DNA from: Halorubrum sp. CSM-61
GTDB taxonomy: Archaea; Halobacteriota; Halobacteria; Halobacteriales; Haloferacaceae
DNA length: 36,173 bases
Direction: 5' to 3'
Assembly: GCF_003781945.1 (NCBI RefSeq)
Contig: NZ_RJJW01000005.1
Span: forward strand, 66,299-102,471
Shown here: piece by piece, positions 1-36,173 of the stretch
Layout of the letters: each line of letters begins with the position of its first letter
How positions within the stretch are numbered: the first letter of the stretch is position 1
Notes under the pieces: model-generated
Told to the model about the DNA's origin: nothing
Seen by the model: the letters and a program-made list of their open reading frames with translations, nothing else
Database searches by the model: none
Program-made: the position numbers and the translations under genes

Positions 1-112
1 CCGCTTATAAGCGAGCGACTGGGGCTTTGGAGGTGTTCGCCGAGTCAGCAGCCACGTATAAGCGATCGTCAAGAACGTCGACGCCGAACACACCCAAGTC
101 AACACCCGAGTA
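1..112. other. Window edge without a gene; TATA-like palindrome
   Basis: I see no convincing gene here. The stretch lies downstream of the small minus-strand gene that ends at 113. It contains a perfect 12-bp palindrome, CGCTTATAAGCG, at 3-14, and a second TATAAGCGATCG at about 57-68. The latter recurs near the other end of the window. These could be TATA boxes or remnants of a repeated element; the sequence does not decide. Confidence 0.4.
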
Positions 113-457
113 CTACGCGTTCACGTGCGGCTCCCAGCCCTCCCAACGCAACAGGGTCTCGGCGCGGTCCGCGTCCGCGAGCAGGACGTTTTTCCGGTCC
201 GGAAGGGTGTCATCGGCGATCTCTCGCGGGATCGCGAGCGTCCCGCTCGGCACGTCCTCGTCGCCGGCGACCGGGATGTGGCCGCCGCCGACCTTCATCA
301 CGAGGGGGGCGTCGAGCCGCTCTACCCCCTCGCCGTCGGCGTACAGCTGCTCGTTGACGTGCTCGTGGTCGACCCGCTGGATGACGGCGCGCTCGCCGTC
401 GTGGGGTTCCACGTACAGTTCCCCCAAGTAGTAGCCGCTTGAGAATCGCTCGAACAT
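113..457 (-). CDS. Small conserved haloarchaeal protein (DUF5802-like)
   Basis: The product is 114 residues, acidic and soluble, with no signal peptide or membrane helix. It begins MFERFSSGYYLGELYVEP, which I recognise as the start of a conserved haloarchaeal family of unknown function (DUF5802 from memory). The reading frame extends eight codons further, to a start at 481. I chose the ATG at 457 because family members begin with MFERF and because a TATA-like CTTATG on the minus strand (489-494) lies about 30 bp upstream, fitting a leaderless mRNA. No function can be deduced. The gene stands alone, downstream of gnd on the same strand with a gap of about 130 bp. Confidence 0.8.
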   Translation of the reverse strand: MFERFSSGYYLGELYVEPHDGERAVIQRVDHEHVNEQLYADGEGVERLDAPLVMKVGGGHIPVAGDEDVPSGTLAIPREIADDTLPDRKNVLLADADRAETLLRWEGWEPHVNA

Positions 458-585
458 TCTGTGCGTGATAACCTCTGGCACGACCAGACATAAGTGTTTC
501 TCGGCCCTGATCGATCGTGATAATCGGGGGCCGACCGCGTCCCCGACCGATCTTACTCCCGCCCGATCTCACTCCCCGCTCGGAC

Positions 586-1500
586 TTACTCCCCGCTAGA
601 CCGCCGCGCGACCTCGTGGCGGCCGAACCCGTACCGGAGTCGGTTGGCGAGCCGGCGGGAGAAGCGCCCCTCGTTGCGGGAGTCGAACCGCTCGGCGAGC
701 GCCTGGTAGATGAGCGGGACGGGGACCTCCTGTTCGAGCGCCTCCCGGACCGTCCACGTGCCCGTCGAGCCGCCCGCGACGTGGTCCGCCACGTCGCCCA
801 GATCGGAGCCCTCCTCGCGGAACGCCTCCTCGCAGAGCTCGAGGAGCCACGACCGGATCACGGCCCCGTTGTTCCACGTGCGCGCGACCGACTCCATGTC
901 GAGGTCGTACCGGCCCTCCGTCAACAGCTCGAACCCCTCGCCGTACGCCTGCATCAGCGCGTACTCGACGCCGTTGTGGACCATCTTCACGTAGTGGCCC
1001 GACCCCGACGCACCCATGCGGTCGTGGCCGTCCGGCCCGGTCGCCACCGCGTCGAAGACGGGCACCAACGCCTCGTAGGCCCACTCCGGGCCGCCGATCA
1101 TCAGCGAGAAGCCCGCCTCCGCGCTGGCGGGACCGCCCGACGTGCCGCAGTCGAGGTAGGCGGCGTCCGTCTCCTGGGCGCGCCGGACCGACGCCTGGAA
1201 CTGCGAGTTCCCGCCGTCGACGACCACGTCGTCGGCGTCGAGGTGGGGCTCTAAGTCCGCGAGCGTGGCGTCGACCGCGTCGCCCGCGGGGACCATGAGC
1301 CAGACGCGCTTGCCGACTCCCTCGCCGTCGAGCCGGTCACACAGGTCCGCGACCGAGTCCGCGGCCGTCGCGCCCGCCTCCGCCGCCTCCGCGGTCGCCT
1401 CCGCCGAGAGGTCGAACGCGACCACCTCGTGGCCCGCGTCGAGCGAGCGATTCACCACGATCTGCCCCATCCGCCCGAGTCCGATGACGCCGAGTTCCAT
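586..1500 (-). CDS. gnd: 6-phosphogluconate dehydrogenase, decarboxylating
   Basis: This enzyme oxidatively decarboxylates 6-phosphogluconate to ribulose 5-phosphate in the cytoplasm, the second oxidative step of the pentose phosphate pathway, which haloarchaea use. The 304-residue product is the short form of the family (longer members are about 470). It opens with a Rossmann nucleotide loop, GLGRMG, at residues 7-12. VDGGNS is at 94-99, and the catalytic KMVHNGVEY with Lys172 and Asn176 is at 172-180. The open frame runs further upstream to 1767, but the ATG at 1500 places the Rossmann strand at the N-terminus as in all relatives. It diverges from the HTH-10 regulator at 1622, with a near-palindromic TTTTAAA box between them at about 1561-1567. 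Confidence 0.93.
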   Translation of the reverse strand: MELGVIGLGRMGQIVVNRSLDAGHEVVAFDLSAEATAEAAEAGATAADSVADLCDRLDGEGVGKRVWLMVPAGDAVDATLADLEPHLDADDVVVDGGNSQFQASVRRAQETDAAYLDCGTSGGPASAEAGFSLMIGGPEWAYEALVPVFDAVATGPDGHDRMGASGSGHYVKMVHNGVEYALMQAYGEGFELLTEGRYDLDMESVARTWNNGAVIRSWLLELCEEAFREEGSDLGDVADHVAGGSTGTWTVREALEQEVPVPLIYQALAERFDSRNEGRFSRRLANRLRYGFGRHEVARRSSGE

Positions 1501-1560
1501 GCGCGAGGGGTGGCGACCGGCCGCCGTAGTGGTTCCGGTTCGGGAGCCGACGGCGACTCG

Positions 1561-1567
1561 TTTTAAA
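1561..1567. promoter_or_regulatory. Shared TATA-like box between gnd and HTH-10 gene
   Basis: TTTTAAA is close to its own reverse complement and sits roughly midway in the 121-bp divergent gap. It is about 55-60 bp from either start codon, so a transcript in either direction would carry a short leader. The assignment is by pattern only. Confidence 0.35.
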
Positions 1568-1621
1568 CACCGAAACGGATGAAGGGGTAACGAGAGGGTC
1601 CGCCGCGTTCTGGTTCGGTAC

Positions 1622-2401
1622 ATGACCCGACTGACACTCCGGCTCGACTTCCCGATCGGTTCGTGGATCGGCGACGTGTCGCGGGCCCACCCCGACGCGA
1701 CGATCCGCGCGAGGGAGACGGTCGCCGCCGAGGAGGGCGAGGTGACCGCGCTCGCCGTCGCGGGCACCGACCGCGCGGCGACGGTGGAGTCGATCCGCGA
1801 GCACGACCGCGTCCACCGGGTCGACGTCGTCGACAGGGCCGGACCGGCGACGCGGCTCCGAGTCGTCGCGCCCGCGCCGCCGCCTCACGTCGCGACCGCG
1901 CGAGAGGTCGGCCTCCCGATCGAGGAGTCGATCGCGGTGACGAACGGGCGCGCGACCGCCGACGTCGTCGGCGAGCGCTCCCGTCTCACCGCCTTCAGCC
2001 GACGGCTCACGGGCGAGGGGGTCACCGTTGGGATCCGGGGGAGCGACGCCGACAGGGAGCCCGTCCTCACCGACGCTCAGCGGGCCCTCGTCCTCGACGC
2101 CGTCGCGGCCGGCTACTACGACACCCCGCGGGAGTGCACGCTCACGGAGCTCGCCGAGGCGCGCGACCTCGCGAAGTCGACGTGTAGCGAGACGCTCCAC
2201 CGCGCGGAGGGACGGGTGTTACGCCGGTTCGTGAACGGCGAGTTCGACGTCGCGGACCGCAGGGAGGGCGGCGAGGAGAGGAGCGGTGAGAGGAGAGAGG
2301 ACGAGAGAAAGAACGGCGAGAATTCGATCGGCGGCGGATCCGACCCGGAACGCGAGGGCGACCGAGCGGAGCCCGCCGGGATGGCCGCCTCGGAGCCGTG
2401 A
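1622..2401 (+). CDS. HTH-10 family transcriptional regulator (bacterio-opsin activator type)
   Basis: The 259-residue cytoplasmic protein has an N-terminal alpha/beta sensory region (residues 1-140) of the kind found in haloarchaeal Bat-like regulators. The C-terminal HTH-10 domain spans about 149-204. The domain shows the typical LTDAQRALVLDAVAAGYYD opening, a TLTELAEARDLAKSTCSETL recognition helix and the closing LRRFV. Family knowledge indicates DNA binding; the ligand and targets are unknown. A hydrophilic, probably disordered tail of about 50 residues, rich in Glu, Arg and Gly, follows the HTH. The start is the ATG at 1622. The gene diverges from gnd and ends only 3 bp before the convergent gcvPB stop. 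A role in controlling gnd is possible but not shown. Confidence 0.85.
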   Translation: MTRLTLRLDFPIGSWIGDVSRAHPDATIRARETVAAEEGEVTALAVAGTDRAATVESIREHDRVHRVDVVDRAGPATRLRVVAPAPPPHVATAREVGLPIEESIAVTNGRATADVVGERSRLTAFSRRLTGEGVTVGIRGSDADREPVLTDAQRALVLDAVAAGYYDTPRECTLTELAEARDLAKSTCSETLHRAEGRVLRRFVNGEFDVADRREGGEERSGERREDERKNGENSIGGGSDPEREGDRAEPAGMAASEP

Positions 2402-2404
2402 CGG

Positions 2405-3835
2405 CTACTCCCCGTCCAGCGCCTGCCACGAGAGCCGCGGGTTCCGCGCGGCGGCGACCTGATCGATCCGGGCCGCAGTTGTGCGGTTCGGGGCCGCGTC
2501 GAGCGCCTCGTCGGAGTCGGCGTACGCGAGGTTAAAGGCCTCCGCGAGGTCGTCGAGCGACGACTGGCCCTCGATCTCGGTCGGCTCCGTTAGCATCGCC
2601 TCGGGCACCATCTCCGGCCACTTCGTCGTCGGCGGGTGGACGCCGAAGTCGAGCATGCGCTTGGCGACGTCGGCGGCGTCGCGGTCGCCCGCCGTCGCCG
2701 CGAACTCGTGGTGGAAGGGGCCGTACGGCACGTCGAGATCGATCCGCTCGGCGAGGTAGTTCGCGTTGAGCACCGCCTTCGCGGCCGCGTCGGCGAGCCC
2801 GTCGTCGCCGAGGCGAGCGATGTACGCGTACGTCTTGACGAGGACGAGCCAGTTGCCGCCGAACCCGTGGACCTTCCCGATCGTCTCCTCGGGCTCGAAC
2901 GTCTCGTAGCCGTTCCCGCCCTCCCGCTCGCGGACCTGCGGGGCGGGGAGGAACTCGGCGAGCTCGTCGACGACGCCGACGGGACCGGCCCCCGGCCCCC
3001 CGCCGCCGTGCGGGGTCGCGAACGTCTTGTGGACGTTGTAGTGCATCACGTCGAACCCCATGTCGCCGGGGCGGCCCCGCCCGAGCAGGGCGTTGAGGTT
3101 CGCCCCGTCGTAGTAGAGCAGCCCGCCCGCGTCGTGGACGATGTCGGCGATCTCGGTGATGTCGCGCTCGAAGAGCCCGACCGTGTTCGGGTTCGTTAAC
3201 ATGAGCGCGGCGGTGTCGTCGCCGACGGCCGCCTCAAGCGCCTCCACGTCGACCCGCCCGTCCTCGCCGGAGGGGAGCTCGACCACGTCGTAGCCCGCCA
3301 TCGCGGCGGTCGCGAAGTTCGTCCCGTGCGCGGAGGCGGGGATCACGACCTCGGACCGGTCGTTGCCGTGGTGCTCGTGGTACGCCTTCGCGACCGCGAT
3401 ACCGGTGAACTCGCCGGCGGCGCCCGCGGGCGGCTGGAGCGTGACCGCGTCCATCCCGCCGATCTCGCCGAGGAACTCCTGGAGCCGGTACCGGAGTTCG
3501 AGGTTCCCTTGGGAGGCTCGCGCCGAGCGGTCCGGGTGGATCGCCGCGTTCGGGTCGGCGGCCACGTCCTCCGTGAACTTCGGGTTGTACTTCATCGTGC
3601 AGCTCCCGAGCGGGTACGGCCCGGAGTCGATCGCCCAGTTCATCTGCGAGAGCCGGGTGTAGTGGCGGGCGATCTCCGGCTCCGAGGGCGCCGGCAGCGT
3701 GAGTTCGTCACGCGTCAGGTCGTCCGGCAGGGGCGACTCCTCGCGCACGTCGACCGTCGTCTCGTCCTTCTCCGAGAGCAGCGGCTCGTGGACGTCCTCT
3801 CCCTCGCGAGCGTAGTCGGCCTGGTCGTGGATCAC
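2405..3835 (-). CDS. gcvPB: Glycine dehydrogenase (decarboxylating) subunit 2
   Basis: This is the PLP-carrying half of the two-subunit glycine dehydrogenase (P-protein). Together with GcvPA it decarboxylates glycine and passes the aminomethyl group to lipoylated GcvH. The product has 476 residues, the usual length. Signature segments are NWAIDSGPYPLGSCTMKYNP (about 66-85), LQPPAGAAGEFTG, and the PLP-lysine motif NVHKTFATPHGGGGPG with Lys270. The start is a GTG at 3835 directly abutting the gcvPA stop (TGA then GTG with no gap), so translation is probably coupled. It is the last gene of the gcvH-gcvPA-gcvPB operon and ends next to a convergent regulator gene. Confidence 0.95.
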   Translation of the reverse strand: MIHDQADYAREGEDVHEPLLSEKDETTVDVREESPLPDDLTRDELTLPAPSEPEIARHYTRLSQMNWAIDSGPYPLGSCTMKYNPKFTEDVAADPNAAIHPDRSARASQGNLELRYRLQEFLGEIGGMDAVTLQPPAGAAGEFTGIAVAKAYHEHHGNDRSEVVIPASAHGTNFATAAMAGYDVVELPSGEDGRVDVEALEAAVGDDTAALMLTNPNTVGLFERDITEIADIVHDAGGLLYYDGANLNALLGRGRPGDMGFDVMHYNVHKTFATPHGGGGPGAGPVGVVDELAEFLPAPQVREREGGNGYETFEPEETIGKVHGFGGNWLVLVKTYAYIARLGDDGLADAAAKAVLNANYLAERIDLDVPYGPFHHEFAATAGDRDAADVAKRMLDFGVHPPTTKWPEMVPEAMLTEPTEIEGQSSLDDLAEAFNLAYADSDEALDAAPNRTTAARIDQVAAARNPRLSWQALDGE

Positions 3836-5164
3836 TCAGATCACCTCCTCGAAGGCGGCGACGAGCCCGTCGGTCCGGCCCGCGTTCAGGTCGGTCACGC
3901 ACACCTGCAGCAGGTGTTCGCCGATCGCGTGGACCGCGAACCCCTCGGCCTCCAGGTCCGCGGCGATGGCCGCGGCGGGCTGGTCGACGCGGACGGCGAA
4001 CTCCCGGACGTGGTGCCGGTCGTGGACCGGCGCGATAGCTCCCTTCAGCTCGTCGATCCGGTCGGCGAGCGCGGCGGCCTCGCGGACGCAGTCGTTCGCG
4101 AGGTCGACGAGCCCGTCGGGGCCGAGCGCCGCCGCGTGGATCGCCGCGCGGAGCGCGACCCACGCCTGGTTCGTGCAGATGTTCGAGGTCGCGCGCTCCT
4201 TCCGGATGTGCTGTTCGCGCGTCTGGAGCGTGAGCGTGAACGCGCGGTCGCCCGCCGCGTCCTCGCCGGCGCCGACCAGCCGCCCCGGCACCTGTCGGAG
4301 GAAGTCGTCGCGGCAGGCGAAGAGGCCGAGCCCCATCCCGTCGGCGGTGGGGAGCCCGAGCGCGCCCGCCTCGCCGACGACGACGTCGGCGCCGACGCCC
4401 GCGGGTTCTTCGAGCACCGCCAGCGACACCGGGTCGGACCCCAGCGCGAACAGCGCGTCGGCGTCGGCCGCGAGGTCGCCGATTTCCGCGAGCCGCTCCT
4501 CGACGCAGCCGCGGACGGTGGGGTTCTCGGCGTACACCATGACGGTGTCGTCGCCGACGCGCTCGGCGAGGGCGTCGACGTCGACGTTGCCGTCGTCCAT
4601 CGGGTACGACTCGACGCGCAGGTCGGCGCCCGCACAGTAGTTCGAAAGCACCTCCCCTTTCCCCTCGCGGAGGTGTCCGGGGACGAGGACGGTGTCGCCG
4701 GAGGTCGAGCGGACCCGATCCGCGAGGGTCGCCGCCTCGCCGAGCGCGGTCGCGGCGTCGTACATCGAGCAGTTCGCGACCGGGAGCCCCGTCAGCTCCA
4801 CGAGCATCGACTGGTACTCGAACAGCGCCTGCAGGAACCCCTGTGAGATCTCGGGTTGGTACTGGGTGTAGCTCGTGAGGAACTCGGCGCGGTCCGCGAG
4901 GTGGTCGACGACGCTCGGCACGTAGTGGCCGTAGTGGCCCCGCCCGAGGAACTCGGTCAGGTCGTCGTTGCGCGCGAAGATCCGCGAGCACTCGGCGCGG
5001 ATCTCCCGCTCCGAGCGCGGCTCGATCCCGAACTCGCCGTCGAAGGCGACGGCCTCGGGGATGTCGAACAGCGCCTCCTCGTCGTCGACGCCGATCGCCG
5101 AGAGCATCGCCGCCGTCTCGCTTTCGGTGTGGGGAGCGTACGGCGTGCCGCCGGTCCCGCTCAT
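3836..5164 (-). CDS. gcvPA: Glycine dehydrogenase (decarboxylating) subunit 1
   Basis: This is the 442-residue partner subunit of GcvPB, with the same fold but without the PLP lysine. Together they form the P-protein of the glycine cleavage system. Typical family segments include [40 protein letters not shown] and [13 protein letters not shown]. The ATG at 5164 is chosen because the protein then starts [14 protein letters not shown], like its relatives. Upstream codons in the frame are basic, low-complexity and uncharacteristic. The start overlaps the stop of a possible 31-codon ORF (ATGA), and the stop abuts gcvPB. The gap to gcvH, 136 bp, is unusually long for this operon. Confidence 0.94.
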
Positions 5165-5256
5165 CTGATCGCTCCCGCGCGTCCGCCGTCGCTCTGTCGT
5201 CCGGTGCCGGGTCGTCCGTCGAAGGATGGGGTGGGATCGAAGGGTGGCGTTGTCAT
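5161..5256 (-). CDS. Possible 31-residue coupling ORF between gcvH and gcvPA
   Basis: An ATG at 5256 opens a 31-codon frame beginning [12 protein letters not shown]. Its TGA stop overlaps the gcvPA ATG in an ATGA arrangement, the usual sign of translational coupling. The peptide is Pro/Gly/Arg-rich, without helices or recognisable motifs, and resembles no family I know. It begins 44 bp after the gcvH stop. It could be a short translated spacer that carries ribosomes to gcvPA, or a chance frame in GC-rich DNA. Confidence 0.3.
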
Positions 5257-5300
5257 GGTCGTGTGTCCGCAGTCTGGTCGCGCGGTCGCTACCGGCGTGG

Positions 5301-5684
5301 TCACGCGATCTGGTCGTCGTACTCGTCGGGGTCGAGCAGCCCTTCGGCGTCGCCGCCCTCGACGGGGTCGACCTCGAGCATCCACCCGTCCCCGTAGGGG
5401 TCCTCGTTGACGAGCTCCGGGCGGTCGAACAGCTCCTCGTTGACGGCGACGACCTCGCCGGAGATCGGCGCATAGAGGTCAGAGACGGCCTTGATCGATT
5501 CGACGACGCCGAACGCCTCGCCGGCGGCGATCTCGTCGCCGGCCTCGGGAAGCTCGACGAACACCACGTCGCCCAGTTCGTCCTGCGCGAAGTCGGAGAC
5601 GCCGATCCGAACGGTGTCGCCGCCGGTCGTCGCCCACTCGTGCGATTCCAGGTACCGCCTGTCGTCGGGTACTTCGAAGCTCAT
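5301..5684 (-). CDS. gcvH: Glycine cleavage system H protein
   Basis: GcvH is the small carrier that shuttles the aminomethyl group between P- and T-proteins on a lipoyl arm. The product has 127 residues, normal for the family. The lipoylation site is in [15 protein letters not shown] (Lys65), and the preceding [19 protein letters not shown] is a classic GcvH strand. The ATG at 5684 gives the usual [17 protein letters not shown]-terminus. It is the first gene of the operon. A TATA-like box at 5799-5808 implies a leader of roughly 90 nt, longer than most genes here have. The T-protein gene (gcvT), often adjacent in haloarchaea, is not present upstream. Confidence 0.95.
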
Positions 5685-5798
5685 TGGTCAGGGTCGGCGC
5701 GGTCCGCCTCCGGGATCGGTCCCTCGACCCGTTAGATCCGAGATTCGGGGTCGAAACGCGGTCCGCGACACGTGTACGTCACCCTTCTGACGACGAGG

Positions 5799-5808
5799 AA
5801 ATAAAAGG
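5799..5808 (-). promoter_or_regulatory. gcvH: Probable TATA box of the gcv operon
   Basis: On the minus strand this reads CCTTTTATTT. It lies about 115-125 bp upstream of the gcvH ATG, predicting a 5' leader of about 90 nt. It also directly follows the hairpin behind fen, so the T-rich segment may act both as terminator tail and promoter. Confidence 0.45.
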
Positions 5809-5817
5809 TGTGTTCGC

Positions 5818-5835
5818 GGCGGTCTTCCGACCGCC
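5818..5835 (-). terminator. Hairpin terminator of fen
   Basis: On the minus strand GGCGGTC-GGAA-GACCGCC forms a perfect 7-bp stem with a 4-nt loop immediately after the fen stop codon. CCTTTTATTT follows about 10 nt later. Archaeal terminators are usually just U-rich tracts, so the hairpin may be an addition, for example mRNA 3'-end protection. Confidence 0.5.
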
Positions 5836-6813
5836 TCACGTCCACCGGTCGAGCCCGGTCTGGACCTGCGACTCCGCGATGCGCTCGAACCCGCGCTCCA
5901 CCTCGTCGGGGGCGACGCCCCACTCGTCGACGACGTACTCGCGGGCGGCCTCGACGTCGGGGTCCACCGCGAGGTCCACGTCCACGTCCGTCGCCGGCGG
6001 ATCCATGAACAGCTCGCGGATCGCCTCGGCGTTCGGAATCTCGGCGCCGCGCGCGTCGAGGACGCCCCACAGGTCGCCGTGCTCCCGGACCGCCTTCACC
6101 GCCGTCTTCGGGCCGACCCCGCGGACGCCCTCGTTGAAGTCGGTGCCGCAGAGCATCGCGGCGTCGACGAGCGCCTGTCGGTCGAAGCCGAGGTCGTCGA
6201 GCGTCGCCGCGAGATCCATCAGCTCCGGGTCGCCCTTGCTCGTGAGCTGGCGGAGGGTGGTCGGCGCGCCGAAAAGCAGCGTGTCGTAGTCCTCGCTGCC
6301 GGCGTGGTCGACCGTCCCCGTCGCGGCCATGTGCGCGCACTGCGCCTCGCCCTCGGCCGGCGCCTCGACGATCGGCACGTCGAGCAGGCGGAGCAGCTCC
6401 CGGGTCGTCTCGTGAATCGCGTCGGTGAGCCGCTGCGTTCGGGCCTCAAGCCGCGCGGCCTCGATCGCGTCCCCGCGGTCCGCGGCGGCCGTCCGGCGCT
6501 CCTCGGCCCGCTCGCGCTTCTCGCGGCGGTCGGCGACCTCGTCGGCCTTTAGGTCGGTCACCGCCCCGTCGAACACCATCACGGGGATCAGGTCGTGTTC
6601 GAAGAACTTCGGGAGCCCCTGCACGACGCCGATCAGGTTGGCGACCTCGACGCCGTCGGCGGTGGTGTACGCCTCGTCGCTCGTCCACTTCACCGTCGTC
6701 GTGAGGTACCGGTACAGCCAGTTGTGCGCGTCGACGGCGACGACGCTCCCCTCGATCTCCGCGAAGGTCACGTCGCGGATCGCCGCGAGATCGCGTAAGT
6801 CCGCGTTACCCAT
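5836..6813 (-). CDS. fen: Flap endonuclease 1
   Basis: FEN1 is the structure-specific 5' nuclease that removes flaps during Okazaki fragment maturation and base-excision repair. The 325-residue product has the XPG-N region (Asp28 in [24 protein letters not shown]), the XPG-I acidic cluster ([14 protein letters not shown] and [12 protein letters not shown]) and the helix-hairpin-helix [11 protein letters not shown]. The start is the ATG at 6813, giving MGNADLRDL; the glycine at position 2 is conserved in FEN1 and contacts the active site. A TATA-like box (6838-6845) lies about 28 bp upstream. The C-terminus reads VQTGLDRWT, a PCNA-binding (PIP) box in which the last aromatic position is Thr. 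Confidence 0.95.
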
Positions 6814-6837
6814 CACCGATCGTTCGTCGTCGCCACT

Positions 6838-6845
6838 CTTAAAGG
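6838..6845 (-). promoter_or_regulatory. fen: TATA box of fen
   Basis: The minus strand reads CCTTTAAG, centred about 28 bp upstream of the fen ATG. This is the spacing expected of a leaderless haloarchaeal mRNA. Confidence 0.55.
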
Positions 6846-6876
6846 ATCGATTCACCCGCCTGCCGGCTTGTGGGGC

Positions 6877-6884
6877 GTTTATGT
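6877..6884 (+). promoter_or_regulatory. TATA box of the J-domain/ferredoxin gene
   Basis: GTTTATGT is centred about 31 bp upstream of the ATG at 6912. It is back-to-back with the fen promoter in a 98-bp divergent gap. Confidence 0.45.
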
Positions 6885-6911
6885 GTCTGAGCCGACTACG
6901 TTCGGTACCGA

Positions 6912-7568
6912 ATGGTCTCGCCGTTCGATGTGCTGAACGTCGACGAGGACGCCGACGACGACGCCATCGAGCGGGCCTACCGCGACCGCGTGAAGGAGGC
7001 CCATCCCGACCAGGGTGGAACCGTCGAGGAGTTCCAGCTCGTCAGGCGCGCCTACCGCGAGATCGACGAGCGGAGCCGAAACGGAAACGGGACCGACGCG
7101 GCCGACGCCGCCGACGTCGACCTGACCGACGACGGGGGCGAGGCCGCCGAGGTGAAGCCGGTGCGCGTCGAGTTCCTCGACTACGACGCTCTCGCCGACT
7201 ACGGCTGGTCGCTCGACGACGACGACCTGTTCCGGAAGGCGTCGCACGCCGACCTCGACGAATCGGCGCACGGCCGGCTGTTGGTCCATCCCGACGAGAG
7301 CCTCTTGGAAGCGGCCGAGAACCGCGGATTCGGCTGGCCGTTCTCCTGTCGCGGCGGGGCCTGCGCGAACTGCGCGGTGTACCTCGTCGAGGGCGAGCTC
7401 TCGCAGCCGGCGAACCACATCATGCCCGACGAGCTGGCGGAGCGCGGGTTCCGGCTCTCGTGTAACGGCTACCCGGTGAGCGACGAGCTGAAAATCGTGT
7501 TCAACGTCAAACGGCTCGCCGAGCTCGACGACCTGATTCTGCCGCCGGGACCGTTCACTCGGCGATAA
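6912..7568 (+). CDS. J-domain / 2Fe-2S ferredoxin fusion protein
   Basis: The 218-residue protein joins two domains. Residues 1-55 form a DnaJ-type J domain with the HPD triad at 31-33 (EAHPDQGG), which in J proteins stimulates Hsp70 ATPase. A Thr/Asp/Ala linker (57-80) follows. Residues 84-205 match the plant-type halophilic ferredoxin, including the acidic insertion ([15 protein letters not shown]) typical of halobacterial ferredoxins. Cluster ligands are Cys146, Cys151, Cys154 and Cys184 (Cx4Cx2C...C). Electron transfer by a 2Fe-2S centre is expected. The J domain suggests docking to DnaK, perhaps for cluster assembly, but this is inference. Similar fusions are annotated in other haloarchaea. 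The gene is monocistronic and ends at a hairpin shared with a convergent gene. Confidence 0.92.
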
Positions 7569-7572
7569 TTTC

Positions 7573-7587
7573 GGGGCGGACGGCCCC
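7573..7587. terminator. Bidirectional hairpin between convergent genes
   Basis: GGGGC-GGACG-GCCCC forms a short stem-loop just past the stop of the J-domain/ferredoxin gene. GCGGATTTTCG follows on the plus strand. It sits in the 39-bp gap before the convergent DHH-family gene. The stem is only 5 bp, so support is moderate. Confidence 0.4.
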
Positions 7588-7607
7588 GCGGATTTTCGTA
7601 GAACTCC

Positions 7608-9746
7608 TCAGAACGCCTCGGCGACCGCCGCGACGACCGCGTCCTCGACCGCGTCGCGCTCGCCGGAGAGGAACTCGATCTTCCCTTCTCGGAGGCCGGC
7701 GGTGGCGACGTCGGCGTTCGGCGCCAGCTCGGCCGCGCGCTCGGCCACGGCGCGGACCGACACGTCCGCGGTCGTCCGAATGAACAGCTCGTCGGTGCCG
7801 ATACCGACCGTCGCGTACGCCTCGCCGTCGGCGTTCCGGCGGTGGAGGTCGTCGAGCAGGAGCGGCGTCGGCGGGAAGTCGTAGCGGTGGGTGTAGCCGT
7901 CGGTGTCGAGCACGGCGAACTCGACGCCGTCGACCGCCTCGGTGACGACGTTCTCGGTCGCGGTCTGGACCTCCGTCTCCAGCTTCTCGCGGAACTGCTC
8001 GGAGACGTGGGCCGCGAGGTTGCCGCCGTCCTCGAAGAGGAGGTCGGCGACGAGCTCGCGCTTGTCCTGATACGACTGGTAGTACGCCTCCAGGGCGACC
8101 GCCTCGCGGAGCTCCGCGACGCGCTCGGCGTCGTAGCCGGCGTCGCGGGCGAGCTCGACGTAGCGGTCGGGGGTCTCCGCCCAGTAGCTCACCGCCGGCA
8201 GGTGCCGGAGGTCGTCGCGGACCTCGTCGTTGACCGCGGAGGCCATCGAGGCGACGAGCGCGCCCGTCGAGAGGTCGGCGTCGACGCCGTCGATCTCGGG
8301 CGAGACGAGCGTGTCGACCGCGTCGCGCGTCTCGGAGTCGGCGACCTCGGCGTCGACGACGACCGCGTCGACCCCGTAGACGGACAGCAGGTCGATGCCG
8401 TCGGCGGACTCGACCGTGGAGCCGGTGCCGACGAGCAGGAAGAGAGGGAGCTGCTCGTCGTGGCGGTCGCGGTCCTGCAGCATGCGGGTCGCGTCGTTGG
8501 TCGCCGCGTCCATCCCGTAGACGGGGTCGTCGAGCGGGCGACGGGTGAAGTAGTGGTACTCCGCGTCGCTCTTCGCGTGCTCCTCGCGGATCAGCGGGAG
8601 CACGGCGCGCTCGACCGCGGCGCCGGCGACGTAGCCGTCGGCGGTGGCCGGGTGACGCACGACGATCGGGCGCGACTCGAGGACCGCGCGGCGGATCGCC
8701 TCCGCGGCGTCGAGGAGCCCGTCGGCGAGCTCCGCGACCGTCTCGTCGCCCGCGAGCGGCTGGAGCCCCTCCGGGCGGGCCTCGGCGGTGAGCGCCTCGG
8801 CGAGCCGGCGGCGGACGGCCTCGGCCTCCTCGCCCTCCAGGAGGACGAGCGCCTCGGACTCGACCTGCACGTCGCCGCGGTGGCTCTCGACCTCGCCGTC
8901 GATCCGCACCGCGTCGCCGACCTCGACGTCCGGGTACGCGCGGACGCCCGGCTCGACGAACGCGGCCACGTCGACGACGCCCGTCTCGTCTCGGACCTCG
9001 AAGACCGTCGGGCCGCCGGTCTGTCGAACGCTGACGACCTCGCCGTCGATCCGCACCGCGTCGCCGACCGCGTCCGCGAGGGTGCCGATCCCGACGCGCT
9101 CTCGGTCGTCGTCGAGGTCGTCCTCGGTGGCCTCGTCAGTTTCAGCGGCCTCGTCAGTTTCAGCGGCCTCGTCGGCGTCGGTCGTTTCGACGACTTCGTC
9201 CTCCTCGTCGGCCGACTCCGCTTCGCTCTCGTCGGTCTCGTCGCCCTCGCCCGGCTCGTCGGCGTCGTGAGTCTCGGAGGGTTCGTCGTCGCCCTCGGCC
9301 GCGATGTCGTCGTCGTTCGCGTCGGATTCGTCCGCCTCCGCGTCGTCTTCCTCGCCGTCCTCCTCGGGGAGGAACTCGTCGTCGCCGTCCTGCACGAGCA
9401 CGCCGCGGAACTCGCGGTCGGCCTGCCGGATCGACCACGCGAGGTCGACGTTCCCGTTGTCACGGACGCCCTTCACCTGCACGAACACCTCGTCGCCCGG
9501 CTCCCAGTGGAGGCTGTCGAGCCGTCGGTCGAGCTCCGACCGGTGGAGGAGACCGGTCACGCCCGGCGCGAGGTCGACGAACACGCCGAACTCGGCGTAG
9601 CCGTCGACGACGCCGCGGTAGAATCGGCTCGGAACGAGCTCGTCCGGAGAGTCGCCTCGGAAGTCGAACACGACGTCCTCTTGGTGCGGATCGCAGATGC
9701 GACCGCCTCCGTCGACGTCGACGCCACAAATGATACAGGATCCCAT
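7608..9746 (-). CDS. RecJ/DHH-family protein with zinc finger, S1 and OB domains; active site degenerate
   Basis: The 712-residue protein has, in order, a zinc-knuckle (CIICG at 4-8, then C18 and H21), an S1 RNA-binding domain (about 42-108, YAEFGVFVDLAPGVTGLLHR), a very acidic linker (about 119-215), an OB-fold domain (about 222-303), and a DHH plus DHHA1 region (about 340-712). This layout matches archaeal RecJ-like proteins related to the GINS-associated nuclease. However, the expected metal-binding motif RHHADTDG reads RHPATADG (364-371), the DHH triplet reads DAE in AVVVDAEVAD (465-467), and the C-terminal GGGH-like motif is not recognisable. I infer a structural or nucleic-acid-binding role, possibly partnering an active RecJ. 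A TATA box (9771-9776) precedes the ATG. Confidence 0.88.
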   Translation of the reverse strand: MGSCIICGVDVDGGGRICDPHQEDVVFDFRGDSPDELVPSRFYRGVVDGYAEFGVFVDLAPGVTGLLHRSELDRRLDSLHWEPGDEVFVQVKGVRDNGNVDLAWSIRQADREFRGVLVQDGDDEFLPEEDGEEDDAEADESDANDDDIAAEGDDEPSETHDADEPGEGDETDESEAESADEEDEVVETTDADEAAETDEAAETDEATEDDLDDDRERVGIGTLADAVGDAVRIDGEVVSVRQTGGPTVFEVRDETGVVDVAAFVEPGVRAYPDVEVGDAVRIDGEVESHRGDVQVESEALVLLEGEEAEAVRRRLAEALTAEARPEGLQPLAGDETVAELADGLLDAAEAIRRAVLESRPIVVRHPATADGYVAGAAVERAVLPLIREEHAKSDAEYHYFTRRPLDDPVYGMDAATNDATRMLQDRDRHDEQLPLFLLVGTGSTVESADGIDLLSVYGVDAVVVDAEVADSETRDAVDTLVSPEIDGVDADLSTGALVASMASAVNDEVRDDLRHLPAVSYWAETPDRYVELARDAGYDAERVAELREAVALEAYYQSYQDKRELVADLLFEDGGNLAAHVSEQFREKLETEVQTATENVVTEAVDGVEFAVLDTDGYTHRYDFPPTPLLLDDLHRRNADGEAYATVGIGTDELFIRTTADVSVRAVAERAAELAPNADVATAGLREGKIEFLSGERDAVEDAVVAAVAEAF

Positions 9747-9770
9747 TTGAGTACACCGAGAGTCTCGGGC

Positions 9771-9776
9771 TTAAAA
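9771..9776 (-). promoter_or_regulatory. TATA box of the RecJ/DHH-family gene
   Basis: The minus strand reads TTTTAA within CGTTTTAAGCCC, about 27 bp upstream of the ATG at 9746, fitting a leaderless transcript. Confidence 0.55.
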
Positions 9777-9842
9777 CGGTTGTCGAAAGCCTCGCGGGAG
9801 CGAACGGCCGAATACGGGGGTCCGACGGTCGCCCGCCGGATG

Positions 9843-10457
9843 TCATCCGATCAGCGACCGGGCCGCGGCGACGACGCGGTAGCCGACGCCGTACCCGAGG
9901 AGAGCGGGGGGAACCCCCGCGACGAGCGTGCGGAGCGGGGTGGTCCCGTGAACGGTACGGAAGCCGATCAGCAGTAGCGCTGCCGCATACGCGCCGCAGA
10001 CGACCCGCAGAACCGGGATCGGCGGACCGGCCAGCGCCATCGGCGAGCTGGCGTACGCGACCACCTGCACCGTCTCGCTGACCCCGCCCCGGTCGCGCAG
10101 CGTGAGCCCGCCGTCGTACTCGACGCTGGCGAGGATCACCGACAGCGTCGCGACCGCCGCGGTCAGGTGGAGCCCCACCGGCGCGGCCAACACGACCACG
10201 AGGAGGAACAGGATCGCCGCCGAGACGAGCGGTGACGCGACGATCCCGGGGACGGCGCCCGGGTCCGAGACGATCCAGCCGAGCGCGTAGGCGGCGGCGA
10301 CCGCGACGGCGAACGTCAGCGCCGGGGCCTGATCGCCGGGCGCCACGCCGTTGGCGAAGAGGCGACGCGGCCGGATCAGCGCTTCGACCCACGCCCGAGC
10401 GATCGCGCGCGGTCCGCGGGCCCGACCGCCCTCCCGCTCCTCGATCCACGATGTCAC
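9843..10457 (-). CDS. YIP1-family membrane protein
   Basis: The 204-residue integral membrane protein has a short cytoplasmic N-terminus containing ARAWVEALIRPRRLFANGV, the characteristic lead-in of archaeal YIP1-domain proteins. About five hydrophobic segments follow (near 47-65, 72-95, 97-112, 132-165 and 176-200). The domain is named for eukaryotic Yip1 trafficking proteins; its role in archaea is unknown. The start is a GTG at 10457. A TATA-like box (10477-10486, minus strand CCGTTATTCC) lies about 25 bp upstream. It is divergent from the pilin-like gene. Confidence 0.8.
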   Translation of the reverse strand: MTSWIEEREGGRARGPRAIARAWVEALIRPRRLFANGVAPGDQAPALTFAVAVAAAYALGWIVSDPGAVPGIVASPLVSAAILFLLVVVLAAPVGLHLTAAVATLSVILASVEYDGGLTLRDRGGVSETVQVVAYASSPMALAGPPIPVLRVVCGAYAAALLLIGFRTVHGTTPLRTLVAGVPPALLGYGVGYRVVAAARSLIG

Positions 10458-10576
10458 GGTCGCCCTTCGGACGGGTGGAATAACGGGGTTCCGGTTCCGG
10501 TCTGCGCCGCGGGACGGGACGACCCGCGTCCGGATCGCCTCCGCGTTATCTCGTCTGATAGCCGGCGCGAAAAGCC

Positions 10577-10582
10577 TTATAC
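10577..10582 (+). promoter_or_regulatory. TATA box of the pilin-like gene
   Basis: TTATAC is centred about 28 bp before the ATG at 10607, supporting a leaderless transcript and this start codon. Confidence 0.5.
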
Positions 10583-10606
10583 CGCCCCTCGCGGAGCAGC
10601 ACGCGA

Positions 10607-11062
10607 ATGAGTGCGTTCCGGAGCGACGAACGGGGGTTCACCCCGATAGCCGGCTCGGGGATGCTCGTCGGCATCGTCGTGGTTCTCCTGGCGCTCGTCG
10701 GCGCCGCGGTCTTCGGCCTGATCGACGGCGTCGCGCCTCCGGACGCGGAGTTCCAAGTCGAGAAAGACGGGGCCGACCTCGTCGTCGTCGCGATCGGCCC
10801 CGAACCGGTCCCGGCCGAGGAGCTGTACGTCCGCGGCGAGGACCCCGACGAGGAGGTTCAGTTCGGCGCGTGGCCGGGCGGGGGGGTCGTGCGGCCGGGC
10901 GACCGGGTGACCGTGCCCAACGCGACCGGGAACGAGGACGTCGAGATCGTCTGGGAGCCGGTCGCCTTCGACACCTACGAGACGCTCGGCACCTACGAAG
11001 GGGAGGACTCGGCGATCGAGGGCAGCGCCGGGCGGGACCCGCTCGGCGCGACCGGAGCCTGA
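10607..11062 (+). CDS. Archaeal type IV pilin-like protein
   Basis: The 151-residue protein has a short charged N-terminus (MSAFRSDERG), then FTPIAGSGMLVGIVVVLLAL and a continuing hydrophobic stretch to about residue 38. An acidic beta-rich extracellular domain follows. This resembles the archaeal pilin N-terminal domain (usual form RGVSPVIGVILMVAI), with a prepilin peptidase site expected after RG at 9-10. The resemblance is loose: Phe-Thr-Pro-Ile replaces Val-Ser-Pro-Val, and the Gly-Ser-Gly insertion is unusual. It could be a minor pilin or simply a membrane-anchored secreted protein. No other pilus genes are nearby, so assembly would rely on machinery elsewhere. Confidence 0.65.
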   Translation: MSAFRSDERGFTPIAGSGMLVGIVVVLLALVGAAVFGLIDGVAPPDAEFQVEKDGADLVVVAIGPEPVPAEELYVRGEDPDEEVQFGAWPGGGVVRPGDRVTVPNATGNEDVEIVWEPVAFDTYETLGTYEGEDSAIEGSAGRDPLGATGA

Positions 11063-11127
11063 TTCGGACCGGTCGGCGTCTGAGGTCGTCTCGGAGTCAC
11101 TCGGCCGCCGCTACTCTACCGCCGCCG

Positions 11128-12252
11128 TTACTCCACTGACACCCACTCGCCGCGGTCGTCGGCGCGGACGACCGCGTCGAGGAGCTTCTGAACCGCGTAC
11201 CCCTGTTCGAACGACGGCTCGAACTCGCCGCCCTCGGCGACCGCGGAGAGGAACTCGTAGTTCTCGTGGACGAACGTGTGCTCCCACCCGATCACGTGGC
11301 CCGGCGGCCACCAGTGGTCGACGTACGGGTCGGTCTCGTCGGTGATCAGCACGGTCTGGTACCCGCGGTCGCCCTCGCGGAGCACCTCCAGCTCGTTGAG
11401 CCGCTCGAGGGAGAACTTCAGGCTCCCCTTCGAGCCGTGTACCTCGATCGCGTGGTCGTTCTTGTGGCCCTCCGCGAACCGGCTCGCCTCGAAGTTCCCG
11501 ATCGCGCCCGACTCGTAGGCGACCTGCGCGGTGTAGGCGTCGTCGACGGTCACGTCGCGGTACTCCTCGACGCTCCCGTCGTCGTCGTAGACGGGTCGCT
11601 CGTCGACGAACGTCTGCAGGTGGCCGGAGACGCGGTCGACCCCGCCGACCGCGTCGCCCACGAGGAAGTCCGCGAGGTCGAGCGTGTGCGCGCCGAGGTC
11701 GCCGAGCGCGCCCGATCCCGCCATGTCGCCGTCGAGCCGCCACGCCCACGGCGCCTCGGGGTCGACGAGCCAGTCCTGTAGGTACCGCCCGCGCACCTGC
11801 CGGATCTCGCCGAGCTCGCCGTCCTCGATCAGCCCCTTCGCGTACCGGATCGCGGGGACGAACCGGTAGTTGAACGCGGTGGCCGTCGGCACGTCGGCGT
11901 CGGCCGCGGCGTCGCGCATCGCCTCGGCCTCGTCGAGGGTCGGCGCGAGCGGCTTCTCACAGAGGACCGGGACGCCCGCGTCGAGGGCCGCGATCGACGG
12001 CTCCGCGTGGACGTGATTCGGCCCGAGGTTGTAGAAGACGTCCACCTCGTCGAGCGCGTCCTCCCAGTCGGTCGCGGTGTGGGAGAAGCCGAACCGCTCC
12101 GCGGCGTCCGCGAGCGCCGCCTCGTCGCGCCCGACGAGGGTGTGTCGCTCGATGTCGGGCGCGTCCGGGAAGAACATCGGGAGCCGCGCCAGCGCGTTCG
12201 AGTGCGCCTTGCCCATGAACCGATACCCAAGCACGCCGATGTTGAGCGTCAT
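11128..12252 (-). CDS. Gfo/Idh/MocA family oxidoreductase
   Basis: This is a 374-residue NAD(P)-dependent dehydrogenase of the glucose-fructose/inositol dehydrogenase superfamily. The N-terminal Rossmann loop is GVLGYRFMGKAHSNAL (residues 6-21). The sugar-binding EKP motif is in VPVLCEKPLAP, and the C-terminal domain carries GDLGAHTLDLADFLVG with the usual catalytic-region histidine. The substrate is not determinable, but a polyol or sugar is expected. The start is the ATG at 12252; the frame upstream has no family-like sequence. Its neighbour at 12778-13749 is a sugar-isomerase-like TIM barrel on the same strand, separated by a Nudix gene on the opposite strand. The dehydrogenase and isomerase may share a sugar pathway. 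Confidence 0.88.
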   Translation of the reverse strand: MTLNIGVLGYRFMGKAHSNALARLPMFFPDAPDIERHTLVGRDEAALADAAERFGFSHTATDWEDALDEVDVFYNLGPNHVHAEPSIAALDAGVPVLCEKPLAPTLDEAEAMRDAAADADVPTATAFNYRFVPAIRYAKGLIEDGELGEIRQVRGRYLQDWLVDPEAPWAWRLDGDMAGSGALGDLGAHTLDLADFLVGDAVGGVDRVSGHLQTFVDERPVYDDDGSVEEYRDVTVDDAYTAQVAYESGAIGNFEASRFAEGHKNDHAIEVHGSKGSLKFSLERLNELEVLREGDRGYQTVLITDETDPYVDHWWPPGHVIGWEHTFVHENYEFLSAVAEGGEFEPSFEQGYAVQKLLDAVVRADDRGEWVSVE

Positions 12253-12343
12253 GGCTCCGTGTACTCTACAACGGGTATTGAGTGTGGGTGGTTTTCTGAG
12301 TCCGGATCGGTGCGGTTTTGAGCCGACGCCGCGACCCCCGTTC

Positions 12344-12793
12344 GTGAGCGGCATACGCGTCGTCACCCTGGGTGCGATCCGACGAGGCGAAGAGCTGTTG
12401 GTCCAAGAGATCGACCCCGACGAGACGGAGGGGCGGAACTACCGGCTCCTCGGCGGGGGCGTGGAGTTCGGCGAGCACAGCCGCGAGGCGCTACACCGCG
12501 AGTTCGACGAGGAGCTCGGGGTGACCCTCGACGGCGTCTCGCCGGTGGGGACCTACGAGCGGGTCTTCGACCACGACGACGACCGTCACCACGAGGTCTG
12601 GCGCGTCTACGAGGCGGCCATCGTCGAAGAGTGGCCGTACGACCGAGCGGAGTTCTCGTTCGTCGAGCCCGACCTCGGCGTCGAGCTACGCGCGACGTGG
12701 AAACGCCCCCGAGACCTCCGATCGGGACCGGACCGCTTCTACGGCGAGACGCTCCTCGACGAGCTCGCGTCCGAGCCTCACTCGGCCCAGTAG
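12344..12793 (+). CDS. Nudix hydrolase
   Basis: The 149-residue protein has a perfect Nudix box, Gx5Ex7REUxEExGU, at residues 38-60 (GGVEFGEHSREALHREFDEE and on). It therefore should hydrolyse a nucleoside diphosphate linked to another moiety, using Mg2+ held by the box glutamates. The substrate is unknown. The start is taken as the GTG at 12344 (protein beginning MSGIRVVTLGAI); the long upstream extension of the frame is antisense to the neighbouring oxidoreductase and unlike the family. The 3' end overlaps the convergent TIM-barrel gene by 16 bp. A clear promoter is not visible. Confidence 0.85.
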   Translation: MSGIRVVTLGAIRRGEELLVQEIDPDETEGRNYRLLGGGVEFGEHSREALHREFDEELGVTLDGVSPVGTYERVFDHDDDRHHEVWRVYEAAIVEEWPYDRAEFSFVEPDLGVELRATWKRPRDLRSGPDRFYGETLLDELASEPHSAQ

Positions 12794-13749
12794 GCGTCGC
12801 CCGGCCGCGTCTCGAAGACGGCGCGGTCGAGCACGTCGACCGCCTTCTCTAACCCTTCGCGGCTCGACGTGAGCGAGTCCTCGTGCTCGATCGAGAGCGC
12901 GCCCTCGTAGCCGACCATTCGGAGCGTCGAGACCACGTCCTTCCAGTGGCCCTCGTCGTGACCGTAGCCGATCGAACGGAACAGCCACGAGCGGTCGGGC
13001 TCCTCGGTGTAGCCGGTCGTGTCGAGGACGCCTTTCACGCGTGCGTTCGCGTCGTACACTTTGGTGTCCTTCGCGTGGAAGTGATGGATCGCGCCGTGGT
13101 CGCCCAAAAAGCGGATGGCCTCGGTGACGTCGATCCCCTGCCAGTAGAGGTGCGAGGGGTCGAAGTTGGCGCCGATCCGCTCGTTCGTCGCCTCCCGCAG
13201 CGCGAGCATCCCGGTCGGCTCGTACACCAGCATGTTCGGGTGCATCTCGATGGCGACGTCGACGCCGTGGTACTCGGCGTGTTCCGCCAGGTCCTCCCAG
13301 TAGGGAATGGCGACCTCGTCCCACTGGTAGTCGAGCGCGTCGGCGTGCTCGGTCGGCCACGGCGCCGTGACCCAGTTCGGCGTGGAGTCGCCCGGCGCGC
13401 CGCCGGGGAGCCCGGAGAAGCAGGTGACCGTGCCGACGTCCAGCTGGTCCGCCAGCTCGATCGCCTCGCGGAGCTCCCGGTCGGCCTCCGCGGCCCGCTC
13501 GTCGTCGGGATGGAGCGGGTTGTTGTGGGTCGCGAGCGCGGAGATCCGGAGCCCGTGTTCGTCGAGCACCTCTCGGAGCTCCGCCTGCGCCGCGTCGTCG
13601 TCGAGGACCGCCTCGCGGTCGACGTGGTCCTCGCCGGGCCACCCGCCGACGCCGAGCTCGACGGCGTCGACGCCGATCTCGTCGAGGTACGCGGCCGCGT
13701 CGTCGATCGATTCGCCGCCCAAGGGAACGGTTAGCACACCGATGTCCAT
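12778..13749 (-). CDS. Sugar phosphate isomerase/epimerase (xylose-isomerase-like TIM barrel)
   Basis: The 323-residue protein belongs to the AP-endonuclease-2/IolE-like TIM-barrel family. Metal- and substrate-binding segments include ISALATHNNPLHPD (His), VAIEMHPNMLVYEP (Glu and His), IGANFDPSHLYWQGID (Asp, His), HHFHAKDTKVY and LSIEHED (terminal Glu). The predicted activity is isomerisation or epimerisation of a sugar or inositol derivative. The exact substrate is open. The ATG at 13749 is supported by a TATA-like ATTTATT box about 27 bp upstream. Together with the Gfo/Idh/MocA gene it resembles inositol or keto-sugar utilisation pairs, but no transporter or kinase is adjacent. Confidence 0.87.
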   Translation of the reverse strand: MDIGVLTVPLGGESIDDAAAYLDEIGVDAVELGVGGWPGEDHVDREAVLDDDAAQAELREVLDEHGLRISALATHNNPLHPDDERAAEADRELREAIELADQLDVGTVTCFSGLPGGAPGDSTPNWVTAPWPTEHADALDYQWDEVAIPYWEDLAEHAEYHGVDVAIEMHPNMLVYEPTGMLALREATNERIGANFDPSHLYWQGIDVTEAIRFLGDHGAIHHFHAKDTKVYDANARVKGVLDTTGYTEEPDRSWLFRSIGYGHDEGHWKDVVSTLRMVGYEGALSIEHEDSLTSSREGLEKAVDVLDRAVFETRPGDAYWAE

Positions 13750-13773
13750 GCGAAGAGATAGTACAACACCCCG

Positions 13774-13780
13774 AATAAAT
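13774..13780 (-). promoter_or_regulatory. TATA box of the TIM-barrel isomerase gene
   Basis: The minus strand reads ATTTATT, about 28 bp from the ATG at 13749, fitting a leaderless mRNA. Confidence 0.5.
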
Positions 13781-13912
13781 CTTCAGGAAGCGTCACTCGG
13801 ACCGAGAGGGAGTCGGATCGCAGGCGAGCCGGAACCGCGGAACCCCGCGACGGCCGGACGCCGGCTCGTCGCCCCGTCTCGGCCGTCGAGCGAGACTGTG
13901 AACCACATGAGG

Positions 13913-13918
13913 TTTTAA
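13913..13918 (+). promoter_or_regulatory. pspA: TATA box of pspA
   Basis: TTTTAA is centred 26 bp before the ATG at 13942 but only 17 bp before an in-frame ATG at 13933. The spacing favours the downstream start. Confidence 0.5.
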
Positions 13919-13941
13919 CGGGTGGAGCGCGTATGACGGGT

Positions 13942-14826
13942 ATGGGAATCCTCTCGCGCGCCTCCTACGTCATCCGCTCGAAGCTGAACGCCCTCCTGAA
14001 TCGGACGGAGGACCCGTCGGAGACGCTCGACTACTCGTACGAACAGATGCGCGACGAGCTCCAGGACGTGAAACAGGGGATCGCCGACCTCACGACCCAG
14101 AAGAAGCGACTGGAGATTCAAAAGCGCAAGCTGGAGGAGAACGTCGAGAAGCACAACCGACAGGCTCGCGAGGCGGTCCAGCAGGACCGCGACGACCTCG
14201 CGCGGAAGGCCCTCGAGAAGAAGAAGTCGAAGATGAGCCAGATCGAGGAGCTGGAGGGACAGATCGCGGATCTGAACGACACGCAAGACCAGCTCGTCGA
14301 GAAGAAGAACAAGCTCCAGAACCGCATCGAGGAGTTCCGCACGAAGAAGGAGACGATGAAGGCCCGCTATCAGGCCGCGGAGGCGTCCTCGCGCGTCTCG
14401 GAGGCGATGACGGGCGTCGGCGACGAGATGGAGGACGTGAGCCGTTCGATCGAGCGCGCCGAGGAGCGCACCGAGGAGATGGAGGCGCGGTCGGAGGCGA
14501 TGAACGAGCTCGAGGAGTCGGGGGCCTTCGAGGACGCGCTCTCCGACAAAGACGAGATCGACCGCGAGCTGGAGGGGCTCTCGTCGAACCGGGAGGTCGA
14601 CGCCGAGCTGGAGACGCTGAAAGGCGAGCTCGGAAAGGGCGAGCCCGCGAGCGACGACGGCGAGGCGAGCACCGACGAGGAGATCGACGACGAGCTTGCC
14701 GACATCGAGTCAGAGATCGACTCGGACGACCTCGAGGCCGATCTTGACGGAAACACCGACACAGACGAGGAAGTCGACGTGGAGCTAGAGGAGTCCGAGG
14801 CCGACGCCGACGAACAACGGAACTGA
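13942..14826 (+). CDS. pspA: PspA/IM30 family membrane-associated protein
   Basis: The 294-residue, almost wholly helical coiled-coil protein belongs to the PspA/Vipp1 (ESCRT-III-like) family, which binds and remodels membranes under stress. It begins MGILSRASYVIRSKLNALLN, the amphipathic membrane-binding helix. ALLNRTEDPSETLDYSYEQM follows, and long heptad-rich helices run to about residue 190. The last 80 or so residues are an Asp/Glu-rich tail beyond the PspA core, in keeping with a haloarchaeal host. The ATG at 13942 is preferred over 13933 because it starts the family motif and because of the TATA spacing. No other psp genes are adjacent. A T-rich tract downstream probably terminates transcription. 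Confidence 0.9.
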   Translation: MGILSRASYVIRSKLNALLNRTEDPSETLDYSYEQMRDELQDVKQGIADLTTQKKRLEIQKRKLEENVEKHNRQAREAVQQDRDDLARKALEKKKSKMSQIEELEGQIADLNDTQDQLVEKKNKLQNRIEEFRTKKETMKARYQAAEASSRVSEAMTGVGDEMEDVSRSIERAEERTEEMEARSEAMNELEESGAFEDALSDKDEIDRELEGLSSNREVDAELETLKGELGKGEPASDDGEASTDEEIDDELADIESEIDSDDLEADLDGNTDTDEEVDVELEESEADADEQRN

Positions 14827-14857
14827 CGGCGGCGCGCGAGGCGCGGTCGGTCCCCGC

Positions 14858-14880
14858 TTTCGTTTCGTTTTCGCTTCGGT
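14858..14880 (+). terminator. T-rich terminator after pspA
   Basis: Several short T runs (TTTCG, TTTCG, TTTTCG) lie 30-50 bp past the pspA stop, between convergent genes. Archaeal RNA polymerase terminates at such T-rich tracts. Confidence 0.45.
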
Positions 14881-14895
14881 TCCCGCTCCCGCCGC

Positions 14896-15942
14896 TTACT
14901 CCGACCGCAGCCGCGCCCCGGTCCCCGCGCGGTCGAGGTCGCCGAGCCGGATCTCGCCGCCGGAGAGGTCAACGCCGTCGTACGGGTCCTCGGCGAGCAA
15001 AAGCGAGCCGTCGAGGTCGGCGTAGTCGAGCAGGGGCGCGAGCTGGGCCGCCGCCGCGATCGACGCGTTCGACTCGATCATGCAGCCGCACATCACCTCG
15101 AGGCCGTGGGCACGCGCGGCGGCGATCAGCCGCCTCGCCTCCAGCAGCCCGCCGGTCTTCATCAGCTTCAGGTTCGCGATGTCGCAGCGGTCCGCGATCT
15201 CCGGCACGTCTGAGAGCGTCACGCAGGACTCGTCGGCGGCGATCGGGAGCGCGGAGCGCTCGTAGACGAACCGGAGCCCCTCCGGGTCCTCGGCGGGGAC
15301 CGGCTGCTCGACGAACTCGATGTCGCGGTCGGCGAGCCACTCGCACTTCCGGACCGCCTCCTTCGGCGTCCACGCCTCGTTGGCGTCGACGCGGAGCCGG
15401 GCGTCGGGCGCGGCCTCGCGGACCGCGTCGATCAGCTCGCGGTCCCGGTCGGTGCCGAGCTTGATCTTGAGGACGGGGTAGCCGGCCTCGACCGCGGCCT
15501 CGGCCTTCTCCCGGACGCGCTCCGTCTCGTCGAGCCCGATCGTGTACGAGGTCGCCGGCGCGGCCGACGGGTCGAGCCCCCAGAGGCGGTGGAGGGGGAC
15601 GCCGAGCCGCTTCGCGGCGAGGTCGTGGACCGCGATCGAGACGGCGGCGCGGGCCGCGGGGTTGTCGTTGACGACGGTCGCCAGTTCGGTCTCGATCTCG
15701 TGGAGGGCGTGCGGGTCGCCGACGCGCTCGACCGCGGCGAGCAGGTCCGGGAGCACGGCCTCGACGGTGTCCGCGGTCTCGCCGTAGTGGGCCGAGGGCG
15801 CCGCGCCGCCGACGCCGGTCATCCCGGCCTCGTCCGTGATCTGCACGATCACGTTCTCGGCGTCGGTCTGGGTGCCCCGAGAGATAGTGAACGGGTCCTC
15901 CAGGGGGAGCGAGACCCGCTCGAAGGTCGCGTCGAGGCTCAT
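14896..15942 (-). CDS. dgcA: Enolase-superfamily epimerase, probable N-acetyl-D-glutamate racemase
   Basis: The 348-residue protein is of the muconate-lactonising/dipeptide-epimerase type. The KxK acid/base motif is in YPVLKIKLGT (Lys159, Lys161). The metal ligands are Asp186 (RVDANEAW), Glu212 (FVEQP) and Asp237 (ADES), and the opposite-face lysine is in NLKLMKTGG. Sequence alone would suggest an Ala-D/L-Glu epimerase. The neighbour changes the call: its start overlaps the stop of a DUF1611 gene (ATGA). That pair corresponds to DgcN-DgcA, reported as a D-glutamate catabolic route in marine bacteria and haloarchaea, in which this enzyme converts N-acetyl-D-glutamate to the L form. The enzyme class is certain; the substrate is inferred from the pairing. 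Confidence 0.85.
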   Translation of the reverse strand: MSLDATFERVSLPLEDPFTISRGTQTDAENVIVQITDEAGMTGVGGAAPSAHYGETADTVEAVLPDLLAAVERVGDPHALHEIETELATVVNDNPAARAAVSIAVHDLAAKRLGVPLHRLWGLDPSAAPATSYTIGLDETERVREKAEAAVEAGYPVLKIKLGTDRDRELIDAVREAAPDARLRVDANEAWTPKEAVRKCEWLADRDIEFVEQPVPAEDPEGLRFVYERSALPIAADESCVTLSDVPEIADRCDIANLKLMKTGGLLEARRLIAAARAHGLEVMCGCMIESNASIAAAAQLAPLLDYADLDGSLLLAEDPYDGVDLSGGEIRLGDLDRAGTGARLRSE

Positions 15943-17030
15943 CGCTCGGCGGCCCCGCCGTCGGTCGTCGCGGCCCCCTCGCCGAGCCCCGCGTCGACGA
16001 TCCCGTCCACGATCCGATCGGCCCCGTCGCGGACCGGGTCGGCGGCCGGGGTACCGATCTCGTCACCGAAGTCGTCGACCATGTCGGCGGCGGCCGCGTC
16101 CTCGTCGACGTCTTTCGTGTTGAGCGCGCCGGCGACGACGCTCGCCTCGTTGACGGGCGCCGCGAGCCCCTCGTAGAGGTCGACGTAGTCGGCGAGCGGC
16201 GGGAGCGAGAACGACTCGTAGCCGTGGACCGCCTCGCGGCCCGTGGCGTGACAGAGCACGAGCCCGTCGGCCATCGACCCGTGGAGGATGCCGCAGGTGA
16301 CCGCCGAGTAGGCGGGGTGGACGATGCTCCCCTGCCCCTCGACGACGAGGAGGTCGTGGTCGCCGCCGACCTCGACGAGCATCTCCTCGACCGCGCCCGC
16401 CGTGAAGTCGGAGACGACGCGGTCGATCGGGTTCCCCCACCCGGCGATCATGATCCCGGTCTGGCCGGTCGGGACGAACGCGGCGTCGATCCCGCGCTCG
16501 CGGGCGGCCGCGACGATCTCCAGCGAGGCGGTCATCTTCCCGACCGAGCAGTCGGTGCCGACCGTACACACCACGTCGGCGTCGATATCGCCGGAGCCCC
16601 CGGTGGCGACGGTGAGGTCGTCGTCGGGCTCGCGCACGTCGACGAGGTCGACGCCGTGCTCGGCGGCCAGCGCGGCGATCTCCTCGTCCTCGTTTAAGAA
16701 GTAGTGGAGGCCGCTCACCACGTCGCAGCCGGCCTCGATCGCGGCCTCCACGTCGGAGCGCCACGACTCGTCGAAGCCGCCGCCGATCGGCGCGATCCCG
16801 ATATATAAGGCGTCCAGGTCGCCGTCGGCGGCCGCGTACGCGTCCTCGAACGACTCCACGATCGGCGCGTCCCGGATGTCGGGGACGTGGTCGTTGACGC
16901 GGTCGCCGGCGCGGTCGCGGTCGAGCACGGCGCGCACGTCCTGGTCGCCGTACCGCATCACTCCGAGGGCGGTCTTCGCGCGGTCCGGGAACTTCTCGTG
17001 GGCGAGGATGACGATCCGGTCGTCGCTCAT
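15939..17030 (-). CDS. dgcN: DUF1611 protein, probable D-glutamate N-acetyltransferase DgcN
   Basis: The 363-residue DUF1611 (COG3367) protein has an N-terminal Rossmann-like domain (ALYIGIAPIGGGFDESW, about 75-90). The C-terminal P-loop-like domain carries VGTDCSVGKMTASLEI (around 157-172) and LLVVEGQGSIVHPAYS. Members called DgcN are reported to N-acetylate D-glutamate as the first step of D-glutamate catabolism; older annotation as an epimerase/dehydratase is only fold-based. The ATG at 17030 has a TATA-like box (17055-17062, minus strand CTTTTAAG) about 28 bp upstream. It is the first gene of a two-gene operon with dgcA, overlapping by 4 nt. A deacetylase for the third step is not seen in the window. 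Confidence 0.85.
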   Translation of the reverse strand: MSDDRIVILAHEKFPDRAKTALGVMRYGDQDVRAVLDRDRAGDRVNDHVPDIRDAPIVESFEDAYAAADGDLDALYIGIAPIGGGFDESWRSDVEAAIEAGCDVVSGLHYFLNEDEEIAALAAEHGVDLVDVREPDDDLTVATGGSGDIDADVVCTVGTDCSVGKMTASLEIVAAARERGIDAAFVPTGQTGIMIAGWGNPIDRVVSDFTAGAVEEMLVEVGGDHDLLVVEGQGSIVHPAYSAVTCGILHGSMADGLVLCHATGREAVHGYESFSLPPLADYVDLYEGLAAPVNEASVVAGALNTKDVDEDAAAADMVDDFGDEIGTPAADPVRDGADRIVDGIVDAGLGEGAATTDGGAAER

Positions 17031-17054
17031 GTTCGGGCGGTCGATCCGATCGGG

Positions 17055-17062
17055 CTTAAAAG
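17055..17062 (-). promoter_or_regulatory. dgcN: TATA box of the dgcN-dgcA operon
   Basis: The minus strand reads CTTTTAAG, centred about 28 bp before the dgcN ATG, fitting a leaderless operon mRNA. Confidence 0.55.
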
Positions 17063-17170
17063 GGTCGGGGTGGCCGGACGACCGGCACGTCGACGGGCCG
17101 TCTCTCAGGATCGAGATCCTCTCCTCGAAAAACACCGATGGTTCCAGCGCGGTCCTCGCTGGCGCGTCGG

Positions 17171-17578
17171 TTACACGTCTGTTTCGTTGTCCGTCTCGTT
17201 GCCCGACTCGTCGTCCGTGGCGTTCGTATCGTCGTCCGTGGCGTTCGTATCGTCGTCCGTGGCGTTCGTATCGTCGTCCGTGCCGTTCGTATCGTCGTCC
17301 GTGCCGTCGTCCGTCTCGTCTGTTCCGTCGTCCGTCCCGTCGGTACCGTCGTCCGTCCCGTCGGTGCCGTCGGTGCCGTCGTCGGTGCCGTCGGTTCCGT
17401 CGTCGGTGCCGTCGGTGCCGTCGTCGGTGCCGTCGGTTCCGTCGTCGGTGCCGTCTGTTCCGTCATCGGTGCCGTTCGAAGGCGCTTCCGGATCGTCTCC
17501 ACAGCCGGCGAGGCCGACTATTCCGGCCGCACCGACGATACTAACGAACTTTCGACGGTCGAGCTCTTTTCGTGCCAT
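17171..17578 (-). CDS. Repeat-only secreted lipoprotein
   Basis: The 135-residue protein begins with a twin-arginine-like signal (LDRRKFVSIVGAAG) and a lipobox, GLAGC, with the lipidated Cys26. After it, almost everything is low-complexity: DGTDGTD units to about residue 88, then near-perfect seven-residue units (TDDDTNA) to the end. No folded domain follows. Many haloarchaeal lipoproteins carry such acidic spacers between the lipid anchor and a binding domain, so this could be a spacer that lost its domain or a surface-charge lipoprotein in its own right. The repeat length is expected to vary among strains. The start codon is the ATG at 17578. Confidence 0.7.
   Translation of the reverse strand: MARKELDRRKFVSIVGAAGIVGLAGCGDDPEAPSNGTDDGTDGTDDGTDGTDDGTDGTDDGTDGTDDGTDGTDGTDDGTDGTDDGTDETDDGTDDDTNGTDDDTNATDDDTNATDDDTNATDDESGNETDNETDV
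17220..17470. repeat. Minisatellite within the lipoprotein gene
   Basis: The DNA encoding the Asp/Thr/Gly tract is tandemly repeated. Its clearest part is a 21-bp unit, TATCGTCGTCCGTGGCGTTC plus G, starting at 17227 and repeated about three times with single-base changes. It is followed by shorter 15- and 6-bp multiples built on GTCGTCGGTGCC. All units are multiples of 3, so expansion keeps the frame. Confidence 0.75.
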
Positions 17579-18304
17579 GGGTTGCCCCCGTTACCCCCAC
17601 TCTGCCAGTCGTCTATCGTAATGAGTCAGGTAAGGAAACAGCTGGATCGTTAAGACGAAACGATGGCGTGGAATCGGATGAAACTGAGAGATACAGTCAC
17701 TGAGACGCCATTTCTCTGGGTACGGGCGTGCGACTTTCGACCAGCGGAGATATCCGCGGACGCGTCGAGGACGGACCGCGTCTTGAGAGCGAATTCGGCG
17801 AAACTGGGCGAAATCGGGCGATCAGATGGTCCGACAAACCGGCGCGTTCGGAACCAGACACAGCGACCGGCGACGTTCCCGTCGACTCGCTTTCGGGTAT
17901 CGAGAACCTCGATTTCGGCGCGGTACCCGTCAAAACGGGCGGTGTGTTTCGGGTCTCGGCCGACGAGCGACGGCGAAACGTCCTCCGCTACTCCGAAGCG
18001 GGAATCGGCGTTTGGACGGACCCCGCGTCGAGGGCGGAACAGTTCCTCGTTCGTGCGAGCAGCACCGTGAGATCCTACTGAACGAAAAGTTAATTTAGGC
18101 ACAACGGTGTGTTTCAGGGGTAGGAACGCGGGTTCTGCATCACCCTCTAACAGATCTCAATGGCCACACGTGAATACGCGTCACCGCTACTCCGTCCACG
18201 ACTCACACCGCTTTCGAGAGCATCGTGGCTAAGACCACCGTTCACACGCCGAGCGCGGAAGAAACGGTATCGCTCGTCCGCGGCGACGAGTGGGGTCTGA
18301 GATC
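17579..18304. other. Gene-poor, less GC-biased stretch
   Basis: About 725 bp hold no gene I can recognise. Several overlapping frames are open on both strands, but none gives a typical acidic haloarchaeal protein. The G/C preference is visibly weaker than in most neighbours. A TTAATTTA-like AT patch occurs near 18089-18096. The region separates the lipoprotein from the membrane winged-helix gene and may be a decayed gene or a transferred fragment. Confidence 0.5.
17728..18081 (+). CDS. Doubtful hypothetical protein
   Basis: This is the best of the overlapping open frames in the gene-poor stretch: 117 codons from a GTG, beginning MRLSTSGDIRG. My rough codon-by-codon count gives about 70% G/C at third positions, higher than at first or second positions. 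That favours this frame slightly over the antisense one but is below the rest of the window. The product is about equally acidic and basic and has no motif, signal or membrane segment that I recognise. It may not be translated. Confidence 0.22.
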   Translation: MRLSTSGDIRGRVEDGPRLESEFGETGRNRAIRWSDKPARSEPDTATGDVPVDSLSGIENLDFGAVPVKTGGVFRVSADERRRNVLRYSEAGIGVWTDPASRAEQFLVRASSTVRSY

Positions 18305-19471
18305 ATGTACAGATTCGGCGAGTTCGGACGCGTCTGCGTCATCTGTCTCGTTCTCGTCGTCGTAGTGCTTTCGGGCGCGGTGGCCGCTCCCGGTGAAGCG
18401 TCGCCGGCGAGCAGCGAGAGTCCCGAGACTGCCCAAACGAACTCGGACGGCGTCGCGATACAGAACGTGACGCTCGAGGGCGACGGGTACGACGAGTCAC
18501 AGTACGAGACGATCGGCGACCATCCCGGGCCCCCGTTCGTCTGGCAGGAGGGGGAGCTCCACGTGAACGTCACCGTCGAGTCCCGGGGAGAGGACGGGTC
18601 GTTCGACCTCTGTGGACGGGGATTTAGCGAGGAGGGAGACTCGTCGGTGTCGTTCGACTGCGGGGAACTCCGACTGTCCGCGGACTCTACTCAGAACATT
18701 CCGCTCTCTATCGATACATGGCCGAGTAACGCGACCGGGAACCACACGATCCTGCTGGAGCTGTCCGAACGGAGCCTGAGCGACGATGAGATCGTGGACG
18801 AAAAGACGGTTCAGGTGAGGGTGATCGAACGAGAGGGCGATCTCACCGGAGACGGACTCACGAACGAGGAGGAGTTCGAGCACGGGACGGACATCACGAC
18901 TCCCGACACGTCGGGGAACGGACTGACCGACTGGGAGGAGGTGAAAAAATACGGAACGAACCCGCTGGCACTCGACACGACGGGAGACGGTGTCAACGAC
19001 GCGACGCTCGTTCGGTTAGGACTCGATCCGACCGAGCCCTACCTTCTCCACCGGTATCTGGCCGGGGCGATCGCCGGGCTGATCGCGATCGCCGGGACGG
19101 GCGTGTTGATGGTTCGTAGACGCGGGGACGAGGACGTGAATGCGAGCGACCGCTCCGCCGCGTCGGGCACCGATGGCACCGAAACGGATCGGAACGCGGC
19201 GGGCGGAACGAGCGAGGCGAATCGGTCGCCGATCGACGAGTCGATCCTGACGAACGAGGAAGTCGTTTACCGGCTTCTCGACGAAAACGAGGGGCGAATG
19301 CGACAGAGTCAGATCATCGAGTCGACGGAGTGGTCGAAGGCGAAAGTGAGCCGCGTGCTGTCGGATCTGGAGGAAAAGGAAGTCATCGACCGGGCCAGGA
19401 TCGGTCGCGAGAACGTCGTTGATCTCCGATCCGACGTCGACGACGTCGGAGTCCCGAACAGGCGGGACTAG
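18305..19471 (+). CDS. Membrane-anchored winged-helix protein with exported calcium-loop domain
   Basis: The 388-residue protein starts with a signal peptide (about 1-28). An exported domain follows (30-175) with several N-glycosylation sequons and Cys103/Cys119. Next is a block of calcium-binding DxDGxxD-like loops (about 179-240: DLTGDGLTNEEE, DTSGNGLTDWEE, DTTGDGVNDA) like thrombospondin type-3 or dockerin repeats. One membrane helix (about 251-270) is followed by an RRR stop-transfer, a Ser/Thr/Asp linker, and a cytoplasmic winged helix-turn-helix (about 312-375; QSQIIESTEWSKAKVSRVLS). The layout suggests a one-component receptor that senses something outside and binds DNA inside. Ligand and targets are unknown. 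I chose the ATG at 18305; a GTG at 18290 is possible. Confidence 0.85.
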   Translation: MYRFGEFGRVCVICLVLVVVVLSGAVAAPGEASPASSESPETAQTNSDGVAIQNVTLEGDGYDESQYETIGDHPGPPFVWQEGELHVNVTVESRGEDGSFDLCGRGFSEEGDSSVSFDCGELRLSADSTQNIPLSIDTWPSNATGNHTILLELSERSLSDDEIVDEKTVQVRVIEREGDLTGDGLTNEEEFEHGTDITTPDTSGNGLTDWEEVKKYGTNPLALDTTGDGVNDATLVRLGLDPTEPYLLHRYLAGAIAGLIAIAGTGVLMVRRRGDEDVNASDRSAASGTDGTETDRNAAGGTSEANRSPIDESILTNEEVVYRLLDENEGRMRQSQIIESTEWSKAKVSRVLSDLEEKEVIDRARIGRENVVDLRSDVDDVGVPNRRD

Positions 19472-19581
19472 CGACCGGATCAGTTGAGACCGGGCGCAGA
19501 CCGCGGCGTCGACAGCCGGTGGCCCACGATCGCCGCGCGACGGCGGGGCTCTGCGCACCGGTCTGACGCCACCGCTCCGCC

Positions 19582-20475
19582 TCAGTCGAGGTCGATCGAC
19601 ACGTCCGACTGGAGGCCGGCCGCCTTCACCGTATTATAAAGGAGCATCGCGCGCGTCATCGGTCCCACGCCGCCGGGGACGGGCGTGATCGCGCCCGCGG
19701 TCTCCGTCGCCGACTCGTACTCCACGTCGCCGACGAGCTCGTACCCCTTCTCGGTGTCCGCGTCGACGCGGTTGATCCCCACGTCGATCACGGTCGCGCC
19801 CTCCTTGAGCGTCGAGCCGTCGACGAACTCCGGGATCCCGACCGCGGCGATCACGATGTCCGCGGTCGCCAGCTTCCCCTCCAAGTCCTCCGTCCGCGAG
19901 TGACAGACGGTCGTGGTCGCGTTCCCGACCGGCCCCTTTTGAATCAGGAGATTCGCCATCGGCTTCCCGACGATGTCGGACCGCCCGACGACGACCGCGT
20001 CGGCGCCCTCGGTCTCCACGTCGTAGGCGTCGAGGAGCTTCTGGACGCCGTGGGGCGTACAGGGTTTAAACCGGGCGTCGCCGGCGACGAGCCGCCCGAC
20101 GTTCTCCGGGTGGAAGCCGTCCACGTCCTTCTCGGGGGCGATCCGCCGGAGGACGGTCCGCTTGTCGACGTGGTCGGGGACCGGAAGCTGGACCAGAATC
20201 CCGTGCACGTCCTCGCGCTCGTTGAGGTCGTCGATGGTCTCGTACAGCTCCTCGGCGGGAGCGTCGGCGTCGATCTCGACGTGGACGCTCTCGATGCCGA
20301 CCTCCTCGCAGTCGCGCTGTTTCATCGAGACGTACGTCTCGCTCGCGGGGTCGTCGCTCATCAACACGGTGGCGAGTCCCGGCGTCACGCCCTCCTCTTC
20401 GAGCGTCTCGACGTGTGCGGCCACCTCGTCGCGCACGTCGGCGGCGACCGCCTCTCCGTCGATGATCTCGGTCAT
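19582..20475 (-). CDS. folD: Methylene-tetrahydrofolate dehydrogenase/cyclohydrolase
   Basis: FolD is a bifunctional cytoplasmic enzyme that interconverts 5,10-methylene-, methenyl- and 10-formyl-tetrahydrofolate. The product has 297 residues, a normal length. It shows the catalytic Tyr/Lys segment TYVSMKQRDCEEVGI, the GILVQLPVPDHVD motif, EKDVDGFHPENVGRL, the Rossmann motif VVVGRSDIVGKPMANLL, and the C-terminal PVPGGVGPMTRAMLLYNT. The ATG at 20475 is supported by a TATA-like box (20498-20505) about 27 bp upstream. It functionally complements the glycine cleavage operon in the window, which delivers methylene-tetrahydrofolate, although the two are 14 kb apart and not co-transcribed. Confidence 0.96.
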   Translation of the reverse strand: MTEIIDGEAVAADVRDEVAAHVETLEEEGVTPGLATVLMSDDPASETYVSMKQRDCEEVGIESVHVEIDADAPAEELYETIDDLNEREDVHGILVQLPVPDHVDKRTVLRRIAPEKDVDGFHPENVGRLVAGDARFKPCTPHGVQKLLDAYDVETEGADAVVVGRSDIVGKPMANLLIQKGPVGNATTTVCHSRTEDLEGKLATADIVIAAVGIPEFVDGSTLKEGATVIDVGINRVDADTEKGYELVGDVEYESATETAGAITPVPGGVGPMTRAMLLYNTVKAAGLQSDVSIDLD

Positions 20476-20497
20476 ACCCGCCCGTCGGCGGCGGTGA

Positions 20498-20505
20498 CGT
20501 AAAAA
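20498..20505 (-). promoter_or_regulatory. folD: TATA box of folD
   Basis: The minus strand reads TTTTTACG, about 27 bp before the folD ATG, fitting a leaderless mRNA. Confidence 0.5.
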
Positions 20506-20582
20506 TGACGCGGGATCGTGGTCATCGAAGGTATCTCATCTCGTATTCGATCCTCATTTATGGATCGATTTCGTCGAGGGGG

Positions 20583-21359
20583 CTACTCCGGGAACAGTTC
20601 CTCCTCCCGCTCGACGGCGTCGATGGCGGCGACCTCGGCGTCAGTCAACTCGAGATCGGCGGCCGCCAGGTTCGTCCGGAGGTGCTCCTCGCTCGACGCC
20701 TTCGGGATCGTCACCACCGGGTCCTTCGCGGTCGCCCACGCGATCGCGACCGCCTCGGGCGTCGTCCCGTGGGCCTCGGCGACCTCGGCCACGGGGTCGA
20801 TCTCGCCCGCTCGCCCCCCTGCCAGCGGCGAGTAGGCGACCACGGTGTACCCGTTCTCACGGGCGTGTTCCAGCAGTTCGGGGCGGTAGAACAGGGGGTG
20901 CAGCTCCGTCTGGTGGGCCGCAAGCGGCGCGTCGAGAACGCCGAGCGCGCGGTCGAGCTGGTCGGTCTCGAAGTTCGAGACGCCGACGGTGCGCACGAGC
21001 CCCTCGTCGACCAGTCGGTCGAGCGCGGGGAGGGTGGTCTCGGGGTCGTACGCTCCGCGCGGGCGATGGACGTACAGCAGGTCGAGCGTCTCCACGCCGA
21101 GCAGGTCGGCGCTCTCGCGGGCGGTCGGCCCGACGTCCTCGGCCGCGAGGTCGTCGATCCACAGCTTCGTGGCGACCGTTACGTCCTCGCGGTCGACGTC
21201 GCCGGCGGCGATCCCGGCGGCCAGCCCCTCGCCGACGACCGCCTCGTTGCCGTAGATCCGGGCGGTGTCGAGGTGGCGGTAGCCGAGCGCGAGCGCGGTC
21301 TCGATCGGGGCGGGATCGTCGATCCCCATGGTTCCGAGGCCGACGGGCGGAAGGTGCAT
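20583..21359 (-). CDS. Aldo/keto reductase
   Basis: This is a 258-residue NADPH-dependent carbonyl reductase of the AKR superfamily (AKR5-like, short form). The tetrad residues are visible in GYRHLDTARIYGNE (Asp, Tyr), VTVATKLW (Lys) and LLYVHRPRG (His). The cofactor-binding region AWATAKDPVVTIPKASSEEH follows near the C-terminus. The physiological substrate is unknown. The frame extends upstream to 21596, but the ATG at 21359 gives the family N-terminus (MHLPPVGLGTMG) and has a TATA-like CTTTTG (21383-21388) about 26 bp upstream. Confidence 0.92.
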   Translation of the reverse strand: MHLPPVGLGTMGIDDPAPIETALALGYRHLDTARIYGNEAVVGEGLAAGIAAGDVDREDVTVATKLWIDDLAAEDVGPTARESADLLGVETLDLLYVHRPRGAYDPETTLPALDRLVDEGLVRTVGVSNFETDQLDRALGVLDAPLAAHQTELHPLFYRPELLEHARENGYTVVAYSPLAGGRAGEIDPVAEVAEAHGTTPEAVAIAWATAKDPVVTIPKASSEEHLRTNLAAADLELTDAEVAAIDAVEREEELFPE

Positions 21360-21546
21360 GGGCGGGATCCGAGCGTCGCGGACAAAAGTCCCCCGCGTCG
21401 CCGGGAGATTTACGTCGCCGGCCGCGGGATCCTCACCCGTCAATGCGAACGTCCCCTCCACGTCGCGCGTTCCCCGGCGCGCCGACCGAGCCGTTTCCGC
21501 CCCGCTCCCCGCCTCGCGACCGCCCCTCCCCCGTCCGTCGGCACGG

Positions 21547-22143
21547 ATGAGGGAGTCCGGAGCGTGGTCGTTCACGACGGCCACGGGAACCGTCACGGTC
21601 GCTCCGGACGAGGTCCGGGTCCGGAGGCGACTCCGGACCGCCTCCGTTCACGCCGGGCGAGCCCTCTCGCGGGGCCGCGTCGCCCCCGTCGTCGACGCGG
21701 TCGGCTGGTCCGGTGTCGGAGCAGCGCTCACGGTTCTCGGCGCACTTCCCCGGCTCCTCTCCGTCGGGGACGGGAGCGGGACCGTCTGGCTGACGGCGCT
21801 CGCGGCGCTCACCGTCGCCGGGACCCTCGCCGCGACGGTCCTCCAAGGCCGCCGCACGACGATCCCGCTGCGTGCGGTCGAGCGCGTCGAGTTCGACGGC
21901 GACGAGGTCGTCGTGGTCCACGAGGAGGCCGACGACGGCTGGTTCGGGAAGCGGTGGGGACGCGGCGAGTCCGGCGGTGACGCCGACCGCACTGAGACCC
22001 GAATCCGCCCGCTCGACGCCGTGGAGCGCAGCGGCGCGGCGCTCGCGTTCCGGCTCCGCGGCGTCGACCTCCGCGGCGCGGAGGCGGACGAGGGAGTCAC
22101 TCGGACGGCCATCGACGCGCCGAAGACCGAGCTGCTGGAGTGA
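21547..22143 (+). CDS. Hypothetical two-helix membrane protein
   Basis: The 198-residue protein begins MRESGAWSFTTATGTVTVAP. Two hydrophobic segments lie in the middle (about 50-78 and 86-110). A soluble C-terminal part (TTIPLRAVERVEFDGDEVVV, later FRLRGVDLRG) resembles a beta-strand-rich, PH-like layout. I do not recognise the family. The start is the ATG at 21547, because upstream codons are low-complexity and lie over the divergent aldo/keto reductase promoter. It converges on the next gene with a 1-bp gap. Confidence 0.65.
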   Translation: MRESGAWSFTTATGTVTVAPDEVRVRRRLRTASVHAGRALSRGRVAPVVDAVGWSGVGAALTVLGALPRLLSVGDGSGTVWLTALAALTVAGTLAATVLQGRRTTIPLRAVERVEFDGDEVVVVHEEADDGWFGKRWGRGESGGDADRTETRIRPLDAVERSGAALAFRLRGVDLRGAEADEGVTRTAIDAPKTELLE

Positions 22144-22144
22144 G

Positions 22145-22912
22145 TCACCCCGTCAGCGACACCGTCCGCTCGACGACCTCGTACCCCTGCGCCGCGAGCG
22201 CCTCGGCGTAGTACCGCTCGGCGATCCATCCCTGCGGGAGCCGACGGAGGTCGAACCGGCGGGTCGGTCGCAGTTCGACATCGACGATCGTCCCGCCGTC
22301 TTCGGGCTCCCGGACCGTTACCGCGTACGAGCCCCAGGGACTGTCTCCGGCCGTCCCGTCGACCGAGACGGTCGCGACGGTGTCACCGTCGGACCCCTCG
22401 CGTGCGCCTCCGGCCGTCGTCGCGTCCACCCGCACGTCGGTTTCGAGGTCGATATCGGCGCTTCGGAGCCCCAACAGGTACGAGAACTCGTAGGCCGCTC
22501 GGGTGCCGGTCGGGCGGTCCGCGGCGGTCGCGTCCTCGCCGCCGGCGTCGCGCACCTCGTCCGCGACGCCCCACTGGAGCGCGAGGATCGGCGGCCGCGC
22601 CGACGCGAACTCTCGAACCACCGCGTCCGGAGGCGCCTCCGTCCGGAGTCGGACCGAGCCGCGTCGCCGGTACACCGGTACCCGGAGCGCGACCGCGAGG
22701 ACGGCGGCGACGACCACGCCCGCCCAAAACGAGACGGCGGCGACGGCGGCGAGAAAGGCGCCAGCGACGAGCAGCGCGAGCGCCCAGCTGGCGGCGCGCT
22801 CGACGCGGTGATACCGGTCTGCGACCGCGGAGCCCCCGTCGGATCCGTCGGGATCGACGGGGGGTTCGGAGCCGGAAGCGTTGGAACCGGTGGAAGTGGA
22901 GGGGTCGGACAC
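22145..22912 (-). CDS. Hypothetical membrane-anchored protein
   Basis: The 255-residue protein has a Ser/Gly/Asp-rich N-terminus, two closely spaced hydrophobic helices (about 41-78), a basic YRRRGSVRLR stop segment, and a 165-residue soluble domain. The soluble part (TEAPPDAVVREFASARPP, and near the end IVDVELRPTRRF) looks like a SRPBCC/START-like lipid-binding fold, but this is only an impression. The start is a GTG at 22912 (MSDPSTSTG). It diverges from the multi-helix membrane gene at 23000. Confidence 0.7.
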   Translation of the reverse strand: MSDPSTSTGSNASGSEPPVDPDGSDGGSAVADRYHRVERAASWALALLVAGAFLAAVAAVSFWAGVVVAAVLAVALRVPVYRRRGSVRLRTEAPPDAVVREFASARPPILALQWGVADEVRDAGGEDATAADRPTGTRAAYEFSYLLGLRSADIDLETDVRVDATTAGGAREGSDGDTVATVSVDGTAGDSPWGSYAVTVREPEDGGTIVDVELRPTRRFDLRRLPQGWIAERYYAEALAAQGYEVVERTVSLTG

Positions 22913-22999
22913 GGGCGGACCTCATCGAGGCGGGAAATCAGGATTTCGGTCGCGCCTCGCGGCGAAACGCCTACAATCCGACCGCGAGACGCACCGACC

Positions 23000-23806
23000 A
23001 TGCCCCGGCCCTCCGCCGGGACCCTCCTCGCCGGATTCGGCGGCGGAGCGGTCCACCTCGCGGTCGTCGAACTGCTGTTCCGCGCCCTGAACCACGCGCC
23101 CCCCGAGCGGTGGCCCTCGGCCGATCTCGGCCGCGCCACCGGCCTCTTCGCCGCCGGGTTCCTCGTCGCGCTCGTCGTCGCGCACACTCGGCTGCTCTCG
23201 CCCGCCGGCGGGCTCGGCCTCGCGCTCGCATGGGCGACGCTCCGGGACGCGCTGCCCCCGCCGCCCGAGTGGTCCGAGGTCGGGGGCTTCCTCGTGGTCG
23301 ACCGAACCGTGTTCCTCTCGGCGTACGCGGGCGGATGGACCGTCGTCGTCGGCCTGCTCGCGGTCGCGGCGGGCGTCGAGTTCGGGCTTCGGCGCCGGCA
23401 CGGGATCGGCGGCGATCGGCTGCGGAACCTCCCGCCCGCGCCGTCGCGAGTCCGCGACGTCGCCCTCGTCGGCGTCGCCCTCGGCGGGGTCTTCGGCGTC
23501 GCCGCGACCGCGCGGATCGCCGCGTTCGGCGTCTCCCCGGAAACCGCCGTCCCGGTGATGGCCGCGACGACCACGGTCGCCGCCGCGGTCCCGGTCGCCG
23601 CGGCGGCGCTCGGGCTCGTCTCCCCGGCGGTCTGTTTCGCGCTGCTCGTTCCCCCGCTCGCGCGCGGCGTGCTCACGGGGGGAGAGGGCGGTCCCGTCCT
23701 CCTGCTGTTTCTGGGACCGGCGGCGCTCGCGCTCGCGGCGGTCGGACTCGTCGAGCGCTGGCTTCGACGGCGGCTGGACCGGGCGCCGGCGGAGTCGGTG
23801 GGGTGA
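23000..23806 (+). CDS. Hypothetical polytopic membrane protein
   Basis: The 268-residue, very hydrophobic protein has about seven predicted membrane helices, for example GTLLAGFGGGAVHLAVVELL, GLFAAGFLVALVVAHT, WTVVVGLLAVAAGVEFGL, VALVGVALGGVFGVA, and three near the C-terminus. It has no catalytic motif that I recognise. The ATG at 23000 has a weak TATA-like CTACAAT about 26 bp upstream; the longer frame upstream is antisense to the previous gene. It ends 21 bp before the convergent HAD gene. Confidence 0.7.
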   Translation: MPRPSAGTLLAGFGGGAVHLAVVELLFRALNHAPPERWPSADLGRATGLFAAGFLVALVVAHTRLLSPAGGLGLALAWATLRDALPPPPEWSEVGGFLVVDRTVFLSAYAGGWTVVVGLLAVAAGVEFGLRRRHGIGGDRLRNLPPAPSRVRDVALVGVALGGVFGVAATARIAAFGVSPETAVPVMAATTTVAAAVPVAAAALGLVSPAVCFALLVPPLARGVLTGGEGGPVLLLFLGPAALALAAVGLVERWLRRRLDRAPAESVG

Positions 23807-23827
23807 TCACCGGCCGGGCCGTCACCG

Positions 23828-24511
23828 TCAGATCGAGTCGCGCGTCTCGACCGGCGCCCGCCCGCAGATGCTCACGAGGTCGTGGAGGTCGTCGATCTCG
23901 TAGGTCGGCTGACAGGAGAGTTCGGTCGATCGGCGGTGCGGGCGCCGAATGAACGCGGAGTCGATGCCGGCGTTGTCGGCGGCCCGGATGTCGGACTCGT
24001 TGTCGCCGACGAAGACCGCGGTGTCGGCGTCGAGGTCCTCGAGGGCGCGCTCGATGTAGTACGGCGACGGTTTCTTCCGCGAGAGGCTGGCGACGGAGGG
24101 CTCGCGGCCGTACGCGACGTCGAACCGCCCGGCGAGCCCGAAGTGGTCGAGGACCGCGTCGACGGTGGCCTGTTGGTTCGAGGAGACGATCCCGAGCGCG
24201 GCATCGAGGTAACGGAGCGCGTCGACGTCGTCGTAGGGGGTCTTCTGCCCGCTCCGCGCCGCGTCGACCTGCGCGCTCGCGGCAGTCTCGTCGCGGACCC
24301 GCCAGAACTCGACCGGGTCGAGCCCGTAGCGCTCGCAGATGTCCGTCAGGGTGGCGGGGTCGACGCCGACCGCGACGTCGTCGACGTGGGCCAGGTCCGG
24401 GTCTTCGACGCCGAGGCTCACGAAGGCGTCCCAAGCGGCCTCCCGGAGGGTGTCGAAGGGGGTCCGACCGACGAGGACCCCGTCCTTATCGAGGACGACG
24501 GCGTCGTACAC
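23828..24511 (-). CDS. HAD-superfamily phosphatase
   Basis: The 227-residue hydrolase is of the phosphoglycolate-phosphatase-like HAD type. Motif I is AVVLDKDGVLVG (nucleophile Asp8, Asp10), motif II is ALGIVSSNQQ, the motif III lysine is in SRKKPSPYYIERAL, and motif IV is AVFVGDNESDIRAADNAG. A helical cap lies between motifs I and II. The substrate is unknown. No ATG start exists. I prefer the GTG at 24511, which gives MYDAVVLDKDG and lies about 28 bp from a CTTTTT box (24537-24543). A TTG at 24538 would add nine residues. Confidence 0.85.
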   Translation of the reverse strand: MYDAVVLDKDGVLVGRTPFDTLREAAWDAFVSLGVEDPDLAHVDDVAVGVDPATLTDICERYGLDPVEFWRVRDETAASAQVDAARSGQKTPYDDVDALRYLDAALGIVSSNQQATVDAVLDHFGLAGRFDVAYGREPSVASLSRKKPSPYYIERALEDLDADTAVFVGDNESDIRAADNAGIDSAFIRRPHRRSTELSCQPTYEIDDLHDLVSICGRAPVETRDSI

Positions 24512-24606
24512 GACCTCCTCTCCGTCGGTAACCGGCAAAAAGCTTTCACCGGTCGGTTCGGGCGACCGGGCGCCTCCCGAGGGGGCTGTCCCGTCGCGCG
24601 AGGCGG

Positions 24607-26544
24607 TCAGTCCGACCGCTCCTCGCTTCCGTCGTCGGCGAGATCGACGACCGCCTGTCGCCGGAGCGCGCGTTCGAGGAACGCCCGCGGGAGCGACGCG
24701 ATGTCGCCGGTCTGTACGCGCCAGAAGTTCGCGTACAGCCCGTCGGTCCCGAGGAGCCCCTCGTGCGTGCCGTCTTCTACCACTCTCCCGTCGTCGAGGA
24801 CGAGGATCCGGTCCGCCGTCCGGACGGTCGACAGCCGGTGCGCGATGACGAACGTCGTCCGGTCGGCGGCGAACTCGGCGATCCGGTCCTGAATTATCGC
24901 TTCCGTCTCAGTGTCCACCGCGGAGGTCGCCTCGTCTAACACCAAGATCGCGGGATCTTTGAGCATCGTTCGCGCGAGCGCCAGCCGCTGGCGCTGGCCG
25001 CCGGAGAGCTTCACCCCGCGTTCGCCGACGAGGGTGTCGTACCCCTCCGGCAGGTTATCGATGAATTCGTGGGCCTGCGCCCGCCGCGCGGCGCGTTCGA
25101 CGTCGCCGTCGCTCGCGTCGAACGTGCCGTACCGGACGTTCTCCGCGACCGTCCCGTAGAAGAGGAACGGCTCCTGGCTGACGTAGCCGATCGACCGCCG
25201 GAGGCTCCGCAACGTCACGTCGCGAACGTCCTGGCCGTCGATCCGGACGGCGCCGTCGTCGACGTCGTACAGCCGCGGCAGCAGCTTCAGAAGCGTCGAC
25301 TTGCCCGCGCCGGTCGGTCCGACCACCCCGACGGTCGTCCCGCCCTCGGCCGCGAAGTCGACGTCGGTGAGCACGGTCTCCCCCGAATACGCGAACCGAA
25401 CCCCGTCGTAGGTCACGTCCCCCCGGTCGACCTCGAGCGGCCGAGCGTCGGGGGAGTCCCGAACCGCGGGCTCCCGCGAGAGCACGCCCTGCACCCTGCT
25501 CCCAGCGGCCTTGGCCCGCTCGTAGTCGTCGACGACGTCGCCCAGCCTGATGATCGGCCAGAGGAACTGCTGGGCGTAGATGACGAAGGTGACGAACGCC
25601 CCCGGCGTGAGCGCGCTCGTCACGCCGAACACGGGGCGTCCGAGCACCCACAGCCCGCCGACGAGGAACGTGACCGCGAAGCCGACGCCGGAGATGACGG
25701 TCAGCCCCGGAAAGTACGTGATCCGGACCTTGACTGCCGATAAGTTGGCGGAGAGGTACTCGTCCGAGGCCTCGGCCACCCGCTCGCTCTCGAACCGCTC
25801 TGCCCCCTCGCTTTTGATTACCTCGATCCCGCTGACGTTGTTCTCCAGCCGGGAGTTGAGGTCTCCGATCTCCTCGCGGATCGAGAGGTACCGCGGCTCG
25901 ATGAGGCGGGTGAAGAGAAGCGTGAACGCCGCGAGAAGCGGGATCGGAAACAGGGTCACCGCCGTCAGCGAGAGGTTCAGCCCGACGAGTATCAGCCCGA
26001 TGCCGCCGACGGTGGCGAGGATCCACAGCGTCGCGCTCAGCCCGTCCTCGAGGAACGTCTCCAGGGCGTTCACGTCGTTGTTGAGGATGCTCATCAGGTC
26101 GCCCGTGCGGTTGCCGGTGAAGTAGGCGAGCTCGAGGTCCTGCAGGCGTTCGTAGGCGTCGACGCGGAGGTTCCGTTGAACGCGCTGGGCGAAGACGCTC
26201 CACCCCCAGTCCTCGATCCAGGAGGCGACCGCGCCGGCGACGGTCGCCCCCACGAGGATCGCGATCGAGAAGTACAGCTTCCCGACGTCGGTGTCCGGAA
26301 CGAGCCCCGCCGGCACCAGCGGGAGCGCGTACGGGCGCTCGGCGAGGAAGACGGCGTCGACCGCCAGCCCGATGACGAAGGCGGGGACCAGCGCGAACGC
26401 CCGGCCGACGACCGTGGCGACGGCCCCGAGGGCGGCGTACCGGTGGCCGGTGGCGTACTCGGTGTACAGTCGCCAGACGGGGTTCTCCGACCACGATCCG
26501 GGCGTCTCCGAGGGATCGGCGAGCGAGTCGGGGTCCGTCTCCAT
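24607..26544 (-). CDS. ABC transporter, fused permease and ATPase (exporter type)
   Basis: The 645-residue half-transporter has six membrane helices (about 40-330) in an ABC type-1 exporter domain. The ATPase has Walker A GPTGAGKST (near 410), signature LSGGQRQRLALART (near 512), Walker B ILVLDEATSAVDTET (near 530) and the H-loop VIAHRLSTV. As a half-transporter it should dimerise to export lipids, drugs or peptides; the cargo is unknown. The ATG at 26544 begins METDPDSLAD; the much longer open frame upstream is basic and uncharacteristic. A TATA-like box (26566-26573, minus strand TCTTAACC) lies about 26 bp upstream. It is divergent from the CBS gene. Confidence 0.93.
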   Translation of the reverse strand: METDPDSLADPSETPGSWSENPVWRLYTEYATGHRYAALGAVATVVGRAFALVPAFVIGLAVDAVFLAERPYALPLVPAGLVPDTDVGKLYFSIAILVGATVAGAVASWIEDWGWSVFAQRVQRNLRVDAYERLQDLELAYFTGNRTGDLMSILNNDVNALETFLEDGLSATLWILATVGGIGLILVGLNLSLTAVTLFPIPLLAAFTLLFTRLIEPRYLSIREEIGDLNSRLENNVSGIEVIKSEGAERFESERVAEASDEYLSANLSAVKVRITYFPGLTVISGVGFAVTFLVGGLWVLGRPVFGVTSALTPGAFVTFVIYAQQFLWPIIRLGDVVDDYERAKAAGSRVQGVLSREPAVRDSPDARPLEVDRGDVTYDGVRFAYSGETVLTDVDFAAEGGTTVGVVGPTGAGKSTLLKLLPRLYDVDDGAVRIDGQDVRDVTLRSLRRSIGYVSQEPFLFYGTVAENVRYGTFDASDGDVERAARRAQAHEFIDNLPEGYDTLVGERGVKLSGGQRQRLALARTMLKDPAILVLDEATSAVDTETEAIIQDRIAEFAADRTTFVIAHRLSTVRTADRILVLDDGRVVEDGTHEGLLGTDGLYANFWRVQTGDIASLPRAFLERALRRQAVVDLADDGSEERSD

Positions 26545-26565
26545 ACCGCTACACCGCCCCGCGTG

Positions 26566-26573
26566 GGTTAAGA
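26566..26573 (-). promoter_or_regulatory. TATA box of the ABC exporter gene
   Basis: The minus strand reads TCTTAACC, about 26 bp upstream of the ATG at 26544. This spacing supports that start over the longer open frame. Confidence 0.5.
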
Positions 26574-26737
26574 GCCTCCGGGCGAGACGCTTCTTCCGGG
26601 CGAGGCGGGCTCGACGCCCTCGGATCGTCGATTGGACGGAAATGTGTCGGGTACGGCCGGCCACAGGAGCCGATCTCACCGACGGACACGCCTCCCGCAC
26701 TTTCAATACCCGGCGCGTCCAACCCTCGGATTGGACC

Positions 26738-27877
26738 ATGAATATTGTTGATATCGCGGAGCCGGAGTACGTCGAGGTCGACGTCAGCGAACGACTCGCC
26801 AAGGTCCGGTCCATCTTCGAGCGCGAGAATCCGAAGGGGATCGTCGTCACGGAGGACGGCGAGTACGCGGGCGTCGTGGGCGAGAAACAGCTCATGCGCT
26901 CCCGGATGGAGGACGACACCAAGGTGTCGGCCGTGATGAAGTCGGCCCCGTCGGTCGACCGCCACGAGGACCTCCGCGAGACCGCTCGCCTCCTCGTCGA
27001 GGGCGACGTGAAGATCGCGCCCGTCTACGAGGGCGAGAAGCTCTACGGGATCGTCACGGTCGACCAGATCCTCGAGGCCGTCCTCGACAGCCTCGACGCG
27101 ATCACCGTCGGCCAGATCGCGACCGAGGACGTGATCGGGATCAACGAGAAGGACAGCGTCGGGAGCGCGATCAACCGCCTCCGCGAGAACGGGATCTCTC
27201 GGCTCCCCGCGCTCGACGAGGACGGCCAGCTCGTCGGCGTCGTCACCACCAACGACATCGTCGAGTTCGTCGTCCGCGACCAAGAGCGGCAGGGCAGCGG
27301 CGACCGCGCGGGCGACATCGACCGGATGCTCGACATCCCCGTCTACGACATCATGTCGAGCCCCGTCGTCACCGCGACCGCCGACGAGACCGCGGAGGCC
27401 GTCGTGCAGCGCATGTTCGACAACGACGTCTCCGGGCTGGTCGTCACGCCGAACGGCGCCGACACCGTCGCCGGCATGGTGACGAAGACCGACGTGTTGC
27501 GCGCGCTCACGTTCACCGAGCAGGACTCGATGGACGTGCAGATCACCAACGTCGAGCTGCTGGACACGACCTCCCGCGAGCACATCGTCGAGTCCATCGA
27601 GCAGGTCGCGAACAAGTACGCGGACATGCACGTCATCCACGCGCACGTCCGGCTCCACGCCCACAAGGAGAAGCTCCGCGGCACCCCCCTGATCCAGTGT
27701 CAGATCCGCCTCCGCACCAACGAGGGGCAGGTCGGCGGCTCCGGCGAGGGGTACGGCGCCGAGCACGCCTTCCACGTCGCGCTCGACAAGCTGGAGCGCA
27801 ACGTCTTAGAGATCAAGGGCGTCAACGCCGACGAGGAGTACCGGGGTCAGCTCCTCCGCAAGCTCGGCGAGCTGTAA
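26738..27877 (+). CDS. Four-CBS-domain protein with HPF/S30AE-like C-terminal domain
   Basis: The 379-residue cytoplasmic protein has four CBS motifs arranged as two Bateman pairs (about 1-55, 62-120, 126-185 and 206-270), which bind adenine nucleotides in other proteins. A C-terminal domain (about 285-379) follows, with HVIHAHVRLHAHKEKLRG, IQCQIRLRTNEGQ, GEGYGAEHAFHVALDKLERN and VLEIKG. That alpha/beta pattern resembles the HPF/RaiA (S30AE) ribosome-hibernation domain. I infer a ribosome-associated factor whose action is tuned by the energy state. CBS-containing hibernation factors have recently been described in archaea, but orthology here is untested. The ATG at 26738 has a TATA-like TTCAATAC about 32 bp upstream. 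Confidence 0.88.
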   Translation: MNIVDIAEPEYVEVDVSERLAKVRSIFERENPKGIVVTEDGEYAGVVGEKQLMRSRMEDDTKVSAVMKSAPSVDRHEDLRETARLLVEGDVKIAPVYEGEKLYGIVTVDQILEAVLDSLDAITVGQIATEDVIGINEKDSVGSAINRLRENGISRLPALDEDGQLVGVVTTNDIVEFVVRDQERQGSGDRAGDIDRMLDIPVYDIMSSPVVTATADETAEAVVQRMFDNDVSGLVVTPNGADTVAGMVTKTDVLRALTFTEQDSMDVQITNVELLDTTSREHIVESIEQVANKYADMHVIHAHVRLHAHKEKLRGTPLIQCQIRLRTNEGQVGGSGEGYGAEHAFHVALDKLERNVLEIKGVNADEEYRGQLLRKLGEL

Positions 27878-27933
27878 CGCGACTCGCCCGGTCGTCCGCC
27901 GTCGACGTTTCGACCGACTCCGTATGCGACTCT

Positions 27934-27942
27934 CGCTTTTTC
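27934..27942 (+). terminator. T-tract after the CBS-HPF gene
   Basis: CGCTTTTTC with five consecutive T lies about 60 bp beyond the stop, in the 105-bp gap before the convergent protease gene. Confidence 0.35.
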
Positions 27943-27982
27943 GCCCTCCGCCCGCGGACCGCGCGCCCCGTCCTCGAAGCCG

Positions 27983-30900
27983 CTACGATCGGTCTCCGCC
28001 GAGCCGCCGCCCCAGCATCGCGAGCGTGACCAGCGCGAGGACGGCGGCGAGGGCGCCGAATCCGGGCGTTTCGTCCTCGGGTCCGCCGTCCTCCGTGTCG
28101 CCGTCGTCCGCTCCGCCGCCTCCGCCCGTGTCGCCGTCCGCTGCGTCTCCCGCATCCGTGCCGTCGGTGTCGTCGTCGCTCCCGTCGGTCTCCCCTTCCC
28201 CGTCGGACGGTTCCTCGACGGGGTCGTCTTGGATCGGCTCGTCGTCGGTGCCGTTTTCGGGCTCGTCGATCGTGTCGTCACCTCCGCCGTCGGTCTCGTT
28301 TTCGGAGTCATCTCCGGGCGGTTCCTCGTCAGCGTCGGAGGAACCATCGTCGGATGGAGGTGGAGACGGGGACGGAGATGGAGACGGCGACGGGCTACTC
28401 GTCGTCTCGTCGCTCTCGCCCTCCACGACTTCGAACGAGACGGTCCGCGAACCGTCCGGCGTCGAGCCGGTCGCGGCGTACTCCCCGGTCGCGGTGTCGT
28501 CGTCGACGGAGACCGTGAACGTCGCGGTGCGCGTCTCCCCCGGATCGACGCCGGAGTACGTCGCCGAGTGCCGGACCCCGGTCGCCGTGTCGGCGAACGT
28601 CACCGTCACGCCGCCGGCGGCGCCGCCGTCGTTCCGGACCGTCGCCGAGAAGTCGCCGGTCGTCCCCCGCTCGATCTCGGTCGGTCCGGAGAGGTCGGTG
28701 ACGGTGAACGCGGGCGGCAGCGACAGCGCGAAGTCGACGTCGACGCTCCCGTTGGCCGGGAGCGAGAGCGTCTCGCTCGCGTCCGCGTACCCGTCTGCGG
28801 AGGCCGTGGCGTCGTATTCGCCCCGCGGGAGCGTAAGCGAGTAGTCGCCGTCGGCGCCGGTCGCGTCCGATCGCGATCCGACGGTCACCGTCGCCCCGTC
28901 GACCGGGTCGCCGGTCGCGTCCGCGGTGACGGTTCCCGACAGCGTCGCGGGCTTCGGGTCGAGGGCGAGAGTCAGGTCGGTCGTCGCGTTCGGACCGATC
29001 TCGACGTCGCTCACCGTCGTCGGATCGAAGTCCGGCGCGTCCGCCGTCACGTCGTAGGTCCCGGGTCGGAGCGCCGCTTCGTAGGCGCCGTCCGAGTTCG
29101 CGTCGACCGTCGCGACCCGATCGCCGGTCGCGTTCGCCACGGTGACGGTCGCGTTGCCGGGGGCGTCGAGCGCGTCGGTCGCGCCCACGACCCCCGAGAG
29201 CGTCCCGTTCCGCAGCGCGAGCGAGAGGTTCACTGTCGCCGTGTCGCCCGACCCGCCCAGCGTCGCGCTCGCGGTCGCCGGGGCGTAGGTCGCGTTGCTC
29301 CCGGTGACGGTCAGGTCGGCGGCCGGCACGTCGACCGCGTAGGTTCCGTCCGCCCCGGTCGCCGTCTCGCCGACGACCTCGGTGCCGTTCCGGACGACCA
29401 CGTCGATCCCCGGAAGCGCCGCCGCCGTTTCCGCGTCCGTGACGGTCCCGTCGACCGTTCCGACCGCCTCGGCGACCCGGATCGACGCCGCCTCGTCGTC
29501 GTCCGGCGTGGCGACCGCGAGCGTCGTCGATCCGGTCGTCAGGTCGTCGGGAACGGTTCCGGAAAGCGACAGGGTCGTCGCGTTTCCGGCCCCGAGCGAG
29601 ACGTTCGCCGCGTTCAGCACGCGCACGTCGCTCGCGTTTTCGGGGTCCGCGAGTCGGAGTTCGACGGTGCGGTTGTCTCCCGCGGTGCCGCCGTGATTCG
29701 TCACGTTCGCGGCCGCGTCGAGCGTCGCGTTGCGCTCGACGATCGACGGCGCGGTGGGGTTCGTCACCTCGTAGAACGGCCCGTCGACCACCGATATCTC
29801 GCTCGTCAGATTCGAGTCGTCGGTGTACGCGCCGTGGTCGTAGGTCCGACCGGTCTCCGTGTCCGCGGGCACGACGTACGAGAACGAGACGGTCGTCTCC
29901 TCGCCGGGCCGGAGCGAGACGTTCGCCTCGTCGCCGTCGCTCCCGTTGAACCGGTACTCGACCGTCCCCGATCCGGGGTCCTCGCCGGTGTTGTTGACCG
30001 TCGCCGTCGCCTCGACCGTGGCTCCCGGCGCGGTCTCGTCCGGCGCGTCGAACGCGGTCACCGTGAGGTTCGAGCGGTCCTCGGTCACCCTTTCGACCGC
30101 CGCGTAGCCGTCGACGACGCCGGTTCCGTAGCGGTCGTCCGGCTCGGTGGCGTCGTCGGGGTGGTTCGCTGTGTCACGGAGCGCGTCGTACAGCTCGTCG
30201 TCGGAGAGGTCCCGCGCGCTCGCCGAGAGCATCAGCGCGGCGACGCCGGAGACGTGCGGGGCGGCCATGGAGGTGCCCGAGTACGTGCCGTCGTACCCGC
30301 CGCCAGGGACCGACGAGTACACGTTCACGCCCGGCGCGGACACGTCCGGGACCACGTACTCGTCGGGCCAATCTGCGGGGGCGTCGCTCCCCCACGCGTT
30401 CGACGTGTCGATCGTCTCTCCGCTGGAGAAGTCGGCGACGCCACGGCCGTCGTCAACCGCGCCGACCGCGAGGGAGTCGTAGACGTTACCGGGCGAGCTC
30501 GACGTTCCGTGGCCGCTGTTCCCCGAGGACACGACGACGATCTTCCCGGCGCCGCGGGCGTTCCGAACCGGCTCGACGAAATCCGCGTAATACCCGTCCG
30601 CACCGAGGCTCATCTGAAGCACGTCGACGTCGGAATCCTGCGTCGCGTGTTCCATTCCCGCGATGACCCGGGCGAACGTCGCGTTTGTCCTGTCGTCGTC
30701 GAACACCTTGATCCCGTGGAGCGACGCGGTCGGCGCGACGCCGATCGCGGTCCCGCTCGCGTTTCCGCCCGCCACGGTGCCGGCGACGTGAGTTCCGTGC
30801 CCGTCCCCGTCCGACGCGTCGGACACGTCGTCGCTCACCAGGTTCCCCTCGGCGTCGTACTCCGCCCACCCGCTCACGTTCAGGTCCGGGTGGTCGGGGT

Positions 30901-31660
30901 CGATTCCCGTATCGATCACCGCGACCGTCGCCCCGTCCCCGCGGGTTCCGAACGTCTCCCAGACTTCGGGCGCGCGAACCATCTCGACGCCGTAGGTCGC
31001 GTCGGTCGAGGCGGTAGAGACGCTCTTCGGCGTGGGAGTCGGCGTCGCACCGGCGAGCGCGGTGTCGGCGCCCCCCGCGGCCGCCGAGTCGAGTTCGACC
31101 CGGAAGTTCTCGTGGACGCGATCGACGCCCCGCACGTCGAGGAGTCGCTGCGCCGCAACGCTCTCGGTGTCGACCGTGACGAGCATCGCGTTCGCGAGCC
31201 AGAATCTCCGCTCGACCGTGACGCCGGGCTTCCGCTCGGCGAACGCCTCGAAGCCGGCCTGCGCGTTCGCGGCGTTCGTCTTGAGGTCGTTCGCGGAGGA
31301 CGTCGCCGAGCCCCTCGAACTCTCCGGTCCGACGCCTCCGCCATCTCCGCCGCCTCCGCCGCCGGACCCGGGACCCGCGTCGTCCGCGAACCGGACCACG
31401 ATCTCGACGGTACCGTTCGCCGAGCGGAGGCCGGGCGGAACGGCGTCGCTCTCCGGGGCGAAGCCGGAACCGACCGCGGCGGGGCCGGTCGGCACGGGTT
31501 CGTCCCCGACGGAAGCGACCGCTTCCGTGTCACCCGATCCGGCACCGTCAACGGCGAAGCCGCCCGCGACCACCCCCGGCGCGACGGCCGCGATGAGCAG
31601 GCACGCCGCGAGAGTGATCGCTACCGCATTTACATATGAAAAATGCGACGTATCGCTCAC
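27983..31660 (-). CDS. Cell-surface subtilisin-like serine protease with PGF-CTERM anchor
   Basis: The 1,225-residue S8 protease has a Sec-type signal (about 10-36) and a propeptide-like region (80-205). The catalytic domain (about 225-520) has Asp250 (VIDTGID), His288 (GHGTHVAGT), oxyanion Asn381 (SSGNSGHG) and Ser464 (GTSMAAPHVSG). Downstream come two CARDB-like modules (about 530-735), three carboxypeptidase-regulatory-like beta modules (740-985) and a third CARDB-like module (985-1090). A Pro/Ser then Asp/Glu/Gly stalk (1090-1195) follows. The C-terminus is PGFGALAAVLALVTLAMLGR followed by Arg, a PGF-CTERM signal processed and lipid-linked by archaeosortase ArtA. It probably digests extracellular protein while tethered to the cell. 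The start is a GTG with a TATA box (31684-31690) about 27 bp upstream. Confidence 0.95.
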   Translation of the reverse strand: MSDTSHFSYVNAVAITLAACLLIAAVAPGVVAGGFAVDGAGSGDTEAVASVGDEPVPTGPAAVGSGFAPESDAVPPGLRSANGTVEIVVRFADDAGPGSGGGGGGDGGGVGPESSRGSATSSANDLKTNAANAQAGFEAFAERKPGVTVERRFWLANAMLVTVDTESVAAQRLLDVRGVDRVHENFRVELDSAAAGGADTALAGATPTPTPKSVSTASTDATYGVEMVRAPEVWETFGTRGDGATVAVIDTGIDPDHPDLNVSGWAEYDAEGNLVSDDVSDASDGDGHGTHVAGTVAGGNASGTAIGVAPTASLHGIKVFDDDRTNATFARVIAGMEHATQDSDVDVLQMSLGADGYYADFVEPVRNARGAGKIVVVSSGNSGHGTSSSPGNVYDSLAVGAVDDGRGVADFSSGETIDTSNAWGSDAPADWPDEYVVPDVSAPGVNVYSSVPGGGYDGTYSGTSMAAPHVSGVAALMLSASARDLSDDELYDALRDTANHPDDATEPDDRYGTGVVDGYAAVERVTEDRSNLTVTAFDAPDETAPGATVEATATVNNTGEDPGSGTVEYRFNGSDGDEANVSLRPGEETTVSFSYVVPADTETGRTYDHGAYTDDSNLTSEISVVDGPFYEVTNPTAPSIVERNATLDAAANVTNHGGTAGDNRTVELRLADPENASDVRVLNAANVSLGAGNATTLSLSGTVPDDLTTGSTTLAVATPDDDEAASIRVAEAVGTVDGTVTDAETAAALPGIDVVVRNGTEVVGETATGADGTYAVDVPAADLTVTGSNATYAPATASATLGGSGDTATVNLSLALRNGTLSGVVGATDALDAPGNATVTVANATGDRVATVDANSDGAYEAALRPGTYDVTADAPDFDPTTVSDVEIGPNATTDLTLALDPKPATLSGTVTADATGDPVDGATVTVGSRSDATGADGDYSLTLPRGEYDATASADGYADASETLSLPANGSVDVDFALSLPPAFTVTDLSGPTEIERGTTGDFSATVRNDGGAAGGVTVTFADTATGVRHSATYSGVDPGETRTATFTVSVDDDTATGEYAATGSTPDGSRTVSFEVVEGESDETTSSPSPSPSPSPSPPPSDDGSSDADEEPPGDDSENETDGGGDDTIDEPENGTDDEPIQDDPVEEPSDGEGETDGSDDDTDGTDAGDAADGDTGGGGGADDGDTEDGGPEDETPGFGALAAVLALVTLAMLGRRLGGDRS

Positions 31661-31683
31661 TACCGGTTACGTCGGCGCGACGC

Positions 31684-31690
31684 GGATAAC
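31684..31690 (-). promoter_or_regulatory. TATA box of the subtilase gene
   Basis: The minus strand reads GTTATCC, about 27 bp before the GTG start at 31660. Confidence 0.45.
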
Positions 31691-31739
31691 TCCCCCGCCC
31701 CGCGTGTCACCGCTGATACTCTCGCGCCCCGTCGGGCGC

Positions 31740-32447
31740 TTACGCGTCCGAACCCTCGGCGAGCCCGTCGGCGACGATCCGGAACGTTGCGGTGTCGCCC
31801 GCGGGCTTCGAGCGGTGCTTCTCGAGCGTCGCCCGGCGGTTCCCGCCGCGGAACCGGTCGACGCGAAGGATCGCGCCGGTCCAGTGATTGAGGGTGTTGC
31901 CGCCGAGCGCGCGGTCTCGGTCGCTGTCGGGGTCGGTGAACACCTGGTTCGTGATGACGACGGCGACGTCGTGTCTGCGGGCCAAAGAGAGGAGGTGGGT
32001 CACCTGTTTGGCGACCTTCCGGAGCGACTGCCCGCCCTCGGTGTCGCCCGCGCGCTCAAGACGGTAGAAGCCGGTCGCGGAGTCCAACACGATCAGCTCC
32101 ACCTCCTCGGCGAGCTCCTCGGCGTCGCGGACGGCCTCGCGCTGGTCGTCGAAGTCGTACGCCTCGGAGATCACCAGCCGCGAGGCGATCTCCTCGACCG
32201 TCTCGTCGGACTCGGAACGGCCGGCCCGCCCCGCGGCCATCTGCTCGAACCGGTCGATGGAGAGCCCTTCGGTGTCGATGTAGAGGGCGCGGTCGCCGCC
32301 GGCGGCGACCTCGACGGCCGCGGCGAGCGCGAGGTTCGTCTTGCCGGCCGCGGGCGGGCCGTACACTTGCGTGACGACCCCGCGCTCGAACCCGCCGCCC
32401 AACAGGTCGTCGACCGGCCGACAGCCGGTCGGGATCGAATCGCTCAC
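31740..32447 (-). CDS. radB: DNA repair and recombination protein RadB
   Basis: RadB is the archaeal RadA/RAD51 paralogue that acts as a recombination mediator. The 235-residue product is only the core ATPase, without the N-terminal helix-hairpin-helix domain of RadA, as usual for RadB. It has Walker A GPPAAGKT (30-37), Walker B ELIVLDSATGF, and the family segments PTGCRPVDDLLGGGFERGVV, AVVITNQVF and HWTGAILRVDRF. The start is a GTG at 32447 with a strong TATA-like TTTAAATA (32472-32479) about 28 bp upstream, so the mRNA is probably leaderless. It ends 79 bp before the subtilase start on the same strand, where that gene has its own promoter. Confidence 0.94.
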   Translation of the reverse strand: MSDSIPTGCRPVDDLLGGGFERGVVTQVYGPPAAGKTNLALAAAVEVAAGGDRALYIDTEGLSIDRFEQMAAGRAGRSESDETVEEIASRLVISEAYDFDDQREAVRDAEELAEEVELIVLDSATGFYRLERAGDTEGGQSLRKVAKQVTHLLSLARRHDVAVVITNQVFTDPDSDRDRALGGNTLNHWTGAILRVDRFRGGNRRATLEKHRSKPAGDTATFRIVADGLAEGSDA

Positions 32448-32471
32448 TAGCTGGTGGTTCGCTCGCGTTCG

Positions 32472-32479
32472 TATTTAAA
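32472..32479 (-). promoter_or_regulatory. radB: TATA box of radB
   Basis: The minus strand reads TTTAAATA, one of the best TATA matches in the window, about 28 bp upstream of the GTG start. Confidence 0.6.
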
Positions 32480-32570
32480 CGGTCGATCGCAGCTCGGACC
32501 GGTCGATACGCGTCGCTCGCGGGGAATGCCGACGTCGTCCGCGGGCGAGAGCGCCGCCGCTCGTCGGAGT

Positions 32571-32663
32571 ATTATAAGTGTGAAAGAAACGGAGATGGCG
32601 TCGATCACGTCGAGCGACAGCCGAGATCCGGTGTTGCGTGCGGACGCGCCGTCCGCGACTTGA
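32571..32663 (+). other. TATA-like box followed by a 22-codon frame
   Basis: ATTATAAG at 32571-32578 looks like a good TATA box on the plus strand. About 20 bp later an ATG (32595) opens a 22-codon frame, MASITSSDSRDPVLRADAPS and two more residues, ending at 32663, 3 bp before the convergent cspA stop. It could encode a micropeptide or a small RNA running into the cspA 3' end, or be chance. Confidence 0.2.
32640..32656 (-). terminator. Hairpin downstream of cspA
   Basis: GCGGAC-GCGCC-GTCCGC forms a perfect 6-bp stem 10 bp past the cspA stop. No T tract follows closely, so it may serve 3'-end stability rather than termination. Confidence 0.3.
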
Positions 32664-32666
32664 GGG

Positions 32667-32873
32667 TTAGTTGCGCGTCAGGTTCGTCGCGCGCGGTCCC
32701 TTGGGGGACGATTCGATGTCGAATTCCACTTCCTGACCCTCCTCGAGGTCCGGGCCGCCGACGTCTTCCATGTGGAAGAACACGTCTTCGTCGTCGTCGA
32801 GGTCGCCGTCGTCAGTCGAGATGAAACCGTAGCCGCCAGTGTCGTTGAAGAAGTCAACCTTACCGTTTGCCAT
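32667..32873 (-). CDS. cspA: Cold-shock domain protein
   Basis: The 68-residue single-domain CspA-type protein is a nucleic-acid chaperone. It shows the KVDFFNDTGGYGFIS start with the RNP1-like strand (13-19), an acidic loop DDGDLDDDEDVFFHM containing RNP2 (VFFHM), and the closing PKGPRATNLTRN. The acidic loop is a few residues longer than in bacterial Csp. The ATG at 32873 gives the family N-terminus MANGKVDFF. A GGTTATC TATA-like box (32901-32907) about 30 bp upstream supports it over a longer frame starting at 32921. Confidence 0.95.
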   Translation of the reverse strand: MANGKVDFFNDTGGYGFISTDDGDLDDDEDVFFHMEDVGGPDLEEGQEVEFDIESSPKGPRATNLTRN

Positions 32874-32900
32874 TGCAAACAAACGTACTGCCCGTTCGGG

Positions 32901-32907
32901 GATAACC
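32901..32907 (-). promoter_or_regulatory. cspA: TATA box of cspA
   Basis: The minus strand reads GGTTATC, about 30 bp before the cspA ATG, compatible with a leaderless or very short-leader mRNA. Confidence 0.45.
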
Positions 32908-33071
32908 CTTGCGAGGGTCACGGTACCATGACCGTTGCGATCGCTGCAATCCGAGAGATATGGGGGCCCGAACCGCTTAGCGGACCGTATTCCGCGGCCC
33001 CGCCCGTACTCAGCGCATGCAATCAGCCGCGAGGTTCATTTACGAGCGTCCACGTAGGTACGCGCATACAC

Positions 33072-33764
33072 ATGGACCGCCGCCACTTCCTCCGCTCGCT
33101 CGCCGCCACCGGCGCCGCCGCCGGAACGACCGCCACGGCCGGCTGTGCCGGTGTCCTCGGCGGCTCCGACGATGGGACGATCCTCGGGCCACCGGAACAG
33201 ACCCGCGGTGACCCGGTCCACCCGATCCACGGCGACGAGATGCCCGACTTCACCGTTCCCGATCCGATCGCGGGTGAGGAGGTCTCCGTCTCCGACTTCG
33301 AAGGCGATCGAGCCGTGCTGTGGACCTCCTTCTACACGAGCTGTCCCGACGGCGTCTGCCCGGCGCTGATCCTCCGGCTCCGTCGCGCACAGGAGTACGC
33401 CACAGAGCAGGGGTTCGGCGACGAGGCGGCGTTCCTCCCGCTCACGTTCGATCCCGAGCGCGACACGGCCGAGGTCCTTCGCGAGTACGCCGGTCAGCAG
33501 GGCGTGAATCTGGACGCCGGCAACTGGCACTTCCTCCGCCCCGAGAGCTACGAGGCCGGTCAGGAGTTACACGACGAGCACTTCGGGTTGGAGATCGAGA
33601 AGACCGACGGGGAGCAGTACGAGAACCTGGAGTACGCGTTCCCGCACTACGGCCTCATCCTGCTCGTCAACAAGGGGGGGATCGTCGAGCGCGCGTACCC
33701 GAGGGGGTCGCGGACGGACATCGAACAGTTGGTGAACGACTTCGAGCGGGTGGTCACCGCGTGA
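33072..33764 (+). CDS. SCO1/SenC-family lipoprotein
   Basis: The 230-residue exported protein has a twin-arginine signal (MDRRHFLRSLAATGAAAG) and a lipobox ending at Cys25 (TAGC). The thioredoxin-like domain has the SCO copper-binding motif CPDGVC (Cys91, Cys96) and a distal His192 in YAFPHYGLILLV. SCO proteins deliver copper to the CuA site of cytochrome oxidase or act as thiol oxidoreductases outside the membrane. The ATG at 33072 fits the Tat signal. Its stop overlaps the start of the TlpA-like gene (GTGA), the first link of a coupled operon with tlpA, a micro-ORF and ccdA. Confidence 0.9.
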   Translation: MDRRHFLRSLAATGAAAGTTATAGCAGVLGGSDDGTILGPPEQTRGDPVHPIHGDEMPDFTVPDPIAGEEVSVSDFEGDRAVLWTSFYTSCPDGVCPALILRLRRAQEYATEQGFGDEAAFLPLTFDPERDTAEVLREYAGQQGVNLDAGNWHFLRPESYEAGQELHDEHFGLEIEKTDGEQYENLEYAFPHYGLILLVNKGGIVERAYPRGSRTDIEQLVNDFERVVTA

Positions 33765-34306
33765 GGCGCCGACATCTGCTGGCCGGGCTGGCGAGCGGCG
33801 GGGCGCTGGGCGGTGCCGGGGCCGTGGCGACGGGAAACGTGCCCGCCGCGCTCGGCGGCGGGGACGCTCCCGAGCCGGTCGAGCCAGTGACGCTCGACAC
33901 GGTCGACGCCCCCGGAAGCCGCGACGGCGAGGTGACCCTTCCCGCCCCTGATCGGCCGACGTTCGTCGACTTCTTCGCGACGTGGTGTGACCCCTGCGTC
34001 GAGCAGATGCCCGATCTCGTCGAGGCGCACGACCGGCTCGGCGACGAGGCCCTGTTCGTCTCGGTGACGACGGAAGACGTCGGCGGCTCGGTCAGCGAGG
34101 AGACGGTCGCCGACTGGTGGCGCGAGAACGACGGCGACTGGCTGGTGGCGGCCGACGCGACCGCCGAGCTCGCGGCCCGGCTCAACGTCGGCGGCTACCC
34201 GAGCGCGCGCGCCGTCGACGCGACCGGACGCGTCCGCTGGGCCACCTCCGGGACCCACACCACGGAGGAGTTCGTCGCCGGCATCGAGAGGGCCATCGAC
34301 CGATGA
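33761..34306 (+). CDS. TlpA/ResA-like extracytoplasmic thioredoxin
   Basis: The 181-residue protein has a Tat-like signal (MRRRHLLAGLASGGALGGAG) and a thioredoxin fold with the active site FFATWCDPCVEQMPD (Cys76, Cys79). The cis-proline region is in NVGGYPSARAVDATG. It should act outside the membrane, reducing protein disulfides such as those in SCO or apo-cytochromes, with electrons from CcdA. The start is a GTG at 33761 overlapping the SCO stop. The frame runs further upstream but overlaps SCO in another phase. The stop overlaps the ATG of a repeat micro-ORF (ATGA) that leads to ccdA. Confidence 0.9.
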   Translation: MRRRHLLAGLASGGALGGAGAVATGNVPAALGGGDAPEPVEPVTLDTVDAPGSRDGEVTLPAPDRPTFVDFFATWCDPCVEQMPDLVEAHDRLGDEALFVSVTTEDVGGSVSEETVADWWRENDGDWLVAADATAELAARLNVGGYPSARAVDATGRVRWATSGTHTTEEFVAGIERAIDR

Positions 34307-34398
34307 GGCGGCGAACCGATCGACTGGTGACGCGGCGAACCGATCGACTGGTGACGCGGCGAACCGATCGACTGGTGACGCGGCGAGTCGACCGATGA
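34303..34398 (+). CDS. Arginine-rich repeat micro-ORF bridging tlpA and ccdA
   Basis: A 31-codon frame starts at an ATG overlapping the tlpA stop (ATGA) and ends at a TGA overlapping the ccdA start (ATGA). It encodes M, then RRRTDRLVT, two further copies of RRTDRLVT, and RRVDR. The peptide is strongly basic (13 Arg of 31), the opposite of the usual haloarchaeal proteome. It has no signal or membrane segment. It is created by a 24-bp tandem repeat. The two flanking overlaps suggest it is translated as a bridge that keeps ribosomes moving from tlpA to ccdA. Whether the peptide itself does anything is unknown. Confidence 0.45.
   Translation: MRRRTDRLVTRRTDRLVTRRTDRLVTRRVDR
34309..34380. repeat. 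Three perfect 24-bp tandem repeats
   Basis: The unit CGGCGAACCGATCGACTGGT plus GACG occurs three times without a mismatch at 34309-34332, 34333-34356 and 34357-34380. A degenerate partial copy (CGGCGAGTCGACCGATGA) follows. Because 24 is a multiple of 3, each copy adds eight codons to the micro-ORF and keeps its frame. Confidence 0.95.
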
Positions 34399-35060
34399 CC
34401 GACGTCTCGCTCGCGACCAACGTCCCGTTCGCCGTGACCGCGGGGGTCGCGACGTTCTTCTCTCCGTGCGCGTACCCGCTGTTGCCGGGCTACGTCGGCT
34501 TCTACGTGAACTCGGTCGACGCGGACGAGGCGTCGGTGACCGGGGCCGGAGTCCGGGGGATCGCGGCCGCGATCGGCGTGCTGACGACGTTCGCGCTGCT
34601 CGCGGGCGCGACGGTCCGCGTCGGGCAGTCGACGCTGTCGAACATCGGCGTCTTCGAGACGCTCGTCGGCGGACTGCTCGTCGTCTTCGGACTGCTCGTC
34701 GTCTTCGGGCGGGCGCCCTCCCTGTCCGTCTCGCTGCCGAAACGACGGTCGAGCGTGTTCGGGTTCGGGCTGTTCGGTGCGGGGTACGCGCTCGCGGGCG
34801 CCGGCTGCGTCGCGCCCATCTTCCTCGCCGTGGTCGCCCGCGCGATCGCGCTTCCGAGCGACGCCGCGATCCTCGTTCTCTCGGTGTACGCCGGCGTCGT
34901 CGCGGTGCTGATGGCCGCGACGACCGTCGCGACGGGGGTCGGGCTCGTCAGCAACGCCAACCGGGTGATGACCCACGCCGGCCTGCTGAAGCGGATCGCG
35001 GGCGCGGTGATGGTCGTCGCGGGAGTCGGACAGCTGTACCTCTCGCTGGTCGTGTACTGA
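34395..35060 (+). CDS. ccdA: Cytochrome c biogenesis / thiol-electron transporter CcdA
   Basis: The 221-residue protein has six membrane helices and moves electrons from cytoplasmic thioredoxin to extracytoplasmic thioredoxin-like proteins. The two redox cysteines sit in the family motifs FFSPCAYPLLPGY (Cys25, first helix) and LAGAGCVAPIF (Cys138, fourth helix). The ATG at 34395 overlaps the stop of the repeat micro-ORF. With the SCO and TlpA-like genes upstream it forms a coherent thiol/copper redox module, probably for cytochrome oxidase CuA assembly or cytochrome maturation. Confidence 0.92.
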   Translation: MTDVSLATNVPFAVTAGVATFFSPCAYPLLPGYVGFYVNSVDADEASVTGAGVRGIAAAIGVLTTFALLAGATVRVGQSTLSNIGVFETLVGGLLVVFGLLVVFGRAPSLSVSLPKRRSSVFGFGLFGAGYALAGAGCVAPIFLAVVARAIALPSDAAILVLSVYAGVVAVLMAATTVATGVGLVSNANRVMTHAGLLKRIAGAVMVVAGVGQLYLSLVVY

Positions 35061-35080
35061 GTCGCCCCCGCGCCGACGGG

Positions 35081-35087
35081 TATTTAC
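35081..35087 (+). promoter_or_regulatory. TATA-like box upstream of the GDPD gene
   Basis: TATTTAC is centred 28 bp before an ATG at 35112 and 60 bp before the GDPD GTG start. The leaderless spacing points to the upstream ATG, which opens an 11-codon ORF. Confidence 0.45.
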
Positions 35088-35111
35088 TCCGGGGCTCCGA
35101 GTCGGCGAGCG

Positions 35112-35147
35112 ATGACCGAGCGCACCGGACTCGACGGCACACCGTGA
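35112..35147 (+). CDS. Possible 11-codon upstream ORF of the GDPD gene
   Basis: The ATG at 35112 begins MTERTGLDGTP, whose TGA stop overlaps the GTG start of the phosphodiesterase gene (GTGA). The ATG is at the leaderless distance from a TATA-like box. It may be a leader peptide coupled to the main gene. Alternatively, a frameshift may have separated the original N-terminus from the rest of the protein. Confidence 0.3.
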   Translation: MTERTGLDGTP

Positions 35148-35983
35148 CCCGTCCCACCGACGGCGAGCCGCTCCTGTTCGCCCACCGCGGGTTCGCCGGC
35201 GAGAACCCCGAGAACACCGTCGGCGCGATCGAGTCTGCGTCGGCTGTCGAGGCGACCGACCGGATCGAGATCGACGCGATGCCCACCGCCGACGGCGACC
35301 CGGTCGTGTTCCACGACGCGGCGCTCTCCGGACGCGGCGGCCCTCCCGGCGCCCCCGACGACCGCGGACTCACCGACGCGACCGGGGTCGTCCGGGAGAC
35401 CGACACCGCGACCGTCACCGACGCCGAGGTCCTCGACAGCGGGGAGACCGTGCCGCTCCTCGGGGAAGCGCTGGACGCGATTCCGCCGGGGATCGGCGCG
35501 AACGTCGAACTCAAGAACCCGGGACGAGCCCCCTCCGCGCTCCGGCCCGACGAGGCGCTCGATCCGGACGCGCTGGCGGAGCGGAAGGCGGTCTGGCTCC
35601 CGTTCGTCGAGCGCGTGCTGGAGGTCGCCGAGGGGCGGGCGAACGACCTGCTGATCTCGTCGTTCCACGAGGCCGCGCTCGCCGCGACGCGGGAGGCGTC
35701 CGCGGTCCCGGTGGCGCCGCTGTGCTCGGAGTCGGTCGAGGACGCGCTGGAGATCGCCCGACGGTACGACGCGACTGCGGTACATCCCCCGATCGACGCG
35801 GTCCGGGGGACCCCGTTCTTCGACGCGTCGCGATTCGGCGACGTCGACGTGGTCGCGGCCGCGCGCGACGCGGGGCGCGCGGTGAACGCCTGGACGGTCG
35901 AGACGTGGCACCAGACCGATCGGCTCGCGGCGGCCGGCGTCGACGGCGTGATCGCCGACTACTCGACCGTCGGAACGCGGTGA
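35144..35983 (+). CDS. Glycerophosphodiester phosphodiesterase
   Basis: The 279-residue GDPD TIM-barrel protein shows the catalytic AHRGFAGENPENT (His14, Arg15), the metal ligands in RIEIDAMPT (Glu42, Asp44), PVVFHD (catalytic His57), NVELKNPG, and the closing NAWTVETWHQ and GVDGVIADY. Family members hydrolyse glycerophosphodiesters to sn-glycerol 3-phosphate and an alcohol; in archaea, lipid-derived glycerol phosphodiesters are likely. There is no signal peptide, so it is probably cytoplasmic. The start is a GTG at 35144, overlapping the stop of an 11-codon upstream ORF. No in-frame ATG is available near the conserved N-terminus. Confidence 0.92.
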   Translation: MTRPTDGEPLLFAHRGFAGENPENTVGAIESASAVEATDRIEIDAMPTADGDPVVFHDAALSGRGGPPGAPDDRGLTDATGVVRETDTATVTDAEVLDSGETVPLLGEALDAIPPGIGANVELKNPGRAPSALRPDEALDPDALAERKAVWLPFVERVLEVAEGRANDLLISSFHEAALAATREASAVPVAPLCSESVEDALEIARRYDATAVHPPIDAVRGTPFFDASRFGDVDVVAAARDAGRAVNAWTVETWHQTDRLAAAGVDGVIADYSTVGTR

Positions 35984-36173
35984 GAACGGAGAAATCGGAG
36001 CTGTTGAAGTCACTTCTTCGGAGATGGTTCACCTGAAACGGCTGGTCGCTGAACGGGGCCTCTTGATCGATAGCGGGAGTGAGTCTCGCAGATTGGTTTA
36101 TTAGGTCTTTATTAGTGATCGAGTGGTGTTGCTGTCGGCTGTTTATAAGCGATCGAAGACTCTGCGGTGAAGA
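35984..36173. other. AT-richer window end without a recognised gene
   Basis: These last 190 bp are clearly richer in A and T than the rest of the window. A 26-codon frame from an ATG at 36024 (MVHLKRLVAERGLLIDSG...) ends at a TAG and matches nothing I know. TTATAAGCGATCG near 36142-36154 repeats a 12-mer found at about 57-68. It may be the edge of an inserted element or a promoter for a gene beyond the window. Confidence 0.35.

Follow-up and report, generated by a model that had tools for sequence, protein, structure and literature searches.

Membrane-tethered regulators form a known class, the TTRs, in which a DNA-binding domain and a membrane span reside in one protein with no separate kinase or receiver (PMC10269533). 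An archaeal example is ArnR, which together with ArnR1 of Sulfolobus provides membrane-bound one-component regulation of surface structures (PMC6396743). Both carry an N-terminal HTH, cytoplasmic HAMP and sensor domains and two C-terminal membrane helices, and possess no exported sensor. Exported sensors do occur in the CadC/ToxR and VtrA/VtrC co-component systems, where a membrane-tethered winged helix-turn-helix (wHTH) often has an adjacent membrane partner; the wHTH of CadC/ToxR is N-terminal and its sensor C-terminal, while the partner in VtrA/VtrC is an exported sensor devoid of a DNA-binding domain (PMC9214523). Haloarchaea themselves possess DUF7345-TM-DUF7343 proteins (PF24036 and PF24034), which consist of an exported domain, one membrane helix and a C-terminal wHTH, in that order.

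Here, a 36,173-nucleotide stretch of Halorubrum sp. CSM-61 (the window) is analyzed by computation, with a focus on a single protein, hereafter the receptor (Table 1). It shares the wHTH and the domain order of the DUF7345-TM-DUF7343 proteins, three of which are its paralogues in the source genome (DUF7345 was shown by Pfam in the two that were scanned, L001 and L003). However, its own exported part is Ig-like plus TSP3, and no DUF7345 match was found there by Pfam up to an E value of 5. The order is the reverse of that in CadC/ToxR. Unlike the VtrA/VtrC partner, the DUF7344 proteins encoded beside many of its relatives have a wHTH of their own and almost no exported part. The TSP3-DUF7343 architecture of haloarchaea is apparently undescribed. 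The text of the TTR survey, which covered the class and not the TSP3-DUF7343 family, has no mention of TSP3, calcium or haloarchaea (PMC10269533). Within the partial coverage of the literature searched, neither the architecture with its DUF7344 pairing nor any paper mentioning DUF7343 or DUF7344, or TSP3 together with Halobacteria, was found, and public plasmid records label relatives only as HTH, MarR-family or TSP3 proteins.

Table 1. Coordinates in the window of the receptor gene, its domains and the surrounding features
Feature	Position	Strand	Remark
Insertion with lipoprotein, partner remnant and receptor, at the DUF1611 gene–folD junction	17068..19572		Empty site in six relatives
Tat-type lipoprotein with Asp/Thr/Gly repeats	17171..17578	-	Syntenic with the receptor in G009
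Decayed N-terminal DUF7344 partner remnant	17800..17997	+	tblastn with the Halorubrum sp. Hd13 partner: E 8e-14, 48% identity
TATA-like non-coding element TTAATTTAGGCACAAC upstream of the receptor	18090..18105	+	One copy per genome, in 3/3 orthologue-bearing Halorubrum genomes
Second conserved upstream element GGCCACACGTGAATACGC, containing CACGTG	18162..18179	+	Sole exact copy per genome lies upstream of the receptor
Receptor gene P0001, 388 aa	18305..19471	+	Open from ATG (18305) to stop (19471)
Three TSP3/EF-like loop modules, residues 178-245	18836..19039	+	T/S/T at ligand position 3
DUF7343 (PF24034) winged helix-turn-helix, residues 314-374	19244..19426	+	Pfam E 2.1e-25; model

Anatomy of the receptor

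Two orthologues, 69-70% identical to the receptor, have the same start codon position, and the closest among named records belongs to Halorubrum sp. Hd13 (L171); the genus-level comparison set comprised 52 genomes, all Halorubrum. These same-start orthologues, together with low dN/dS in two domains, identify the receptor as a real gene. Its hydrophobic helices lie at residues ~7-34, which are signal-peptide-like, and 247-274, the membrane helix. Because the former is N-terminal and the latter bears RRR on its C-terminal side, the HTH is predicted to be cytoplasmic. An AlphaFold2 model built on an alignment of 45 haloarchaeal relatives (mean pLDDT 81.6, mostly above 90 in the folded parts, with disordered linkers) comprises a beta-sandwich at ~50-177, three loop-helix modules at 178-245, the membrane helix, a long, low-confidence linker at 279-311 and a winged helix at 317-374 with H-E-H-H-E-E topology. 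The original prediction, made from the sequence alone, had envisaged just such a single polypeptide, with a signal-peptide-like helix, an exported domain, three loops, one membrane helix and a wHTH, and this anatomy holds. Structure and topology prediction, proposed there as a check, recovered the wHTH on the predicted inner side and modeled the loop modules. Pfam and AlphaFold2 together thus support a predicted transmembrane regulator whose exported domain is joined to a winged helix in the cytoplasm; as in TTRs, a single protein combines a DNA-binding domain with one or more membrane helices.

The ectodomain at 50-177 is Ig-like and features conserved W80, C103 and C119, the Trp and the two Cys being nearly invariant among the 45 relatives. 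A Foldseek search of the PDB returned generic Ig-like beta sandwiches, NPC2, RhoGDI and GH3 accessory domains, with TM-scores of at most 0.62 by target length, yielding a fold class and no ligand. The winged helix had been considered MarR/IclR-like. It instead matches DUF7343 at 88.8 bits against a Pfam cut-off of 27.6, and both other memberships are rejected, as MarR_2 reaches 22.1 bits against a cut-off of 27 and HTH_IclR 20.1 against 22.

TSP3/EF-like loops under purifying selection

The receptor loops read DLTGDGLTNEEE, DTSGNGLTDWEE and DTTGDGVNDATL. Earlier described as DxDGxxD-like, they are indeed three in number and of the TSP3/EF-like class, but the motif is approximate, none being literally DxDGxxD. 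The TSP3_bac (PF18884) match at residues 182-196 scores 23.9 bits against the Pfam cut-off of 25; a diverged homologue, P0004, scores 69.8 bits. TSP3/EF calcium loops carry acidic ligands at positions 1, 3, 5 and 12, a pattern from which the receptor departs: position 3 is T, S and T in the three loops, with no Asp in any, and loop 3 has L in place of Glu at position 12. Across the family, by comparison, position 3 is D in 349 of 383 loops (91%) and position 12 is E in 352 of 383 (92%). The T/S/T pattern is common to a deeper outgroup, L174, and the variant in loops 1 and 3 to both Halorubrum orthologues, so that it is old and stable and not a product of recent decay.

Few parts of the receptor are as constrained as the TSP3 region. 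Two comparisons with the window protein gave dN/dS values of 0.12-0.20 for TSP3 and 0.21-0.26 for the wHTH, against 0.96-1.20 for the cytoplasmic linker; the receptor is under purifying selection in its TSP3 and winged-helix parts. The loops are clearly of structural importance. Their number, however, varies among relatives (2 to 11), a range at least as compatible with a stalk as with a sensor. Given this range and the missing position-3 Asp, the divalent-cation or calcium sensing originally suggested is not supported.

An inserted locus with a decayed partner

Six close relatives have folD and the DUF1611 gene adjacent, ~100 bp apart. Homology of the window to these empty-site relatives stops at ~17067 and restarts at ~19573, delimiting an insert of ~2.5 kb with a GC content of 62.9% versus 70.5% for the rest of the window. 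The empty site confirms the earlier suggestion of an accessory locus, and the neighboring repeat lipoprotein and low-bias stretch on which attention had been drawn are likewise real. The gene order within the insert, lipoprotein, partner remnant and receptor, matches that in genome G009. Only the N-terminal part of the partner persists, the remainder of the DUF7344 gene being missing. A genome-wide search recovers this remnant (G000:C7:84110-84295), and the next-best DUF7344 proteins of the source genome show 36-46% identity versus 48% for the remnant. The window receptor consequently stands beside this remnant alone and no intact same-strand DUF7344 gene, whereas Halorubrum sp. Hd13 and G009 retain an intact partner; their divergent GYD gene is also absent from the window region. 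The body of the lipoprotein consists of tandem repeats with a 21-nt DNA period, and its N-terminus recurs by the receptor locus of G009 (L046:11068-11589), where the repeat tail differs. Elsewhere in the window, a 1225-aa ORF (27983-31660, minus strand) probably encodes a large surface protein; the N-terminal region has a hydrophobic segment and the C-terminal region a membrane helix.

Three Halorubrum species share both upstream blocks unchanged or almost unchanged, and the first, ~200 bp ahead of the receptor start codon, resembles a TATA region. Since extra copies in the three genomes amount to one 2-mismatch match to the second element (in G032), the elements reveal no regulon, and a regulon defined by them was rejected. 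A possible small ORF directly upstream of the receptor, ATGGCCACACGTGAA..., was dismissed as non-coding: gaps among the orthologues are not divisible by three, and one has no ATG. On the strength of low dN/dS in the loops and wHTH and the preservation of both upstream blocks, the receptor gene looks maintained.

DUF7344 partners of the relatives

The DUF7344 partner proteins (P0005/P0006) consist of a winged helix followed by two membrane helices. A same-strand DUF7344 gene lies at most 1.5 kb away in 31 of 54 named TSP3-class loci, spanning 15 genera or unnamed lineages, although these counts are phylogenetically non-independent, with Haloferax and Haloarcula weighing heavily; the other 23 loci have no such neighbor. 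Two controls were negative: a DUF7344 neighbor occurs in 0/26 DUF7343 loci that the same scan scored at fewer than two loops, and in 0/30 DUF7343 loci of Halorubrum (1.5 kb flanks), which further distinguishes the receptor family from the DUF7345-TM-DUF7343 proteins. Because genomes carry 10-34 DUF7344 copies, chance adjacency is estimated at ~1%. Mapped on a tree, the pairing label requires 10 changes versus 19 with shuffled labels, and 0/500 shuffles were as low, which speaks to clustering of the pairing and not to its independence.

The arrangement varies among lineages. Haloarcula and relatives (L140, L142, L146, L149, L151, L161 and L166) possess two tandem DUF7344 genes downstream of the receptor and not one upstream. 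Upstream of the receptor in L123-L129, a conserved block, GATTCATATTG, separates it from the DUF7344 gene in five Haloferax loci and is nearly preserved in Halobellus; the block is a possible promoter or operator.

Distribution and surface-glycan context

Of 170 genomes in the source organism's family, 26, from 9 of 28 genera, carry the TSP3-TM-DUF7343 architecture according to a profile built from four homologues; a scan of named genomes extends the list to Haloferax, Halobellus, Halogranum, Haladaptatus, Haloprofundus, Haloarcula, Halococcus and Halovivax, among others. Among 393 genomes of the phylum, the best matches listed from beyond the order cover TSP3 regions only, and spread beyond haloarchaea was accordingly rejected. 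A viral origin was also rejected, the viral-contig matches being confined to TSP3 with none extending to the wHTH part.

Many family loci are surface-polysaccharide clusters. Receptor neighbors in Haloferax and Halobellus include a DegT aminotransferase, a GFO/IDH oxidoreductase, a family 2 glycosyltransferase (GT2) and a flippase, and those in Haladaptatus and Haloprofundus a UDP-sugar dehydrogenase, GlmS and a phosphomutase (PGM). Other receptors reside in non-glycan contexts, beside pyruvate dehydrogenase genes (L078-L080) or haem genes (L093, L096), so that the association with glycan genes is strong in certain branches and missing from others. No glycan genes lie beside the window receptor at its locus in the source genome. 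The search for conserved neighbors that the original prediction had recommended turned up the DUF7344 gene and, in many of the loci, surface-glycan genes; that prediction had noticed neither these nor the partner remnant beside the window receptor. Natrialbaceae and relatives (L180, L183-L201, at ~5300-6400) encode a short DUF7343 protein with one membrane helix and no TSP3 stalk; the genes of these stalkless proteins adjoin UDP-sugar dehydrogenase and/or GlmS genes, mostly lying between both. Small PadR-like regulators, an assignment confirmed by Pfam for L045 only, also recur beside the receptor gene (L045:6734-7048; L085:9055 and 12753; L087:6118 and 6775).

Proposed mechanism and its alternatives

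The reading that we favor, with slightly better than even confidence, is that the receptor regulates surface-glycan genes as a one-component, membrane-tethered protein with a single membrane pass, the window copy being a relocated orphan. Its Ig-like domain would stand outside the cell, lifted off the membrane by the short TSP3 stalk, and may sense the state of the cell surface, be it surface glycan, the S-layer or another surface ligand. The single membrane helix would transmit a conformational or oligomeric-state change to the cytoplasmic DUF7343 winged helix, which we infer to bind and act on DNA while remaining in the membrane. The receptors of relatives would work beside the second membrane-tethered wHTH protein, DUF7344, possibly in contact with it, and control neighboring surface-polysaccharide or sugar-nucleotide genes; action with DUF7344 on surface-polysaccharide genes is probable there. 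The window gene would have moved with the lipoprotein into the folD-DUF1611 junction, where the partner decayed. Owing to this relocation and decay, the window receptor probably works by itself, either at its own promoter or at genes located elsewhere.

Three other readings compete with this regulator. That the protein is a divalent-cation sensor, whose stalk is stiffened by Ca2+ or Mg2+ on the three loops so as to switch the wHTH, is unlikely. The loops are the most conserved portion of the exported part, the family profile matches solved EF-hand/loop proteins, lanmodulin and a biofilm-associated surface protein among them, and S-layer assembly in Haloferax requires Ca2+ (PMC8640222). However, the departures from the family ligand pattern, the age and stability of the T/S/T variant and the stalk-like variation in repeat number all weigh against cation sensing, and the high cation levels of salt lakes could keep the loops permanently filled. 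We regard as quite improbable a proteolytic release, in which a signal would cause first the exported domain and next the membrane helix to be cut, so that the wHTH could act in soluble form, as repressor or activator. The fast-evolving linker between membrane helix and wHTH would suit it, as would the Natrialbaceae proteins in the UDP-sugar dehydrogenase/GlmS slot, which retain membrane helix and wHTH and dispense with the stalk. Yet neither a conserved cleavage motif nor a protease neighbor was seen, and membrane-bound regulators that work without release are common (PMC10269533).

Finally, the receptor could be what is left of a transferred polysaccharide locus, now decaying and without function, which we consider highly improbable. 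Its partner is a truncated pseudogene, the GYD gene is lost, the locus is no longer in a glycan cluster, and GC3 is 0.80 versus 0.87-0.88 in the orthologues. Against such decay, the 388-codon frame is intact, comparisons with the window copy put dN/dS at 0.12-0.26 for the loops and wHTH, and both upstream elements are preserved intact.

Significance

Little is established about how haloarchaea monitor their envelope and adapt their surface glycans or exopolysaccharide. A conserved pair of membrane-tethered wHTH proteins at surface-glycan loci is a direct, testable candidate, and tractable Haloferax species possess the pair. More tentatively, as a possible though doubtful extension, the TSP3-stalked DUF7343 receptor and DUF7344 may constitute an undescribed two-protein surface-to-promoter module, in which mixed binding at one promoter would match surface-polysaccharide synthesis to the state of the envelope and of which the window copy would be a natural solo version. 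The conserved pair likewise provides a concrete hypothesis for the unnamed Pfam domains DUF7343 and DUF7344, and the window copy, having lost its partner, offers a natural test of the receptor working alone.
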